Assembly (NCBI GenBank): GCA_023250955.1
Contig: JAHEZQ010000024.1
Span: 1-63,813 of the forward strand
Direction: 5' to 3'
Length of the DNA stretch: 63,813 nucleotides
From: Melioribacter sp.
GTDB lineage: Bacteria; Bacteroidota; Ignavibacteria; Ignavibacteriales; Melioribacteraceae
Below the pieces are notes generated by a model that did not search any database, had not been told where the DNA came from, and saw only the letters and a list, made by a program, of their open reading frames with translations. The translations under genes were made by a program, and so were the position numbers. This document shows positions 1-63,813 of the stretch, in pieces; the first letter of the stretch is position 1; every line of letters begins with the position of its first letter.

Positions 1-90
1 TCCTTGGAGATTACAAGGTTGATAGGCTGCAGATACAAGTTCCGCGAGGAATTAAGTCGAGCAGTACTAATAAGTCGTGAGACTTAGCCA
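1..90 (+). rRNA. rrl: 23S ribosomal RNA, 3' end (partial)
   Basis: The first ~90 bases match the conserved 3' end of bacterial 23S rRNA, including the GGTTGATAGGC and GTACTAATAAG blocks. The end is placed at the terminal helix strand GACTTAGCCA (81-90), which would pair with the 23S 5' end outside the window. The rest of the gene lies upstream. The exact 3' end is uncertain by a few bases. Confidence 0.93.
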
Positions 91-169
91 TTATTATATT
101 TCAAGATAGATGTTAAAGACTCAATCTCTTTCTTTCTTTCATTTTATGTTTGACAGAAACAAAAATTTT

Positions 170-285
<116 letters not shown>

Positions 286-296
286 TTAAAATTAAC

Positions 297-328
297 AAGC
301 CCATTCGATATTCGATTGGGCTTTTTTG
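297..328 (+). terminator. rRNA operon rho-independent terminator
   Basis: A 7-bp stem (AAGCCCA 297-303 with TGGGCTT 317-323) and a T-run lie 12 nt after 5S. The loop itself contains ATTCGAT twice. It ends the rrn transcript just before the convergent dnaX gene and could also act for dnaX in the other direction. Confidence 0.85.
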
Positions 329-352
329 TTATAAGAATTAGTAAATAAAAAA

Positions 353-2020
353 CTACCGTTTAATTTCTCTTCCGCCGAGTTCATTTATTATAGCATTCGC
401 AATAGGATCTTCATCAGTTTGAGCTGTATTGTTATTAAGATTTGTGTTTGTGGATTTTTTTGTTGAGGAAGATTTTTTCTCTTTAGTAATTTTCATTTCA
501 ATTTTTTGACCGAATACTTCCTTTGTCTTTTTATCAAGATATGCTTTGTTGTCATTTATTATATCGCCATCTTCCGGATGTTCAACCTCAAGATGCAATT
601 GATGATCATTGAATTCAACCGGATTTGAGTTTAACAAAACCGATGCAAAAAATAATTTTTCTGATTTTACCTGTTCTATAAAATTATTCCACTTTGATAT
701 TATATCATTAAAATCCGTATTACTATTCAAAGTTGGTACAACGAATTTCTTTATTTCAGGGACAATAATTTCTTCTTTAAGTGCAGGTCGAACATTAGAA
801 ATTGGAGAATTAATTTGTTTAGATGAGGCGCTGTACTTTGTTGAAGAATCAAAAATTGTTTTTGTCTTTGTATCTAGCTCACCCTGATCAATATTAGAAA
901 GTAGTTCTGTTATGGTGGAAGATTTTTCTAAACCGATTAGATGGCTAAGTGAAATTTCGATTTTTAATTTTTGATTTGAAGATGATTTTAGTTCCCACTG
1001 AACTTTATTGAGGAAAGCAAAAATTCTTAAAAGATCCCCTTCTGAAAACTTACCGACATATTCAAAATATTTGTTTTTATATATCTCAGCATCTTCTATC
1101 AGATCACAATTTTTACGTATAACAACGGTCATTGTATTTCTAAAATGTTCAATTAGACCGTTCATAAAATCAACGTAATTCCATCCATTTTCATAAATTT
1201 TCTGAGAGACATCAAATGCAGCGCTAAAATTTTTGTCAAGAATCGCATCAGAAATATTAAAATAAATTTCTTCATCAATTAGATTAAACATTTTTGAGAG
1301 AACAGTTGAATCTACATCAATTCCGCTGAAAGAAATTACTTGATCGAACAAACTCTGTGCGTCCCGAAGAGCGCCATCAGCTTTTTTTGCAATAAGGGTA
1401 AGGGCTATATCATCTATCTTAATTTTTTCAACATCAGCAATTTCTTTCAAGAGTTTTTTTATAACACTCATTTCAATACGACGGAAATCGAAACGCTGGC
1501 AACGGGAAATTATTGTTAACGGAACTTTATGAACATCTGTAGTAGCAAAAATAAATACGGTATGTTCCGGCGGTTCTTCCAAAGTTTTTAGGAGTGCATT
1601 AAATGATTCCGTTGTTAACATGTGTACTTCATCTATTATATAAACTTTGTAATTGCCTTTGGTTGGTGCATATTTAACTGATTCTCTAAGCGTTCTAATT
1701 TCTTCAATGCGTCTGTTGGAAGCACCGTCTATCTCAATAATATCAAGCGATTGTGAATTAGCAAAAGATTTACACATTTCACATTCATTACAGGGTTCGC
1801 CGTTTTGGGGATTGAGACAATTCAAAACTTTTGCAAGAATACGTGCAGTAGTTGTTTTACCAACGCCTCTTGGACCGGCAAATAAATAAGCGTGAGCAAC
1901 TCGATTGCTTAGGATTGCATTCTTCATCGTTGTAGTAATGTGTTCCTGTCCTACAACATCCGCAAAAGTTTGCGGACGCCATTTGCGTGCAGTAACAATA
2001 TATTTTATTTGCTCAGCCAT
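353..2020 (-). CDS. dnaX: DNA polymerase III subunit gamma/tau
   Basis: Clamp-loader ATPase of the replicative polymerase, 555 aa. Walker A GPRGVGKT is at residues 49-56. A zinc-binding module uses Cys68, Cys77, Cys80 and Cys83, and the DEVH Walker B is at 130-133. The AAA+ core, lid and collar fill about residues 1-370. A low-complexity linker and a short C-terminal domain follow, so this is tau-like in length though shorter than E. coli tau (643 aa). It is the last gene of lon - fMsr - dnaX, 12 nt after fMsr. No convincing programmed frameshift site that would yield a separate gamma was found. Confidence 0.97.
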   Translation of the reverse strand: MAEQIKYIVTARKWRPQTFADVVGQEHITTTMKNAILSNRVAHAYLFAGPRGVGKTTTARILAKVLNCLNPQNGEPCNECEMCKSFANSQSLDIIEIDGASNRRIEEIRTLRESVKYAPTKGNYKVYIIDEVHMLTTESFNALLKTLEEPPEHTVFIFATTDVHKVPLTIISRCQRFDFRRIEMSVIKKLLKEIADVEKIKIDDIALTLIAKKADGALRDAQSLFDQVISFSGIDVDSTVLSKMFNLIDEEIYFNISDAILDKNFSAAFDVSQKIYENGWNYVDFMNGLIEHFRNTMTVVIRKNCDLIEDAEIYKNKYFEYVGKFSEGDLLRIFAFLNKVQWELKSSSNQKLKIEISLSHLIGLEKSSTITELLSNIDQGELDTKTKTIFDSSTKYSASSKQINSPISNVRPALKEEIIVPEIKKFVVPTLNSNTDFNDIISKWNNFIEQVKSEKLFFASVLLNSNPVEFNDHQLHLEVEHPEDGDIINDNKAYLDKKTKEVFGQKIEMKITKEKKSSSTKKSTNTNLNNNTAQTDEDPIANAIINELGGREIKR

Positions 2021-2032
2021 TTTGTATCCTAT

Positions 2033-2539
2033 TTACAAAACTATTCTTTCAAAAGAAAGTTTTTGAATTAATGTTTTGCTCAAAATTTCCAGATAGTGTT
2101 TATCTGTTTCATTAAAAGCAGAAAGTTGATAACTATCCAAATCCAAAACCCCAAAAATCTTTTCATCTTTCATTAAAGGAATTACAATCTCTGATCGTGA
2201 ACCGTTATCGCATACGATATGTCCCGGAAATAGATCAACATCATTTACAATTATCGTTTCTTTTCGTGCGGCAGAGTTGCCGCATACACCTTTACCGATT
2301 TCGATAACTGTGCACGCAACTTTTCCTTGAAATGGACCTAAATAAAGCTTCCCGTTTTTTAAGAGATAGAATCCAACCCAACTAATTTTTTCGAAAGTAT
2401 TTTTGAGAGCCGCAGTAACATTTGCAAGATTAGAGATTAACGGTTCATCCGCATTAATCAACGAATTCAATTGTCGAAGGAGCGAATCATAAATTTCTTG
2501 CTGTGAAAGATTTTTATTAATAACTAAAGTCTCAGCCAT
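2033..2539 (-). CDS. msrC: free methionine-(R)-sulfoxide reductase (GAF domain, MsrC type)
   Basis: A 168-aa single GAF-domain protein. It carries the three cysteines typical of fRMsr: Cys76 and Cys86 in VACTVIEIGKGVCG, and Cys110 in HIVCDNGSRSE. These reduce free methionine-R-sulfoxide through disulfide relay; SEIVIPL is the usual family strand. The ATG shares its A with the TAA stop of lon (TAATG), implying translational coupling. Pairing an oxidative-repair enzyme with Lon suggests a protein-damage stress role (inference). The function is assigned from the cysteine pattern rather than a search. Confidence 0.9.
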   Translation of the reverse strand: MAETLVINKNLSQQEIYDSLLRQLNSLINADEPLISNLANVTAALKNTFEKISWVGFYLLKNGKLYLGPFQGKVACTVIEIGKGVCGNSAARKETIIVNDVDLFPGHIVCDNGSRSEIVIPLMKDEKIFGVLDLDSYQLSAFNETDKHYLEILSKTLIQKLSFERIVL

Positions 2540-4962
2540 TACTTTGGTTTTTTCTTCAATAATTTTTTATTCTGTTTTTTGTCTTCTTCAAAAACATATT
2601 TTAATGCTTCTTTTATGGTCTGAATCGGAATAATATTCAGCCCATCTTTAACTTCCGATTTTATTTCACTCAGATCTTTTTCATTGTCTTTTGGTATTAA
2701 AACTATTTTTATTCCGCTTCTTCTAGCTGCGAGTAGTTTTTCATTTAATCCGCCGATTGGTAAAACTTTTCCGCGCAAAGTAATTTCTCCGGTCATAGCT
2801 ACATCATTACGAGCAGCTTTACCGCTTAAAGCAGAGAACATGGCCAATGCCAAAGTTATACCTGCGCTTGGCCCGTCTTTCGGGATGGCTCCTTCAGGAA
2901 GATGTATGTGTATCTCTTTGCCTTTTGCAAAATTAGTATCTAGTCCAAAATCTTTTGCATTTGAACGTAAATAACTTAGAGCAGCTTGAGCCGATTCTTT
3001 CATCACATTTCCAATTTGTCCTGTGAGTGTAAGTTTTTCCGCACCTGTCATAACGGTTGCATCAACTTGAAGAATTTCACCACCCACGCTTGTCCATGCT
3101 AAACCGGTAACACTTCCTATTCGTAATTCTTTATCAGCTTTTTGACTTCTGAATCTTGGAACACCAAGGAATTTTTCTACAAGAGATGGATCAATAGAAA
3201 ATTTCTTTTTAGATTTTTTCTTTTTTCCGTTGTTGGAATGTGTAATTATTATTTCGCGGGCAGTTTTACGAAGTACTGAAGCGATTTCCCGTTCAAGATT
3301 TCGAACACCGGCTTCTCGAGTATAATCCATAGTAATTTTGGTAATAGCATCATCTTTGAAATCAACATTATATTTTTCAAGACCATGAGCTTGAATCTGT
3401 TTTGGAATAATATGCCGTTTTGCAATCTGAACTTTCTCATGCTCAAGATACCCGGGTAATTCAATTATTTCCATTCTATCTTGTAAAGGAAGCGGAATAT
3501 TGTACCGAACATTTGCAGTTGTAATAAACATAACTTGTGAGAGATCATAATCAATATCCAAGTAATGATCATTGAACGTATGGTTCTGTTCTGGATCGAG
3601 AACTTCAAGCATTGCCGACGACGGATCGCCACGGAAATCCATGCTCATCTTATCTATTTCATCAAGAAGCATAACAGGATTAATGGTTTTGGCTCGCTTC
3701 ATAGATTGAATAATTTTTCCCGGCATTGAACCAATGTAAGTTCTTCGATGACCGCGGATTTCTGCTTCATCACGAACACCGCCAAGAGAGATGCGAACAA
3801 AGTTTCTACCAATCGCTCTTGCAATAGATTTTCCAAGAGAAGTTTTTCCAACTCCCGGAGGTCCAACAAAACATAAAATTTGTCCACGCATATTTTTTAC
3901 AAGATTTAAAACAGCAATGTGTTCTACAATTCTCTCTTTAGGTTTATCAAGACCATAATGATCTTCATCTAAAATCTTACGGACATTTTTTATATCAAGA
4001 TTGTCTTTCGTTTTGATATGCCAGGGAACATCAAGCAACCAATCGAGATAGTTGCGAATGACAGTTGATTCAGGTGAACTCGGGGGAGTTTTTTTAAATT
4101 TGTTGAATTCTTCAATGGCTTTTTCATAAACAGGTTTTGGCATCTTAGAATTTTTAATTCGCTCTTTGAGTTTTGTAAATTCCGGAGAAGTTTCATCTTC
4201 TTCACCAAGTTCATCTTGCAAAATTCTAATCTGTTCTTGAATAATAAATTTGCGCTGTGTCTTTTGAATATTTTCTTGAACTTTTCCTTCTATCTCTTTC
4301 TCAATTTTCAAAATTTCAATTTCTGAATTAAGAATTCGGATAACTTCGTAAAGCTGATCTTTTAATGAAAACTTTTGAAGAATGATCTGCTTAACTTCAA
4401 TCTGTTGATTGATATTTGCCGCAACGTAAAATAATTTACGATCGGGTTCATCAATATTATCGAAAGCATTTACAGCTTCGGGTGGAACCGCTTTATTTAT
4501 TTTTACATACTCTTTGAAAAGATTTGCCATTTGTCTCATCAATGCATTCTTCTCACGCGGATCTTCATCTTTTGGAGTGATAACTTCTATTTCTGCTTCG
4601 TAGAAATTTGTTCTATCGGTGTACGATATTATTCTTCCTTGAATTATTCCATCAACTAAAATTTTAAGTAAACCATTCGGCAGCTTTAATATTTGAATAA
4701 TTTTTGCAATTGTTCCTTCTGTATAAATATCCTCTTTAGTTGGTTCTTCAACATTAGATTTTTTTTGAGCGGCAAGAAAAATGTACTTAGAGCTTTCGAG
4801 TGCAAAGTTAGCTGCTTTGATTGATTGTTCTCTTCCAACTAATACCGGAAATATCATGTATGGAAAAATTACGTTATCACGAAGAGGCAGAACAGGTAAT
4901 ATGCGAGGAATACTGTCTATTGTTGAGTAATCGTTGCTTGTCTTGCTAATAATCTCATCCAT
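2539..4962 (-). CDS. lon: ATP-dependent protease La (Lon)
   Basis: Full-length 807-aa Lon, a cytoplasmic AAA+ serine protease that degrades misfolded and regulatory proteins. The N-terminal LON substrate domain spans ~20-215, followed by a coiled helical region. Walker A GPPGVGKT is at 367-374 and Walker B MLLDEID at 431-437. The C-terminal protease domain holds the Ser699-Lys742 dyad (PKDGPSAG; GGLNEKLLAA). A lysine-rich insert (about 579-588) separates the AAA+ and protease parts. It heads the operon, with a Bacteroidota-like promoter just upstream, and its stop overlaps the fMsr start. Confidence 0.98.
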   Translation of the reverse strand: MDEIISKTSNDYSTIDSIPRILPVLPLRDNVIFPYMIFPVLVGREQSIKAANFALESSKYIFLAAQKKSNVEEPTKEDIYTEGTIAKIIQILKLPNGLLKILVDGIIQGRIISYTDRTNFYEAEIEVITPKDEDPREKNALMRQMANLFKEYVKINKAVPPEAVNAFDNIDEPDRKLFYVAANINQQIEVKQIILQKFSLKDQLYEVIRILNSEIEILKIEKEIEGKVQENIQKTQRKFIIQEQIRILQDELGEEDETSPEFTKLKERIKNSKMPKPVYEKAIEEFNKFKKTPPSSPESTVIRNYLDWLLDVPWHIKTKDNLDIKNVRKILDEDHYGLDKPKERIVEHIAVLNLVKNMRGQILCFVGPPGVGKTSLGKSIARAIGRNFVRISLGGVRDEAEIRGHRRTYIGSMPGKIIQSMKRAKTINPVMLLDEIDKMSMDFRGDPSSAMLEVLDPEQNHTFNDHYLDIDYDLSQVMFITTANVRYNIPLPLQDRMEIIELPGYLEHEKVQIAKRHIIPKQIQAHGLEKYNVDFKDDAITKITMDYTREAGVRNLEREIASVLRKTAREIIITHSNNGKKKKSKKKFSIDPSLVEKFLGVPRFRSQKADKELRIGSVTGLAWTSVGGEILQVDATVMTGAEKLTLTGQIGNVMKESAQAALSYLRSNAKDFGLDTNFAKGKEIHIHLPEGAIPKDGPSAGITLALAMFSALSGKAARNDVAMTGEITLRGKVLPIGGLNEKLLAARRSGIKIVLIPKDNEKDLSEIKSEVKDGLNIIPIQTIKEALKYVFEEDKKQNKKLLKKKPK

Positions 4963-5000
4963 TAAAATTTATTTCTCCACTGTTTTAGTTAATCTTGAAG

Positions 5001-5032
5001 CAAATATACCAACAAATCTGTGGGCTATCAAG
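5001..5032 (-). promoter_or_regulatory. candidate lon promoter (Bacteroidota-type)
   Basis: On the minus strand the -7 element TATATTTG (plus 5001-5008) fits TAnnTTTG. A -33 CTTG element (plus 5029-5032) lies 20 nt upstream. This gives a start near 4994 and a ~30-nt leader before lon. Assigned by motif and spacing only. Confidence 0.5.
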
Positions 5033-5064
5033 GAACAGGAAAGAGCATATATTTATGTATTATT

Positions 5065-5143
5065 TCTTTCTCTTTATTTTACTCTTAATCTTGATTTACT
5101 CTTAATTAAACCTTTTAGATAAAGATTAAGAGTAAGAGAAAGA
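5065..5143 (+). repeat. inverted repeat between lon and suhB
   Basis: The core arms ACTCTTAATCTT (5081-5092) and AAGATTAAGAGT (5122-5133) are perfectly complementary over 12 bp. Pairing extends outward with TCTTTCTCTT (5065-5074) and AAGAGAAAGA (5134-5143) after a 6-nt bulge, giving 22 paired bases. It lies between the divergent promoters of lon and suhB. It could be a regulatory hairpin or a repeat remnant; no poly-T run follows directly. Confidence 0.6.
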
Positions 5144-5158
5144 TAATTTTGAATAGAT

Positions 5159-5166
5159 TATCTTTG
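5159..5166 (+). promoter_or_regulatory. possible suhB -7 element
   Basis: TATCTTTG is a perfect TAnnTTTG match 22 nt upstream of the suhB ATG. No convincing -33 TTTG was found at the expected distance, so it is weak. Confidence 0.3.
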
Positions 5167-5188
5167 GTAATAAAAAATTTGGAATGTT

Positions 5189-5956
5189 ATGATCAATAAA
5201 GTTATTCAAATCTCAAAAGAAGCTGGAGAAATTGTAAGAGAAGGGTTCGGGAAGAATTTTTCTATTGAATACAAAACTAACTCATCAAATCTTGTAACAG
5301 AAATTGATAAAAAATCTGAAGCTTTGATAATTGATTTTATTAAAAAAGAATTTCCTGGTCACTCAGTTCTTGCGGAAGAAAGCGGTGAACACGGATCAAG
5401 TTCCGAATATCTCTGGGTAATTGATCCACTTGATGGTACAACAAACTTTGCACATGGGCTACCGATCTTTGCAGTTTCCATTGGTGTACAGAAAAACGGC
5501 GAGACAATTTGCGGAGTTGTTTATGATATAATGCGTGATGAAATTTATTCTGCCGAAAAAGGAAACGGATCTTTCTGTAACGGACAAAAATTACAAGTGA
5601 ATTCAAATGATGATTTGAGAAAAAGTGTTCTTGTTACCGGATTTCCATATAACATATCTGAGAATCCGGATTATGCATTTGAAAGATTTATTGCTTCATT
5701 AAAAGCTGCACGCGCTGTTCGTCGTCTTGGTTCTGCAGCAATTGATTTTTGTTATGTTGCAAGCGGGGTGTTTGATGGATTTTGGGAAGTGCATCTTCAT
5801 CCTTGGGATGTTTGCGCGGGTAAATTAATAGTTGAAGAAGCTGGCGGCATAGTTACGAATTTTAACAACGAGAAGATTGATATTTACTCTAAACAAATTT
5901 TAGCAACGAATGATTTTGTCCATAATTCAATGATAAAATTATTGAGTAACTTTTAA
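5189..5956 (+). CDS. suhB: inositol-1-monophosphatase family protein (SuhB-like)
   Basis: A 255-aa member of the inositol monophosphatase/FBPase superfamily, which are Mg2+-dependent sugar-phosphate phosphatases. The metal-binding motifs are complete: LAEESG (Glu64), DPLDGTTNFAHG (Asp79, Asp82) and WDVCAG (Trp206, Asp207). Length is typical. It stands alone, divergent from lon. The true substrate (inositol phosphate, NADP or another sugar phosphate) cannot be read from the sequence; the family also includes rRNA-processing-associated SuhB. Confidence 0.9.
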   Translation: MINKVIQISKEAGEIVREGFGKNFSIEYKTNSSNLVTEIDKKSEALIIDFIKKEFPGHSVLAEESGEHGSSSEYLWVIDPLDGTTNFAHGLPIFAVSIGVQKNGETICGVVYDIMRDEIYSAEKGNGSFCNGQKLQVNSNDDLRKSVLVTGFPYNISENPDYAFERFIASLKAARAVRRLGSAAIDFCYVASGVFDGFWEVHLHPWDVCAGKLIVEEAGGIVTNFNNEKIDIYSKQILATNDFVHNSMIKLLSNF

Positions 5957-6128
5957 TCAAATTCATTCCATTTTTCATTTTACAAAGTATTTCAATAAAA
6001 TTTTTATAACAAATTCACATCTTTATACGTCTCAATAAACAAAAAAAATATTCAACCTTGTTTTGGAGTAATGTAATTTATTATTTTAGTGCAACCTGTC
6101 CTGTAATAACAAAATTAAGAGTGGAAAA

Positions 6129-7322
6129 GTGGAAACAAAAAACGCAGATTTATCTACATTAAAAATTGACCGAAGCCAGAAAAATGTGAATCCCGAACAA
6201 AAGGGAAAGCTTATTAAAATGATTGTCGGAGGAATCAGTGTTGTAATTATTTTAATTGTCATTGTATTACTATTTAGATCTTACACAAGTCCGGCAGTTG
6301 AAGTGAAGATGACTTTTGCTTCGTTGCAATCATCAGCGCAAAGCAGTGCAATATTAACAGCAAGCGGTTATGTGGTGGCACAAAGAAAAGCAGCAGTTGC
6401 TTCAAAAGGAATGGGACGTTTAGTTTATTTGGGTGTCGTTGAAGGTGATAAAGTTTCGACTAATCAAGTTATAGCGAGATTGGAAGACAGTGATATAAAA
6501 GCTCAACTTGATCAAGCAAAGGCAAATTTAAAATTAAGTCAAGCGGATCTGAATGATGCAGAGAAAAATTATAACCGCCAAAAAGATTTATTAAGAACAG
6601 GTTCTGTTAGTCAAATGGAATTTGATGCAGCTGAAACAAGATATAATAGAGTGTTAGCATCAATTGAAGTTGCAAAAGCATTAGTTACGCAATCGGAAGT
6701 AGCTCTCGAAAATACTTTGGTGCGTGCACCATTCAACGGGACAGTTCTTACAAAAAATGCAGACGTTGGTGAAGTTGTTGCACCAATGGGTGCAGGCGTA
6801 AATTCCAAAGCCGCAGTAGTTACTATGGCTGATATGAATTCCTTACAAGTCGAAGCTGATGTGAGTGAATCAAACATTGAAAAGATCGAACCAAATCAGA
6901 ATTGCCAGATTACACTTGATGCATACCCTGGGCGCAATTATGCAGGATATGTTGCTAAGATAGTTCCCACTGCTGACCGCGGTAAAGCTACAGTTATGGT
7001 AAAAGTTGGATTTAAAGATTATGATAAAAGAGTTCTTCCGGAAATGAGTGCAAAAGTTCTTTTCCTGCGCGAAGCAATGAAAGAAGAATCGAAAGAAGAA
7101 AAACCGAACTTGGTTGTTCCTAAAACTGCTATCGTTACAAGAAGTGGTCAGCAATTTGCTTTTAAAGTTCATGAAGAGAAAGTTGTTCAAGTTGCAGTAA
7201 CGATCGGGAAAGATTTTGGTTCATACATTGCAGTAACATCTGGTCTGGAAAATGGCGATGAGGTTATTGATAATGTTACCGATGAAATTAAAGATGGAGT
7301 GAAAGTAAAAATTAATAAATAA
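6129..7322 (+). CDS. efflux periplasmic adaptor (HlyD/MacA-like)
   Basis: A 397-aa membrane fusion protein starting at GTG, the only start that keeps the short cytoplasmic N-terminus. One membrane anchor spans about 30-50. A split lipoyl/barrel-sandwich domain brackets a coiled-coil hairpin (about 125-200), with APFNGTV starting the second lipoyl half. A beta-barrel and membrane-proximal domain follow. It precedes an ABC ATPase and two FtsX-type permeases, so it probably forms a MacAB-like tripartite exporter. The substrate (macrolide-like, lipoprotein or peptide) is unknown. Confidence 0.88.
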   Translation: METKNADLSTLKIDRSQKNVNPEQKGKLIKMIVGGISVVIILIVIVLLFRSYTSPAVEVKMTFASLQSSAQSSAILTASGYVVAQRKAAVASKGMGRLVYLGVVEGDKVSTNQVIARLEDSDIKAQLDQAKANLKLSQADLNDAEKNYNRQKDLLRTGSVSQMEFDAAETRYNRVLASIEVAKALVTQSEVALENTLVRAPFNGTVLTKNADVGEVVAPMGAGVNSKAAVVTMADMNSLQVEADVSESNIEKIEPNQNCQITLDAYPGRNYAGYVAKIVPTADRGKATVMVKVGFKDYDKRVLPEMSAKVLFLREAMKEESKEEKPNLVVPKTAIVTRSGQQFAFKVHEEKVVQVAVTIGKDFGSYIAVTSGLENGDEVIDNVTDEIKDGVKVKINK

Positions 7323-7347
7323 GCTTTTTCGACCACCCCCTTTTATT

Positions 7348-7380
7348 CCCCCTCCTTAACTAAGGAGGGGGACATGGGGG
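7348..7380 (+). repeat. GC-rich palindromic repeat (REP/MITE-like)
   Basis: A perfect 10-bp stem with a 4-nt loop (7348-7371: CCCCCTCCTT / AAGGAGGGGG) lies in the 90-nt gap between adaptor and ATPase. It is followed by ACATGGGGGAGG and preceded by GACCACCCCC, which form a second, imperfect outer pairing. Its base composition is strikingly GC-rich against the AT-rich surroundings. Sequences of this form recur as dispersed intergenic repeats in many genomes; copy number here cannot be seen. Confidence 0.7.
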
Positions 7381-7412
7381 AGGTTAAGAAATTATTTTGA
7401 AAGGAGTGTTGA

Positions 7413-8084
7413 ATGAGTGCAATTATTCAAGTAAAAAATTTATCAAAATCATATTGGCGAAACAGTTTAGAAATTCCTGTTCTTCATGATATCTCGCTTG
7501 ATGTTCAAGAAGGAGAATTTCTAGCATTGATGGGACCTTCCGGTTCCGGAAAAACAACATTGTTAAATTTAATTGCCGGTATTGACCGTCCGACAAACGG
7601 AGAAGTAACTGTAGCAGGAACTAACATAGCAAAACTTGGCGAATCAGCTCTTGCAAAATGGCGTTCTTCAAATGTTGGTTTTGTTTTTCAATTTTATAAT
7701 TTAATTCCGGTTCTTACTGCATTTGAAAATGTTGAACTACCGCTTCTTCTTACAAAACTTTCCAAATCTGAACGAAGAAAACACGTTGAAGCCACTTTGA
7801 ATATTGTTGGACTTGGCGATAGAATGAGTCACTATCCAAAACAACTTTCCGGCGGACAGGAACAACGCGTAGCAATTGCACGAGCAATTGTTACTGATCC
7901 TGTAATTCTTGTTGCAGATGAACCAACTGGTGATCTTGATAGAAAAGCTGCCGAAGAAATTTTAACATTGATTGATCGATTAAATAAAGAATTCAAAAAA
8001 ACTGTTTTAGTGGTTACTCACGATCCGCACGCCGCAGAGAAAGCTTCACGCAAGCTTCATCTCGATAAAGGCGATTTGGTGTAA
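7413..8084 (+). CDS. ABC transporter ATP-binding protein (MacB/LolD type)
   Basis: A 223-aa ATPase with Walker A GPSGSGKT (41-48), signature LSGGQ (145-149), Walker [14 protein letters not shown] (~164-176) and switch His203 (VVTHD). The signature is followed by EQRV instead of the usual QQRV. Length and the motif set are typical of the lipoprotein/macrolide exporter subfamily, which pairs with FtsX-type permeases. SD AAGGAG is 6 nt before the ATG. It presumably energises the next two permeases. Confidence 0.94.
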
Positions 8085-8093
8085 GGAGCCGAT

Positions 8094-9251
8094 ATGAAAG
8101 TATTTAAATTAATTTTTAGAAATGCGCTGCGACATAAACTTAGAACATCTCTTACAATCCTTGGGATTACAATTGCAATCATCGCATTTGGACTTCTTAG
8201 AACTGTGGTTACAATTTGGGATTCAACCGTTGATGCAACAATGGCAAACCGTTTGGTAACACGTCAATCTGTTTCATTTATTTTTCCGCTTCCTTTTTCT
8301 TATAAGGATAAAATTGAAACCATTGACGGTGTAAAAAATGTAAGTGGTGCTGCTTGGTTCCAGGGTGTTTATAAAGATAAAAGTAATTTCTTTGCAAGAG
8401 TTGCTGTTGACGATAATTATTTTGAAGTCTATCCGGAATTAGTGTTATCTAAACAAGATTTTGAAAATTATAAAAAGCAAAGAAATGCATGTGTTGTAGG
8501 ATCTCAGATCGCAAAACAATATAATTTTAAAATCGGCGATCAAATTGTTTTAGACGGTGATATTTTTCCAGGCAGATGGGAATTTGAAGTCCGCGGAATC
8601 TATCAGCCGAAGAATAAAAACACAGATGCAACGCAAATGCTCTTTCACATAGATTATCTGAATGAACGTATGATAGCAGAAACACCTGCACGTGCTAATC
8701 AGGTTATGTGGTATATGGTTCAGATTAAAGATCCAAACCGTTCGGCACAAATTTCAAATCAGATAGATGCATTGTTCAAAAATTCAACAGCAGAAACGAA
8801 AACCGAAACTGAAAAAGCATTTACTCAAGGATTTGTTTCGGCATCAGGTGCAATTATTACCGCAATGAACTGGATGTCTTTCATGATCATCGGAATTATT
8901 TTACTGGTTGTTGCAAACACGATGATAATGTCTGCGCGCGAAAGAACACGCGAGTATGCTGTATTTAAAACGCTCGGATTTTCTGCTTTGCACTTAACCG
9001 GATTGATTCTTGGTGAATCAATGTTAATTGCGTGTCTTGGCGGAGGTATCGGTTTGTTTCTAACATTCCCAATTGTATCTGGATTTGAACAAGCTATGCC
9101 AAAAGGATTTTTCCCGTTCTTTTTTATAGAACCCATCACGATTGTTCTTGCTGTTACTGCAACTTTAATGGTTGGATTTTTGTCTGCAATATTCCCAATT
9201 CAACGAGCACTTGGTACAAAAATAGTTGACGGATTTAGATTTGTTGGTTAA
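8094..9251 (+). CDS. ABC transporter permease, FtsX/MacB family (first)
   Basis: A 385-aa permease. It has an N-terminal membrane helix (~18-38), a large MacB-type periplasmic domain (~40-255) and three C-terminal helices (FtsX domain). SD AAGGAG overlaps the stop of the ATPase gene and sits 5 nt before the ATG, so the two are coupled. It is probably one half of a heterodimeric mechanotransmission ABC exporter with the permease at 9341. Confidence 0.9.
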   Translation: MKVFKLIFRNALRHKLRTSLTILGITIAIIAFGLLRTVVTIWDSTVDATMANRLVTRQSVSFIFPLPFSYKDKIETIDGVKNVSGAAWFQGVYKDKSNFFARVAVDDNYFEVYPELVLSKQDFENYKKQRNACVVGSQIAKQYNFKIGDQIVLDGDIFPGRWEFEVRGIYQPKNKNTDATQMLFHIDYLNERMIAETPARANQVMWYMVQIKDPNRSAQISNQIDALFKNSTAETKTETEKAFTQGFVSASGAIITAMNWMSFMIIGIILLVVANTMIMSARERTREYAVFKTLGFSALHLTGLILGESMLIACLGGGIGLFLTFPIVSGFEQAMPKGFFPFFFIEPITIVLAVTATLMVGFLSAIFPIQRALGTKIVDGFRFVG

Positions 9252-9259
9252 TTAATATT

Positions 9260-9315
9260 GAGCGAAGCGAAATATCTCTAAATTAAATCATTGAGATTCT
9301 TCGTCGCTTGCGCTC
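9260..9315 (+). repeat. imperfect inverted repeat in the permease gap
   Basis: GAGCGAAGCGAAATATCTC (9260-9278) faces GAGATTCTTCGTCGC...GCGCTC (9293-9315). The right arm resembles the dispersed GAGATTCTTCGTCGCTTGCG element often seen between genes in this phylum (from memory). It fills most of the 89-nt gap between the two permease genes. It encodes nothing and does not look like a terminator, as it lacks a T-run. Confidence 0.6.
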
Positions 9316-9340
9316 CTCAGAATTACAAAAAGAGGTAAAC

Positions 9341-10510
9341 ATGGCAGTTCCATTTAAATATACTATAAGAAGTTTGATAACAAGAAAACTTACAACATTA
9401 ATTACAGTTACCGGTATTTCTCTTGTTGTGTTTGTCTTTGCCGCTGTTCTTATGATGGCTTACGGTGTTGAAAAAACTTTGGTCGCAACGGGGACAATAG
9501 ATAATGTCAAAGTACAAAGAAAATCTTCTCAAGGGGAAATTTCCAGCATTGTTGACGGTGAGACACAAAATGTAGTTAGAACTTTACCCTACATAGCAAA
9601 AAATAATAAAGGTGAACAAATAATTTCTTCGGAACCGGTAGTGATAATTAATTTGGAAATTAAAAGTGGCGGAATGAGTAACATAACTGTGCGAGGTGTC
9701 TCGCAATTGGTTAATGTTTTGCGTCCGCAATTAAAAATCACCGCAGGAAGAATGTTCAATCCTTCTTTAAGAGAATTGATCGTCGGCAAATCGGTAACAA
9801 ATAAATTTGCCGGGGCCCAGATTGGAAGTAAAATAAAATTTGCCGGTGATTACTGGAGTGTTGTTGGTTTGTTCGAAGCGAACGGTAGCGGGTTTGAATC
9901 TGAAATTTGGGGCGATGCAACTCAACTGCAGAATGCATTTAACCGCGCTAATACTGTTTCAACTATGACAGTTAAATTAGATAATCCCAATAACTTTGAA
10001 AAATTCCAAAGAGCGTTTAATGCGGATAGAAGGCTTCAGCAATTTGAAGTACTGACTGAAAAAAGATTCTTTGAAATGCAATCAGAGTTTCTTGCTATGT
10101 TCATCCGGGTTCTTGGAACATTTATTACAATAATTTTTAGTTTCGGTGCTATCATTGGCGCAACTATTACAATGTATGCCGCTGTTGCTAACAGAACAGT
10201 AGAAATCGGAACAATGCGTTCTCTTGGTTTCAAACGCAGAAGTATTTTGGTTGCGTTCTTAAGTGAATCTTTACTGATTACTTTGATCGGCGCTGCTGTT
10301 GGATTATTCTTTGCATCTTTCTTGCAATTATTTACTATCTCAACACTAAACTTTAATTCTTTCTCCGATTTATCATTTGCATTTGCTCTAAATCCGTCAA
10401 TAATTATTTCATGTTTAATCTTTGCGATTGTTATGGGACTGCTCGGCGGTTTCCTTCCTGCAGTTAGAGCATCTAGACTGAATATTGTTAATTCGTTAAG
10501 AGGCGGGTAG
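9341..10510 (+). CDS. ABC transporter permease, FtsX/MacB family (second)
   Basis: A 389-aa permease paralogous to the preceding one: N-terminal helix (~20-45), MacB-like periplasmic domain, three C-terminal helices and a terminal AVRASRLNIVNSLRGG tail typical of the family. The ATG at 9341 is chosen because SD AGAGG (9331-9335) precedes it. An in-frame extension upstream to about 9308 would be encoded by the dispersed repeat. It is the last gene of the exporter operon, closed by a hairpin terminator. Confidence 0.9.
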   Translation: MAVPFKYTIRSLITRKLTTLITVTGISLVVFVFAAVLMMAYGVEKTLVATGTIDNVKVQRKSSQGEISSIVDGETQNVVRTLPYIAKNNKGEQIISSEPVVIINLEIKSGGMSNITVRGVSQLVNVLRPQLKITAGRMFNPSLRELIVGKSVTNKFAGAQIGSKIKFAGDYWSVVGLFEANGSGFESEIWGDATQLQNAFNRANTVSTMTVKLDNPNNFEKFQRAFNADRRLQQFEVLTEKRFFEMQSEFLAMFIRVLGTFITIIFSFGAIIGATITMYAAVANRTVEIGTMRSLGFKRRSILVAFLSESLLITLIGAAVGLFFASFLQLFTISTLNFNSFSDLSFAFALNPSIIISCLIFAIVMGLLGGFLPAVRASRLNIVNSLRGG

Positions 10511-10536
10511 TATAATAGAATATTTTTAATTGAAAG

Positions 10537-10564
10537 CCCGGTGAATGTTCATCGGGTTTTTTTA
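10537..10564 (+). terminator. rho-independent terminator after exporter operon
   Basis: Stem CCCGGTGA (10537-10544) pairs with TCATCGGG (10549-10556), including one G-T pair. The loop is ATGT, followed by a run of seven T. It ends transcription 27 nt after the second permease. Confidence 0.85.
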
Positions 10565-10667
10565 TTTCTATAAAGTATTAAGAATTTTTAACATGAACTA
10601 TAAGCAGTTTATAACTATTATAGATGTTATAAAAAGCTAACTAAAAATATATATACAAGAGGTTAAT

Positions 10668-11663
10668 ATGAAAAACTCAATCAAGATTATAATTGTATTA
10701 CTATCAGTAATTTTATTTCAACCGGTAAATAATTTCTCACAAAATTCCGGATATAAAATTGTCGGTCGAATTGATATCGGAGGTGAAGGCGGATGGGATT
10801 ATTTGTCGGTTGATGCTTCAATGCACAGACTTTATGTTTCTCATTCAACAAAAATCCATATAATAGATTTAGAGAAGAATACTGTAATTGGAGAAATTCC
10901 AAATCAACATGGTGTACATGGAATTGCAGCAGTTCCGGAATTTGGAAAAGGTTATATAAGCAACGGAAGAGATAGCACGGTTACTGTTTTTGATTTAAAA
11001 TCTTTTCAAGTAATTACCAGTATTAAAATTCCGGGAAAGAATCCCGACGCAATTATCTATGAACCATTCACAAAAAGAGTTTTTACTTTCAACAATAAAA
11101 GTTCAAATGCCACAGCAATTGATGCTAAGACAGATAAAATTGTTGGTACAATTACACTTGATGGCGCACCGGAATTTGCAGCTTCGGATCTTAAAGGTAA
11201 AATGTTCGTAAACCTGGAAGATATAAGTGCGGTTAATGAATTTGATCCTAAAACATTAAAAATAATTTCTAAGTGGTCTATATCTCCGGTATCTGAACCA
11301 TCAGGTTTAGCGTTAGATCGTGAGAACAAGAAAATCTTTTCTGTTGGCAGAAATAAATTAATGGCAGTTGTTGATGTTACATCCGGTAAAGTTATTGCTA
11401 CACCTTCTATTGGTAGCGGAGTTGATGGTTGTGCTTATGATCCCGGAACGCATCTTGCTTTTAGTTCTAACGGAGAAGGAACGATCACAGTGATTAAAGA
11501 AATGTCACCAAATGATTTCAAAGTAATTGATACTATTCCAACACAGAAAGGTGCAAGAACAATTACAGTTGATACAACAACTCACCGAGTTTATACAATA
11601 GCTAATTTAGATGGAGAAAATGGTTCTAAAAGTTTTGGCGTACTAATACTTGATAGTAAATAA
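10668..11663 (+). CDS. secreted YncE-like beta-propeller protein
   Basis: A 331-aa protein with an N-terminal signal peptide (hydrophobic ~5-20, then NNFSQNSG). The rest is a repeated YVTN/YncE-like propeller: recurring units of the form 'V.D..T..VI..I..G..P..I..D' and 'RLYVSHS', 'KRVFTFNN', 'HRVYTIAN'. Such propellers bind proteins or ligands in the periplasm; no catalytic motif is seen. It heads a tightly packed operon with a TolC-like channel, adaptor and RND pump, suggesting an accessory periplasmic role in efflux or sensing (inference). A GAGG SD precedes the ATG. Confidence 0.8.
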   Translation: MKNSIKIIIVLLSVILFQPVNNFSQNSGYKIVGRIDIGGEGGWDYLSVDASMHRLYVSHSTKIHIIDLEKNTVIGEIPNQHGVHGIAAVPEFGKGYISNGRDSTVTVFDLKSFQVITSIKIPGKNPDAIIYEPFTKRVFTFNNKSSNATAIDAKTDKIVGTITLDGAPEFAASDLKGKMFVNLEDISAVNEFDPKTLKIISKWSISPVSEPSGLALDRENKKIFSVGRNKLMAVVDVTSGKVIATPSIGSGVDGCAYDPGTHLAFSSNGEGTITVIKEMSPNDFKVIDTIPTQKGARTITVDTTTHRVYTIANLDGENGSKSFGVLILDSK

Positions 11664-11719
11664 ATTTTAGTTAATTTTTGTTTGAACGAAGACGTGTATT
11701 AAGATATATTGTTAACGTT

Positions 11720-13039
11720 ATGATGATGAAAAATACATTTCTCTTTACTCGGTTCTGTTATAATTTGAAAGGAATTTATCTCCTTCTATTTATTATCACT
11801 TTTTTAATCACAAACCAGATCAAAGCGCAAAATGATTTACAATTTTATATTAACGCTGCTTACCGGAATAGCCCATCGCTGAAAGAAAATTCTAATCTTA
11901 TTGGAATAAGCGAGATTGATAAATCATTAGCTGAAGCTCAATATTCATTACCTCAAATTTCTCTTACATCAAATTATCTTTTTGCACCGTACTTTAATAA
12001 CAACGGAAAATTATTATCTGTCTCCCCTGATCCAGAAGCTGTGGGTTACGATGTTGGAATTACCAACGGCGGACTCTATTCCGCACAATTTAATATTGAA
12101 AAAAATATTTTTAATGGTGGAACAATTGATGCATATAAAAATCAGTCAGAACTGAGGATTACTAACTACCGTAATAACTCAGATTTATTAAAACACACAC
12201 TTAGGAAAGATGTAACAGAACAGTATTTGAATGCTTATCAAGCACAACAGTTATATCTACTGTCTAAAAGTATTGCCGATACAATCTTAAAACCTCTTAA
12301 GATAACCGAAGATTTAGTTTCTAAAGGATTGGCAAAACAATCAGATTATCTATTACTAAAAATTGAAGTTGAAAACCAAAAGATAGTTGCAGAACAATAT
12401 CTAAATGATTTTAGAAAAAATCTTTCGGAGCTAAACATAATCTGCGGATTAAAAGATACATCAAAAGTAAATTTAACAGTTACTGAGCTTAATTTTGAAA
12501 GTACTAAAAGCGGAACGAACTTTTACAAACAATTTGTAATAGATAGTTTGCTAATTTCTAATCAACAAGAAATATTTGAGACAAAATATAAACCGCAAGT
12601 AAATCTATTTTTCAACACAGGGTTAAATGCGGTAGAACTGGAAGGAATTCAACGAAAATTTGGATTGAGCGCAGGTATAAATTTCTCGATTCCTCTTTAT
12701 GACGGTGATCAAAAAAGCTTGACTCAACAGCAGGCGCAAATTTCATTAAATACAGTTAATGTGTTCAAAGAAAATCAAGTTATCACAGTTAAGAATAAAT
12801 TAAAAAATGCAAAATCACAAATTGAATTTTATAAATTGAACTTGAAGAGTATATCAAAACAAATTAGCAATTACGAACAGATGTTAAAAATATCTCAGGC
12901 TGAATTAATGAGGGGACAACTGACCATGATTGAATACATAACACTTATCAAAAATTATCTTGAGTGGAAAAAAAATGAAGTTACAGCCTCTTGCAATTAT
13001 CAACTTGCCATCAATCAATATAATTACTGGAATTGGTAA
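11720..13039 (+). CDS. TolC-family outer membrane efflux protein
   Basis: A 439-aa outer-membrane channel of the TolC/OEP class. A signal peptide lies near residues 12-37 (ending KAQ). Two long helical repeats are visible, with the second half starting after ~230. Three ATGs in tandem (11720-11728) could serve as the start; a TTG start at 11678 is possible but less likely. One base separates it from the adaptor gene, so it should be the outer-membrane component of the following RND system. Confidence 0.88.
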   Translation: MMMKNTFLFTRFCYNLKGIYLLLFIITFLITNQIKAQNDLQFYINAAYRNSPSLKENSNLIGISEIDKSLAEAQYSLPQISLTSNYLFAPYFNNNGKLLSVSPDPEAVGYDVGITNGGLYSAQFNIEKNIFNGGTIDAYKNQSELRITNYRNNSDLLKHTLRKDVTEQYLNAYQAQQLYLLSKSIADTILKPLKITEDLVSKGLAKQSDYLLLKIEVENQKIVAEQYLNDFRKNLSELNIICGLKDTSKVNLTVTELNFESTKSGTNFYKQFVIDSLLISNQQEIFETKYKPQVNLFFNTGLNAVELEGIQRKFGLSAGINFSIPLYDGDQKSLTQQQAQISLNTVNVFKENQVITVKNKLKNAKSQIEFYKLNLKSISKQISNYEQMLKISQAELMRGQLTMIEYITLIKNYLEWKKNEVTASCNYQLAINQYNYWNW

Positions 13040-13040
13040 A

Positions 13041-13988
13041 ATGAATTTTAAAAGGAACAAAATTATTTTCTCATTATTCCTTACTGTTTTGATAACCTTA
13101 CTTATCTCTTGCAGCGGCAAAGAAAAGAAAGAATCATCAGAAGAAGTAAAAGGAATTGAAGTTGTTGTGGGAAATCCTGTAAAAAGAAATATGATTGAAT
13201 ATGCTGACTTAAACGCTAACACAATTTACTTAAAACAAGAAATTATTCGCGCAACGTTTCAAGGATTTGTTGAGAAGACAAATAAAAATATTGGTGATTA
13301 CGTTCAGCAAGGTGATCTTCTTTTCGTAATCAAAACAAAAGAAGCAGACGCTGTAAATAATTCACAATTAGATTCTAGCAGCAAACAATTTAATGGGCTT
13401 GTTAAAATTACTGCGAGAACTGATGGCGTTCTTACTGAACTAAATCATCAAACTGGGGATTTTGTTTCCGATGGCGAACAACTTGCACTTTTAGTTAATC
13501 CTCAATCATTGAGAATAATTCTTGAAGTTCCTTTTCAATTGGCAAAATCAATTTCTGATAATGGTTCATACACAATTCAGTTACCTGATGGCAAAGAATA
13601 CATCACACACGTTAGTAAAAGAGTTCCGTCGATTGATCCTGCTAATCAAACACAAAAATTTATTCTGGAAACAAATACTAAATTAGATTTACCGGCAAAT
13701 CTGAATCTCAATGTAAAAATCCCGATCAAAAGTGTGGGAGAAGCAATTGCATTACCAAAATCTTCGGTGATGACCAACGAGACACAAACAGAATTTTGGA
13801 TAATGAAAGTTGTAAATGATAGTCTTGCAGTTAAGCTTGATATTAAGAAAGGAATTGAAGCTGATAATTTTGTTCAAATTAAAGAACCGCTTATCAACTT
13901 GAATGATCGGTTTATTATTGAAGGGTCGTACGGATTACCAGACACAGCTAAGATTTCAATACAGACCGTTCAGACTAAACAGAAATAA
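13041..13988 (+). CDS. lipoprotein RND efflux adaptor with reduced hairpin
   Basis: A 315-aa membrane fusion protein. The signal peptide ends in lipobox LISC, so it should be an inner-membrane-anchored lipoprotein. The lipoyl halves GDYVQQGDLLFVIKT and TDGVLTELNHQTGDFV are joined by only about 25-30 residues, so the usual coiled-coil hairpin that meets TolC appears absent or minimal. A beta-barrel (~150-230) and a membrane-proximal domain follow. The ATG at 13041 is chosen because it starts the signal peptide, one base after the TolC stop; longer in-frame starts would overlap that gene. Confidence 0.85.
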   Translation: MNFKRNKIIFSLFLTVLITLLISCSGKEKKESSEEVKGIEVVVGNPVKRNMIEYADLNANTIYLKQEIIRATFQGFVEKTNKNIGDYVQQGDLLFVIKTKEADAVNNSQLDSSSKQFNGLVKITARTDGVLTELNHQTGDFVSDGEQLALLVNPQSLRIILEVPFQLAKSISDNGSYTIQLPDGKEYITHVSKRVPSIDPANQTQKFILETNTKLDLPANLNLNVKIPIKSVGEAIALPKSSVMTNETQTEFWIMKVVNDSLAVKLDIKKGIEADNFVQIKEPLINLNDRFIIEGSYGLPDTAKISIQTVQTKQK

Positions 13989-13993
13989 CAATA

Positions 13994-16900
13994 ATGAAAA
14001 AGTTTTATATCAATTATAAAGGACCTATAGCCGCAATACTTTTTTTTATTTTGCTAGGTGGAGTTTTCTCATTCAAAAGTATTCAAACCGGACTTTTTCC
14101 TGACATCACTTTTCCCAAAATTAAAATCATAGCCGAAAATGGTCAGCAGCCTGTAAACAAAATGATGTTGACTGTAACTATGCCGTTAGAGAATGCAATC
14201 AAGAAAGTACAAGACTTGAGATTGTTAAGAAGTATAACCACACGCGGTAGTTGTGAGATTTCCTCTTTTCTCGAATGGAACACAGATGTTGATCTTGGCA
14301 AACTAAGAATCGAAGCACAAATAAATGCGATCAAAGAAACTTTACCGCCCGGAATAAATATTACTGTGGAAAAAATGAATCCTTCTATTCTTCCAGTAAT
14401 GGGATATTCATTAGAAGGTGAGGGTAGAAGTCAAATTGAACTTCGTCAATTAGCTGAATTCACAGTTAAACCGTTTTTATCTAGAATCGTTGGTGTCTCC
14501 GAAGTAGCAATCATTGGAGGTAAAACAAAAGAATACCATGTTATTTTAGATCCAATAAAGATGAGCGCTCTTGGTATTACACCTCAAAATGTTGCATCGG
14601 TTTTATCACAAAGTAATTTTATTTCTTCAAACGGATACATTTCTGATTACAACAGATTATACCTTAGCTTAACAGATGCCGCCATTACGGATATCAACAA
14701 ATTAGAGAACACGATAATTAAAAATACAATGCTGAGGGCAGTGAGTGTTAAAGATATTGCAAAAGTAGAAATAGCAGAAAAAAAAGAATATATAAAGATA
14801 AATGCAGATGGTAAAAATGTTCCGTTGGTTGCTGTACTTAAGCAACCAAACGCTAATTTGATAAACGTTGCAAAAGAAGTTCAGCAAAGAGTTGAAAGGT
14901 TAAATAAATTACTGCCACATGGCGTTCTTCTAAAACCATATTACAACCAGGCAGATTTCGTTAATGGTTCAATCAGTAGTTTAAGAGATGTGTTGTGGAT
15001 AGGATTATTACTTGCAATCTGTGTAACAATTTTTTTCTTAAGATCGCTTAAAGCAAGCTCTGTTGTTTTAATTAGTATACCTGTCACTTTATCATTAACA
15101 CTCTTAATTCTTTATATCGCCGGATATACTTTTAATATCATGACCATCGGTGCTATTGCTGCAGCAATTGGATTAATAATTGACGATGCAATTATTGTAG
15201 TGGAACAAATCCATAGAACACACGAAGAACATCCAGAAGAAAATAGTTTTCAATTAGTGACTGAAGCAATTCAATATCTTTTTCCTGCAATGATAGGTTC
15301 ATCGTTAAGCACAATTGTAATTTTCTTTCCATTCATTTTGATGAGCGGTGTTGCTGGTGCTTATTTCAAAGTGATGACAAATACGATGATCATTACACTT
15401 GTTTGTTCTTTCTTTGTAACATGGATCGGACTACCGGTTATTTATATTTTATTCTCAAAAGAAAAACATAATATCAATGAAAAAAGCAAAGATGTAAAGC
15501 AGAGAATTTGGGTTAACTATTTTATTACCAGACCTATAATTTCAATTTTGTTGTCAGTTCTATTAATAATTTCAGCATTATTAATATTGCCAAAATTGCC
15601 AAGCGGTTTTTTACCAGAAATGGATGAAGGATCAATAGTATTAGATTTTACAAGTCCGCCCGGAACATCGCTTGAAGAAACAAACAGAATGCTTGGTAAA
15701 GTGGAAGAAATATTGCACCGCACCCCAGAAGTTGAAACTTTTTCTTGCCGGCTCGGAACGCAGATGGGATTTTTTATAACCGAACCAAATTATGGCGATT
15801 TTTTAATCCAGCTAAAAAGCAAAAGAGATAAAACTACAGAAGAAATTTCCAATGACATCCGTAAAAGTGTTGAATCAACTCTTCCGGCATTACGTGTTGA
15901 TTTTGGACAAGTAATTGGTGATATGCTGGGCGACTTGATGAGTTCTGTTCAACCCATTGAAATAAAAATATTCGGTGATGATCAAGAAGAATTAAAAAAG
16001 ATTGCAAAAAGAACAGCAGCAATTGTTGAAAGAGTTAACGGCACTGCCGATATTTTTGACGGTATTACAATTGCCGGACCGGAAATTACAATTGAGCCGA
16101 ACATTGCAAAGCTAGCTCAATACAATATTTCTCCAACAGATTTTCAATTTGAGATGCAAAATAAAATTGAAGGAAATATTGTTGGTAATATTATCGAAAG
16201 AAATAGATTAACAGATATTAGAACACTTGAGACGGAAAAAAAGAATTTATCATTGAATGATATTAGGAACAGCCAAATAATTTTACCAAACGGCAAGTTG
16301 AAACCTGTTAGTGAATTGGCTGATATAAAATTAGGCAACGGTGTTGCAGAAATTGAAAGAGAAAATCTAAAAATAATGATTGCGGTTATTGCTCGGTTGA
16401 ATAATCGTGATTTGGGAAGTACGCTGAAGGAAATCCAAAATAAAATTAAAGCAGAGATTTCATTACCAACCGGTTACAATATTGAATATGGCGGGGCTTA
16501 CGCTGAACAGCAGAGTGCATTCAAAGAATTATTAACGATATTAATTATTGCTAGCTTTTTAGTTTTTGTTGTTATTTTATTTCTCTTTAGAAAAATTAAA
16601 ATTGCACTACTCATAATGATTTTATCTTTAATAGGAATTACAGGAAGTTTCTTAGCATTACTGATTACAAACACTCCGTTAAATGTTGGAAGTTACACCG
16701 GCATAATAATGATTGTCGGAATTATCGGAGAAAATTCAATCTTTACTTATCTGCTTTATAGAAAAGCCCGCGATAATTATTCCCGGGATGATTCGATTAT
16801 CTTTTCCATTTCAACACGATTGAGACCTAAGTTAATGACGGCGCTTGGTGCAATAACCGCATTATTCCCTTTGGCACTTGGAATGGGAACCGGTGCGCAA

Positions 16901-17002
16901 ATGCATCAGCCGTTAGCAATTGCAATAATCGGCGGATTAATAATTGCTCTACCACTATTACTAATTGTCTTGCCAACATTTTTAAGAATGATTGAAGATT
17001 GA
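13994..17002 (+). CDS. RND-family efflux pump, inner-membrane subunit
   Basis: A 1002-aa AcrB/CusA-like proton-driven pump with the twofold RND layout: 12 membrane helices and two large periplasmic loops. TM4 carries Asp397-Asp398 (IGLIIDDAIIVVEQ), as in drug pumps. In TM10 the lysine of drug pumps is replaced by Glu913 (VGIIGENSIF), as in heavy-metal pumps of the CusA type. The substrate class is therefore ambiguous. It lies 5 nt after its lipoprotein adaptor and is followed by a PepSY-like protein. Confidence 0.92.
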   Translation: MKKFYINYKGPIAAILFFILLGGVFSFKSIQTGLFPDITFPKIKIIAENGQQPVNKMMLTVTMPLENAIKKVQDLRLLRSITTRGSCEISSFLEWNTDVDLGKLRIEAQINAIKETLPPGINITVEKMNPSILPVMGYSLEGEGRSQIELRQLAEFTVKPFLSRIVGVSEVAIIGGKTKEYHVILDPIKMSALGITPQNVASVLSQSNFISSNGYISDYNRLYLSLTDAAITDINKLENTIIKNTMLRAVSVKDIAKVEIAEKKEYIKINADGKNVPLVAVLKQPNANLINVAKEVQQRVERLNKLLPHGVLLKPYYNQADFVNGSISSLRDVLWIGLLLAICVTIFFLRSLKASSVVLISIPVTLSLTLLILYIAGYTFNIMTIGAIAAAIGLIIDDAIIVVEQIHRTHEEHPEENSFQLVTEAIQYLFPAMIGSSLSTIVIFFPFILMSGVAGAYFKVMTNTMIITLVCSFFVTWIGLPVIYILFSKEKHNINEKSKDVKQRIWVNYFITRPIISILLSVLLIISALLILPKLPSGFLPEMDEGSIVLDFTSPPGTSLEETNRMLGKVEEILHRTPEVETFSCRLGTQMGFFITEPNYGDFLIQLKSKRDKTTEEISNDIRKSVESTLPALRVDFGQVIGDMLGDLMSSVQPIEIKIFGDDQEELKKIAKRTAAIVERVNGTADIFDGITIAGPEITIEPNIAKLAQYNISPTDFQFEMQNKIEGNIVGNIIERNRLTDIRTLETEKKNLSLNDIRNSQIILPNGKLKPVSELADIKLGNGVAEIERENLKIMIAVIARLNNRDLGSTLKEIQNKIKAEISLPTGYNIEYGGAYAEQQSAFKELLTILIIASFLVFVVILFLFRKIKIALLIMILSLIGITGSFLALLITNTPLNVGSYTGIIMIVGIIGENSIFTYLLYRKARDNYSRDDSIIFSISTRLRPKLMTALGAITALFPLALGMGTGAQMHQPLAIAIIGGLIIALPLLLIVLPTFLRMIED

Positions 17003-17029
17003 ATTTCTAACCAAATAGGAATTATCAAA

Positions 17030-17464
17030 ATGAAGAATGCAATAATTTTTTTAACCGTTTTTTTCTTAGTTGTTTCTATAGCAGCACAGAATAAAAAAGA
17101 AGTAAAATTTAGTGAAAAAGCTAAAGCAGCTTTTGCAAAAGTTTATCCTAACGCTACAGATGTTAAGTGGCAAAAGGAAGGGAAGAGTTATGAAGTAGAG
17201 TTCAAACAAAATGGCTTAGCCACATCGATAGATATTGATTCTGAGGGTAATATCTCTGAGACCGAAAGCACAATTGCTAAATCTGATTTGCCAAAAGGTG
17301 TGGAAGATTATGTTGCCATGAACTGTAAGGGATGGATTATTTCTGAAGCAGCAAAAATTGTTAATGCAAAGGGAGAAGTTAAGTTCGAAGCACAGGTTTC
17401 TAAAGGAAAACAGAAAAAGGATTTGTTCTTTACCAAAGATGGAACTTTTATCGTGAAGAAATAG
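17030..17464 (+). CDS. periplasmic PepSY-like protein
   Basis: A 144-aa protein with a signal peptide (MKNAIIFLTVFFLVVSIAAQ). It has two PepSY-like half-repeats: 'FAKVYPNATDVKWQKEGKSYEVEF' and 'GWIISEAAKIVNAKGEVKFEAQV' patterns, abridged here. Proteins of this beta-lactamase-inhibitor-like PepSY type (PF11396-like) are common in Bacteroidota next to signalling or metal systems. Its position, 27 nt behind the RND gene and before a terminator, makes it the last gene of the efflux operon. The ligand is unknown. Confidence 0.75.
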   Translation: MKNAIIFLTVFFLVVSIAAQNKKEVKFSEKAKAAFAKVYPNATDVKWQKEGKSYEVEFKQNGLATSIDIDSEGNISETESTIAKSDLPKGVEDYVAMNCKGWIISEAAKIVNAKGEVKFEAQVSKGKQKKDLFFTKDGTFIVKK

Positions 17465-17500
17465 AAGTTACCTAAAAAGTAAAAATTTAATTGAAAAGAG

Positions 17501-17530
17501 AATCCCTTTCTGTTTAGAAGGGGATTTTTT
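17501..17530 (+). terminator. terminator after RND operon
   Basis: AATCCCTT (17501-17508) pairs with AAGGGGATT (17518-17526) around one bulged G, followed by a T-run. It lies about 37 nt after the PepSY-like gene and ends the operon that begins at 10668. Confidence 0.75.
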
Positions 17531-17603
17531 ATTCATAATAAGCCATAATTGAGTCAGTTTTAATTTGCAGCCACAGCCATATTTTCTTATTTTTGCCAGC
17601 CAA

Positions 17604-18290
17604 ATGTTAAAGAAAATAATCATAGCAATAGACGGTCCCGCCGGTTCAGGCAAAAGTACTGCTGCTAAAAACATTGCACAAAAACTTGGTTTTACTTATT
17701 TGGATACCGGTGCGATGTATCGCGCTATTACTTTTATTGCTCTAAGAAATGGCATCGCCGAAAATATTCCTGCTGTTATTGAAATGGCAAGGCGGATCAA
17801 GTTAAAACTGAGATTTGAAAACGGTGTAACAAGAGTTTTTGTTGATGATGAAGAAGTAACTGAACAAATTAGGACTTCGGAAGTAAATGGAAAAGTAAGT
17901 GATATTAGCAGAATACCTGAGGTAAGGGCAGAGCTAGTTAAGATTCAAAAAAGAATGGGCGAAGAAGGAAATATTGTTGCTGAAGGAAGAGATGTTACTA
18001 CAGTTGTGTTCCCTAAAGCAGATTTGAAAATTTTTCTTACGGCTTCGATTGATATAAGGACTAAGAGAAGATTAAAAGAGTTTCAGGATAAAAATATTCC
18101 GACTACGTTTGAAGAAGTAAAAGCTAATTTGGAAAAAAGAGACAGAATTGATAGCGGACGGGAAATTTCTCCGTTAAAAAAAGCTGATGATGCAATTGAG
18201 TTTGATAATTCCGCATTAACACCTGAACAGGATTATGAATTTTTGCACAAGAAAATTGACGAGATTCTTAAAGATAAAAAGCCATCATAA
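17604..18290 (+). CDS. cmk: cytidylate kinase
   Basis: A 228-aa (d)CMP kinase. The P-loop DGPAGSGKST is at ~8-17, followed by YLDTGAMYRAI and the CMP-binding/lid segment EGRDVTTVVFP; the usual RRxKE (KRRLKE) motif is present. The ATG at 17604 is chosen because the family starts just before the IAIDGPAGSGKS strand; an upstream in-frame ATG would add 13 unrelated residues. The cmk-rpsA neighbourhood is conserved across bacteria. Confidence 0.96.
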   Translation: MLKKIIIAIDGPAGSGKSTAAKNIAQKLGFTYLDTGAMYRAITFIALRNGIAENIPAVIEMARRIKLKLRFENGVTRVFVDDEEVTEQIRTSEVNGKVSDISRIPEVRAELVKIQKRMGEEGNIVAEGRDVTTVVFPKADLKIFLTASIDIRTKRRLKEFQDKNIPTTFEEVKANLEKRDRIDSGREISPLKKADDAIEFDNSALTPEQDYEFLHKKIDEILKDKKPS

Positions 18291-18373
18291 CTGATGTTAA
18301 ACTAAACCAAAACTGCCGAGAAAATTCAAGATGGCGGAATGTTCGAAGCAGAGTAACAGCAGTAGGAGTTAAA

Positions 18374-20200
18374 ATGTTAGAGTTAGAAAAAGATACTAAG
18401 AAAAAAGTATCTAAACCAAAAAGAGAAAGGTACATCAATGCAGATGAATACTCTCCCGAAGATCTTAAAGAACTTTCTGAACTTTATGCACATTCATTCC
18501 GCGATATAAAGGAAGGTGAAATTCTTGAAGGTACTATCGTTGGTGTAAATGCAGATAACATTGTTGTTGATGTAGGTTTCAAATCAGACGGAACAATTTC
18601 AAAATCTGAATTCAATGCAACAGAAGAAATTAAGATCGGTGAAAAAGTTGATGTTGTAATTGAAAGTGTTGAAGATGAAGACGGAAATTTAGTTCTTTCC
18701 AAGAAAAGAGCGGACTTCCTTAAAATCTGGGGAAGGGTTATGGATGCTTTCGAAAATGAAAAAGTCCTTCCGGGAAAAATTCTTAAACGAATTAAAGGCG
18801 GAATGGTTGTTGACTTGATGGGAATTGAAGCATTCTTACCCGGTTCACAAATTGATATTCGTCCTGTTCGTGATTTTGATGCATTCGTCGGTCAAACGAT
18901 GGATTTCAAAATTGTAAAAGTAAATATCCCAACAGAAAATATCGTTGTTTCTCATAAAGTACTTATTGAAGAAACAATTTCCGATCAGCGTAAAGAAATT
19001 CTTGATAAGCTTGAGAAAGGACAAATTCTTGAGGGTACAGTTAAAGCTATTACAGATTTCGGTGTGTTCATTGATCTCGGCGGTGTTGATGGTCTTATTC
19101 ACATTACAGATCTAAGCTGGGGAAGAATTAATCATCCGAGTGAAATTCTTAGACTTGATGAGAAAATTAAAGTTGTTGTTACCGATTTTGAAATGGAACG
19201 CAAGAGAATTTCTCTAAGCTTAAAACAACTCTTACCACATCCATGGGAAAAAATTGAAGATAAATTAAAGATCGGTGATAAAGTTGCCGGTCGTGTTGTT
19301 TCACTTACAGATTACGGCGCTTTTATTGAGATCGAAAAAGGTATTGAAGGACTGATTCACATTTCTGAAATGAGCTGGACACAACATATCAGCCATCCAT
19401 CACAATTTGTTTCTATGGGACAAGTTGTTGAAGCAGTTATTTTAAGTCTCGATAAAGATGATAAGAAAATTTCACTTGGTATGAAACAATTAACACCAGA
19501 TCCGTGGTCAGATTTATTGAAGAAATATCCGGTTGGTTCTCAACATCAAGGTATTGCACGTAACTTAACAAACTTTGGTGTGTTCGTTGAACTTGAACCA
19601 GGTATTGATGGATTAGTTCATATCAGTGATTTATCATGGACCAAGAAAATCCGTCATCCCGGCGAAGTTGTTAAGAAAGGCGATAAGATTGATGTTGTTG
19701 TTCTTGGTGTTGATACTGATTCAAGAAAAATTTCTTTGGGACATAAACAGATAAATGCTAATCCTTGGGATAATTTTGAAAAAGAATATGCGGTTGGAAA
19801 AAATTCTGATGGTAAGATTGTTCGCATAATCGAAAAAGGATTAATTGCTGAACTTCCATTGAATGTTGACGGATTCATTCCTGCAACACAGCTTTCAACT
19901 TCAAAGATCAAAAATCTTTCTTTCTGTTTTCCGATTGGAACAAAACTTGAATTAAAGGTTGTTGAGTTCGATAAGGATAATAAGAAAATTGTTCTTAGCG
20001 CACTTGCAGCATTAAAAGAAAAATCAGATGAAGAAATTGCAAAATATATTGCTGATTTCAAGTTGGAAAAAGTTACTGTTCCGGATTTGAAACAAGCAGA
20101 TGCTGAGAAATTCGATTCATCGGATTTTAATTTATACGAGGACACAAAACCTCAACCGCAAATTCCTGCTCCTCCTGCGGTAGAGAAAAAAGATGAATAA
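18374..20200 (+). CDS. rpsA: 30S ribosomal protein S1
   Basis: A 608-aa protein with six S1 (OB-fold) repeats. The later repeats show the strong RNA-binding consensus (VDGLIHITDLSWGRINHP, IEGLIHISEMSW, IDGLVHISDLSW). It recruits mRNA to the small subunit. The C-terminal tail is low-complexity and proline-rich (PQPQIPAPPAVEKK). SD AGGAG is close to the ATG. It follows cmk by 83 nt, the conserved order. Confidence 0.97.
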   Translation: MLELEKDTKKKVSKPKRERYINADEYSPEDLKELSELYAHSFRDIKEGEILEGTIVGVNADNIVVDVGFKSDGTISKSEFNATEEIKIGEKVDVVIESVEDEDGNLVLSKKRADFLKIWGRVMDAFENEKVLPGKILKRIKGGMVVDLMGIEAFLPGSQIDIRPVRDFDAFVGQTMDFKIVKVNIPTENIVVSHKVLIEETISDQRKEILDKLEKGQILEGTVKAITDFGVFIDLGGVDGLIHITDLSWGRINHPSEILRLDEKIKVVVTDFEMERKRISLSLKQLLPHPWEKIEDKLKIGDKVAGRVVSLTDYGAFIEIEKGIEGLIHISEMSWTQHISHPSQFVSMGQVVEAVILSLDKDDKKISLGMKQLTPDPWSDLLKKYPVGSQHQGIARNLTNFGVFVELEPGIDGLVHISDLSWTKKIRHPGEVVKKGDKIDVVVLGVDTDSRKISLGHKQINANPWDNFEKEYAVGKNSDGKIVRIIEKGLIAELPLNVDGFIPATQLSTSKIKNLSFCFPIGTKLELKVVEFDKDNKKIVLSALAALKEKSDEEIAKYIADFKLEKVTVPDLKQADAEKFDSSDFNLYEDTKPQPQIPAPPAVEKKDE

Positions 20201-20250
20201 AACTTGCGGTCAGCCGTCAGTTTTCGGCTTTCAGCATTTGTAAAATATTC

Positions 20251-20302
20251 GGGCTGTATTTAATCAAATTTGTTTTTAGATTGGATGCAGCCCATTTTGT
20301 TT
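20251..20302 (+). terminator. probable rpsA terminator
   Basis: GGGCTGTAT (20251-20259) pairs with ATGCAGCCC (20285-20293, one T-G pair). A smaller AATC/GATT helix sits inside the loop, and T-rich sequence ATTTTGTTTG follows. It is the first stable hairpin after rpsA. Confidence 0.5.
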
Positions 20303-20311
20303 GTTGAAAAT

Positions 20312-20377
20312 AGTCAGTTGTCAATCGTCAGTTGTGTTTTATTTTTTACAACTGACAACCATCAGCGGACTACTGAC
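20312..20377 (+). repeat. imperfect palindrome of GTCAG-type repeats
   Basis: The left arm has GTCAGTTGTCAATCGTCAGTTGT (abridged; 20313-20335). The right arm contains ACAACTGACAACC...ACTACTGAC (20348-20377). The inner 12 bp pair almost perfectly around an AT-rich loop. Similar TCAG words occur at 20210-20240, in the gene at 21741, and in the palindrome at 22517, so a dispersed repeat family is likely. Nothing coding is seen in 20201-20412. Confidence 0.55.
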
Positions 20378-20412
20378 GATAAATATCAATAATAAGTTTA
20401 ATGATTGAGATC

Positions 20413-21738
20413 ATGTCCAAAGTAGCATTCCATACATTAGGCTGTAAACTGAATTTTTCCGAGACTTCAACTATCGGGCAGCAATTTCTTCAACACGGCT
20501 TCAGTATTGTTGATGAAAAAGAAAAAGCAGATGTATTTGTTATCAACACATGCACAGTTACTGATAATGCAGACCGTGAATGCCGGCAAATTGTTCGACG
20601 CGCACTTCGCAATAATCCAAATTCATTTATTGTTGTTACAGGATGCTATGCTCAACTTCGTCCCGATGAGATAGCAAAGATTGATGGAGTTGATGCAATA
20701 TTTGGCAGTAATGAGAAATTTAATCTATTCTCTTATCTGGAAAATTTTGAGAAGAAAGAACTATCATGCATTTATGTTTCTCCAACAGAAAATTTGGATT
20801 CATTCAATCCTTCTTATTCATCTGATGCAGATAATCGCACAAGAGCATTTTTCAAAATTCAAGACGGATGCGATTATAAATGTTCATTCTGTACAATTCC
20901 ATTAGCGCGCGGTAAAAGCAGAAGTGCAAATCCTGAGGAAGTGATTAGTGAGTTTAAGCAATTATTAAAAGCCGGATACAAAGAAATAATATTAACTGGT
21001 GTTAATGTTGGCGATTATGGAAATTCTTTCGATCTTGATCTGTATGCACTTCTAAAACAAATGTTAGAAGTTGATGGTGATTACCGGATTCGAATTAGTT
21101 CAATCGAACCAAATCTTTTAACTGATGAGATATTAGATTTAACTGCTAACGATGAAAGAATGTGTAATCATTTTCATATTCCATTGCAAAGTGGAAGTCG
21201 TGAAATTTTAAAATTGATGCAACGACGTTACCGTGTTGAAGATTATCAGGAGTTAATTTATAAAGCGAATAATAGAATAACTGATCTTGGGATTGGTGTA
21301 GATGTTATTGTAGGATTTCCTGGAGAGACGGAAGAAAATTTTCTTGAGACTTATAATTTTCTTTTAAATTTACCAATTTCGTATTTGCATGTATTCACTT
21401 ATTCTGAACGGCCCGAAACTAAAGCAATTGAAATGGCAAATTCTGTTGATCCGGTAGAAAGAAAACGCCGAAGTAATATGCTTAGAATTTTGAGCGAGAA
21501 GAAAAAACATGAATTTTATCAAAAGATGATTGGCAAAGAATTAACAATTCTTTTCGAACATGAAGATCATAATGGTTGGATGAAAGGATTTTCTTCAAAT
21601 TATGTTCGTGTAAAACATTCGTTTGATCACGAATTAATTAATAAATTTGTGAAGGTAAAAATCAAGGAGGTTGATGAAAATATTTGTACAACAGAGAATA
21701 TTTCAATTAATGAATCAATAAACATTCAAGCAGGTTGA
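20413..21738 (+). CDS. mtaB: tRNA t6A37 methylthiotransferase MtaB
   Basis: A 441-aa radical-SAM methylthiotransferase that converts t6A37 to ms2t6A37 in tRNAs. The N-terminal UPF0004 domain has HTLGCKLNFSET, INTCTVT and VTGCYAQ, whose cysteines bind one Fe-S cluster. The radical-SAM CxxxCxxC is Cys153, Cys157, Cys160 (CDYKCSFC). A C-terminal TRAM-like segment follows. GCKLN distinguishes it from MiaB and RimO. I chose the ATG at 20413; 20401 is an in-frame alternative adding four residues. Confidence 0.92.
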   Translation: MSKVAFHTLGCKLNFSETSTIGQQFLQHGFSIVDEKEKADVFVINTCTVTDNADRECRQIVRRALRNNPNSFIVVTGCYAQLRPDEIAKIDGVDAIFGSNEKFNLFSYLENFEKKELSCIYVSPTENLDSFNPSYSSDADNRTRAFFKIQDGCDYKCSFCTIPLARGKSRSANPEEVISEFKQLLKAGYKEIILTGVNVGDYGNSFDLDLYALLKQMLEVDGDYRIRISSIEPNLLTDEILDLTANDERMCNHFHIPLQSGSREILKLMQRRYRVEDYQELIYKANNRITDLGIGVDVIVGFPGETEENFLETYNFLLNLPISYLHVFTYSERPETKAIEMANSVDPVERKRRSNMLRILSEKKKHEFYQKMIGKELTILFEHEDHNGWMKGFSSNYVRVKHSFDHELINKFVKVKIKEVDENICTTENISINESINIQAG

Positions 21739-21740
21739 AA

Positions 21741-22511
21741 ATGAAAACCATTATCTCTCTAGTTGTGCTTGTTTCATCAATATCATTTGCACAAGTTTTA
21801 CAATCAAAAAGTCTAATCGAATTAAGACAGCAGTCAGCTATCAGCTATCAGCATTCAGCTCTTGAAATCCAAAATCCAAAATCCAAAATCCAAAATATTG
21901 AAGCAAACTTTCAGAATCCTACATTAGAGAAAAAGAATCCAGCACTTGCAATTTTATATTCAATGTTGTTACCAGGAATGGGTGAACTGTATGCTGGGGA
22001 TTATTCTAGTGGAAAATATTTTACAATTGCCGATGGAGTTTTATGGGGAGCGTTTGCCGGTTTTGAAATCTATGGCAAGTGGAAAGAGAATGATTACAAA
22101 TCATTCGCCGAATCAAAAGCCGGAGTTCATCTTAGCGGTAAAGAATCGGAATATTTTGCTAACATAGGAATATATCAAAGTATAGATGATTATAATGCTG
22201 CTATGGAATTAAACCGCGATTTTGATAAGACTTATAACACAGCATCATTCTATTGGAAATGGAATGATAATGATCAACGTAAACAGTACCGTGATTTGTG
22301 GTCTTCGAGCGAATCCGCTTACACAAATGTTCGATTTGTAGTTGGTGCTTTAATACTTAACCGTTTGATAAGTGCAGTCAATGCAGTTAGATTAGTTTCT
22401 GCGTACAATAAAAATCTATCACAAGAAGTTAGCTGGAATGTTTCAGTCGGTTTGAATAATAATCCAACTTTGCCAACTTCGATAACTTTTAATTTTGTAA
22501 AATCATTCTAG
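21741..22511 (+). CDS. secreted/membrane DUF5683-like protein with internal 7-nt repeats
   Basis: A 256-aa protein. It has a signal peptide (MKTIISLVVLVSSISFAQ), a linker ~19-60, then AILYSMLLPGMGELYAGDYSSGK, abridged as SMLLPGMGELYAGD, a hallmark of DUF5683/TM2-like membrane proteins. An aromatic-rich middle and a C-terminal strand region follow. The linker is encoded by two heptanucleotide arrays, (TCAGCTA)x4 and (AATCCAA)x4, so a one-unit change would break the frame. The ATG is 2 nt after mtaB. Function unknown. Confidence 0.75.
   Translation: MKTIISLVVLVSSISFAQVLQSKSLIELRQQSAISYQHSALEIQNPKSKIQNIEANFQNPTLEKKNPALAILYSMLLPGMGELYAGDYSSGKYFTIADGVLWGAFAGFEIYGKWKENDYKSFAESKAGVHLSGKESEYFANIGIYQSIDDYNAAMELNRDFDKTYNTASFYWKWNDNDQRKQYRDLWSSSESAYTNVRFVVGALILNRLISAVNAVRLVSAYNKNLSQEVSWNVSVGLNNNPTLPTSITFNFVKSF
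21834..21897 (+). repeat. two heptanucleotide tandem arrays within a coding region
   Basis: Four TCAGCTA-like units (21834-21861, last two with changes) are followed by four perfect AATCCAA units (21866-21893). The unit length of 7 is not a multiple of 3, so each gain or loss shifts the frame just after the signal peptide of the 21741 gene. Confidence 0.8.
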
Positions 22512-22516
22512 TGATA

Positions 22517-22555
22517 CAGTTAGTAGTCATTAATTTAATTAATGACTACTGACAA
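22517..22555 (+). repeat. long near-perfect palindrome downstream of 21741 gene
   Basis: GTAGTCATTAATT (22523-22535) and AATTAATGACTAC (22537-22549) pair perfectly over 13 bp around a single T. The stem extends to about 17 bp with flanking GTTA/TGAC. No T-run follows. It may act as a 3'-end stabiliser or weak terminator, or be a relative of the TCAG repeats at 20312. Confidence 0.6.
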
Positions 22556-22624
22556 TTCTCACCTTTACACTAACAACCATCAAAGAATTTTCATAATTTT
22601 GGACTGAATAAGAATTAATTCGAA

Positions 22625-23359
22625 TTGAATAACTACAAATTAATAATCCAATACGATGGAACAAATTATGCCGGATGGCAAATCCAAAGTAATGCTGTTA
22701 GTGTTCAGCAAAAAATTGTTGATGCCATTGAAGTAATTCAAAAAGAAAAAGTTAATCTAATCGGTTCAGGCAGAACAGATACTGGTGTACACGCACTTGG
22801 ACAAGTAGCAAATTTTAGAATTGAAAGCGAATTAGATCTTTATAGATTCCGTTTTTCACTCAATTCAATTTTGCCGAATGACATTTCCGTTATAAAAATG
22901 GAAAAGGTAGATGAATCTTTTCATGCAAGATTTGATGCCAAGAACAGAAGTTACATTTATTTATTTTGTGATCACAAATCGCCATTCTATAATAATTACT
23001 CTTATTATTTTCCTTCTATAACAAAATTAGATTTTAATTATCTAAACAGAATTTCAAAAACATTATTAGGGTTGCATGATTTTACTTCATTCTCAAGAAA
23101 AAATACTGAAATAGAAGACAAAACTTGTGATGTTAAAGAAATTATTTGGCACAAAGGAAAAACTATTTCTACTTTCTATATTTCGGCAAATCGTTTTATG
23201 CACGGAATGGTAAGAACAATTATCGGTACAATTTTGTTTGCAGCAGAAAAAAAACTTAGTGAAAATTATTTGGTAGAAGTTCTTAAAGAAAAAAATAGAG
23301 AAAAAGCGGATGAATCCGTTCCTGCTAAAGGGTTATTCTTATTTAAAGTGAGGTATTAA
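22625..23359 (+). CDS. truA: tRNA pseudouridine(38-40) synthase
   Basis: A 244-aa TruA. The catalytic Asp52 sits in GSGRTDTGVHALGQ; YDGTNYAGWQIQ begins the first domain and GMVRTIIGT lies in the C-terminal half. Length is typical. The start is TTG at 22625, as no ATG precedes YDGT in frame after the upstream stop. It is one base from the next gene, so the two are probably co-transcribed. Confidence 0.95.
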   Translation: MNNYKLIIQYDGTNYAGWQIQSNAVSVQQKIVDAIEVIQKEKVNLIGSGRTDTGVHALGQVANFRIESELDLYRFRFSLNSILPNDISVIKMEKVDESFHARFDAKNRSYIYLFCDHKSPFYNNYSYYFPSITKLDFNYLNRISKTLLGLHDFTSFSRKNTEIEDKTCDVKEIIWHKGKTISTFYISANRFMHGMVRTIIGTILFAAEKKLSENYLVEVLKEKNREKADESVPAKGLFLFKVRY

Positions 23360-23360
23360 T

Positions 23361-24110
23361 ATGATTGATCTTTCAAACAAAGTTTCAATAATAACGGGCG
23401 GATCCAGAGGAATTGGAGAAGCTTGCGTAAAATTATTTTCGAATGCAAACAGTAAGGTTGGGTTTACTTATAAAAGTGCAAAATCGCAAGCAGAGAAACT
23501 GGAAAAGAAATTTGGTAAAAATGTTAAGGCATATCGTGTTGATATGGAATCAGAAAAAGAAATTTTTGAGATGGTAAAAAAAGTTGCCAAAAATTTTGGA
23601 AAGATTGATGTACTTGTTCATAATGCCGGAATTTGGAACGACGGAACACTTGAAAAAATGACACTTGAACATTGGAATGAATTAATCAGAATAAATCTTA
23701 CTTCAACATTTTTATTTTGTAAAGCTGTAACTCCTTACATGAAGAAAAACAAGTTTGGAAGAATAATTTTAATTACATCAACAGCTGGGCAAAGGGGAGA
23801 AGCTTTTCATTCTCATTATGCTGCATCAAAAGGCGGAATGATTTCATTCACAAAATCTTTAGCTGTTGAATTGGCATCATTTAACATAACTGTAAATTCA
23901 GTAGCTCCCGGGTGGGTTGATACCGAAATGAACGATGATGTATTTGCTGATAAAAATTATAAGGAAAGAATTAGAAAAGGAATACCAGTCGGAAGAATTG
24001 CAACTGCTGAAGATATTGCGGGACCAACTTTATTTCTTGCATCTGATTTAGCGCGGCATATCAACGGAGAAATTCTTAATGTAAACGGCGGAAGTGTTTT
24101 GTGCGGATAA
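23361..24110 (+). CDS. short-chain dehydrogenase/reductase (FabG-like)
   Basis: A 249-aa classical SDR. The nucleotide motif TGGSRGIGEA is at 12-21 and NAG at 88-90. The catalytic set is Ser140, Tyr153 and Lys157 (HYAASKGG). The C-terminus VNGGSVLCG is like 3-oxoacyl-ACP reductases. It probably uses NAD(P)H to reduce a 3-oxoacyl or similar keto group, but SDR substrates cannot be read from sequence. It overlaps nothing and starts one base after truA. Confidence 0.88.
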   Translation: MIDLSNKVSIITGGSRGIGEACVKLFSNANSKVGFTYKSAKSQAEKLEKKFGKNVKAYRVDMESEKEIFEMVKKVAKNFGKIDVLVHNAGIWNDGTLEKMTLEHWNELIRINLTSTFLFCKAVTPYMKKNKFGRIILITSTAGQRGEAFHSHYAASKGGMISFTKSLAVELASFNITVNSVAPGWVDTEMNDDVFADKNYKERIRKGIPVGRIATAEDIAGPTLFLASDLARHINGEILNVNGGSVLCG

Positions 24111-24192
24111 AAATGTGAGTTTTTTGAATATTGGGTTCATTATCATATATTTGAATTGAGTTGATTCACAAACCGTAAAGAAAAAATAACAA

Positions 24193-24654
24193 ATGGAATT
24201 TTTAGCTGAACTTCATCCGCGCATTGTTCACTTTCCTGTTGCATTATTTATATTATATTTTTTTCTTGAAGCATCTGGCATTCTGTTAAAGAAAAATTAT
24301 TTAAGTAAAACAGCATATATAATTTTAATTGCAGGAATTGTTACTGCAGTAACGGCTGTACTTACTGGAAACCAGGCACACGAGTCAGCAAAAATGATTT
24401 TGAAGGAAAAAAATAATTTTTTGAATGGAATGATTGAACAACATGAACAAAATGCAACGATTACTCTCTGGTATTTTTTTGCAATTTTAATTTTAAGAAC
24501 TTACTTCATTACCAAGAAGAAATTTGAGTCCGACTGGAAATACATTTTTATTCCTCTTGGATTAGTAGGTTGCTATCTAATATATATAACAGGAATACAC
24601 GGTGGTGAATTAGTCTTTAAATACGGAATCGGGACACAACTTTTTGGAAAGTAA
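24193..24654 (+). CDS. DUF2231-like integral membrane protein
   Basis: A 153-aa protein with four predicted membrane helices. It starts with LHPRIVHFPVALFILYF, which matches the HPxxVHFPxAL signature of DUF2231 proteins. NQAHE after the second helix and the HGGELVFKYG end are also family-like. The histidines near the membrane face could bind haem or metal (inference). No neighbour clarifies its role. Confidence 0.75.
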   Translation: MEFLAELHPRIVHFPVALFILYFFLEASGILLKKNYLSKTAYIILIAGIVTAVTAVLTGNQAHESAKMILKEKNNFLNGMIEQHEQNATITLWYFFAILILRTYFITKKKFESDWKYIFIPLGLVGCYLIYITGIHGGELVFKYGIGTQLFGK

Positions 24655-24672
24655 TCCATAAATTTAATTGAA

Positions 24673-25257
24673 ATGAAAAAACTTTTATTCTTTTTTATAC
24701 TTTTTAGTTCTCTCGCATTTGGCCAGTTTCAATTCGGTGCTGCTAAAGGGTTGTTTATGGGAATTGCAGTCGGTCCAAGATTTCCAATTGGAGATTTTGC
24801 TGACGCACAAAACATCGGAATTGGTGCGGATGTAATTTTTTCTTACACCGATAATGAATTACTACCTGTTTTTCTATACACAATGATAGGTTACCAACAT
24901 TATCCGGGAAGACAAGATTTTTATAAACGAAGCGACTATTCATCGTTATCTAGTAATGTTTTGATAATTGCACCTGGAGTAAGATATTATTTTAAGCCGA
25001 TATTGGAAAATGTTGTATTACTAATGCCGATAATTGATATCGGTGCTGAGTATGCACTATTCGAAAACTGGAATCAGTTCAAAATAGACAGCGGTAAACA
25101 AAATTTTGTTGAAGACGTAAGTAAATTCGGTTTTCACATCGGTGCAGGTTTCTCGATGTTTATTCTGGATGTTGTCACATATTATAATTTCTTACCAAAA
25201 AATCAGTATCTGTCATTTAATCTGAGAGCAAACATTCCAATCTTTGTAAAAATGTAA
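24673..25257 (+). CDS. probable small outer-membrane beta-barrel protein
   Basis: A 194-aa protein with signal peptide (MKKLLFFFILFSSLAFGQ). Alternating hydrophobic strands carry aromatic girdle residues, and the C-terminus is NQYLSFNLRANIPIFVKM. The glycine-rich first strands (VGPRFPIGDF) resemble OmpW/porin-like small barrels. No specific family is recognised. It lies 18 nt after the DUF2231 gene and 10 nt before a crotonase. Confidence 0.7.
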   Translation: MKKLLFFFILFSSLAFGQFQFGAAKGLFMGIAVGPRFPIGDFADAQNIGIGADVIFSYTDNELLPVFLYTMIGYQHYPGRQDFYKRSDYSSLSSNVLIIAPGVRYYFKPILENVVLLMPIIDIGAEYALFENWNQFKIDSGKQNFVEDVSKFGFHIGAGFSMFILDVVTYYNFLPKNQYLSFNLRANIPIFVKM

Positions 25258-25267
25258 CGAGGGATTT

Positions 25268-26050
25268 ATGAGTTTCAGTAATATTTTATTTGAAGTAAAA
25301 AATAAGATCGGGTTTGTTACAATTAACCGTCCTGATAAGTTAAACGCACTGAACAATGCAACACTTGCTGAATTGAAAGAATGTTTTGCTTCGATAAAGA
25401 ATGATGAAAGCATAAATGTTGTAATTGTAACCGGCGCTGGAGAAAAAGCTTTTGTTGCCGGTGCTGATATTTTCGAATTAAATAAATTGAATGAATCAAC
25501 AGGAAAGAAATTTTCTGAGAACGGACAAGCAGTTTTTAATTTGATAGAGAATCTTGGCAAACCTGTTATTGCGGCAGTTAATGGATTTGCACTCGGCGGC
25601 GGATGTGAACTTGCATTATCATGTCATATAAGATTTGCAAATGAGAAAGCAAAATTTGGTCAGCCGGAAGTTAATCTTGGAATAATTCCTGGTTATGGCG
25701 GAACACAAAGATTAACTCGATTGGTTAACTCCGGCCGGGCAACGGAATTAATTTTAACCGGAGATATCATTGATGCAAATGAAGCTTTGAGAATTGGCCT
25801 AGTGAATAAAATTTTCAGTTCTGAAGAATTAATAAGTAAAACAACTGAGTTTGCGGAAAAAATTTCTTCTAAAGGACAAATTGCAGTTAGAAAAGCTTTG
25901 CTTGCAATTGTTATATGTGATGAATTTTCAGAATCTGACGGTCTTGATCATGAAGCAAAATTATTTGCTGAAGGTTGCGGCACGGAAGATTTTAAGGAAG
26001 GAACAACAGCTTTTCTGGAAAAACGAAAACCAAATTTTAAGAATATTTAG
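25268..26050 (+). CDS. enoyl-CoA hydratase/isomerase family protein
   Basis: A 260-aa crotonase. The oxyanion-hole segments are AFVAGADI and NGFALGGGCELAL. Both catalytic glutamates of true hydratases are present (Glu114 in GGCELA; Glu134 in GQPEVNLG), so it likely hydrates 2-enoyl-CoA in fatty-acid or butyrate-type pathways. SD GAGGG precedes the ATG. The exact chain-length substrate is unknown. Confidence 0.92.
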   Translation: MSFSNILFEVKNKIGFVTINRPDKLNALNNATLAELKECFASIKNDESINVVIVTGAGEKAFVAGADIFELNKLNESTGKKFSENGQAVFNLIENLGKPVIAAVNGFALGGGCELALSCHIRFANEKAKFGQPEVNLGIIPGYGGTQRLTRLVNSGRATELILTGDIIDANEALRIGLVNKIFSSEELISKTTEFAEKISSKGQIAVRKALLAIVICDEFSESDGLDHEAKLFAEGCGTEDFKEGTTAFLEKRKPNFKNI

Positions 26051-26083
26051 ATAGAGTTTTTTTAATTACCAATAATTCCTATC

Positions 26084-27121
26084 GTGACAAATCAAAAACA
26101 AAAATTTATCAAATATCTTTTAATAGCTGCAATAGCATTGCTCATTATTAATATTGCAATCGAATCGCTTAAGAAACCCAAAAAAGAAATCGCAGTTCAT
26201 GAGCTTTCAGTTGTTCAAATTGAAACTGTTTTTTTTACTGTTCTTGATGAATATGGAATTGAAACAAAATGGATAACTAGAAAAAAATATAAGTCCGCAG
26301 ATTATGATTCAGTAAAAACCGAATACACAGTAAAAATTCCAGCCGATATGCCAGTTCCATTGATTATTAAAGACATAAATAAAGTTATTGAAAAAGATAT
26401 TACCGGATTTGTATCAGAAGAAAAAAAAATATTCGGAACAACCGAGATTCGTATCTATACTAATGAAGTTCTAAAATTGAAGGCGACATTAATTCCGAAT
26501 AAAGAAATTATTAGAAAGAGAAACGAGCTTTCATTTGTAATCAATGATGTATTCGATCTTAATGAAAAAGGTTTTAACAATTTTTTAAGTGTTCATCATC
26601 TTATTTCATGCACCGTTGTTCCCGGTCATGATCTTGTAATCAAAACTGATTCTCTAAAAGATTATACGAAAGAATATGCAGTTTTATTGAACAACGATAT
26701 CAGCGATCCAAAGATGAAATTAAAATCAGATTATCAAAAAGAATTACTGCGCGGTTCGATACAAAATATTGTTTCAAGTTTTAGAGACGCTAAAGCATAT
26801 ATAATAGATGAAAATTCTACTTTGTATAATTCTCCAATCTATAATTATGTGCGTGATGAATTAAAACGCCAGAGCATCTATATTTATCCCCGTTCAGAGT
26901 TAATAGAATTAAATGCCCAGGAAGGTTCAGAGTTGATTTCAAAATTTAGATTTTACTGCGAAGATACAACCGGGGTACATCAGAAGATTTTTTTCAGTTC
27001 CTTCGATAATTTTTTGAAAATTCAGAATGAAATTGAAAAAATTAAAAAGAAGGGTAATAAGATAATTCCACTTTCAAAAACATTTCTTGCAGAAAAACCG
27101 GCCTCATTAAAAACTAAGTAA
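26084..27121 (+). CDS. anchored protein of unknown function
   Basis: A 345-aa protein starting at GTG. A short basic N-terminus is followed by one membrane helix (~10-26), then a mostly soluble, mixed alpha/beta exported part. The C-terminal half (IIDENSTLYNSPIYNYVRDE, abridged) faintly recalls divergent polysaccharide deacetylases, but the catalytic Asp/His motifs are not evident. I do not assign a function. Its last 8 bases overlap the end of the convergent M16 gene. Confidence 0.65.
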   Translation: MTNQKQKFIKYLLIAAIALLIINIAIESLKKPKKEIAVHELSVVQIETVFFTVLDEYGIETKWITRKKYKSADYDSVKTEYTVKIPADMPVPLIIKDINKVIEKDITGFVSEEKKIFGTTEIRIYTNEVLKLKATLIPNKEIIRKRNELSFVINDVFDLNEKGFNNFLSVHHLISCTVVPGHDLVIKTDSLKDYTKEYAVLLNNDISDPKMKLKSDYQKELLRGSIQNIVSSFRDAKAYIIDENSTLYNSPIYNYVRDELKRQSIYIYPRSELIELNAQEGSELISKFRFYCEDTTGVHQKIFFSSFDNFLKIQNEIEKIKKKGNKIIPLSKTFLAEKPASLKTK

Positions 27122-28481
27122 GCAAGTTTCCGTACAAATCTAATTCAATTGGTTCCGCCCCGGGGATTTTCTTTAACTGTTCAAAAACTTTTTTACGTTC
27201 CCCAACAGCAACTATCACTAATTCATTTGGTAATACATTATTAATTGCAGAAGTTTTTACTTCTTCGTTAGTAACCGATTTAACTTTATTAGTATAATTA
27301 ATGAGTTCTTCCAAAGGAAGTGCATGAATTAAAAGCGACTCAAGATTATTAGCTATTTGGTTCGATGTTTCAAAACGCGACGGGAACTGTTTTATCAAAT
27401 AAGACTTGGCGAAATTTATTTCATCATCGGAAATATATTCACGAATTCCGTTTAGTTCTTTTAAAATTTCAATAATTGCTTCACCTGTATTTTCGATATT
27501 TACTGCAGTTAAGATTTCGAACAACCCTGCTTCTTTATAATAATGAAAGGATGAATTAGCTCCATAAGTAAATCCCCTTTTCTCACGTAAGTTTGAATTT
27601 ATTCTGCTTGAGAACTGTCCGCCTAAAATAGTGTTCATAATTCTGGTAGGAATAAAATCATTTGTGTTCCGTTTCTTGGAAATATGCCCAACGCGGATTT
27701 CACTTTGAGCGGAATCTGATTTATGAATAAAATAGAATGATGTTGCTTTCCGTTTTGGAGTTTCAAAATATTGATAATTGTCGGATGAAGAAGTCCATTC
27801 GTTGAAATATTTATTGAATAATCTAATAATCTCCGTCTCATTCAAATTTCCGACTGCAACAATTTTAGCATTAGTCGAAGTAAATGTCCTCGCAAAAAAA
27901 TCTTTAACATCAACATTAGAAATTCTTGCTATACTTTCCGCAAAACCGATTTCCGGAAATCCATAATATGAATCACCGAAGACACGGCGTTCAAATGCGG
28001 ATGAAGCAATAAAAGAAGGTTCATCTTTTAATTGAAGAATTCTATCTAAAACTTTTTTCTTCTCACGTTGGAAATCTTTTTCTTCAAAACGAGGTTTAAG
28101 AGCAATTTTAGAAATAAGCTCAAGTGATCTTTCAAAATTTTCGGTGAGTGATAAAATAGAAAGAATTATAGTATCATGATCGGCGGAAACAGAAAAGACG
28201 GAACCAAGTTTTTCAAATTCTTCACTTAGTTGAAGAGCATCATATTCTCCTGCTCCTTCATCTATTAAAAGGGAAGTTAAATATCCCAATCCTTTTTTAT
28301 CTGCAGGATCAAACCTGCTGCCGGAAAAAACAATTATTTCGGCATAGACAATTGGAAGATTCTCTTTGTGAACAAAACTAATATCAATATTATTTACGAG
28401 CTTCAAAAATTTTATTTCTGGAATGTTGAATAATAATTCTTTCGTAGGTATTGGTATAATTGATCTATCTAACATAATCAT
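27114..28481 (-). CDS. M16-family peptidase homologue, non-catalytic subunit
   Basis: A 455-aa pitrilysin-like protein in which the zinc motif HxxEH is missing (the corresponding segment reads LGYLTSLLIDEGAG). The rest of the M16 fold, including FNKYFNEW and a glycine-rich SSRINSNLREKRGFTYG segment, is retained. It is coupled to the active M16 gene upstream (TGATG overlap), so the pair probably forms an active/inactive heterodimer as in other bacterial M16B proteases. ATG at 28481 chosen; GTG at 28484 also possible. Confidence 0.85.
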   Translation of the reverse strand: MIMLDRSIIPIPTKELLFNIPEIKFLKLVNNIDISFVHKENLPIVYAEIIVFSGSRFDPADKKGLGYLTSLLIDEGAGEYDALQLSEEFEKLGSVFSVSADHDTIILSILSLTENFERSLELISKIALKPRFEEKDFQREKKKVLDRILQLKDEPSFIASSAFERRVFGDSYYGFPEIGFAESIARISNVDVKDFFARTFTSTNAKIVAVGNLNETEIIRLFNKYFNEWTSSSDNYQYFETPKRKATSFYFIHKSDSAQSEIRVGHISKKRNTNDFIPTRIMNTILGGQFSSRINSNLREKRGFTYGANSSFHYYKEAGLFEILTAVNIENTGEAIIEILKELNGIREYISDDEINFAKSYLIKQFPSRFETSNQIANNLESLLIHALPLEELINYTNKVKSVTNEEVKTSAINNVLPNELVIVAVGERKKVFEQLKKIPGAEPIELDLYGNLLT

Positions 28482-29776
28482 CACATCTTTTTAGGAATAA
28501 TATTTAGTTCAACATTTGGCTTTGTTAAAAACTTTTGTGCAGTATCTATTATTTGTTCCCGAGTAACCTGTTCATATCGTGAAAGATCAAATAGAAATGA
28601 GTCCGGTTCATTGAGATAAAAATTATAGTGATTAATATGGTCAGTTATCAGATCAATTTTTTGAAGAGAGAAGATGTATGCAGACTTGATATTATTCTTA
28701 GCTTTTAATAATTCATTTTCAGTAATACCATTAGAAATAAGTTCATGAATACTTTTCGTTATTTCATCTTTTATTTTTTCTAGAGTAATACCCGGTTTTG
28801 CCGTTGATGCAATTATAAATGAGCCGTCAAGATTTCCGGAATATTGAAACGATGAAATATCCTGCGCAATTTGTTTTTCGAAGACAAGTGATTTATGCAG
28901 TCTGGAATTTTTTGATGATGTTAAAATATCCGAAAGCAGATCGAGTACTGCATCTTGTTCATGAAACGCTTTAACTGTATGCCATGCAAGATAAATCCTT
29001 GGCAATTGAACATTGTCTTCATAAATTATTTTTTTGGATTCACTAAGAGACTGAAGTGAAGTTTCAATTTCCGGGATCGCCGCTGTTTCTTTTATCTCTC
29101 CAAAATATTTTTCAATAAGATCTTTAGCGTTGGATTTATCAAAATTTCCGCCAATGACTAACGATGCATTACTTGGTGAATAATATTTCTCAAAGAATTT
29201 TCTCACATCATCAAGCTCAAATTTTGCAATATCATCCATCCAGCCGATTGTAGGCCATGAGTATGGATGATCTTGAGAAAATAAATTTGAAAATAATTTT
29301 TCCCAAGCTAATCCGTATGGTTGATTTTCGTATCGTTGTCTCCGCTCATTCATCACAACATCTTTTTGATTATCGAGTTTTTCTTGATTCAATCCCGGCA
29401 ACATAAATCCCATTCTATCTGCTTCCAACCACAAAGCAAGTTCAAGATAATTTGCGGGAACAGTTTCATAATAATTTGTCCGGTCAAAACTTGTAGAACC
29501 GTTCAAACTTCCTCCGGCTTCTTGTATAAATTTAAAATGTCCTTCTTTAGGAACATTCTGCGAACCTTGAAACATCATATGCTCAAACAAATGAGCAAAA
29601 CCGGTTTTACTATTTCTCTCGTTAGCTGAACCGACTCGGTACCATAAATTAACTGCAACAACAGGAATTGAAAGATCAGGATAGAGAATTACTTGTAATC
29701 CGTTGGGGTGAGAATATTTCTCGTAATCAATTTTGAGTAAGTTTTTTGTCATCAATTGGTTTGTCAGATTATTCAT
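28481..29776 (-). CDS. M16-family zinc peptidase, catalytic subunit
   Basis: A 431-aa peptidase with HLFEH at 62-66 (His62, Glu65, His66) and a probable third ligand Glu144 (VVMNER). The N-terminus lacks a clear signal peptide. An ATG eight codons further in would avoid the 8-base overlap with the NPP gene. It degrades peptides; location may be cytoplasmic or periplasmic. It is co-directional with NPP and the inactive M16 partner. Confidence 0.9.
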   Translation of the reverse strand: MNNLTNQLMTKNLLKIDYEKYSHPNGLQVILYPDLSIPVVAVNLWYRVGSANERNSKTGFAHLFEHMMFQGSQNVPKEGHFKFIQEAGGSLNGSTSFDRTNYYETVPANYLELALWLEADRMGFMLPGLNQEKLDNQKDVVMNERRQRYENQPYGLAWEKLFSNLFSQDHPYSWPTIGWMDDIAKFELDDVRKFFEKYYSPSNASLVIGGNFDKSNAKDLIEKYFGEIKETAAIPEIETSLQSLSESKKIIYEDNVQLPRIYLAWHTVKAFHEQDAVLDLLSDILTSSKNSRLHKSLVFEKQIAQDISSFQYSGNLDGSFIIASTAKPGITLEKIKDEITKSIHELISNGITENELLKAKNNIKSAYIFSLQKIDLITDHINHYNFYLNEPDSFLFDLSRYEQVTREQIIDTAQKFLTKPNVELNIIPKKM

Positions 29777-30974
29777 TCAATATAAACTCAATACGATCAA
29801 GTTTGCCGTCTATGTTTGTTCGCGGAAAGATTTCAAAAATTTTACAAAGCAAAGGATAAATATCAATATTCCAAAGAGTTCCAGTGTGATAGTTCTTTTT
29901 AAAATTTGGACCAATTGCTAAAAAGATTCCATGCATATCGAGTTGGTTATTATCGAAACCATGATTTCCTTTTCCTTCCCAGTTAGATTTTTTATTTGTG
30001 ATGGCAGACCAACCTAAATCAGCAACAACAACAATTTGAGAAATAAAAGGATGATCGTTGAAGTGAAAATATTCCGGGACTTCATCGCGTAAATAAACTT
30101 TGTAATGATTTTCATTTTTTTTCAAAATGTTGTAAACATCGTTGACTTTTTCTTTATTTGGTTCAACAAACATAATTGGACCACCATCGAAAAATTTACA
30201 ATCGGATGAACCTACTATCTTTTCAATATTAATAGTCCGTTCTTGAGAGACTTCAGTCATACCATGATCTGAAACAAAAATTACATTAACACTATCACGC
30301 ATTTTTATTTCATCTAATTTTTGGAAAAGCAAACCAGCAATGTTATCAAGAGTTTTAATTGCTTGATTAGTTTCAGGGGAGTCTGGACCGAATTTGTGAC
30401 CTTGTGTATCTGTTTCATGAAAATATACTGTTATAAAGTGGGGTCTTTTTTCCGCTGGCAATTTCAACCAATCCATAACACCTTCAACACGTTTTTCGTA
30501 TGGTCTTTCATGATCATATTCTTCAAAATAAGTGGGTCTCCGATAGGGAATTAGAATTTCAGAACCTGGCCAAAAATAACTTGCAGTTTTTATTCCCTGC
30601 CTTTCGGCTGTTTCCCAAAAGGCTTCTCCTAAATACCAACGTCCATTTCGGACAGCGTTTGTATCTCCCATTCTATAAATAGTCTTGTTAAATGGATCGC
30701 TGAAAGTATTAGCTATAATTCCATGATGAGCAGGATACATACCTGTTATTATAGATTGATGATTTGGAAAAGTTTTTGATGGAAATGCCGGACGTAGTGA
30801 TAGAGCAGATACTCCGTTTTCTTTAATCTTTTTAAGGTTGGGAGTAATTTCTCTATTTAAATAATCCCATCTGAATGCATCAAATGATACTAATATTACA
30901 TATGGTTTTGAACCAGCAAAAACAGTAATAGAAATAGAAAGATATAACAATAAGAATAAAATCATTTTTTTCAT
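29769..30974 (-). CDS. ectonucleotide pyrophosphatase/phosphodiesterase (NPP) family protein
   Basis: A 401-aa exported alkaline-phosphatase-superfamily enzyme with signal peptide (LLYLSISITVFAG). The NPP nucleophile motif PSKTFPNH is at 65-72 with Thr68, and metal ligands include Asp32 (SFDAFRWD), DTQGHKFGPDSP, and SDHGM. Such enzymes hydrolyse nucleotide or phospholipid phosphodiesters in the periplasm. It is the first gene of a three-gene minus-strand operon with two M16 peptidases. Confidence 0.9.
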   Translation of the reverse strand: MKKMILFLLLYLSISITVFAGSKPYVILVSFDAFRWDYLNREITPNLKKIKENGVSALSLRPAFPSKTFPNHQSIITGMYPAHHGIIANTFSDPFNKTIYRMGDTNAVRNGRWYLGEAFWETAERQGIKTASYFWPGSEILIPYRRPTYFEEYDHERPYEKRVEGVMDWLKLPAEKRPHFITVYFHETDTQGHKFGPDSPETNQAIKTLDNIAGLLFQKLDEIKMRDSVNVIFVSDHGMTEVSQERTINIEKIVGSSDCKFFDGGPIMFVEPNKEKVNDVYNILKKNENHYKVYLRDEVPEYFHFNDHPFISQIVVVADLGWSAITNKKSNWEGKGNHGFDNNQLDMHGIFLAIGPNFKKNYHTGTLWNIDIYPLLCKIFEIFPRTNIDGKLDRIEFILNE

Positions 30975-31342
30975 TTTTGGAATCCTTGCTAAAAATAAGG
31001 GTAAATATAAGAATGTATAATCTAAAATTAAGATTTTATAGATGAGTCAGCGGATAAGATAGTTGATAAATCAAGAAATTCCAATTTTATTCCTAACAAA
31101 TGAACATTTAAAAAAAATGTTAAACCCTTTTGACATTAATCAGATTTTCATATCTTCCAGTGTAAAAAAAAATCTCCAAACGACACATTCTTTAAAGTAG
31201 TGAGATAATTAAAGTTTTTACTCTATGAATCAAAAAATGAATTCATATACTTTTGTTCATAATTATTTTTATCCGTATAAAAACAATTCTAAAAAAAAAT
31301 CCACATTAATTAATATTTCACCAACCCATAAAGGAGTATAAT
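30975..31342 (+). other. intergenic region between NPP and Oar-like receptor
   Basis: A 368-nt AT-rich gap between divergent genes; no ORF worth calling. A TTGACA at 31130 is followed by TATCTT after 15 nt (weak sigma-70-like). A better match is the TAnnTTTG-type TACTTTTG at 31248-31255, about 80 nt before the receptor, without a clear -33. A small hairpin AACATTT/AAATGTT lies at 31103-31121. SD AAGGAG (31331-31336) precedes the receptor ATG. Confidence 0.5.
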
Positions 31343-34300
31343 ATGAGAAAAGTTAAACAATTGATTTCTTTTTTCTTGTTTACGGTTATCTTGTTTAGCT
31401 CTCAGTTAATGTATGCACAGGTTACTACTGCTTCAATGAACGGAACGGTAGTGGACCAAAATGGAAATGCATTACCAGGAGCTAACGTAATCGTAGTACA
31501 TGTTCCTTCCGGAACTCAATACGGAACTTCCACACGTTCAGATGGAAAATTCAATTTACTAGGTCTTAGAGTTGGCGGCCCTTACAAAGCCACAGTATCA
31601 ATGGTAGGTTACACAGCTCAAGTTGAAGAAGGTTTCACACTTAACTTGGGACAAAATTATAAAATGGATTTTAAGCTTCCTGAAACAACAATAGAATTAA
31701 AGGGTGTAACTGTTACTGCAGAAAGAAGTGCAATACTTAATTCATCAAGAACCGGTGCTGCAACAGCTGTAACCAAAGAAACTATTGAAGCACTTCCAAC
31801 AATTAACAGAAGAATAGAGGATGTTGCTCGTTTAACACCGCAGTACGGCGGTAATTATTCTTTTGCTGGTGTTGATAATCGTCTCAATAACATGACGATA
31901 GATGGTTCCTATTTTAATAATTCATTTGGTCTTGCCGGCCAGCCTGGTGATAGAACCGGCGTTGCACCAATCTCTCTTGATGCAATCGAACAAGTTCAGG
32001 TTAATATAGCTCCTTATGATGTTCGTCAAGGAAATTTTATTGGTGCGGGTATTAATGCTGTAACTAAAAGCGGAACAAATGAGATTTCCGGTTCTGCTTA
32101 TTATGACTGGCGTACACAAGGATTAGTTGGTACAAAAGCTAAAGATAATATTTTCAATCCGGGAACATTCAAGTATAACTTAATGGGTGCACGTCTTAGT
32201 GGTCCAATCATTAAAGATAAACTCTTTTTCTTTGTTAGTTACGAAGACGATAAAACCGTTACACCGGGAACCACATTCAGAGCAAATCTTGGTGGTGAAA
32301 CTGTTGGAGGTAATATTACAAGAGTTTTAGCTTCGGATTTGGATGCCCTAAGCAGTTATTTAAAAACAAATTTCAATTATGAGACAGGTCCTTATCAAGG
32401 TTATGATTTTGAAATACCATCAACAAGATTCTTAGCTAAATTAGATTTTAACCTTAATGATAAAAATAAAATTAGCGTACGATACTCAATGTTGAATTCA
32501 AAAACTGATGTATTACTTTCCAATTCTTCTTCACTTGGTTTCGGTTCAAGAAGAACCAGTACTAATGGCTTGAATTTCGCTAATTCAAATTACCAAATCT
32601 TAGAAAATAATCGTTCAATTATTGCCGAATTGAACTCAGTTCTTGGCGATAACATGTCTAACAACTTGATTGTCGGTTATAATTATAGTGATGAAAGCCG
32701 TGATGTAAGAGGTGGATCTTTCTTCCCGATGGTAGATATTCTTAATAGCAATTCTGTTTATACAACATTTGGTTATGAACCATTTACACCAAATAATGAA
32801 TTACGTTACAGTAGTTACCAGTTACAAGATAACTTTAGTATTTATGGAAAAGATCATAACTTAACATTTGGTGTAAGCGGTGAAATTTATAATTCGGAAA
32901 ACGTATTCTTCCCAGGATCTCAAAGTGCTTACGTTTATAATTCTCTTGCTGATTTTTATACTGACGCAAATGACTATCTTGCACATCCCAACAGAACTAC
33001 AGGACCGGTTAAGTTAAATATGTTCCAAGTACGTTATAATAATATTCCTGGTCAAACAAAACCGATTCAACCATTAAAAGTATTTTATGCCGGTGCTTAT
33101 GCTCAAGATGAATGGCAATTTAACAAAGATTTAAAATTTATTTTAGGCTTAAGAGTTGATATTCCATTCTTTGGCAATACTGGTTTTGATAATGCGAATG
33201 CAGATGCATTAACATTTAGAGATGAAGCTGGAAATCCTATTCAGTACAATACTGGAAAATTACCTGATGCAAATATACTTTGGTCTCCAAGAGTTGGTTT
33301 TAACTGGGATGTTAACGGTGACCGTTCTACCCAACTTCGTGGTGGTACCGGTATCTTTACAAGCCGTCCTGCTTATGTATGGATTTCAAATCAAGTTGGA
33401 AATACGGGTGTTCTTACAGGTTTTATCGAAGATCGTAATCCTGCTGCTGGTAAATATCCATTCAATCCGGATCCAAATAAATATAAACCAGACCCATCAA
33501 CTATAACAGGTGCACCAGCAACTTCATATCAATTAGCTGTAACTGATCCAAATTTTAAATTCCCTCAGACATGGAGAACAAATCTTGCAGTTGATCAAAC
33601 TTTACCATTTGGATTGATTGGATCTGTTGATTTTCTTTATAATCGTGATGTTAATGGGTTATATTATATTAATGCAAACCTTCCAGCTGCACAAACTGCA
33701 TATAAAGGCGTTGATAATCGTCCTAGATGGACAACGAATAGAATCAACGCAAATATTTCAGATAACACTGTTATGAAAAACGAGAATATTGGATACAACT
33801 GGAGCTTTGCTGCTGCTATTGAAAAACCATTCAGTGATGGTTTATTCTATAAAGTAGGTTATTATTATGGTGAAGCTCGCAATACTATAGATCCAGGTTC
33901 AATCGCTAGCGGTTCTTGGACATCTAATCAAATGTCCGGTGATCCCAATAATCCGGGTGTTTCATTTTCATCGAACACTCCTGGAAACAGATTATTTGCT
34001 TCTCTATCATACCGGTTTGATTATTTCAAATTTGGTTCAACAACAATTTCATTTTTGTGGGATTATTTTACACCAGGTGTTGGCAGCTATGTATTTTCTT
34101 CTGACGCAAATGGCGATGGTGCATCAAATGACTTAATTTACATCCCAAGAAATAAAACAGAAATGAATTTTCAAACATATACTTCCTCAGGCGTAACTTT
34201 TACAGCAGATCAACAAGCTGCGGCTTGGGATGCTTATATCAAACAAGATTCATATCTAAATGATAATAGAGGTCAATATGCAGTACGTAATGCTGTTGTT

Positions 34301-34612
34301 CTTCCAATGGTATCAAGAGTAGATTTGAGTATTATTCAGGAAATTTATTCTGATTTCCTTGGAAAGCGTAACACTTTACAACTAAGAGCAGATATTCTAA
34401 ACTTCGGAAATTTAATTAGTAAAAATTGGGGTGTAGGTCAAAGTATGGTCACTACCTCACCATTAACAAATCCAGTTGTTGATGCTTCTGGAAAACTTGC
34501 ATACAGACTGAGAAGTCTAAGCGGTAAGTTAATTGATAAAACATTCCAAGATAATGCTGGAATTGGTGATGTTTATAGAATACAGTTTTCTGTAAGATAT
34601 ATCTTTAACTAA
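31343..34612 (+). CDS. TonB-dependent receptor, Oar-like
   Basis: A 1089-aa outer-membrane receptor. Signal peptide ends near MYAQV. A carboxypeptidase-regulatory-like domain (~25-110, GTVVDQNGNALPGANV) is followed by a plug (~125-240, with INRRIEDVARLTPQ and NAVTKSGTNEISG) and a long beta-barrel ending in YRIQFSVRYIFN, a typical terminal strand with Phe/Asn at the end. This is the Oar class found in Bacteroidota and Myxococcota; it has been linked to protein or siderophore uptake, but the substrate here is unknown. A standalone gene with its own terminator. Confidence 0.92.
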   Translation: MRKVKQLISFFLFTVILFSSQLMYAQVTTASMNGTVVDQNGNALPGANVIVVHVPSGTQYGTSTRSDGKFNLLGLRVGGPYKATVSMVGYTAQVEEGFTLNLGQNYKMDFKLPETTIELKGVTVTAERSAILNSSRTGAATAVTKETIEALPTINRRIEDVARLTPQYGGNYSFAGVDNRLNNMTIDGSYFNNSFGLAGQPGDRTGVAPISLDAIEQVQVNIAPYDVRQGNFIGAGINAVTKSGTNEISGSAYYDWRTQGLVGTKAKDNIFNPGTFKYNLMGARLSGPIIKDKLFFFVSYEDDKTVTPGTTFRANLGGETVGGNITRVLASDLDALSSYLKTNFNYETGPYQGYDFEIPSTRFLAKLDFNLNDKNKISVRYSMLNSKTDVLLSNSSSLGFGSRRTSTNGLNFANSNYQILENNRSIIAELNSVLGDNMSNNLIVGYNYSDESRDVRGGSFFPMVDILNSNSVYTTFGYEPFTPNNELRYSSYQLQDNFSIYGKDHNLTFGVSGEIYNSENVFFPGSQSAYVYNSLADFYTDANDYLAHPNRTTGPVKLNMFQVRYNNIPGQTKPIQPLKVFYAGAYAQDEWQFNKDLKFILGLRVDIPFFGNTGFDNANADALTFRDEAGNPIQYNTGKLPDANILWSPRVGFNWDVNGDRSTQLRGGTGIFTSRPAYVWISNQVGNTGVLTGFIEDRNPAAGKYPFNPDPNKYKPDPSTITGAPATSYQLAVTDPNFKFPQTWRTNLAVDQTLPFGLIGSVDFLYNRDVNGLYYINANLPAAQTAYKGVDNRPRWTTNRINANISDNTVMKNENIGYNWSFAAAIEKPFSDGLFYKVGYYYGEARNTIDPGSIASGSWTSNQMSGDPNNPGVSFSSNTPGNRLFASLSYRFDYFKFGSTTISFLWDYFTPGVGSYVFSSDANGDGASNDLIYIPRNKTEMNFQTYTSSGVTFTADQQAAAWDAYIKQDSYLNDNRGQYAVRNAVVLPMVSRVDLSIIQEIYSDFLGKRNTLQLRADILNFGNLISKNWGVGQSMVTTSPLTNPVVDASGKLAYRLRSLSGKLIDKTFQDNAGIGDVYRIQFSVRYIFN

Positions 34613-34632
34613 ACTGTAAACTTATTATAATT

Positions 34633-34663
34633 AAGGCTGTCCTCTTAAAGGACAGCCTTTTTT
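34633..34663 (+). terminator. rho-independent terminator (bidirectional)
   Basis: An 11-bp stem (AAGGCTGTCCT 34633-34643 with AGGACAGCCTT 34649-34659) and a T-run. It serves the receptor gene on plus and may serve yajQ on minus. Confidence 0.93.
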
Positions 34664-34700
34664 ATTTTAAAGTTTTGGATTTAGAAAAGAGTAAGAAAAA

Positions 34701-35198
34701 TTATTTATAGTTGGTGAACTGTACTGGGAAATCGTAGTCTGCTTCTTTAACAAGTTTCATAATTGACTGAAGGTCATCAATTTTAGGAGCTTGTACTCTA
34801 ATCTGTTCATCTTGAATTTGTGTATTAACTTTCAACCTGCTTTCCTTAATTAACTTAGTTATCAACTTTGCATTTTCTTTAGAGATTCCGCTTTGTAGAT
34901 TAATTACTTGTTTCAATCTTCCATTAGCTGCAGGTTCAGGCTCTGCAAATTTCAAAGCTTTAATAGAAATCCCACGCTTAATAAATTTCGTCTGCAAAAT
35001 ATCAATAGATTGTTTGCGTGAGTAATCATCTTTTGTGTTAAGTGTTATTAATTTTTCTTTTTTGTTCAGAATAATTTCTGTCTGAGAATCTTTTAGATCA
35101 TAACGTTGCTGAATTTCTTTAGCAGCTTGGTTTAAAGCATTATCAACTTCTTGGAAATCAATTTCCGAAACGATATCAAATGAATGGTTTGAAGCCAT
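34701..35198 (-). CDS. yajQ: YajQ-family nucleotide-binding protein
   Basis: A 165-aa UPF0234/YajQ protein. It starts with the family hallmark FDIVSEIDFQEVDNALNQA, abridged as SFDIVSEIDFQEV, and contains LKAL/QVNLQSGISKENAK-like segments (IN LQSGISKENAK). Members bind nucleotides, including c-di-GMP in some species. It follows tRNA-Pro by about 30 nt on the same strand and may be co-transcribed with it. Its role here is not defined. Confidence 0.9.
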   Translation of the reverse strand: MASNHSFDIVSEIDFQEVDNALNQAAKEIQQRYDLKDSQTEIILNKKEKLITLNTKDDYSRKQSIDILQTKFIKRGISIKALKFAEPEPAANGRLKQVINLQSGISKENAKLITKLIKESRLKVNTQIQDEQIRVQAPKIDDLQSIMKLVKEADYDFPVQFTNYK

Positions 35199-35228
35199 AT
35201 AAAGTTTATATTTTATTATTAAACTGAG

Positions 35229-35303
35229 TCGGGGTGGGGAGATTCGAACTCCCGACCTCTTCGTCCCGAACGAAGCGCGCTAACCGGGCTGCGCTACACC
35301 CCG
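35229..35303 (-). tRNA. tRNA-Pro (anticodon CGG)
   Basis: A cloverleaf is visible on the minus strand: acceptor CGGGGTG/CACCCCG, anticodon arm CTTCG-TTCGGGA-CGAAG with anticodon CGG, and T-arm GGGAGTTCGAATCTCCC. It reads proline codon CCG. The 3' CCA is not encoded. It is 75 nt long. Confidence 0.95.
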
Positions 35304-35498
35304 TATTTAACGGGGCAAAGATAAAATTTTTAGAGTTGATAAAAAAATCGAAAGATTTGAATAGGAATAAATCACCAAGTTGGAAGGAAGAAAGAATATG
35401 GAATTTTTTTTACTTTTATTCTTCATTGTTATAACACCAAAAATAAGCCAAGCTCAGCTTGCGAAGGATAAGTGACTTTTTTATAATTTTAAATTCAT
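35304..35498 (+). other. gap between tRNA-Pro and the pyr leader
   Basis: An AT-rich stretch. A 25-codon ORF at 35398-35475 (see separate entry) begins after a GGAAGG-like SD. Otherwise I see no promoter, repeat or RNA structure. The remainder of the 345-nt gap to pyrR is described as promoter, PyrR box and terminator. Confidence 0.4.
35398..35475 (+). CDS. possible tiny secreted or remnant peptide
   Basis: A 25-aa ORF (MEFFLLLFFIVITPKISQAQ plus LAKDK) reads like a signal peptide with cleavage after SQA, then stops. GGAAGGAAG lies 8-16 nt upstream. It may be a short peptide, the remains of a decayed secreted-protein gene, or chance in AT-rich DNA. I lean to a remnant. Confidence 0.2.
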   Translation: MEFFLLLFFIVITPKISQAQLAKDK

Positions 35499-35529
35499 TT
35501 TGTAATAAATCGAATTTAGTTTAACTTTA
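35499..35529 (+). promoter_or_regulatory. candidate pyr operon promoter
   Basis: TTTG (35499-35502), exactly 19 nt, then TAACTTTA (35522-35529), one base off TAnnTTTG. It predicts a start near 35536 and a leader of ~113 nt that contains the PyrR-box hairpin and the terminator. Confidence 0.55.
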
Positions 35530-35548
35530 GTAAGAAATTTTCCTTTAA

Positions 35549-35580
35549 CTTTATCCGGAGAGATAGGCAAGGGATGAAAG
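35549..35580 (+). promoter_or_regulatory. candidate PyrR-binding hairpin (anti-antiterminator)
   Basis: TCCGGAGAGATAGGCAAGG closely resembles the PyrR-binding loop known from Bacillus pyr leaders (UCC.G.GAGGYU...AAGG, from memory). It is held by a stem: CTTT/AAAG, then ATCC (35553-35556) with GGAT (35572-35575). Its position, between a promoter and a terminator directly before pyrR, fits PyrR-UMP-dependent attenuation. Confidence 0.55.
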
Positions 35581-35611
35581 ACCTAATTAAAATAGAAAAC
35601 AAAAATGGAGA

Positions 35612-35646
35612 CCTCGGCGACTAAAAAGTCAACGAGGATTTTTTTT
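35612..35646 (+). terminator. pyr leader attenuator terminator
   Basis: CCTCG (35612-35616) pairs with CGAGG (35633-35637), and GACT with AGTC, across a small internal loop. Eight T follow and end 2 nt before the pyrR ATG. The 3' arm also holds the likely SD (GAGGA), so the hairpin could block translation too. CTCGG of the 5' arm can alternatively pair with CCGGAG of the PyrR box, giving a possible antiterminator. Confidence 0.75.
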
Positions 35647-35648
35647 AT

Positions 35649-36197
35649 ATGGATATAAAAGCAAAAATAATTGACGAAGAAGGATTTAACCGGACACTCA
35701 CCCGTCTTGCACACGAAATTTTAGAAAAGAACAAAGGATCAAAAAATCTTGTGCTGATAGGAATGCGGACTCGAGGCGAATTTATTGCAGAACGAATTAT
35801 GCAAAAAATTAAAGAAATTGATAAATCAGAACCTAGTTATGGTGTACTTGATGTAACTCTTTACCGTGATGATTTCCGTGTACGGCTAAAACAACCGGAA
35901 ATTTCTGTAACCAATATTACGTTTGATGTTAATGATCGCGATGTAATTCTGATTGACGATGTTTTATACACAGGCAGAACGGTGCGTGCAGCTCTTGATG
36001 CTCTAATGGATCTTGGCAGACCGAATACGATTCAACTTTGTGTTTTGGTAGATCGCGGTCATCGGGAATTACCAATCCGTGCAGATTTTGTCGGTAAGAA
36101 TATTCCAACATCAATTAATGAAGAAGTACGTGTACGTATTAAAGAAACCGACGGTGAAGACGGTGTTTTTTTAGTTAACGCTCCAAGTAAAATTTAG
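35649..36197 (+). CDS. pyrR: bifunctional pyr operon regulator / uracil phosphoribosyltransferase
   Basis: A 182-aa PyrR with the PRPP-binding loop VILIDDVLYTGRTVRAAL and the family segments VGMRTRG-like (IGMRTRGEFIAERI), DVTLYRDD, and LVDRGHRELPIRADFVGKN. In firmicutes PyrR binds pyr mRNA when UMP is high and promotes termination; the hairpin directly upstream fits that. pyrB follows by 10 nt. Confidence 0.95.
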   Translation: MDIKAKIIDEEGFNRTLTRLAHEILEKNKGSKNLVLIGMRTRGEFIAERIMQKIKEIDKSEPSYGVLDVTLYRDDFRVRLKQPEISVTNITFDVNDRDVILIDDVLYTGRTVRAALDALMDLGRPNTIQLCVLVDRGHRELPIRADFVGKNIPTSINEEVRVRIKETDGEDGVFLVNAPSKI

Positions 36198-36207
36198 AGA
36201 GAAGATT

Positions 36208-37128
36208 ATGTCATTATCAAACAGACATTTATTAGGTCTAAACGGTGTACCGAAAGAGGATATTCAACTGATTCTTGATACTGCAACTACATTTCGAGAA
36301 GTTTTAGAACGACCAATCAAGAAGGTACCGACTCTTCAAGGAAAAACAATTGTAAATCTCTTTTATGAAGACTCAACACGTACAAGAATATCATTTGAAC
36401 TAGCACAGAAACGTCTTTCGGCAGACACAATAAATTTTTCAACTTCTACGAGCAGCGTTAAAAAAGGTGAAACTTTTAAAGATACAGTCCGCAACATTGA
36501 AGCTATGAAAGTGGATATGATTGTTGTTCGTCATAAATCTGCAGGTGTACCGCAGTATCTAACTCGAATCTCAAAAGCGAATATTATTAATGCGGGCGAT
36601 GGTCTCCATGAACATCCTACGCAAGGATTGCTTGATATGTATTCAATCAAGGAACGACTTGGAAAATTGGAAGGATTAAAAGTTTGTATTGTTGGAGATA
36701 TTGCTCATAGCCGTGTGGCACTTTCGAATATTTTTGGTTTGAAATCTATGGGTGCAGTTGTTTCGGTTTGCGGACCGGCAACAATGATCCCATTAGAAAT
36801 TGCATCTTTAGGTGTGAAAATTTTTACAAATATAGATGAAGCATTAGCTAAGAATGATGTTCTAAATGTTTTGAGAATTCAACTTGAAAGAAACGCCGGG
36901 ACGAGAATTCCTTCTTTAAGAGAATATCATAAATATTTTGGAATTACATCTGAGCGTATTGAAAAGTTTAATAAAGAAATTGTAATTCTGCATCCCGGAC
37001 CAATTAACAGAGGTGTTGAACTTTCATCAGAAGTTGCGGATGGTCCATATCAAGTAATTCTTGATCAGGTTACAAATGGTGTGGCAGTCCGAATGGCGGT
37101 TTTATACTTACTGGGTACAATGCATTAA
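36208..37128 (+). CDS. pyrB: aspartate carbamoyltransferase, catalytic chain
   Basis: A 306-aa enzyme that forms N-carbamoyl-aspartate from carbamoyl phosphate and aspartate. The carbamoyl-phosphate motif STRTRISFE, the HPTQGLLD segment and HPGPINRGVEL are all present. Length is typical. No pyrI regulatory gene is adjacent, as for class C-type (PyrB-only) enzymes. SD AGAGAAG before the ATG. Confidence 0.97.
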   Translation: MSLSNRHLLGLNGVPKEDIQLILDTATTFREVLERPIKKVPTLQGKTIVNLFYEDSTRTRISFELAQKRLSADTINFSTSTSSVKKGETFKDTVRNIEAMKVDMIVVRHKSAGVPQYLTRISKANIINAGDGLHEHPTQGLLDMYSIKERLGKLEGLKVCIVGDIAHSRVALSNIFGLKSMGAVVSVCGPATMIPLEIASLGVKIFTNIDEALAKNDVLNVLRIQLERNAGTRIPSLREYHKYFGITSERIEKFNKEIVILHPGPINRGVELSSEVADGPYQVILDQVTNGVAVRMAVLYLLGTMH

Positions 37129-37143
37129 GATAAAAGGTGAAAA

Positions 37144-38433
37144 ATGAAAATTATCCTTAAACAAGTTTTAGTATTACATCCTGAACAAAAGCTAAATCAA
37201 AAAAGTGATTTACTGATTAACAACGGAATTATTGAAAAAATTAATGGACTGAATGAAGCTGATTTCAAATCATCAAAAGTTTTTGATCTTGATAATAAAA
37301 TATGTTCGCCGGGATTTTTTGATATGCATGTTCATCTACGGGAACCAGGCAGAGAAGATGAAGAAACAGTTGAAACAGGAAGTAATGCTGCTGCTGCCGG
37401 AGGATTTACCGGCGTTGCTTGCATGCCAAATACGGATCCAAATATAGACTCAGCTGAAATTGTACGATTTATTAAAGAGAAGGCCAAAGAACACTTAGTA
37501 GATGTTTATCCTGTCGCTGCAGCTACACTTGCAAGAAAGGGCGAAGCACTTTCACCAATGTATGAATTATTTGAAGCAGGTGCTGTTGCATTTTCCGATG
37601 ATGGTGTTGCTATTAAAAACGCAGGGGTTTTAAGAAATGCTCTTGAATACTCTTTGAATTTTGGAACACCAATCATTGAACATTGTGAAGATGAATCAAT
37701 GGCTGACGGTGTAATGAATGAGGGATTGATTTCAACAACATTAGGATTGCCAGGTGTACCTAAAGTTGCAGAAGATCTTGTTGTGATAAGAGATATAATG
37801 CTTGCTGAATTTACTGGAGGTAAAGTTCATATTGCTCATATCAGTTCGAAAAAATCAGTTGAGTTGGTTAGACAGGCTAAGAAAAACAAAATTAATGTTA
37901 CCGCTGAAGTAACACCGCACCATTTTTCATTGACTGATGATCTTCTAAAATCTTATGACACAAATTATAAAATGAATCCTCCGTTACGAACACGGGCGGA
38001 TGCAGAAGCAATGATTGAAGGATTGAAAGATGGGACAATTGATTGTATTGCAAGTGATCATGCACCGCATGCAATTGAAGAAAAAGAAATGGAATTTATT
38101 TTTGCACCAAATGGAATAATAGGGCTTGAAACGGAACTCAGTTTAGTAATGAGTGATTTGGTTCATAAAAAACATTTAACCATTTCCCAGGTAATAGAGA
38201 AGATGGCGATTAATCCCAGAAAGATTTTAAATATTCCAATTCCGCAAATAAAAATAGGTGAGGTTGCTAATCTTACAATTTTTGATCCGAATCTAATCTG
38301 GACAGTTGACATCAATAAATTCAAATCAAAAGCAAAAAATTCACCGTTTGATAAACGTCTCATGACTGGTAAATCTATTGCTGTTGTTAATAAAGGGAAA
38401 ATGTTTTTCGAAGATAAATTTACTGCTATATAA
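37144..38433 (+). CDS. pyrC: dihydroorotase
   Basis: A 429-aa class-I dihydroorotase that closes carbamoyl-aspartate to dihydroorotate. The amidohydrolase zinc motif is DMHVHLREPG (His62, His64), followed by FSDDGVA, HCED, AHISS and the catalytic SDHAPH. 15 nt after pyrB; SD AAAGGTG. With pyrR and pyrB it forms the start of de novo pyrimidine synthesis; carA/B, pyrD, pyrE and pyrF are not in this window. Confidence 0.97.
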   Translation: MKIILKQVLVLHPEQKLNQKSDLLINNGIIEKINGLNEADFKSSKVFDLDNKICSPGFFDMHVHLREPGREDEETVETGSNAAAAGGFTGVACMPNTDPNIDSAEIVRFIKEKAKEHLVDVYPVAAATLARKGEALSPMYELFEAGAVAFSDDGVAIKNAGVLRNALEYSLNFGTPIIEHCEDESMADGVMNEGLISTTLGLPGVPKVAEDLVVIRDIMLAEFTGGKVHIAHISSKKSVELVRQAKKNKINVTAEVTPHHFSLTDDLLKSYDTNYKMNPPLRTRADAEAMIEGLKDGTIDCIASDHAPHAIEEKEMEFIFAPNGIIGLETELSLVMSDLVHKKHLTISQVIEKMAINPRKILNIPIPQIKIGEVANLTIFDPNLIWTVDINKFKSKAKNSPFDKRLMTGKSIAVVNKGKMFFEDKFTAI

Positions 38434-38575
38434 AAATTCATAAAAATTGTTCAGAGCTGTTCAATCAAGAATACAATGCTGATTTCCCAATTACTTCATC
38501 CGACTTCAGAAATTTAACTTACCTCAAAATCGAACTAAAAGAGCAAATTCTACGTCTTAATGATTAGAAAAATAG

Positions 38576-38592
38576 TTGGCATTATGATTGCA
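38576..38592 (+). promoter_or_regulatory. candidate sigma-54 (-24/-12) promoter
   Basis: TTGGCATTATGATTGCA has GG (38578-38579) and GC (38590-38591) at the exact spacing of RpoN promoters (TTGGCAC-N5-TTGCW type). It sits in the gap after pyrC, with a predicted start near 38603, about 20 nt before the lipoprotein ATG at 38624. Confidence 0.6.
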
Positions 38593-38623
38593 CTATTATA
38601 ATCAGAAATTTACGGAGGATGCT

Positions 38624-39454
38624 ATGAAAACCTTAAAATTATTTTTCAGTGGAATGTTTCTGATTACCATCTTATTATTTACCGGATGCGATCATTTACA
38701 TAATTATGATAATGTTCCGCCAACTGCCCCAAGAAATATATCCACTGTAACCGGTGATAATAGAGTTGATCTTTATTGGGATAATAATCCGGAGAGAGAT
38801 GTTGCAGGTTACAATGTTTATTACAGTTATTCTTATAACGGAAAATATACTTTGATAGGTAGCACACAGAGTACTCATTATATTGATGATGGAGCTAAAA
38901 ACGGAACAACATATTATTACGCAGTAAGTGCATACGATTATGATGGCAACGAAAGCGATTTAAGCGAAGATGTTATATATGACACTCCAAGACCCGAAGG
39001 ATTTAACCAGGCAATTTTTGATTTTAATAAATCTCCTAATAATGCAGGATATGATTTTAGTAAATATCTTGTCTTATCTTACAATGCTACTGATGCCGAT
39101 ATGTTTTTCGAAAATTATAACGGCATTTTTTACTTAAATGTATGGGACGACTCTGATCTTCAAGATATGGGACAGACTCAAGATATATGGGATATCAGTT
39201 ACGCACCAAGTGGGGGATGGATTCCGGTTAAACAAGGTGAAAATGTAAAATATGCTCAAGCACTTGTTGGTCATACATATGTAATATGGACATGGGATAA
39301 TCACTTTGCCAAAGTAAGAATTAAAAACATTACTAATGAGAGAATGGTTTTTGATTGGGCATATCAATTAGTTGAAGGTAATAAAGAATTAAAGAGAGGA
39401 AACCTCTCGTCAAAGAGAAATTCAGTACCGGAAAAAGTTGAAAGAAAATATTAA
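38624..39454 (+). CDS. lipoprotein with fibronectin type III domain
   Basis: A 276-aa protein. Signal peptide with lipobox FTGC, then a PPTAPRNIS linker leading to one FN3 domain (~32-120; VDLYWDNNPERDVAGYNVYY, abridged). A second beta-rich domain fills ~130-260. I chose the ATG at 38624 because SD GGAGG (38614-38618) fits it; a start 12 codons upstream would lack this and miss the lipoprotein pattern. Its exposure on the surface is likely but its ligand is unknown. A hairpin terminator follows. Confidence 0.8.
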   Translation: MKTLKLFFSGMFLITILLFTGCDHLHNYDNVPPTAPRNISTVTGDNRVDLYWDNNPERDVAGYNVYYSYSYNGKYTLIGSTQSTHYIDDGAKNGTTYYYAVSAYDYDGNESDLSEDVIYDTPRPEGFNQAIFDFNKSPNNAGYDFSKYLVLSYNATDADMFFENYNGIFYLNVWDDSDLQDMGQTQDIWDISYAPSGGWIPVKQGENVKYAQALVGHTYVIWTWDNHFAKVRIKNITNERMVFDWAYQLVEGNKELKRGNLSSKRNSVPEKVERKY

Positions 39455-39480
39455 CCCCGATGCATTCCTTCTCCTTGTTG

Positions 39481-39510
39481 AAAAAGCATACCTTAATGGT
39501 ATGCTTTTTT
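39481..39510 (+). terminator. terminator after FN3 lipoprotein gene
   Basis: A 10-12-bp stem (AAAAAGCATACC 39481-39492 with GGTATGCTTTTT 39498-39509), loop TTAAT, then T-run. It separates the lipoprotein unit from the DUF4783/kinase operon. Confidence 0.92.
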
Positions 39511-39549
39511 ATTTCTTTTAATTATTTTGGTGTGAGATTAGTGAAGGAA

Positions 39550-39993
39550 ATGAAATTAAATAATAAAAATAGAATTATACTTTTAATAAGCAGCTTGCTG
39601 CTAATTCTTAATTTTAATTCAGTGGTAATTAAAGCACAAGGTTCATCAGGAAAAGAGGCCTTAAAAGTTTTCTTACGAATCGAAGAAGGTATGGCAGGTG
39701 CAACAGTTGACAAATTCTCAAAATATTTCGGTAATAGGAATTATCTAAGTCTTTCGAATGGAGTATCGGGTTATTACAGCTCAAATCAATCTTACTATGT
39801 AATCAAAGATTTTCTAAGTATTTACCAACCAATATCTTTTAAACTAACTAATACTGTTACTGAAACTGCAACTCCGTTCGCATCCGGAATATTAAAATAT
39901 AACTCAAAAGGAGTCAGGGGTACTTCTGTAGTTTTTATATCACTGCATTTCATAGATGGTGTATGGAAAATTTCTCAGATAACGATTAATTAG
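39550..39993 (+). CDS. DUF4783-like secreted protein
   Basis: A 147-aa protein with signal peptide ending VIKAQ, followed by a single cystatin/NTF2-like fold: repeated short helix and strands, 'FSKYFGNRNYLSLSNGVSGYYS' abridged as NYLSLSNGVSGYYS, and the terminal VWKISQITIN. This matches DUF4783, seen in Bacteroidota/Ignavibacteria. The ATG at 39550 has SD GAAGGAA; a longer frame from 39460 would run through the terminator. It starts an operon with the large histidine kinase 1 nt downstream. Confidence 0.75.
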   Translation: MKLNNKNRIILLISSLLLILNFNSVVIKAQGSSGKEALKVFLRIEEGMAGATVDKFSKYFGNRNYLSLSNGVSGYYSSNQSYYVIKDFLSIYQPISFKLTNTVTETATPFASGILKYNSKGVRGTSVVFISLHFIDGVWKISQITIN

Positions 39994-39994
39994 A

Positions 39995-42900
39995 ATGATA
40001 AACAAATTCTTGAATCGGAAACTAATATTTACAACCCTATTTTTAATTTTCTTCTTAATATTTATTATATCAGCAATCGTATCTCCAATCATTATCAATA
40101 ACGAAAAAAGTAATTGGGGAACCATATTAACAGATAAAATTGAAGCTACTGAAACGACTATTGATCAGGCATTAGACAAAAAATCGAATTTACTTATTAG
40201 ATCATTCGATTCCATTAAGCCTACCACTTCAAGATTATTATCTAATACAAATGTTGATAAAAAGAAGATTATCCAACTCTTCACCAAGTATGATAATGAA
40301 AAAATATTAATCCAATTATATAATGATTCAAATATTTTGATTGGGTGGAATTCACAATCAGTTATTGATGATTTAAATATATCAAGCGTAAAGTATTATT
40401 ATGGACAAACTTTTTTTACCGGGGAAAAACTTACTTCATATTTATCGTTTAGTGACTTATTAAAAATTAATAATCAGAATTACACAATTGTTATAAGTAC
40501 GCCGTTCGAGAAACATTTCTCACTCTCTAATAAAAATTATTCTTTTGAGAACTTTTCGGATTCTTTGTCAAATAAACTTTCTGTTAAAATAAACATTGAT
40601 TATTCACCGCTAGCTAAATTTTCTAAAGATGGCAGAAAATATTCCTACATTCTACTAAATAATTTCAAAAATAAAATTGGAGTTGCAACATTCGATAAAC
40701 CATCATTAGAGACTTCTGTCAATATGATAAAAAGTTCAATATGGTTATTACAATCGTTAGTATTGATTTTTGCTTTTATAATATTGGGGTTCATAGGAAA
40801 ACATTATCAAGAAAAAATACAGAGCAAGTTATTTAGAATAATATTATTAACTTTTTATCTTACAGTGCTGCGGATAGCATTATTTTATTTTGAAATACCT
40901 TCTTCACTAATTCATAATTCGCTAACAGACTCGTCGAATTTTTCATCTGTTTTTGGGTACGGGATTGTGCGCTCTCCGCTTGAATTTACTATTACCGTTC
41001 TATTTTTACTGGCTGCAGTTATCAAAGGGTATAATTATTTCCTAGAATATTATTATGAGAGTAAACTAAACGAAAAAAAAAGTGTTGTTCGCCTTCTTTT
41101 ATTAATCTCATCACTTTTTCTTTATTTATTAGTTTACCGCGGATTTGCTGCATCAATTAGAAGTGTGATATTTGATTCCAACATCAGGTATTTCAAAGAT
41201 TTTTCATTAATTCCCGATTCATCTGTTCTGCTGATGTGTCTGAATATTTTATTACTTGCATTAGCAACGGTTTTATTCTCGGTTATACTTATTCTATTTA
41301 TTTTAAATTATAAACAGGAGTATTTCCCTAAAAAAAAATCAACATTTTATTTAATCTACTTTGTAATTATCCAACTCACAGGTTGGTTATTTGATTTGCT
41401 GCAAAGTGAACCTCAAGGAACTCCTTTAATACGAATTATTTTTATCACAGCAACTTTCTTAATATCATTAATTATTCTTGAAGCTGAAAAAAAATCTATT
41501 AGACATTTTGTTTATTATTCATTTGCTGCTTCGATTCTATCGGTTAGTTTATTAACATACTATAATTCCGAGATTGAAAGAGAATCATTAAAAACTACAG
41601 CCCATGATATCACGCGCACAGATGAGAATTTAATTGAGTTTATGGTTTATCAAACACTCAACGGAATTCAAACAAGCGACAAAGTCGTTAACTCGTTTTA
41701 CAATGATGCAGATCTTTCAGCAGATGCTTTTATTGTTTGGACAAATAGTATGCTTTATAAAGAAGGGCTTAGTTCTTCGATATATTTCTATGATGATCAA
41801 AAAAAATATCTTGGAGGATTTTCATCATCTAATGAATTGTTAACTAACAAGTTTCAGCAAATAATAGAACAGTCTGGCGATAGCTTAAAAATTAACAAAC
41901 AGCTAAATATGTTTGGTGATAGAGTTACATTTACTGGAACATCTCCTATTCTATCTGAAGAAAAAATTATCGGATATGTTTTAGTTTCGGCAATATATGA
42001 TGAAGATTATTTTCACTATGAAGAATTACCAAAATTTTTAATTCCTCAGAGAGCTGGAATTGCTTCGGCTATCGACTATGATAAGTTAAAAATATTTGAT
42101 TTTCATAACGGTGAACTAGTAAGGTCTTATGGTAGTTTAACATTATCTGATTCCAGCCAGTATTTGATTCTAAACGCTCAATTTACTTCGTTTAACGAAG
42201 CATGGGAAAATCTTGAATTGAGTAATGAGAATTATCTTTTCTATCTTCTTAAAATTAATACACCCTCTAGTCATAAAATAATTGCTGTTGCAGTTGAAGA
42301 AAAAAACTTTTCCTGGAGTCTTACTGATTTCTTTAAAATATTTTTTATTCACACAATAATAATTCTGACGATATTATTAATTGTCGCAATCATAAAAATA
42401 AAACAAACGATAATTCTTTTATCGGCATATCGAACACGGTTAATAGGTGCATTTATGGTTGTATCTTTGATCCCATTAATTTTAATTGCCATTTATTTTA
42501 GAAATTTAACCGAAGAAAAAAACTTCGATCTACTTACAAAAAGATTAACTGAACTCGCTCAACAAGTTGAATCATATTTATCGCTTTACTCTACACAATC
42601 AAACATAAATTCACAGCTTATATATGAAAAAGCATCTATTGATAATAATATTTCCTTTTCTCTTTTCAAAAATAGTAATATGATCTACAGTACGAATAAT
42701 ATCTATAACGAAATTGGATTACTTCCCAAGATAATTCCGGCACTTGTTTATAATGAAATCATATTAAGCGTTAATCAAAATTATTATGAAAAAGAGAAAT
42801 TAGAGAATCACGCTATTAATTCAATTTATCATCGTTCTTCGATTAATGGGGACGATTATATTATCAAAGTTTCCGATCTGTTTAATAAAGTTGATCTACC

Positions 42901-43819
42901 ATTGTCTGATTTAGAACTTGATATTTTCTTATTTGGAATATTTTCATTAGCGGGAATTCTTCTGTTCATTTTTAGTACAATACTTGCAGAACAAATATCT
43001 TCACCCATAAGACGATTAACAGGAGGAGCTAAATCCGTTGGTGAAGGAGATCTAAATGTTGAAATTAATTATGGAACGCGCGGTGAGATTAAAGATTTGA
43101 TTGATGGATTTAATGCGATGGTTAAAAGACTTAAACAAGGTCAAATTGAACTTGCCCAATTAGAAAGGGAAACAGCTTGGAAAGAAATGGCAAAACAAGT
43201 AGCTCATGAAATTAAAAATCCTTTAACCCCAATGAGACTTAATGTTCAACAATTAATCAAAGCTCATAAAGATAATTCACCAAAGTTCAGTACTATATTT
43301 GAAAAAGTTACCTCATCAATCGTTACGCAAATAGAGATACTTAAAAATATTGCTTCAGAATTTTCAAACTTTGCTCAAATGCCCAAACTAAGCATTTCAA
43401 AAGTAGAAGCAGTTTCTGTTATAAAGGAAACCCTAAATTTATTTATTGAAGAAAAGCGAGAAATAATATTCAAACCTAAAAAGTCTGAAATATTTATTAA
43501 TGCTGATCAAGATCATTTAAAGAGAACAATTGTAAATCTTATAAGAAATTCCATCCAAGCGGATTCCACTTTAATCAATATTACAATTGATGCAGACGAT
43601 AATTACAGTTATCTGAGATTAAAAGATAATGGAAAAGGAATTTCAAAAGAAAATATTGATAAGGTGTTTGATGAAAACTTTACTACGAAAACAAAAGGAA
43701 TGGGGATAGGATTAAGCTTGGCAAAGAGATTCATTGAGAATATCGGTGGAAATATTTCAGTAGAGACAACTTCAGATGCCGGAACTACATTTTTATTAAC
43801 AATTCCCTTAGCATTATAA
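39995..43819 (+). CDS. very large multi-pass sensor histidine kinase (NtrY-like)
   Basis: A 1274-aa kinase with about a dozen membrane helices and three extracytoplasmic stretches (roughly 30-240, 540-780, 850-970). A HAMP domain (~1000-1050) leads to a HisKA motif VAHEIKNPLTPMRLN with phospho-acceptor His1071. The HATPase domain shows NLIRNSIQA, DNGKGIS and GMGIGLSLAKRF. The NPLTPMRL sequence resembles NtrY. No response regulator lies next to it. Its stop overlaps the start of the next gene (TAATG). Confidence 0.92.
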   Translation: MINKFLNRKLIFTTLFLIFFLIFIISAIVSPIIINNEKSNWGTILTDKIEATETTIDQALDKKSNLLIRSFDSIKPTTSRLLSNTNVDKKKIIQLFTKYDNEKILIQLYNDSNILIGWNSQSVIDDLNISSVKYYYGQTFFTGEKLTSYLSFSDLLKINNQNYTIVISTPFEKHFSLSNKNYSFENFSDSLSNKLSVKINIDYSPLAKFSKDGRKYSYILLNNFKNKIGVATFDKPSLETSVNMIKSSIWLLQSLVLIFAFIILGFIGKHYQEKIQSKLFRIILLTFYLTVLRIALFYFEIPSSLIHNSLTDSSNFSSVFGYGIVRSPLEFTITVLFLLAAVIKGYNYFLEYYYESKLNEKKSVVRLLLLISSLFLYLLVYRGFAASIRSVIFDSNIRYFKDFSLIPDSSVLLMCLNILLLALATVLFSVILILFILNYKQEYFPKKKSTFYLIYFVIIQLTGWLFDLLQSEPQGTPLIRIIFITATFLISLIILEAEKKSIRHFVYYSFAASILSVSLLTYYNSEIERESLKTTAHDITRTDENLIEFMVYQTLNGIQTSDKVVNSFYNDADLSADAFIVWTNSMLYKEGLSSSIYFYDDQKKYLGGFSSSNELLTNKFQQIIEQSGDSLKINKQLNMFGDRVTFTGTSPILSEEKIIGYVLVSAIYDEDYFHYEELPKFLIPQRAGIASAIDYDKLKIFDFHNGELVRSYGSLTLSDSSQYLILNAQFTSFNEAWENLELSNENYLFYLLKINTPSSHKIIAVAVEEKNFSWSLTDFFKIFFIHTIIILTILLIVAIIKIKQTIILLSAYRTRLIGAFMVVSLIPLILIAIYFRNLTEEKNFDLLTKRLTELAQQVESYLSLYSTQSNINSQLIYEKASIDNNISFSLFKNSNMIYSTNNIYNEIGLLPKIIPALVYNEIILSVNQNYYEKEKLENHAINSIYHRSSINGDDYIIKVSDLFNKVDLPLSDLELDIFLFGIFSLAGILLFIFSTILAEQISSPIRRLTGGAKSVGEGDLNVEINYGTRGEIKDLIDGFNAMVKRLKQGQIELAQLERETAWKEMAKQVAHEIKNPLTPMRLNVQQLIKAHKDNSPKFSTIFEKVTSSIVTQIEILKNIASEFSNFAQMPKLSISKVEAVSVIKETLNLFIEEKREIIFKPKKSEIFINADQDHLKRTIVNLIRNSIQADSTLINITIDADDNYSYLRLKDNGKGISKENIDKVFDENFTTKTKGMGIGLSLAKRFIENIGGNISVETTSDAGTTFLLTIPLAL

Positions 43820-46800
43820 TGTTCGATCTAACTCCACAACAAAAAGAAGCATTCGATTATAAGAATCACATTTCGTTGACTGCTAATGCAGGTTCGGGAA
43901 AAACTTTTGTTCTCTCTAAAAGATTTGTCGGGATCTTACTAAATGAAGAAATCGATTTATCAAGTATTGTTGCAATCACCTTTACAGATAAAGCAGCCGG
44001 CGAACTTAATAAAAAAATTGCCCGTGAAATAGACGAAAGAATTCTTGAGGAGGTAAACTCCGGCAAACGTAAAAAACTTGAGGAGATAAGAAGACAATTA
44101 GTTTCGGCCAACATATCAACGATACATTCTTTTTGTATTAACATTTTAAGAGAATTTTCACCAGAAGCTGAAATAGATCCTAACTTTAGCGTAATTGATC
44201 AAACAACAACTAATGAAATATTTCAGTTATGCGTTGAAGATTCAATAAACACTAATATAAAAAACCCGGAGAGTTCAGAGGAATTAAAATACATCATTCG
44301 TTATTTCGGTTCTAAAAAAGCATTCATTGCACAATTAGAGAATTCACTAAATCAAAAGAATACGATTGACCAAATATCCAAGAAGTTATATTTAAGATCT
44401 GATGAAGAAATAGCACTTTATCTCCGTCAAGAATTTGAAACTATTTTTAATCAGATCTTTTCAACACAGATTTCAGAAGTTATTACTATTCTTAGAATAA
44501 TAAATGACTTTATTATTGAGCAAAACAATACCAACAAATATGCAGCAGAAACAGAACATCTCTTAAATCATTTTACTGCAAATCTATCTTCCGTAAGTAA
44601 AATAAAATTACTTAAGCAGTTTGTTGGTTCTGCGCTTACAAAGGAGTACACAGTTCGTAAATCCGGTTACCTTAGCAAAGGTCCGGGAGAGTATCAAAAC
44701 CAAATTGAAATAATTAATTCACTCTTTCTTGAACTACAACCTTTCTTTTCTTTTGATGAAGGCAGTAAACATGAAATTGAATTAGCTAGAATCGGCAGAA
44801 CATATCTTAAAATATTTAACAGTATAAACAAATTATATACCGACAGAAAAAAACAAAAAGGTTACCTCGATTTTGAAGATCTTCTAATATTTACTCAACA
44901 TGTTTTGCAAAGAGAAGAAGTACAAACATATCTTCGAGAAAAATTTCGTTACATAATGATTGATGAATATCAAGACACTAATGAACTTCAATATGAAATA
45001 TTCATGCCTATACTGGATAATCTCCGAAGCGGAAATCTATTTGTAGTCGGCGATGAGAAACAAAGTATTTATATGTTCCGTAATGCTGAACTTGAAGTGT
45101 TCAATAAAACAAAAAAAGAAATTGACGGAATTGAGAAAATAGGCAGATTACTAAGTTTACCTCACAGTTTTAGAATGGCACCTCCTCTTGTTCTATTCAT
45201 TAATAAAATATTTTCCAATCTCTTTAGTAATCCGGATATTTTTTTTAACGAAGTAGAACACAACGAACTAGTATGTGCTAAGGATGAAAATGAAATTGGT
45301 AGAGTTGAATTACTATTATCTGAAGCGGGCGGTGAAACGAACGAATGTGATCTGGTTGCTGAGAAAATATTAAAGTTGCGATATGATAATGAAGCTGAAC
45401 TGAAAGATATTGCAATACTTTGCCGTAAGCGTGATTCATTTGCTGAACTGGAAAAAGTTTTTGTGAAGAAGAATATTCCTTATTCAATCGTCGGAGGAAA
45501 AGGATTTTACCAGCGCCAAACCATTTATGATATTTATAATTATCTCTCGTTTCTGTTGAAGCATGAAAATGATTCCGCATTAGTGGGAATATTGAGATCA
45601 CCATTTTTTAATATTTCCGATCTTCAGCTTTATAAAATATCGCTTAGTGAAGGGAATACGTTTTATGAAAAACTAAAAAGCAGCTCAGAAGATAATTCTG
45701 AATTAAAGGAAGTTTTCAATAGATTAAACGAAAATTTATTGATTGCATCCAGTACTGAAATTTATTCACTCATAAGAAAAATTCTTTTAGAAAGCGGTTA
45801 TTGGGCAGTGATTGCATCAAAAAAGAATTCATCTCAAGAAATAGCGAATGTAGAAAAGTTATTGTTATTAGCGCGGGCATTTACAAAAAAGAGTTTTAAG
45901 AATTTGTACGACTTCACTGTTTCGATGCGTGAGTCAATTGAAGATCATGAAGACGAAGGTCAAGCCCAAGTTACACGCGATGAAAATTCAGTAAAGATAT
46001 TAACAATACATCAAGCGAAAGGATTGGAATTTAAGGCTGTATTTCTTTACAACTGCAACGATACTGTAAAAGATAGTTCGGTGAAATCGAAATCATTGAT
46101 CTGCGATAAAAATTATGGAGTGATTGCAAAAGTTCCTACAGACGGAAATTACTTCAACAAATATGATACTGCTCCGATTGTCTCGCTTTATAATTACATC
46201 ATTTACCGGAAAAACCTTGCTGAGATAAAACGGCTATTATATGTTGGATTAACCCGCGCAAGGAATTATCTATTTATCAGTGCAGAATTGAAAAAGGAAG
46301 AACCCAGCAAAAACTCTTTTCTTGATCTAATACTAAACGGACTCAACGCTGAAAATTCCACAAATGAACTTAATTTATCTTCCATGGTCCAATTCATGAA
46401 ACTGATGAATGGTGAATATAAATTTTATAATAAAAACGTTTCATTGATTATTCCTATTAAGAGAGAGATAGAAAAAGCAGAATCAATAGAACTTAAGGAG
46501 AAAACCACTCTTGAGGAAAAAATTATTCTCACTAAGAAAATTCATGATAGACCTAAACGTGAGATAATTTCCGCAACTAAAATATCCATGTTTACTCAAT
46601 GTCCTGTCAAATATCAGTTAACTTATGAGTTGGGATACTCTACGATTTACAATCTTGTTAAAGAACGGTCAGATGAATTTGAATTCAATCAAATTGAAGA
46701 TGATGAATTACGCCGTTACGCACAACTGAAAGGAAAACTGATCCATGCCGTTTTGAAAGAGGAAGTTGTTCGAGAAGAATTGTCTGAATATTTAACTACC

Positions 46801-47343
46801 AGTTTATCGTTGGAATTATTTTCTAGTGATTCACAAAAGAATGATTTTCAAATTTCTTTAATGAAAGAATTAGATAGGTATTACAGCTCAGATATGTATC
46901 AAACAATTTCTAAAAGTGATAATTATAAAAATGAGTTTGAAGTATATTGCGAAGAAAAGGAACATTACCTTTACGGCATCATAGACAAACTAATTATCGA
47001 AAAAGATAAATTGATAATAGTAGATTATAAAACCGACAATATTAGTATTGATCAACTTGGCACAAGAGCTGAAAGTTATATACCACAGCTTACATTTTAT
47101 GCTTATGTGTTATCAAAACTTTATCAATCATATAAGAATTTTCAGCTTAGATTAATATTCTTAAAATATGCAGATGAACTAATTGTAAAAGATATTAATC
47201 ATAATGATTTGGATAAATACAGTATTGAATTAAATGAAAGTATTAATAAGATTTATAGTAGTGATTACAAGCCGAACTTACATCATTGCTCTAAATGTCA
47301 CTTTGCTTTGGAAGGAAACAAATGCGTAAAGACATTTTTATAA
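43819..47343 (+). CDS. UvrD/RecB-type helicase-nuclease (AddA-like) with probable Fe-S cluster
   Basis: A 1174-aa superfamily-1 helicase. It has a Q-motif-like LTPQQKEAF, Walker A ANAGSGKT (22-29), DEYQDTNELQ, and VGLTRARNYLF. A C-terminal PD-(D/E)XK nuclease has GIIDKL (Asp1056) and IIVDYKTD (Asp1069, Lys1071). Four cysteines, Cys928, Cys1157, Cys1160 and Cys1169, are spaced as in the AddB iron-sulfur nuclease (C...CxxCx(n)C). It likely resects DNA ends in recombination repair. No AddB or RecC partner gene is adjacent. Confidence 0.9.
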   Translation: MFDLTPQQKEAFDYKNHISLTANAGSGKTFVLSKRFVGILLNEEIDLSSIVAITFTDKAAGELNKKIAREIDERILEEVNSGKRKKLEEIRRQLVSANISTIHSFCINILREFSPEAEIDPNFSVIDQTTTNEIFQLCVEDSINTNIKNPESSEELKYIIRYFGSKKAFIAQLENSLNQKNTIDQISKKLYLRSDEEIALYLRQEFETIFNQIFSTQISEVITILRIINDFIIEQNNTNKYAAETEHLLNHFTANLSSVSKIKLLKQFVGSALTKEYTVRKSGYLSKGPGEYQNQIEIINSLFLELQPFFSFDEGSKHEIELARIGRTYLKIFNSINKLYTDRKKQKGYLDFEDLLIFTQHVLQREEVQTYLREKFRYIMIDEYQDTNELQYEIFMPILDNLRSGNLFVVGDEKQSIYMFRNAELEVFNKTKKEIDGIEKIGRLLSLPHSFRMAPPLVLFINKIFSNLFSNPDIFFNEVEHNELVCAKDENEIGRVELLLSEAGGETNECDLVAEKILKLRYDNEAELKDIAILCRKRDSFAELEKVFVKKNIPYSIVGGKGFYQRQTIYDIYNYLSFLLKHENDSALVGILRSPFFNISDLQLYKISLSEGNTFYEKLKSSSEDNSELKEVFNRLNENLLIASSTEIYSLIRKILLESGYWAVIASKKNSSQEIANVEKLLLLARAFTKKSFKNLYDFTVSMRESIEDHEDEGQAQVTRDENSVKILTIHQAKGLEFKAVFLYNCNDTVKDSSVKSKSLICDKNYGVIAKVPTDGNYFNKYDTAPIVSLYNYIIYRKNLAEIKRLLYVGLTRARNYLFISAELKKEEPSKNSFLDLILNGLNAENSTNELNLSSMVQFMKLMNGEYKFYNKNVSLIIPIKREIEKAESIELKEKTTLEEKIILTKKIHDRPKREIISATKISMFTQCPVKYQLTYELGYSTIYNLVKERSDEFEFNQIEDDELRRYAQLKGKLIHAVLKEEVVREELSEYLTTSLSLELFSSDSQKNDFQISLMKELDRYYSSDMYQTISKSDNYKNEFEVYCEEKEHYLYGIIDKLIIEKDKLIIVDYKTDNISIDQLGTRAESYIPQLTFYAYVLSKLYQSYKNFQLRLIFLKYADELIVKDINHNDLDKYSIELNESINKIYSSDYKPNLHHCSKCHFALEGNKCVKTFL

Positions 47344-48389
47344 AAATAGGTACTTTATTAATAGTAATATTTTTGGTTTCTTGCTCGTCAAAACCCATCA
47401 TTCCACTTTACGAATACCCCACCGATTGGAAGAATATTAACGAAAGAGAAAAAACAATTCTGGATTATTCAAAATATTTATACGGTAGAAAAATATTTTT
47501 AGATCCCGGACATGGCGGCGAAGACAGAAAAAATAAAAATAGTAAGGGTGATGTAATAGAAGCGGATGTTAATTTACGTGTTGCATTAGATCTAAAAAAA
47601 TATCTTGAATCAGCAGGAGCGCTGGTAATTATATCACGTGATAAAGATACTACGGTTCAGCTTGGTTATCGCTCTGAATGGTCAAACAAAAGCGGAGCAG
47701 AAATTTTTATCAGCATTCATCATAATGCGCCTGGTAAAACGGAAGACGATTTTACCAACTACACTTCAACTTATTATCATGCAAAAGAAACGGATTACGA
47801 ATACGAACCTTCTGATCACGACATAGCAAGATATATAGAACGTGATCTTGCTTATGTTATGGGCAATCCCGGCGGCCTTGGTTCTTTTGATGGAACGTAT
47901 TCCGATTATAATATTTATCCAGGAGAAGGATTTTCAGTATTGCGTAAAAAAAATATTCCAGGAGTTTTAGTAGAATGTGCATTTCATACGAGTCATTTTG
48001 AAGAATTGCGCTTAAATAACGAAGAGTTCAACCAAATCCAGGCTTGGGGTATTTTCAGAGGACTTGCAAAATATTACCACGCTGGTAAACCGGAAATTGA
48101 TTTTCTTCCGGATAGTTTAAGATTGGACAATAATATATTGAATGCTTCATTTGTACTAAAAGATTCAGTGGGAATAAATTCAAAAACAATTCAAGTTTAT
48201 TTTAACAAAGAAGAGAAAGAATTTACATTTGACAAAACAACTAATGTTGTTTCTCTTAAGATTGAAATAATCAATCCTGGTACGTATCCGCTCAGAATTA
48301 TTGCTGCAAATAAAAACGGGAACCATTCGTTCCCGTATAGGAAGAATATTATTGTTGATGATTCTCTGAAAGTTAATCTTACAGATTAA
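47322..48389 (+). CDS. lipoprotein N-acetylmuramoyl-L-alanine amidase
   Basis: A 355-aa Amidase_3 enzyme that cuts peptidoglycan between MurNAc and L-Ala. Lipobox LVSC ends the signal peptide, so it is probably anchored. Zinc ligands are in LDPGHGGED, IEADVNLR (Glu) and ISIHHNAP; VLVECAFHTS carries the catalytic Glu. A C-terminal ~80-residue beta-domain follows. The start overlaps the helicase end by 22 nt; the ATG at 47322 starts the lipoprotein signal. Its end overlaps the convergent transporter by 4 nt. Confidence 0.93.
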   Translation: MRKDIFIKIGTLLIVIFLVSCSSKPIIPLYEYPTDWKNINEREKTILDYSKYLYGRKIFLDPGHGGEDRKNKNSKGDVIEADVNLRVALDLKKYLESAGALVIISRDKDTTVQLGYRSEWSNKSGAEIFISIHHNAPGKTEDDFTNYTSTYYHAKETDYEYEPSDHDIARYIERDLAYVMGNPGGLGSFDGTYSDYNIYPGEGFSVLRKKNIPGVLVECAFHTSHFEELRLNNEEFNQIQAWGIFRGLAKYYHAGKPEIDFLPDSLRLDNNILNASFVLKDSVGINSKTIQVYFNKEEKEFTFDKTTNVVSLKIEIINPGTYPLRIIAANKNGNHSFPYRKNIIVDDSLKVNLTD

Positions 48390-49735
48390 CTCACAGCAGT
48401 TTTTTTATTATCAATTCTCTCGGTTATATTTTTAAATATGTAAAGAGCAATTGCAGCAACAAAACCAATCGCTAAGAAGTAATACCAAATGTAATGAGCG
48501 TGTGAATAATATGATGCACGTTCAATTTCGGAAATCCCAACAGGTAAGGTTTTTGGATCGGGACAGTATGCATCAAGCAAGAAACCGCTCATAATGAATC
48601 CCGCAAGTGCTGAGACAAAATTGTATAAATGACTAAAACCGAGATAAATTCCTTCTTCACCTTTTGGTGCTTGCAATGAAAAATATTCTAAATATCGTGG
48701 TGAAATAAAACATTCTGCCAAACCTTGAATTCCTATTCCGATAATCATCATCATAGTTAAAGGATGAAGACTGAATAAACCAAATATGGAAATTTGATTT
48801 CCAATAGTACCTTCAAAACTTTGGCCAAGTGACATTGCAAATGCAGAGAGCGGCATCAAGATCATACCGACAAAAATTGATGTTACTGCTTTTCTCTTTC
48901 TCATTAATTGAGTAACTAAAACCACAAAAAGTACAACAACAAGCGGATTTACATTTGCAAGCCATTCGGGTTTTGCCTGCTCTCCAAGTAATCTAATAAC
49001 ATACTTTGGCATTGATGCATAAAGCTGTCCTTGTGTAATCCAAAAACCGGAAACAATAAGAATCAAAAATATTAACCGAGGAGTCTTAACAACTTTAAGA
49101 AGTGTCTGAGCAATTTGTTTTACACTCTTTTTTTCTCCGGCAAAATTTTGTGGATTGTAAAAAAAGAATGCAAATAATAATGCGAATAATGCCATTGCAG
49201 CAGAAAAGAAATAAACATTTTCTAATCCAAATCCTTGTCTGATGTATGGAACAAAAGTTTTTCCGCTGAACGAGCCAATGTTAACAACCCAATAAAATAA
49301 AGAATAACCGCGTGCACGGTTATCGGTGCTTGTTGTTTTAGCGACTGTCCCGGTAAGGAGTGGTTTGATAAATGAAGCGCCGAACATGACAATCAACAAA
49401 AAGAAAATAACAATCATTTTTGTATGAAACAACGCAAGAAATAAATAACCAATTGTTAAAAGAGTAAAAGTTACAAGCATCCCATTACGAAAACCGATCT
49501 TATCAGCCGCAGCTCCCATAAAAGGAGTTAGAAAGAAAATCCCGGCATAAAATATTCCAGCAATTACACCTGTTTCTTTATCGGTAAAACCAACAATGTT
49601 TGTAAGGTATAGAGTAAGAACAATGAAGAAGCTATAGTAAGCTGCACGTTCAAAAAGTTCCATTACATTTGCAATCCAAAAATCTTTTGGAAATCTCCAG
49701 CTTGTTAATTTGGTATTACTAGTCGGTTCTGTCAT
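48386..49735 (-). CDS. POT/PTR2-like MFS transporter
   Basis: A 449-aa transporter with about 12 helices. The N-terminus holds the ExxER motif of proton-dependent oligopeptide transporters (MELFERAAYYSFFIVLTLYL, abridged) and ISPRYLEYFSLQAP in the C-terminal half is also family-like. It probably imports di/tripeptides or similar compounds with protons, though specificity is unknown. I chose the ATG at 49735 (MTEPTSN); an upstream start adds ten residues and is less likely. Confidence 0.83.
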   Translation of the reverse strand: MTEPTSNTKLTSWRFPKDFWIANVMELFERAAYYSFFIVLTLYLTNIVGFTDKETGVIAGIFYAGIFFLTPFMGAAADKIGFRNGMLVTFTLLTIGYLFLALFHTKMIVIFFLLIVMFGASFIKPLLTGTVAKTTSTDNRARGYSLFYWVVNIGSFSGKTFVPYIRQGFGLENVYFFSAAMALFALLFAFFFYNPQNFAGEKKSVKQIAQTLLKVVKTPRLIFLILIVSGFWITQGQLYASMPKYVIRLLGEQAKPEWLANVNPLVVVLFVVLVTQLMRKRKAVTSIFVGMILMPLSAFAMSLGQSFEGTIGNQISIFGLFSLHPLTMMMIIGIGIQGLAECFISPRYLEYFSLQAPKGEEGIYLGFSHLYNFVSALAGFIMSGFLLDAYCPDPKTLPVGISEIERASYYSHAHYIWYYFLAIGFVAAIALYIFKNITERIDNKKTAVS

Positions 49736-49920
49736 AATTGTTCCATTGATTAAAATGTGAATCAAATTATAAAAAATTGTTTTGACTTGCTTAAATTGAA
49801 TAAGTGAAATTCAAATTCACTTTTTTTACTTACCAAGAGATTTGAAAAGAAAAATTCCATAGATTCAACCTCGGAAATAAAAGAATTACTAAATCATATT
49901 GTTAAGCCTGGAGTTCTAAA

Positions 49921-50937
49921 ATGAAAATTTACTCTAAACATGAACTAAACAATTATTCGCTTTCTCTTACCTATGATGACATCAGTTTAATTCCTACAGA
50001 AATTTCACGCGTTAAAACCAGATCGGAAGTAAATATAAGATCGAACTTTCTCGGAAAAGAATTAACTGTACCCGTAGTTTCAAGTCCGATGGATACTGTA
50101 ACAGGAATCGCTATGGCTAAAGAGCTTTCAGGTTCAGGATGTATTGGAATTGTAAACCGATTCGATTCTTCATTAAACGAATTATTTTCGAATGGAAATG
50201 TTGTGGGAGGCATTCAAGCTGTCTCTGTAAGCTTAACAGTAGAAGATGAACTTTTGGAAAAAATTGCTGCCAACCATTTGATAGTTTGTATTGATACTGC
50301 TAATGCAAACAATGCTCATGTTCTTAATAAATGTGAAGAGATAAAAAAGAAATACAAAGTAAAAGTGATTGTTGGAAATATTGCTCACGGGGGAACATTA
50401 AAACAGCTTGTTGATGCCGGTGCAGATGCAGTACGGATTGGAATTGGGGGAGGAAGTGTATGCACTACATCTGTTCAAACTGGAATTGGAATTGGGCAAG
50501 TGTCTTCCGTGTTAGATACTTACTTTATGCGTAAGGAACAAAAACTAAAAATAGAATTAATTGCTGACGGCGGAATAAAAAGCCCCGGTGATGTTGCAAA
50601 AGCTCTTGCTTCCGGTGCTGACATTGTGATGCTTGGAAGAATGCTTGCAGGTACAAAAGAAACGCCGGGCGAAGTTATTAAGTACAGCGATCAACTTTGG
50701 AAAAAATACCGCGGCTCGGCATCGTTTGGTGTAAAAATGAAAGGCGAATTTATAGAAGGTGAGGAGACGATGGTTCCGTATAAAGGAGCAGTTAAAAGTG
50801 TAATCAACGCTATCTCGGACGGATTAAAAAGTGCAATGAGCTATTTAAATTGTGAATCTTTAGAAGAATTAAAAAAGATAAATACATTTGGAGTTCTAAG
50901 CACGAGTTCTTATTTGGAAAGATTACCGCGCAAATAG
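49921..50937 (+). CDS. IMP dehydrogenase/GMP reductase family enzyme (CBS-less)
   Basis: A 338-aa (beta/alpha)8 enzyme of the IMPDH/GMPR family. The catalytic loop is [10 protein letters not shown] (Cys181, Thr183). The phosphate/flap segments are [11 protein letters not shown], abridged from [13 protein letters not shown], and YRGSAS...EGEE...VPYKG. It lacks the CBS (Bateman) insert and has GMP-reductase length, yet IMPDH and GMPR share these motifs. Which purine conversion it performs is undecided. No neighbour helps. Confidence 0.85.
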
Positions 50938-50982
50938 TTATTAAAATCTTTTCCTACAATTTTATTTGCTGAATTGTACCGG

Positions 50983-51011
50983 TTGACTATTGGAAAAAGA
51001 TTATGTATCGT
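50983..51011 (+). promoter_or_regulatory. possible sigma-70-like promoter before 51046 gene
   Basis: TTGACT (50983-50988), 17 nt, TATCGT (51006-51011). It lies 35 nt before the 51046 ATG. The -10 is weak. Confidence 0.3.
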
Positions 51012-51045
51012 CTATACGATTCTAAACTATTTTTAATTGGTGCAA

Positions 51046-51486
51046 ATGAAAATAAACGAATCCAAAATACTACTCCTATTTTTTTATATTTTTTTATTCT
51101 CAACTGTTAGTTTTTCACAGACTGTAGGCAAGATTTTTTCGCAGGAGGAAGCTAATAATTTATTCGGAAACGTAATTGAATCAATCCCTATCAATCTATG
51201 TGATTTAATCTCAGTGTTAAATCAGACTCAAAATTATATTATGTTTCAAATAAACAACGGGGAGTTGATAATTCTTGGTGATGGTCGAAAAATATTATAT
51301 CCTATTGGGAAAAACGTTGATCCAAAAGAAGTATTTGCACTTTATAGTAAATCAAAAGTGATTGAATTACTTTGTTTGGGCAGTGGTAATACGGTAGCTG
51401 TTGAAAAAAGACAGAGCCATTTAACAGTAACATTTGGACTTAATACTCTAGAATTTTCAGAATGGTGCCCGCCAATTTGTTATTAG
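51046..51486 (+). CDS. small secreted protein of unknown function
   Basis: A 146-aa protein with signal peptide (FYIFLFSTVSFSQ). The mature part is beta-rich with LNQTQNYIMFQINNGELIIL, abridged as NYIMFQINNGELIILG, and ends in EWCPPICY, a CxxxC pair at the extreme C-terminus that may form a disulfide. I recognise no family. The ATG at 51046 is preferred to an upstream TTG at 51037. It lies 7 nt before a membrane protein, perhaps a pair. Confidence 0.65.
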   Translation: MKINESKILLLFFYIFLFSTVSFSQTVGKIFSQEEANNLFGNVIESIPINLCDLISVLNQTQNYIMFQINNGELIILGDGRKILYPIGKNVDPKEVFALYSKSKVIELLCLGSGNTVAVEKRQSHLTVTFGLNTLEFSEWCPPICY

Positions 51487-51493
51487 TTATTTT

Positions 51494-52063
51494 ATGAAAA
51501 TTCCCTATATAATTAGTTTTTTATCAATGTGTGTGTGGATTTTTCCTCCATTTAAGCAATATAAATCTGATTTTTTTTATTTTTTCTTAGTACTAGCAAT
51601 TTCATCGCCTATTACTGTTGCTGTAGGTTTTCTGTTTAAAATAAGTCCTCAGATTCTTTCGGTGACGTTTACGTTACTTGTTATTTCAACTTTGATGTCT
51701 TACTGTAAACACAGATATTTCTTTATTATTTTATCAATATTCTGGATTATAATTTCTTTAAGTTTTTCTTTCCATAAAAATATTTTAACGATAACATTTA
51801 TAGGAGCACATATTTTTATTGTCATAATATTAATTAACTCTCTTATGAAATATATTCAGGAAACCAAAGCGGTTAATTTATTCTTGATTTTATTAATTAC
51901 TTATGAGCTTATTAATATTTTAAAATATATTGCTGGCATATTGAGTTACGAACGAGGAGCGATTAGTTTTTATATAGCTACGTTTATTCAAATATTTTTC
52001 GGCATTATTTTTTTATTTATATCCTTTAAAACCAAAGACTTTCCCATTCTTGCCAAAGACTAA
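51494..52063 (+). CDS. hydrophobic membrane protein of unknown function
   Basis: A 189-aa very hydrophobic protein with six predicted membrane helices and few charged loops. The codon pattern is extremely AT-rich. No family motif is seen. The close spacing with the 51046 secreted protein suggests a shared transcript. It ends about 65 nt before the convergent copA gene. Confidence 0.6.
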   Translation: MKIPYIISFLSMCVWIFPPFKQYKSDFFYFFLVLAISSPITVAVGFLFKISPQILSVTFTLLVISTLMSYCKHRYFFIILSIFWIIISLSFSFHKNILTITFIGAHIFIVIILINSLMKYIQETKAVNLFLILLITYELINILKYIAGILSYERGAISFYIATFIQIFFGIIFLFISFKTKDFPILAKD

Positions 52064-52128
52064 CCTTTATTAAAAGGAAAGCATTGCCCTATAACCGAAC
52101 AGATTTATAAGTATAGCTTTTATTATAA

Positions 52129-54360
52129 TTATATTTTTGCTTTCTTTAATCTTAGTGAATTACTTACAACCGAGACTGAACTTAACGACATTGCCAAAGC
52201 GCCGATCATAGGGTTTAGCATACCGAAAGCCGCCAATGGAATTAAAACAGTATTGTATATAAATGCCCAAAATAAATTTTGTTTAATTGTCTTTATTGTA
52301 TTCTTCGAAAGATTAATTGCTTTAGCAACAGATAATAAATTTCCTTGCACTAAAGTTATTTGAGCAGTTTCAATGGCAACATCAGTACCTGTACCAACAG
52401 CAATTCCAACATCAGCTTGAGCAAGTGCAGGCGAATCGTTAATTCCATCACCAACCATTGCAACAACTTCACCTTTACTTTGATACTCTATTACAATATT
52501 TGCTTTTTCATCCGGTAAAACTTCAGATCTAAACTCTGTAATTCCCACTTTATCTGCAATCAATTTTGCTGTTTTAGAATTATCGCCGGTAAGCATAACT
52601 GTTTTGATTTTCATCTTACCTAATTCTTTTATGGCTTCGGCAGAGGTTACTTTTAATTTGTCTTCTATAGCAATCAATCCTTTTAATTCTCCGTCTACAC
52701 TTACAAATACGATTGTCTTTCCGCTCTCAATCAATTTATTATAATATTCATTCATAACATTTATTTCGATCGAGAACTCAATCATCAAATTTAGATTTCC
52801 GATTATCACAGTATGATTGTTTACGATTCCTGTTAATCCAAATCCTGATAAATTTTTAAACGTTTCCGGTTGTGATAATGAAATATTTGTTGCCTTTGCC
52901 TTTTGTACTATAGCTTCGGCTAATGGATGTTGTGATTTTGATTCGAGAGAAGCGCTCAAGTAAACCAGTTCATTTTCTGAAATATTATTTGTAATGATTT
53001 CAGAAACAACCGGTTTGCCTTCAGTAATAGTTCCTGTTTTATCAAAAATAATTGTTGAAATATTTTGTGCAAGTTCAAGGCTTTCGCCATTTCTAATTAA
53101 TATTCCATTTGATGCACCTAAACCCGAACCGACAATTATTGCAGTAGGAGTTGCTAACCCCAGCGCGCATGGACAAGCGATAATAAGAACAGCCACAAAA
53201 TTAACCAGCGCCTGACTGAAAGAATTATGACCACCAATAAAAAGCCAAACTAAAAATGTTATTAACGCTACTACAATTACTATCGGCACAAATACTGAAG
53301 CAATTTTATCTACAAATTTCTGTATCGGCGGTTTGGATGCTTGTGCTTGTTCTACCAATTTAATGATTTGAGCAAGTACTGTATTGTCGCCGGCTTCACT
53401 TACCTTAAAATTGAACGAACCATTTTTGTTAATAGTTCCACCAATTACTTTCGAATCAATTGTCATTTCGACTGGAAGACTTTCACCTGTTATCATTGAT
53501 TCATCCACGGATGAACTTCCCCAGATAATAATTCCATCTGATGGGATCTTTTCACCGGGTTTGATGACGATAACATCTCCAACTTTTAAATCGGAAATAT
53601 TTACAACAGTTTCATTATCATTTACAAGAACAATTGCTGTTTTGGGTTTTAGTTCTATCAATTTTTTTATAGCAGAATTAGTCTTTTGTTTTGCTCTGTG
53701 TTCAAGAATTTTACCCATTAAGATTAGAGTTATTATAACGCCGGCAGTTTCATAGTAAACATGAGGTAATTCGTTGTGGATAGAAACCACAGAAGGAAAT
53801 AAAGTTGCAATTACACTGTATCCATATGCAGCACTGGTACCAATTGCTACAAGCGAATTCATTTCGAAAGAAAAATGTTTTAGGTTAGCCCAAAAAATTT
53901 TATAAAATCTTTTTCCGCTAATAAAAATTATTGGCGTCGCTAGTATTAATAAAATTTTATGTGTTGTATCTGTAGAAAAAATCCAAATATTTTGAAAAAA
54001 AGAATAATCAACCAACATGCTTACAATAAAAAGGGGAAGTGTGAGAATTAAAGCAAGAAAAAAGTCTTTTTTGATTTGATCATAATATTTATCTTTTTCA
54101 ACCTCAACATTATTTTGGTTTAAAAGTTGTGAATCATTTGTAGAGTTCGAATTTAATTTTAGTTTGTATCCAAAACCTTCAAGTTCTTTGGCTATAGAAT
54201 CTAGGTTGATATTATCTTGTTCTAAATCGAATGTTGCATGTTCGGTTGCTAGATTAACTCTAACATTTTTAACACCATCAATACCACCAATAATTTTTTC
54301 AACACGTGTTACACAGCTGGCACACGTCATACCCTCAATAAGTAAATTTACTTCTTTCAT
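52129..54360 (-). CDS. copA: copper-exporting P-type ATPase
   Basis: A 743-aa P1B-ATPase. One N-terminal metal-binding domain has GMTCASC (Cys13, Cys16). The membrane CPC motif is Cys396-Pro-Cys398. The catalytic Asp440 is in FDKTGTITEG, and GDGINDSPALAQADVGIA is the hinge. It pumps Cu(I) out of the cytoplasm. copZ lies 11 nt upstream and the AraC-like regulator further up, so this is a copper-resistance operon. Identification as Cu rather than Ag follows from the family and context. Confidence 0.96.
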   Translation of the reverse strand: MKEVNLLIEGMTCASCVTRVEKIIGGIDGVKNVRVNLATEHATFDLEQDNINLDSIAKELEGFGYKLKLNSNSTNDSQLLNQNNVEVEKDKYYDQIKKDFFLALILTLPLFIVSMLVDYSFFQNIWIFSTDTTHKILLILATPIIFISGKRFYKIFWANLKHFSFEMNSLVAIGTSAAYGYSVIATLFPSVVSIHNELPHVYYETAGVIITLILMGKILEHRAKQKTNSAIKKLIELKPKTAIVLVNDNETVVNISDLKVGDVIVIKPGEKIPSDGIIIWGSSSVDESMITGESLPVEMTIDSKVIGGTINKNGSFNFKVSEAGDNTVLAQIIKLVEQAQASKPPIQKFVDKIASVFVPIVIVVALITFLVWLFIGGHNSFSQALVNFVAVLIIACPCALGLATPTAIIVGSGLGASNGILIRNGESLELAQNISTIIFDKTGTITEGKPVVSEIITNNISENELVYLSASLESKSQHPLAEAIVQKAKATNISLSQPETFKNLSGFGLTGIVNNHTVIIGNLNLMIEFSIEINVMNEYYNKLIESGKTIVFVSVDGELKGLIAIEDKLKVTSAEAIKELGKMKIKTVMLTGDNSKTAKLIADKVGITEFRSEVLPDEKANIVIEYQSKGEVVAMVGDGINDSPALAQADVGIAVGTGTDVAIETAQITLVQGNLLSVAKAINLSKNTIKTIKQNLFWAFIYNTVLIPLAAFGMLNPMIGALAMSLSSVSVVSNSLRLKKAKI

Positions 54361-54371
54361 GATGTACCTTT

Positions 54372-54572
54372 CTATTTCTTAACTTTATAACCTGCATTAA
54401 ATATGGCATTTTCTATTTCTGAGGGACTAACTTTAGTCTCATCAAAATTTACTTTTGCAAAACCGATCCCAACTTCAAAAGTTGAAAGATTTAATTTTGA
54501 TAATTCTTTTTTTACTGCCATTACACAATGATTACATGTCATTCCCTCAATTTTGAACTCTTGAGTTTTCAT
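54372..54572 (-). CDS. copZ: copper chaperone CopZ-like (HMA domain)
   Basis: A 66-aa single HMA (ferredoxin-like) domain with EGMTCNHC (Cys13, Cys16) and the typical ending GYKVKK. It hands Cu(I) to CopA. ATG at 54572 chosen (MKTQEF); a start five codons upstream (MELNK) is possible. Co-transcribed with copA. Confidence 0.9.
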   Translation of the reverse strand: MKTQEFKIEGMTCNHCVMAVKKELSKLNLSTFEVGIGFAKVNFDETKVSPSEIENAIFNAGYKVKK

Positions 54573-54613
54573 TTTATTAAGCTCCATTATTTTGTTATGT
54601 GAAAATAGATTAG

Positions 54614-54633
54614 TGTAACTAATGTACGTTACA
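54614..54633. promoter_or_regulatory. candidate copper-regulator operator
   Basis: Inverted repeat TGTAAC-N8-GTTACA (54614-54619 and 54628-54633), 42 nt before the copZ ATG in the 117-nt gap between the regulator and copZ. The position suits an operator of the adjacent HMA-AraC protein. No experimental support. Confidence 0.35.
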
Positions 54634-54689
54634 GAATTCTGAAAAAATGTTATAAAATTTTAAGGATTTTTTAATAAAAACGAGGGTGT

Positions 54690-55271
54690 TTAACTAACTT
54701 TGTCTAACGGCTTACGAATATTATTGGTTTTCAATTTGAATTGACTGGCGGTAAATCCTGTTACTTTCTTGAATTGATTTGAGAGATGCTGAACACTACT
54801 ATAACCTAAGTTATAAGCTATTTCGCTTAAATTATATTCACCATACTTAATAAGTTCTTTTGCCCGTTCAATTTTCTGTAGAATAATATATTGTTCAATA
54901 GTAACACTTTCTAAAGAAGAAAAAAGACTGCTCAGATAGTTATAATCCAATCCCAGTTCTTTTTCGATAAGTACAGAAATTTTTTTTGATTCATTTATCA
55001 GGTAGTTATTATCATAAATAATTTTAATAATAAAATTTTTTATTTTCTCGATAGTTTTTGCTTTCTTATCTTCAATAAGTTCAAATCCATTCTCTTCCAA
55101 GATCAATTTTATTCTATTGATAGGTAAATTTTTGATTGGTGATTTGGTAATTACTTCGCCTAAAGAAATCTTTTTAGTCTTAACACCGATCTTTTCAAAT
55201 TCTTCTTTTACAACCCGGATGCAACGGTTGCAAACCATATTTTTTATATATAAAGAATTTTGCGATTGCAT
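54690..55271 (-). CDS. HMA-like/AraC transcriptional regulator
   Basis: A 193-aa fusion. The N-terminal ~70 residues resemble an HMA metal-binding domain with MVCNRC (Cys14, Cys17). The C-terminal ~100 residues form an AraC-type double helix-turn-helix: LSSLFSSLESVTIEQYII (abridged) and NLSEIAYNLGYSSVQHLSNQ. It may sense copper through the CxxC and switch the copZ-copA genes. Regulators of this layout are seen next to copA in Bacteroidota (from memory). The gene is 117 nt before copZ. Confidence 0.85.
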   Translation of the reverse strand: MQSQNSLYIKNMVCNRCIRVVKEEFEKIGVKTKKISLGEVITKSPIKNLPINRIKLILEENGFELIEDKKAKTIEKIKNFIIKIIYDNNYLINESKKISVLIEKELGLDYNYLSSLFSSLESVTIEQYIILQKIERAKELIKYGEYNLSEIAYNLGYSSVQHLSNQFKKVTGFTASQFKLKTNNIRKPLDKVS

Positions 55272-55321
55272 AGTGTCTTGTTTTTAATAAATAATTAGAT
55301 GTTATTATTTCCAAAAATCAA

Positions 55322-55825
55322 TTAGCTGTTTTTGGGTTTGTCTTTTTGATTTTTCACTTTTAAGGTAAACATATCATTTTTCTCTTCATCAGAATAATTT
55401 TCTAAAAGGTTGCTTCCTAAAGATGTTAGATTTTGGCGCTGTTCGGTTTTATCATTAGTTGTTTTCTTGTTTTGTATGGTATTCAATACTTCTATTCTAC
55501 TATTATGAATTAATTTCTTTTTATTGTCTTTACTGAGTTTATCGTTTTTTGTTTTTTTTATTTCAGATTCTATTTTGCTGGAGGATTTAATCTTTTTTCT
55601 TTCCTTTATTTGAATCGCCATTTTGGTGGATAAAATTGAAATTGGTTTTAAACTTTCGTTTTTATTTAGATAGGAATTATTCTGCGATGGTACGGATTTC
55701 TTTGGAAGAATTTCATCAACTCTTCCTTGTTTTTTTCTTAATGAGTAAAAAGAAAAAATTAACGTGAGAATAGTTAAAACAACTACTACAATTAATACAG
55801 TATATATTATTGGTACGATTTCCAT
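55322..55825 (-). CDS. single-pass membrane protein, paralogue 1
   Basis: A 167-aa protein. N-terminal membrane helix (MEIVPIIYTVLIVVVVLTIL, ~5-27), a lysine-rich, low-complexity middle, and a C-terminal motif LGSNLLENYSD..DMFTL. It shares VPIIYT, an R(I/L)E(V/I)xN segment and the C-terminal motif with the 55881 protein. No known family. It lies 50 nt upstream of the HMA-AraC gene and may share its transcript. Confidence 0.65.
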   Translation of the reverse strand: MEIVPIIYTVLIVVVVLTILTLIFSFYSLRKKQGRVDEILPKKSVPSQNNSYLNKNESLKPISILSTKMAIQIKERKKIKSSSKIESEIKKTKNDKLSKDNKKKLIHNSRIEVLNTIQNKKTTNDKTEQRQNLTSLGSNLLENYSDEEKNDMFTLKVKNQKDKPKNS

Positions 55826-55880
55826 ACAGGTAAGATATTAAAATATATTTCCCCTACCAACAAAATGGGAAGACACAGCT

Positions 55881-56477
55881 TCAAATTGCTTTACCTACAC
55901 GTGATGCTGATAATGTTACCATATCATATTCATTATTATCACTATAATAATTTAATACATTCATTTCAGCTAAGTTCGGGCCAAGTTTTGGAAGATCCTC
56001 TCTATAATTTCTTCCTTCACCAATGGTTCTAAAATTTTCGTTTTGATTCATTATTTCAAGTCTTCTACGCTCGATAATTTGTGTGGTTTTGTTTCTTTGG
56101 TTAGGAGAAGTCTTATTGGCTTTTAGGTTTTTATTCTGCTCGTTTATTCTCGTAAGATATTCATGTGGATATAATTTTTGTCTAGCTGTTTTACTGTTTT
56201 CTACGCCTTGTGTAAAATGTTTTTTACCTGAAAAATTATTGTTTATAGTTATCGGTAGACCTGTTTGCATTTGTTTTGCTATTGGTTTCCTTACGTAATT
56301 ATCTATTGGTAGAGTATTAGTTGCTAAGACTAAACGACGAGTTGGTATTGGTTCAATAGAACGTGGTAATTTGCCTCTAGCTTTTGCTCTGTAAGATATA
56401 TACGAAACAATTATCGCTAATAAAAGAAACGAGGAGAATATCAATAAACTAGTGTAAATTATTGGAACGAGGGTCAT
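55881..56477 (-). CDS. single-pass membrane protein, paralogue 2
   Basis: A 198-aa protein with the same layout as the 55322 one: helix from MTLVPIIYTSLLIFSSFLLL, a basic linker, RRRLEIMNQ, and a C-terminal LGPNLAEMN..YYSD..YDMVTL. The conserved C-terminal motif despite a diverged linker suggests a functional end, perhaps a docking site. No cysteines or metal motif is seen. 55 nt separate the two paralogues. Confidence 0.65.
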   Translation of the reverse strand: MTLVPIIYTSLLIFSSFLLLAIIVSYISYRAKARGKLPRSIEPIPTRRLVLATNTLPIDNYVRKPIAKQMQTGLPITINNNFSGKKHFTQGVENSKTARQKLYPHEYLTRINEQNKNLKANKTSPNQRNKTTQIIERRRLEIMNQNENFRTIGEGRNYREDLPKLGPNLAEMNVLNYYSDNNEYDMVTLSASRVGKAI

Positions 56478-56649
56478 TTCTTTTTTCCTTTTTTTTATTT
56501 ATTAAAACAAATGCTATACCAAATGAAATATTATAAATTCTTGCAATTTTTACATTTTTGGGAACATCCGAACTTGTTTTTTGTATTAAATTGAAACAAT
56601 AAGTCACAATTGAGATTACAAGGATGGTTAAAAATTTAAAGTCATTCAA
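56449..56649 (-). CDS. possible small hydrophobic protein
   Basis: A 66-aa ORF with one or two hydrophobic stretches and a basic end. It overlaps the start of the 55881 gene by 29 nt. No clear SD. It could be a real upstream gene of the copper-region operon or chance in AT-rich DNA; the overlap argues against it. Confidence 0.25.
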   Translation of the reverse strand: MNDFKFLTILVISIVTYCFNLIQKTSSDVPKNVKIARIYNISFGIAFVLINKKKEKRNDPRSNNLH

Positions 56650-56653
56650 TTTA

Positions 56654-56685
56654 TTTGTTTTTACTCGACTTTTTAATATTTTTTG
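56654..56685 (+). promoter_or_regulatory. candidate hup promoter
   Basis: TTTG (56654-56657), exactly 19 nt, TATTTTTTG (56677-56685), one T longer than TAnnTTTG. It predicts a start near 56692 and a 36-nt leader before the HU gene. Confidence 0.5.
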
Positions 56686-56727
56686 TTTCGCAATTACCGT
56701 AACTTAGCTTAAAATTAGAGGTTAGAG

Positions 56728-57030
56728 ATGACGAAAGCTGATATAGTCGAAAAAGTTGCTACTGGAACTGGATTAACCAAATTAGAAACTGAAGCGATAG
56801 TAGAAGGATTCTTAAATACTGTTATCCAAGCTCTTAGAGATGGAAAGGGTATCGAAATTAGGGGTTTTGGAAGCTATAAAGTAAAGAAGAAAAAAGCCCG
56901 TTATGCTCGTAATCCTCGGTCAGGCGAAAAAGTCTATGTTGGCGAGCATTATGTTCCAACATTTAAGTTTTCAAAAGATTTTAAAGCGGCTGTAGATTCA
57001 GGAATGAAAGATGGTACTGTAACTGAATAG
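56728..57030 (+). CDS. hup: HU/IHF-family DNA-binding protein
   Basis: A 100-aa nucleoid protein. It has the dimerisation helices (MTKADIVEKVATGTGLTK) and the DNA-binding arm GFGSYKVKKKKARYARNPRSG (abridged; RNPRSGE is the family signature). IHF-like features such as IEIRGFG are present. It compacts or bends DNA. 29 nt upstream of the zinc-ribbon gene. Confidence 0.93.
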   Translation: MTKADIVEKVATGTGLTKLETEAIVEGFLNTVIQALRDGKGIEIRGFGSYKVKKKKARYARNPRSGEKVYVGEHYVPTFKFSKDFKAAVDSGMKDGTVTE

Positions 57031-57059
57031 TTGATTATTGTTAAGAATAAGGATTATAA

Positions 57060-57821
57060 ATGATTAAATGTAAAGTTTGCGGAGAAGAAATAAAATATGA
57101 AGTAAAGTTTTGTCCTCAATGTGGTGCTGCCATTAAATCAAAAGATGATAAACAACATTTGAAAAAAGAAGAGAATAGTTCAATATCAAATTCTTCCCGT
57201 ACAAAAAAAAATAACCAGAAAGAAAAAAATAAAAAGGCAAGTCATCATGAGAGTTTGGTAAGAACTTTTTCTTTTACAAAACTCATTTACTTAGTTTTAT
57301 TTTTGTTTGTTGTCGGTGTGGTGATCATATATTCTTCAGGAATATTTGATAGCTCGGTTTCAGTAACTTCAACTCAATTTAATGATAAGAATAATCCTCA
57401 TGCAGGTGTTGATCTTAATAATCTTGAGCAGATTAATTCTTATGAAGAATCCTTAAAAAAGAATCCCGGCGATAAAGAAACATTATTAAATCTTGCACAC
57501 TTGTTAAATGATTCCGGGTTGAAAACAAAGGCGATTGAGAGATATAATGATTATTTAAAACTCGATCCGCAAAATGCCGATGTTCTTGTAGATATGGGTG
57601 TTTGTTATTATGAAACTGGAAAGAATAATGAAGCAATAACTGCGATGGAAAAAGCACTAAGGTATCAGCCAAGACATCAAATTGCACATTTAAATTTAGG
57701 TATTGTAAACTCTGCAGCGGGAAACTCACTAAAAGCAGTAGAGTGGTGGAAAAAAGCTGTAGAAATAAATCCGACAAATGAAATTGGTAAAAAAGCAGAA
57801 GAATTAATTAAAACACATTAA
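57060..57821 (+). CDS. zinc-ribbon, single-TM, TPR protein
   Basis: A 253-aa protein. The N-terminal zinc ribbon has two CxxC pairs (Cys4, Cys7, Cys18, Cys21), followed by a charged linker, one membrane helix (~73-92) and three or so TPR repeats (~115-250; KALRYQPRHQIAHLNLGIVN is one). It probably scaffolds a protein complex at the inner membrane, with the TPRs on the far side. Partner unknown. Followed by the mini basic protein. Confidence 0.8.
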   Translation: MIKCKVCGEEIKYEVKFCPQCGAAIKSKDDKQHLKKEENSSISNSSRTKKNNQKEKNKKASHHESLVRTFSFTKLIYLVLFLFVVGVVIIYSSGIFDSSVSVTSTQFNDKNNPHAGVDLNNLEQINSYEESLKKNPGDKETLLNLAHLLNDSGLKTKAIERYNDYLKLDPQNADVLVDMGVCYYETGKNNEAITAMEKALRYQPRHQIAHLNLGIVNSAAGNSLKAVEWWKKAVEINPTNEIGKKAEELIKTH

Positions 57822-57834
57822 AAGGAGAATGTAA

Positions 57835-57930
57835 ATGCCTTGCGGTAGAAAAAGAAAACGCCATAAAATGGCTACCCATAAGCGTAAGAAACGCTTGAGA
57901 AAAAATCGTCACAAAAAGAAATTGAGATAA
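57835..57930 (+). CDS. AURKAIP1/COX24-domain mini ribosomal-type protein
   Basis: A 31-aa very basic peptide containing KRHKMATHKRKKRLRKNRHK. This matches the small AURKAIP1/COX24 proteins that are bacterial relatives of mitochondrial ribosomal mS38 (bS22-like). It probably binds rRNA. SD AAAGGAG sits directly before the ATG. It is too short for normal gene finders but the motif is unmistakable. It lies between the TPR gene and tRNA-Thr. Confidence 0.85.
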   Translation: MPCGRKRKRHKMATHKRKKRLRKNRHKKKLR

Positions 57931-57941
57931 CAATTTCTTAA

Positions 57942-58014
57942 GCCACCTTAGCTCAGCTGGTAGAGCAACGCATTCGTAATGCGTGGGTCGGCGGTTCAAT
58001 TCCGCCAGGTGGCT
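57942..58014 (+). tRNA. tRNA-Thr (anticodon CGT)
   Basis: Cloverleaf: acceptor GCCACCT/AGGTGGC, D-arm GCTCAGCTGGTAGAGC, anticodon arm ACGCA-TTCGTAA-TGCGT with anticodon CGT, T-arm GGCGGTTCAATTCCGCC. Reads Thr codon ACG. CCA not encoded. 73 nt. Confidence 0.96.
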
Positions 58015-58019
58015 CTTTG

Positions 58020-59678
58020 CTATTTCAAGACAACCATTTTCTGAATTTGTTTAATATTACCCGCATAGATTTGATAGAAGTAAATTCCACTTTGTAGTAT
58101 TGAACCATCAAAACTAATTTCATGATAACCAGATTCTAAAACCCCGTTTATTAATTCTGAAATTTCTCTTCCCAGAATATCCTTAATTGTTACTTTTACA
58201 TAAGTTTTTTTTGGTAAGCTCAATTTTATTTTTTTTATTGGATTATAATTATTATCAATAATTTGTTCTAATGAAAAATTATTCGGTAAATAGATATCAG
58301 CTGCTATTATACCAGAAAATTTTTGATAACTATAGAAATCAATTTGTTTTATCCTATATAAATTTCTTCCTGTGCGGGGATTTGTATCAACAAAGGAATA
58401 ATTTTTTGGAGAATTGGTATTTCTATTAGCACGTATAAATCCAATTTTACTCCATCCCGAGTTATTTATTTCTTTTTCAATCTCGAATCCATAGATATTA
58501 GTTTCACTTGCAGATTGCCAATTCAAGAGAACTTTATTAAGTCTCACTTCTGAATTAAATGTAGTAATCTCTGCCGGTAAAGAAATTATTCCCCCTTCTC
58601 TAAAAACAGCCAAGCCATTTTGTGTCCCAATCCATATATTTCCATTAGGGTCCCTTACTAAAAAATATATCCTATTATCTGGAAGTAGTGAATTTGATGT
58701 ATTAAATGTAGTCCATTTTTTCCCATCAAATTTTACAAACCCTGCAAGAGTACCAATCCATCTATTTCCTTTTTCATCAATTAAGAGTGAAGAAACATTA
58801 TTATCTGGTAAACTGGAATTCTTAATGTTATATCTATTCCATTTTTTCCCATTATATTTTGCTAATCCACCTCCCCAAGTCTGCACAAAAATTTCACCAT
58901 GCTGTGCTTTTGAAATTGAGTAAACATCATTGTAAGGTAATCCCGAATTTGAGGTCTTATATACTTTCCAAGAATAACCATCAAATTTTGCTAAGCCTGA
59001 AAACGTTCCAATCCATTTGTTATCATTTTCATCTATTAAGAGAGCTGTTATATTATTATCAGGCAATCTTGAATTTTTTGTGTTAAATGTTATCCATTTT
59101 ATTCCATCAAATTTTGTTAAACCACCTAGAGTTCCTATCCACATACTAGATTGTTTGTCAATAGCGATAGAATAAATAACATTATTTGGCAAACCGGAAT
59201 TCGATGTATTATATACAATCCATTTATTTTCATCAAACTTTACCAAGCCAGTTGTTGTTCCTATCCATATATCTCTATTATCATCAATTACTACGGAATA
59301 AATCGTATTACTTGTCAAACCGGAATTTGAAGTATTGTATACAATCCATTTTTCACCATCGAATTTTGCTAACCCGGCATTTGTTCCAGCCCACAAATTT
59401 CCTTTTCCATCCAAGGCAAGGGACAAAATAAAATTATCCGGCAAAGTTCCTTGATTAATAATATTGGACAAAACCCATCCATCACTCCATAATTTATTAG
59501 TGCCATCAGCTTTCTGTGCATGACTAACCTCATTTTTACTAATAGACACTGATAAATTGTTATCATTTGGAAAGCTTTTAATCAAAGAAGTATTGTAAAT
59601 CATCCATTCCGGATTTTGGGAATATATTGTAGATGAAGTTAAAAATAAGAATATGATGATGTAAATTTTTGTTGTCAA
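58020..59678 (-). CDS. secreted propeller protein with T9SS sorting domain
   Basis: A 552-aa protein. Signal peptide, then six or more two-component-regulator-type propeller blades with the recurring motif (D)G(N/D)xW(I/V)GTxxGLxKFDGxxW. A linker at ~365-470 resembles FN3. The C-terminal type IX secretion signal (IKDILGREISELINGVLES, GIYFYQIYAG, KMVVLK) marks it for secretion or surface attachment. No kinase part is attached. Ligand unknown. Confidence 0.85.
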   Translation of the reverse strand: MTTKIYIIIFLFLTSSTIYSQNPEWMIYNTSLIKSFPNDNNLSVSISKNEVSHAQKADGTNKLWSDGWVLSNIINQGTLPDNFILSLALDGKGNLWAGTNAGLAKFDGEKWIVYNTSNSGLTSNTIYSVVIDDNRDIWIGTTTGLVKFDENKWIVYNTSNSGLPNNVIYSIAIDKQSSMWIGTLGGLTKFDGIKWITFNTKNSRLPDNNITALLIDENDNKWIGTFSGLAKFDGYSWKVYKTSNSGLPYNDVYSISKAQHGEIFVQTWGGGLAKYNGKKWNRYNIKNSSLPDNNVSSLLIDEKGNRWIGTLAGFVKFDGKKWTTFNTSNSLLPDNRIYFLVRDPNGNIWIGTQNGLAVFREGGIISLPAEITTFNSEVRLNKVLLNWQSASETNIYGFEIEKEINNSGWSKIGFIRANRNTNSPKNYSFVDTNPRTGRNLYRIKQIDFYSYQKFSGIIAADIYLPNNFSLEQIIDNNYNPIKKIKLSLPKKTYVKVTIKDILGREISELINGVLESGYHEISFDGSILQSGIYFYQIYAGNIKQIQKMVVLK

Positions 59679-59921
59679 AGTTTATACTCTGGATTAAGTT
59701 TAATAATTATTAAATGTTCAAACATACATCTAAAATAAAGTTTTACTTTGAAATGAAGCAAACATTCATGAATGACAATTACCAAAAGAGTAAGATTATT
59801 AATTATTTCAAATTTTTAAGTTGAGTGGAAGACTTTATTAAACCTCATTCTTTTTCGGTCAATCAGTAAAAAGTCCTAAATCACAAATCCCTATTTTTCT
59901 TTCATTTTTGCAAAAATAATC

Positions 59922-59952
59922 TTGACAATTCCCATGAAAAACAGTTATTTTG
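59922..59952 (+). promoter_or_regulatory. mraZ / dcw cluster promoter
   Basis: TTGACA (59922-59927), 17 nt, TTATTT (59945-59950) inside TATTTTG, fitting both sigma-70 and the Bacteroidota -7 type. It predicts a start near 59958, just at the first MraZ-box. Confidence 0.55.
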
Positions 59953-59959
59953 CATCTGG

Positions 59960-59999
59960 GTGGGTAATAGTGTTTAATATTCCCAAATAGTGGATAAGC
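59960..59999 (+). promoter_or_regulatory. MraZ-box-like 10-bp direct repeats
   Basis: Four consecutive 10-mers: GTGGGTAATA, GTGTTTAATA, TTCCCAAATA, GTGGATAAGC. Three begin with GTG(G/T) in the GTGGG-N5 pattern of MraZ operators; the third is degenerate. They fill the space from the predicted start to the mraZ ATG, so MraZ may repress its own operon. Confidence 0.55.
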
Positions 60000-60000
60000 A

Positions 60001-60450
60001 ATGTTTATAGGTAGTTTTAAATACTCTGTGGATGCAAAAGGAAGAATTAGTATCCCTTCCATTTTTAAAAAATATGTCAATGAATCTGCGAACGAAACTT
60101 TTGTAATGACGCGTGGAATCGTACAGTGCATTGATATTTATCCTCAAGATTTTTGGAAAGAGGAAGTACTTACCAGAGTAAATCAACTTGATGATTTTGA
60201 TCCGGAAGAAGCTGCTTTCAAGAGAATGCTTTTTGAATTAGCAGCAGAATATAAACTTGATTCTCAATCAAGATTATTAGTTCCGAAAAATTTATTGGAA
60301 TTCGCTGGAATCGAACGGGAAGTTTTCATTCTCGGACAAAATAAGAAAATCGAAATTTGGAACCCTGAACTTTATGAAACTCAGAAAAAAGAAAACACAA
60401 AACCGTTTGCAGAAATAGCAAAACAGATAATGCAGAAAAAACCGAAATGA
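60001..60450 (+). CDS. mraZ: transcriptional regulator MraZ
   Basis: A 149-aa MraZ, a tandem AbrB-like swapped-hairpin protein with both halves: DAKGRISIPSIFKKY and DSQSRLLVPKNLLEFAG. It binds the dcw promoter and controls division genes. It is the first gene of the cluster, and its end overlaps rsmH by 4 nt (ATGA). MraZ-box-like repeats lie right before its start. Confidence 0.97.
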   Translation: MFIGSFKYSVDAKGRISIPSIFKKYVNESANETFVMTRGIVQCIDIYPQDFWKEEVLTRVNQLDDFDPEEAAFKRMLFELAAEYKLDSQSRLLVPKNLLEFAGIEREVFILGQNKKIEIWNPELYETQKKENTKPFAEIAKQIMQKKPK

Positions 60451-61364
60451 GTTTTCATACACCTGTGCTTTTGAAAGAAAGCATTGATTATTTAGTTACA
60501 AAATACGATGGAATTTATTTCGATGGTACTGCGGGATTTGGCGGACATTCAGAGAAGATTTTAAAAAAAATAAATAGTAACGGAAAATTAATTGCAACAG
60601 ATAAAGATTCCAAAGCATTTGAGTATTGTAAAGAAAAATTTAGCACAGACAAAAGATTTTCAATTTACCGGACAAGTTTTACAGACATTGATTCAATATC
60701 AAAGATTGAGTTCATTGACGGTTTTGACGGCATCTTAGCGGACTTGGGAGTGTCTTCTTTCCAATTAGATTCGGTAGAATCCGGATTTACTTTTAGAGAA
60801 GATGCAGCTCTTGATCTCAGGATGGATATTGAAAAAGGAATTACTGCCTCAGATTTACTGAATAAATTTTCGCAAGAAGAGATTGCAAAAATCCTATTTG
60901 AGTACGGTGAAGAAAAAAATGCCAGAATGATTGCCAAAAAAATTATCAACTTTAGAACGACAGAAAAATTTTCTCGCACATCTCAACTCAAAAGTATTAT
61001 TGAACAGATTACACCACAAAGATTTCATACTAAAACCTTATCAAGAGTTTTTCAAGCTTTAAGAATTTTTGTTAACAATGAATTAGAAGAACTAAAAATA
61101 TTTTTAGATAAATCGGTAACATTATTAAAGCCTGGAGGCAGAATAGTTGTTTTAGCATACCATTCTCTTGAAGATAGAATTGTTAAGGAAAAAATTAGGT
61201 ATGAAAGCTTGGATTGTATTTGTCCGCCTGGAACGCCGATTTGTATTTGTAAGAAAGAACAAAGATTAAAAAAGATTACAAAAGCATTAACTCCTAGTGA
61301 ATCTGAAATAAATATCAATCGTAGAGCCCGTAGTGCTAAAATGCGTGTAGCGGAAAGAGTTTAA
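60447..61364 (+). CDS. rsmH: 16S rRNA (cytosine-1402-N4)-methyltransferase
   Basis: A 305-aa MraW/RsmH that methylates C1402 of 16S rRNA. SAM-binding YFDGTAGFGGHSEKIL, GILADLGVSSFQLD, and the C-terminal AYHSLEDRIVK and LTPSESEIN..RRARSAKMRV are present. Second dcw gene, overlapping mraZ and ftsL by 4 and 1 nt. Confidence 0.97.
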   Translation: MSFHTPVLLKESIDYLVTKYDGIYFDGTAGFGGHSEKILKKINSNGKLIATDKDSKAFEYCKEKFSTDKRFSIYRTSFTDIDSISKIEFIDGFDGILADLGVSSFQLDSVESGFTFREDAALDLRMDIEKGITASDLLNKFSQEEIAKILFEYGEEKNARMIAKKIINFRTTEKFSRTSQLKSIIEQITPQRFHTKTLSRVFQALRIFVNNELEELKIFLDKSVTLLKPGGRIVVLAYHSLEDRIVKEKIRYESLDCICPPGTPICICKKEQRLKKITKALTPSESEININRRARSAKMRVAERV

Positions 61365-61687
61365 TGAAAAAAGGATCATCGTTAAAAAGTTTTATTGTAA
61401 TTATTACGACAGTTGCAATTTTACTTTTTACTTACGTAGCAACTGTAATTGAAATTAAAAGAATGAATAGACTAAAAATTAGTAAACAAGATTCACTTAA
61501 TGTTAAGCTAAACCTAGCCGAAGGAAAAATGGTTGAGATTCAAAAATGGACTGCAGAAGATAGAATTGTTGTTTATGCTCAGGATTCAATCGGTCTTATC
61601 CGTCCAAGTGATAATTTTGAAATAATATCAGTATCAAAAGATCAAATCAAACAAGTTGAAAAGTTATTAAGTCAGAAATATGATTAA
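61364..61687 (+). CDS. ftsL: cell division protein FtsL-like
   Basis: A 107-aa bitopic protein. One helix (~10-28), then a short periplasmic coiled coil with IEIKRMNRLKISKQD and an FtsL-like 'RIVVYAQDSIGLIRPSD' end. The sequence is poorly conserved, as usual for FtsL, and the call rests mainly on its position between rsmH and the PBP. It overlaps both neighbours. Confidence 0.8.
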   Translation: MKKGSSLKSFIVIITTVAILLFTYVATVIEIKRMNRLKISKQDSLNVKLNLAEGKMVEIQKWTAEDRIVVYAQDSIGLIRPSDNFEIISVSKDQIKQVEKLLSQKYD

Positions 61688-63701
61688 TTCACGCGCACTT
61701 ATAATAACAGGATTACTTCTACTGGTCTTTGTTTTATTGATCGCAAAACTATTTACAATTCAGATTTCCAAACATGAATATTATACTCTTATAGCAGAAA
61801 GACAGCAAAATAAACCGCAAAGTGTTAAAGCTGAACGCGGCACAATTAAAGATGTAAACGGAGAAGTACTTAGTTACACAATGGATAATATCTCATTTTA
61901 TGTGGACCGTAGAATGATGACACCGCAAAGAGTTGATTCGGTAGTTTCAGTTTTCTCCCGCGTTTTTGGCCAACAGAAAGATTTTTATAAAAAATTAATT
62001 GATGATGGATTTACAATTGTTTGTCTGGAAAAAAAAGTTTCTATGGATAAAGCTTTCCAAATAAAAAAGAATGTTATTGAAGGACTCTTCTCGGAAGAAG
62101 ACTTTACCCGTATTTATCCATACGGAAGTTTGGCTTCGCATGTGTTGGGATATGTTAATCATGATATGGTGGGAGTAGAGGGAATCGAAAAAAATTACGA
62201 AAATGAATTAACCGGAACCGACGGCATGTACACTTATGAACGAGATGTTTTAGGAAGAATCCTCTCTATTGATGAAAATATATCTAAGGCAGCAGTAACA
62301 GGAAATAATATCAATTTAACAATTAATAAAACATATCAAAAAATATTAGAAGAAGAATTATCAACCGGACTGCAAAAATACAGTGGTCAATCTGCTGTCG
62401 GAATAATAATGAATCCTAATACAGGAGAAATTCTAGCACTTGCAAACTTGCCCGATTTTGATCCAGCTAACTATGAATTATTTCCAGCGGACTCACGACG
62501 TAACAGAGCAATAACCGACACATATGAACCAGGATCAACTATTAAAGCTGTCACCATGTCAATATTATTTGATCGTGGATTAGCGAAAGAGAATGAAGTT
62601 ATTAATACAGAGAATGGAACATTCTTTTTCAAGAACGTAAAGATTCAAGATTCTCACAAGCACGATAATCTTACGGTTCGTCAGGTTCTTGAACAATCAA
62701 GTAATATAGGAATGGCAAAGCTTTCTGAAAGAATTGATGACGAAACTTTTTATAAATATTTACGTGACTTCGGATTTAGTAATGCAACTTCAATTGATCT
62801 TCCTAGCGAAGCTAAAGGTCTTCTAAAAAAACCGGGAAGTTTTTCTGCAGTAACAAAATCATTTGTTTCATTTGGCTATGAAATAGCTGTTACACCTCTT
62901 CAAATGATTACTGCTTATAGTACAATAGTTAATGGTGGTACTCTATTGCAGCCGTTCATATTAAAATCTATTACAGATCCTAACGGAAAAATCATTTTAG
63001 AAAATCAAACAAAAAAAATTAGAAATGTTATAGAAAAATCAACATCGGATTTAATAAAAGATTTTATGGTTGGAGTTGTAGAACATGGTACAGGTACCGA
63101 AGCTCAACTACCTGATATTCTTGTTGGTGGTAAAACAGGTACGTCACAACAACTCGTGAATAAATCATATTCAAGTAGGCAGCATAATTCATCGTTCATA
63201 GGATATTTCCCCGCAGAAAATCCGAAAGTAATTTGTTTTATTCTGATAAACGCTCCACAAGTTGGTCAGTATGGCGGGTTAGTTGCAGCACCAATTTTTC
63301 GTGAGGTTGCAAAAAGAATGATTGAAACTGATTTGAGTTTAGCACCGAACAAAAAGAAAATTGAAAGAAAACAAAATTTAATTGATCAACTAGTAGCTGA
63401 TATCAAAACGGCACCTAAAACAAAATCAGTTTCCTTCTCAAACATCGGAGATAAATCATTAGCAAATATTTCTTCAAGAAAAATTTATAATGAAAATTCA
63501 ACGACTATGCCTAATCTTATTAATCAGTCAATGAGAGATGCGATCTCACAGTTAAATGAAATCGGAATGCAATATAAAATTGTTGGAACAGGCAAGGTCA
63601 TTTGGCAAAATCTTGAACCGGGATCTAACATTGTTCCAGGCGCAATCTGTCTTATTAAATGTGAACCACTATTAAAAAAAGTAAGTGCTGGAAAGAACTG
63701 A
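61680..63701 (+). CDS. ftsI: penicillin-binding protein 2 / FtsI-like with PASTA domain
   Basis: A 673-aa class-B PBP that cross-links septal peptidoglycan. N-terminal helix (~6-26), dimerisation domain, and a transpeptidase domain with Ser286-x-x-Lys289 (GSTIK), SSN and KTGT (GGKTGTSQ). One PASTA domain (~615-668) follows, as in SpoVD-type and Bacteroidota FtsI. It overlaps ftsL by 8 nt and touches murE. FtsI or SpoVD-like: both names fit; context favours FtsI. Confidence 0.95.
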   Translation: MINSRALIITGLLLLVFVLLIAKLFTIQISKHEYYTLIAERQQNKPQSVKAERGTIKDVNGEVLSYTMDNISFYVDRRMMTPQRVDSVVSVFSRVFGQQKDFYKKLIDDGFTIVCLEKKVSMDKAFQIKKNVIEGLFSEEDFTRIYPYGSLASHVLGYVNHDMVGVEGIEKNYENELTGTDGMYTYERDVLGRILSIDENISKAAVTGNNINLTINKTYQKILEEELSTGLQKYSGQSAVGIIMNPNTGEILALANLPDFDPANYELFPADSRRNRAITDTYEPGSTIKAVTMSILFDRGLAKENEVINTENGTFFFKNVKIQDSHKHDNLTVRQVLEQSSNIGMAKLSERIDDETFYKYLRDFGFSNATSIDLPSEAKGLLKKPGSFSAVTKSFVSFGYEIAVTPLQMITAYSTIVNGGTLLQPFILKSITDPNGKIILENQTKKIRNVIEKSTSDLIKDFMVGVVEHGTGTEAQLPDILVGGKTGTSQQLVNKSYSSRQHNSSFIGYFPAENPKVICFILINAPQVGQYGGLVAAPIFREVAKRMIETDLSLAPNKKKIERKQNLIDQLVADIKTAPKTKSVSFSNIGDKSLANISSRKIYNENSTTMPNLINQSMRDAISQLNEIGMQYKIVGTGKVIWQNLEPGSNIVPGAICLIKCEPLLKKVSAGKN

Positions 63702-63813
63702 ATGAAGCTTTCAGATTTGTTAAATAAGGTGAAAACTATTCAAGTTACCGGCAATGCCGAGCTGAAAGAGATCACCGATATAACAATTGATTCACGCACT
63801 TCATCAAACAATT
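63702..63813 (+). CDS. murE: UDP-N-acetylmuramoyl-tripeptide synthetase MurE (5' end only)
   Basis: The first 37 codons only; the gene runs off the window. MKLSDLL..., VTGNAELKEITDITIDSRTS, abridged here, matches the MurE/MurF N-terminal domain (I.DSR.v..g). Starting immediately after the ftsI stop and in dcw order, it is most likely murE. The diamino acid it adds cannot be seen. Confidence 0.85.
   Translation, partial: MKLSDLLNKVKTIQVTGNAELKEITDITIDSRTSSNN

Follow-up and report, generated by a model that had tools for sequence, protein, structure and literature searches.

A PyrR-type hairpin, a leader reading frame and a terminator before pyrRBC of Melioribacter: a candidate translation-coupled attenuator

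The pyrRBC operon lies on the plus strand of the window, which is the whole stretch of 63,813 nucleotides that was analysed (Melioribacter sp., assembly GCA_023250955.1, contig JAHEZQ010000024.1, positions 1 to 63,813). The three genes and the features of the leader before them are listed in Table 1. A tRNA gene on the minus strand (35229-35303) stands back to back with the operon, about 200 nt upstream of its promoter. The pyrR product scores above the curated cut-off of its family model, its nearest solved structures are PyrR structures, and its top named relatives belong to Melioribacter and other Ignavibacteria, the first with 97% identity. pyrR is a single-copy gene in the 3.26-Mb genome, in which the runner-up is a weak match with 25% identity. 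Seven conserved surface residues of B. subtilis PyrR (T18, R19, H22, T41, R141, R146, and K152) are identical in the window protein (7/7, by alignment to Bacillus velezensis PyrR). The four PyrRs whose loci have no hairpin keep six of the seven and carry S at position 18. These residues were rejected as a marker of hairpin use, as operons with and without the hairpin show no clear contrast.

Table 1. Positions of the pyrRBC genes and leader features in the window
Feature	Positions	Strand	Basis
Bacteroidota-like promoter candidate (TTTG 35499-35502, 19 nt, TAACTTTA 35522-35529)	35499..35529	+	sequence
PyrR-type hairpin	35542..35572	+	Rfam RF00515, 38.7 bits; covariation
Leader ORF (ATG, 15 codons, TAA; MKDLIKIENKNGDLGD, then stop)	35574..35624	+	sequence; start and open frame conserved
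Intrinsic terminator (predicted)	35608..35646	+	sequence, folding, conservation
SD-like GAGGA of pyrR, in the terminator 3' arm	35634..35638	+	sequence and conservation
pyrR	35649..36197	+	NCBIfam NF003549, 247.5 bits (cut-off 138)
pyrB, aspartate carbamoyltransferase	36208..37128	+	NF002032, 401 bits (cut-off 263)
pyrC, dihydroorotase	37144..38433	+	TIGR00857, 427 bits (cut-off 279)

The promoter candidate had been pointed out in a preliminary description made from the letters alone, and its TTTG, 19-nt spacer and TAACTTTA are present as described. We take this arrangement to be the Bacteroidota promoter type. Among 124 leaders of the order, 64 carry TANNTTTG no more than 60 nt upstream of the hairpin (mean 8.2 and maximum 16 in 100 mononucleotide shuffles), and 51 of its 66 places lie 10-19 nt before the hairpin. 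The window copy differs from TANNTTTG at the final base.

The hairpin reads CCUUUAAC-UUUAUC-CGGAGA-GAUAGG-C-AAGG from strand to strand. Its lower stem is formed by CCUU (35542-35545) and AAGG (35569-35572) with a 5' bulge of UAAC (35546-35549), and its upper stem (35550-35555 with 35562-35567) is closed by the hexaloop CGGAGA (35556-35561). The loop quoted in the preliminary description contains this hexaloop, and the remainder of the quoted letters belongs to the 3' strand. In the model alignment, the window hairpin shows the lower stem, 5' bulge, upper stem, and CNGNGA hexaloop of RF00515. For the Bacillus hairpin, a review gives ARUCCAGAGAGGYU (PMC7430163). The covariance-model search that had been proposed returned a match of 38.7 bits (E 7.3e-4, 501 nt against 4227 families), which is the top RF00515 match across the whole genome. 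The score lies below the gathering cut-off of 54 bits, so the element is filed as PyrR-hairpin-like and is not an RF00515 member by the curated cut-off. The folding energy of the hairpin alone is ordinary (z -0.6; 49 of 200 shuffles equal or better), and the stability of the leader as a whole is weak (z -1.5). The support for the hairpin is therefore comparative.

Covariation was scored in an alignment of 61 ungapped hairpins (55 distinct sequences), which comprises the window and 60 of the 61 hairpins of 31 nt among the 76 found; locus L041 and 15 hairpins of other lengths are left out. The hairpins had been collected with a regular-expression pattern composed after inspecting the sequences. 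Pairing is retained in 98.2% of 550 cells and falls to 47-66% when the partner columns are slid by 1-3. Cells with a double change number 37 against a shuffled mean of 11.2, the covariation score is 0.329 against 0.196, and neither figure was reached by any of 500 shuffles; a double change of any kind is seen in 4 pairs, which is unexceptional (195 of 500 shuffles). The hexaloop bases C, G, G, and A (columns 16, 18, 20, and 21) are invariant in 61 of 61 rows, partly because the pattern fixed them. The lower stem is likewise invariant because it was fixed by the search pattern, and two hairpins found outside the pattern by a covariance model built from the relatives' hairpins, the window among them (model R1), carry a compensatory C-G to U-A change there (L234 and L238). 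The covariation and loop conservation on which the preliminary description had staked its proposal are thus both found among relatives. Together with the Rfam match, the family models, and the co-occurrence with pyrR, they give good support to its claim of a PyrR-type hairpin and a terminator before pyrRBC in an Ignavibacteria genome.

The hairpin is a steady companion of pyrR in the order. It was found upstream in 76 of 80 named pyrR loci that were collected by protein search and then scanned with the pattern; the 76 take in ten titled Calditrichota, Zixibacteria, KSB1, LCP-89, or just 'bacterium'. In the four misses (L111, L113, L115, and L116), PyrR is intact, and an open frame of 431-468 codons reaches the pyrR start. 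Their PyrRs carry S for T18 and Q or L for K29, and the other conserved surface residues are retained. Model R1 finds its hairpin in 138 of 164 order genomes and, in a phylum-wide sample of 296 genomes, in 38; PyrR-like proteins occur in 140 of the 164 and 175 of the 296. Of the 38 hairpin-bearing genomes of the phylum sample, 37 belong to the window's class, against PyrR-like proteins in 175 of 296. Within the order, pyrR and hairpin occur together in 137 genomes, pyrR alone in 3, the hairpin alone in 1, and neither in 23, a count that takes four genomes missing from both listings as the same four. Thus, the hairpin accompanies pyrR in 137 of 140 pyrR-bearing order genomes. The three with pyrR and no R1 hairpin are G429, G053, and G039; in the last of them, the Rfam model detects a divergent hairpin (L022). 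The one genome with a hairpin and no pyrR match is G351, and its locus L175 begins a PyrR-like frame.

RF00515 itself gives a match at E<=1 in 55 of 57 genomes (own included), many of which are probably chance matches. A score over the cut-off was reached in one of them, a genome of the same family (G021, 55.1 bits), and a Calditrichota locus (L114) scores 58.2 bits. A wider PyrR regulon in the window's own genome was rejected, since R1 has a single match there at E<=1. Second R1 matches in G026 and G368 (L253 and L254) have no pyrR nearby and look coding by eye, and the sole R1 match outside the class precedes a ribosomal L9-like gene and is probably due to chance (L260). A scan of viral contigs gave six matching stretches, none of which encodes a relative. 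No title on PyrR in Bacteroidetes or Ignavibacteria appeared among the literature matches listed. A full leader in such a genome had been expected to widen the range of PyrR attenuation beyond the firmicutes. The hairpin and the terminator are indeed present in this Ignavibacteria genome, but PyrR elements beyond the firmicutes were known, as RF00515 is described in one survey as a motif of moderate spread over 24 bacterial groups (PMC3766115); the range alone is therefore a modest result.

The terminator stem pairs CCUCG (35612-35616) with CGAGG (35633-35637), and an upper stem of GACU and AGUC follows across an internal loop of GC and AA. The eight T (35639-35646) end 2 nt before the pyrR ATG, as had been described, but the terminator is not the perfect one that had been claimed, given the GC/AA 2x2 internal loop. 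Its fold of -13.8 kcal/mol (z -3.3) was equalled by 2 of 200 shuffles; a consensus terminator scan did not list it. A terminator lies between hairpin and pyrR in 122 of 125 order leaders. The fifth stem pair varies among 114 leaders (C-G 35, U-A 27, G-C 19, A-U 16, U-G 6, others 11). The AA on the 3' side of the internal loop is kept in 73 of 114 leaders, and such a weak point in the stem may ease its opening by a ribosome. The earlier claim that the 3' arm holds the SD of pyrR is borne out by the GAGGA of the window, and GRGG followed by a T run occurs in 114 of 125 order leaders. Six hairpin-bearing leaders before pyrR have no terminator by the detector, namely L080, L102, and L255 of the order and L139, L149, and L257 of the class; on visual inspection, L149 shows a GC-rich hairpin. 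The leader ORF of L080 and L102 runs across the pyrR start, which in leaders with no detected terminator suggests translational coupling alone.

A short ORF, absent from the preliminary observations, begins one base past the hairpin. Its 16 codons and stop are ATG AAA GAC CTA ATT AAA ATA GAA AAC AAA AAT GGA GAC CTC GGC GAC TAA, and the TAA stands where the 5' arm of the terminator ends and its loop begins. Of the 125 distinct order leaders, 96 carry an ATG at 0-10 nt from the hairpin end (shuffles: mean 30.1, maximum 43), and of the others, 22 have GTG or TTG and 7 have no start codon. AAGG stands just 0-3 nt before most of these ATGs, a shorter distance than the usual spacing rule for an SD allows. 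A second ATG in the spacer, seen by eye (METSATKK...), is probably a by-product of the terminator sequence. In L162, there is no ATG near the hairpin, and the spacer has an ATG-TAA start-stop pair at the terminator (AAAATGTAACCTC).

The frame opened by this ATG runs into the terminator or to within 12 nt of it in 89 of 94 leaders, against 38 and 44 for the other two frames and a shuffled mean of 58.7 (maximum 74; all order leaders). The 12-nt margin accounts for the downstream bases that a ribosome shields while it stands at a stop codon. The training loci came from named records, and 65 of 67 of their leaders recur exactly in genomes of the window's order, the window and L049 standing outside this count. 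Two further sets were held out, from which a leader was dropped if its identity to a previous one was at least 93% across about 91 nt. The first set went from 58 loci, through the removal of 25 duplicates, 3 without a pyrR motif, and 1 without the pattern, to 29 (21 order, 8 class). The second went from 104 loci, with 57 duplicates and 6 without pyrR within 320 nt removed, to 41 (37 order, 4 class). Shuffles numbered 200 for the ATG test in training, 300 for the margin, pooled, thinned, and strict tests, and 100 for promoter and stop placement.

In the training set of 65 leaders with a terminator, 55 have the ATG (shuffles: mean 18.5, maximum 28 of 200) and 52 are open by the 12-nt margin against 22 and 29 in the other frames. 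Held-out set 1 has the ATG in 16 of 21 order leaders (shuffles: maximum 10) and 15 of 16 open against 8 and 4 (shuffles: mean 9.2, maximum 15), so that its 15 just equals the highest of 300 shuffles. Held-out set 2 has it in 23 of 37 (shuffles: maximum 14) and 22 of 23 open against 8 and 11 (shuffles: mean 13.7, maximum 21); as the margin was set after reading set 1, set 2 alone is clean for it. Under a strict rule, by which the frame must stay open as far as the first base of the terminator 5' arm, the training set gives 40 of 55 open against 13 and 16 (shuffles: mean 25.1, maximum 35), set 1 gives 9 of 16 against 5 and 2 (mean 6.1, maximum 11), and set 2 gives 12 of 23 against 5 and 3 (mean 9.5, maximum 17). 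Overall, 61 of 94 relatives have no stop before that base. Under this rule, the shuffles are exceeded by the training set alone, and the held-out sets exceed the other frames, but not the shuffle range. Because the strict results are weak in the held-out sets, the robust signal is the start codon together with the rarity of early stops (5 of 94). When the leaders were thinned to dissimilar spacers at three thresholds, 74 of 78, 55 of 58, and 39 of 41 remained open, which is above all shuffles; the last of these, at less than 0.6 spacer similarity, compares with 22 and 20 in the other frames and a shuffle maximum of 37. Leaders with GTG or TTG behave alike, with 18 of 21 open against 8 and 14.

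Among 95 ATG leaders with a terminator, the stop lies 1-12 nt before the 5' arm in 28, inside the terminator hairpin in 31, near the pyrR start in 31, and earlier in 5. The 28 of 94 in the final 12 nt exceed the shuffled mean of 18.1 and lie within the shuffled range of 8-32. The frame of the leader relative to pyrR is mixed (27, 43, and 48); therefore, the majority of these ORFs do not extend PyrR at its N-terminus. Their peptides vary from leader to leader and show no sequence conservation, as expected if the act of translation alone matters. Beyond the order, 7 of 12 class leaders have the ATG with no frame preference, as do 4 of 10 from other phyla, and no ATG stands within 10 nt of the hairpin in the six Firmicutes and Fusobacterium leaders checked (0/6). 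Since the frame test does not discriminate at the level of the class or in other phyla, we restrict the claim of a leader ORF to the order. Among the literature matches listed, we found none that describes a leader ORF following a PyrR hairpin, a coverage that leaves out most subscription-journal papers and preprints.

The preliminary description had proposed another partner for the hairpin, in which CTCGG of the terminator arm pairs with CCGGAG of the PyrR box as a mutually exclusive antiterminator. In a Bacillus-type switch, PyrR stabilizes an anti-antiterminator, and in its absence an RNA antiterminator formed between the hairpin and the terminator 5' arm permits ribosome-free read-through. 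The window has a like hairpin and its elements in the same order. Each transcript was folded through the terminator 5' arm, and the expected pairs between arm and hairpin were summed. The proposed pairing has a probability of only 0.0024 in the shortened window transcript, with 0.83 expected pairs, and was rejected. Over 93 leaders of the order and class, the median is 0.28, with 82 below 4 pairs and 11 at 4 or more. By the same code, the leaders of Bacillus velezensis pyrP (8.9) and pyrB (6.3), Paenibacillus (6.6), and Lactobacillus (5.2) are positive; those of B. velezensis pyrR (1.2, with a manually placed terminator) and Fusobacterium (0.2) lack a strong antiterminator, so that with a control positive in 4 of 6 Firmicutes and Fusobacterium leaders the absence of the signal is not proof. 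A covarying antiterminator was rejected as well, since over 65 loci the duplex of hairpin and arm is no stronger within leaders than across them (mean -7.11 against -7.33 kcal/mol; the duplex was as strong or stronger in 169 of 200 shuffles). Thus, by thermodynamic prediction with a control positive in four of six, a Bacillus-type antiterminator exclusive with both hairpin and terminator is not supported in the window, and the pairing proposed earlier was not upheld.

Some relatives do pair in this way. At least 4 pairs are expected in 6 of 94 order leaders with ATG, 4 of 21 with GTG or TTG, and 4 of 7 with no start codon. One leader (L011) had been misfiled as start-less because its ATG overlaps the hairpin end of the pattern, and the corrected figures are 3 of 6 against 7 of 95. 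Of the 115 order leaders that combine a start codon with a terminator, 10 show antiterminator-like pairing. The clearest cases are L069 and L095, which have no ATG, GTG, or TTG start and in which GAGAGGU of the hairpin loop pairs with ACCUC(U) of the terminator arm. They suggest that an RNA antiterminator may be exchanged for a leader ORF from one lineage to another, although the numbers are small and the two leaders may be kin. A Bacillus-type switch also leaves the leader start codon and its frame unexplained, and we consider it unlikely for the window.

The leader ORF running up to or into the terminator is a better-supported second arm than that antiterminator. As the start codon lies directly behind the hairpin, the ribosome-binding region would be the 3' half of the hairpin. 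The best explanation of the leader, and in our judgment a probable one, is a PyrR-gated, translation-coupled attenuator with the leader ORF as its second arm. The RNA would begin a few bases before the hairpin. At high pyrimidine levels, UMP-PyrR would hold the hairpin and block ribosome loading, by analogy with translational repression in mycobacteria; the terminator would then fold with no ribosome on the leader, and transcription would stop ahead of pyrR. UMP-bound PyrR stabilizes such hairpins in Bacillus, according to PMC7430163. At low UMP, the hairpin would open, and a ribosome on the leader would translate as far as the terminator 5' arm or into it, which would prevent the terminator from folding and let RNA polymerase read through. 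The same ribosome would expose the pyrR SD that the 3' arm encloses; in about one third of the relatives, it would reach the region of the pyrR start.

In PMC4824070, repression of the E. coli terminator tR2 is near complete when a stop codon sits just upstream, and full termination is back beyond about 27-30 nt, with about 0.8 reached at 18 bp in one of two spacer series. The same source describes terminators in the first 100 bp of a coding region as efficient, because the ribosome has not yet caught up (PMC4824070). As the T run of the window ends 72 nt past the leader ATG, a pause of RNA polymerase would be needed.

The same features could also serve translation alone. In such a scheme, the hairpin with the T run hides the pyrR SD, termination is unneeded, and PyrR blocks the leader ORF and reaches pyrR through coupling. 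In 72 of 114 leaders, 11 nt separate the GRGG of the 3' arm from the pyrR start codon. Among the 118 leaders with a start codon of any kind, 39 have their stop no more than 12 nt from the pyrR start (as ATGA in 18), and three order leaders, L080, L102, and L255, have no detected terminator. In a Microbacterium locus (L156), the hairpin (1447-1479) adjoins the inferred pyrR start with no terminator between them, a layout in which PyrR could block the start codon directly, judging from the sequence. However, the stem and T run kept in 122 of 125 leaders go beyond what hiding an SD needs, and the leader stop lies more than 12 nt before pyrR in 74 of 118. We regard a purely translational control as quite unlikely.

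In the E. coli pyrBI operon, the signal is UTP-dependent pausing without PyrR. If the window worked in this way, leader translation and UTP-sensitive pausing of RNA polymerase would set read-through, and PyrR would be a modulator. The leader ORF does overlap or reach the terminator, as pyrL does in pyrBI, where a closely following ribosome averts termination through tight coupling across the leader, as described in PMC5021804 and PMC4824070. The window differs in having a PyrR hairpin at the leader start codon, the spacer RNA is A-rich rather than U-rich by eye, and a hairpin kept with pyrR in 137 of 140 genomes is needless for a PyrR-free mechanism; such control is very improbable here. That hairpin, terminator, and ORF have no regulatory role and PyrR is a mere uracil phosphoribosyltransferase would fit the score below the cut-off and the ordinary folding energy, but the covariation, the order-wide conservation, the co-occurrence with pyrR, and the statistics of start codon and open frame make it hardly credible.

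The translation-coupled attenuator thus shares parts with several known systems. Like the pyr attenuators of Bacillus subtilis, it has a PyrR homologue, a hexaloop hairpin with a 5' bulge, an intrinsic terminator before the gene, and pyrR in the operon. In contrast to B. subtilis, the window has no supported antiterminator, a leader ORF stands right behind the hairpin, the terminator arm bears the pyrR SD, and there is one site in its genome instead of three. Fields and Switzer reportedly described PyrR-dependent translational repression in Mycobacterium smegmatis in 2007. As in that species, a start codon directly follows the hairpin, at 1 nt in the window, so that bound PyrR would keep ribosomes from loading. 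Unlike in M. smegmatis, the blocked start is that of the leader ORF, and a terminator lies between the leader start and pyrR. Taken together, the missing Bacillus antiterminator, the overlap of leader and terminator as in pyrBI, and the adjacency of hairpin and start codon as in mycobacteria point to a distinct form of PyrR attenuation. PyrR would be the translation gate of a leader peptide, and the ribosome would be the antiterminator that also delivers translation to pyrR; we lean narrowly toward regarding this as a third PyrR mechanism.

The Rfam PyrR cut-off misses nearly all such leaders, as 56 of 57 genomes (own included) have no match over it, and leader ORFs behind known RNA-protein hairpins deserve a look. 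If the proposed mechanism holds, a single RNA-binding protein controls the same operon in three ways, namely through an RNA switch in Bacillus, start blocking in mycobacteria, and a ribosome-coupled terminator in Ignavibacteria. It would also mean that attenuators exchange their second arm while they retain the sensor hairpin.
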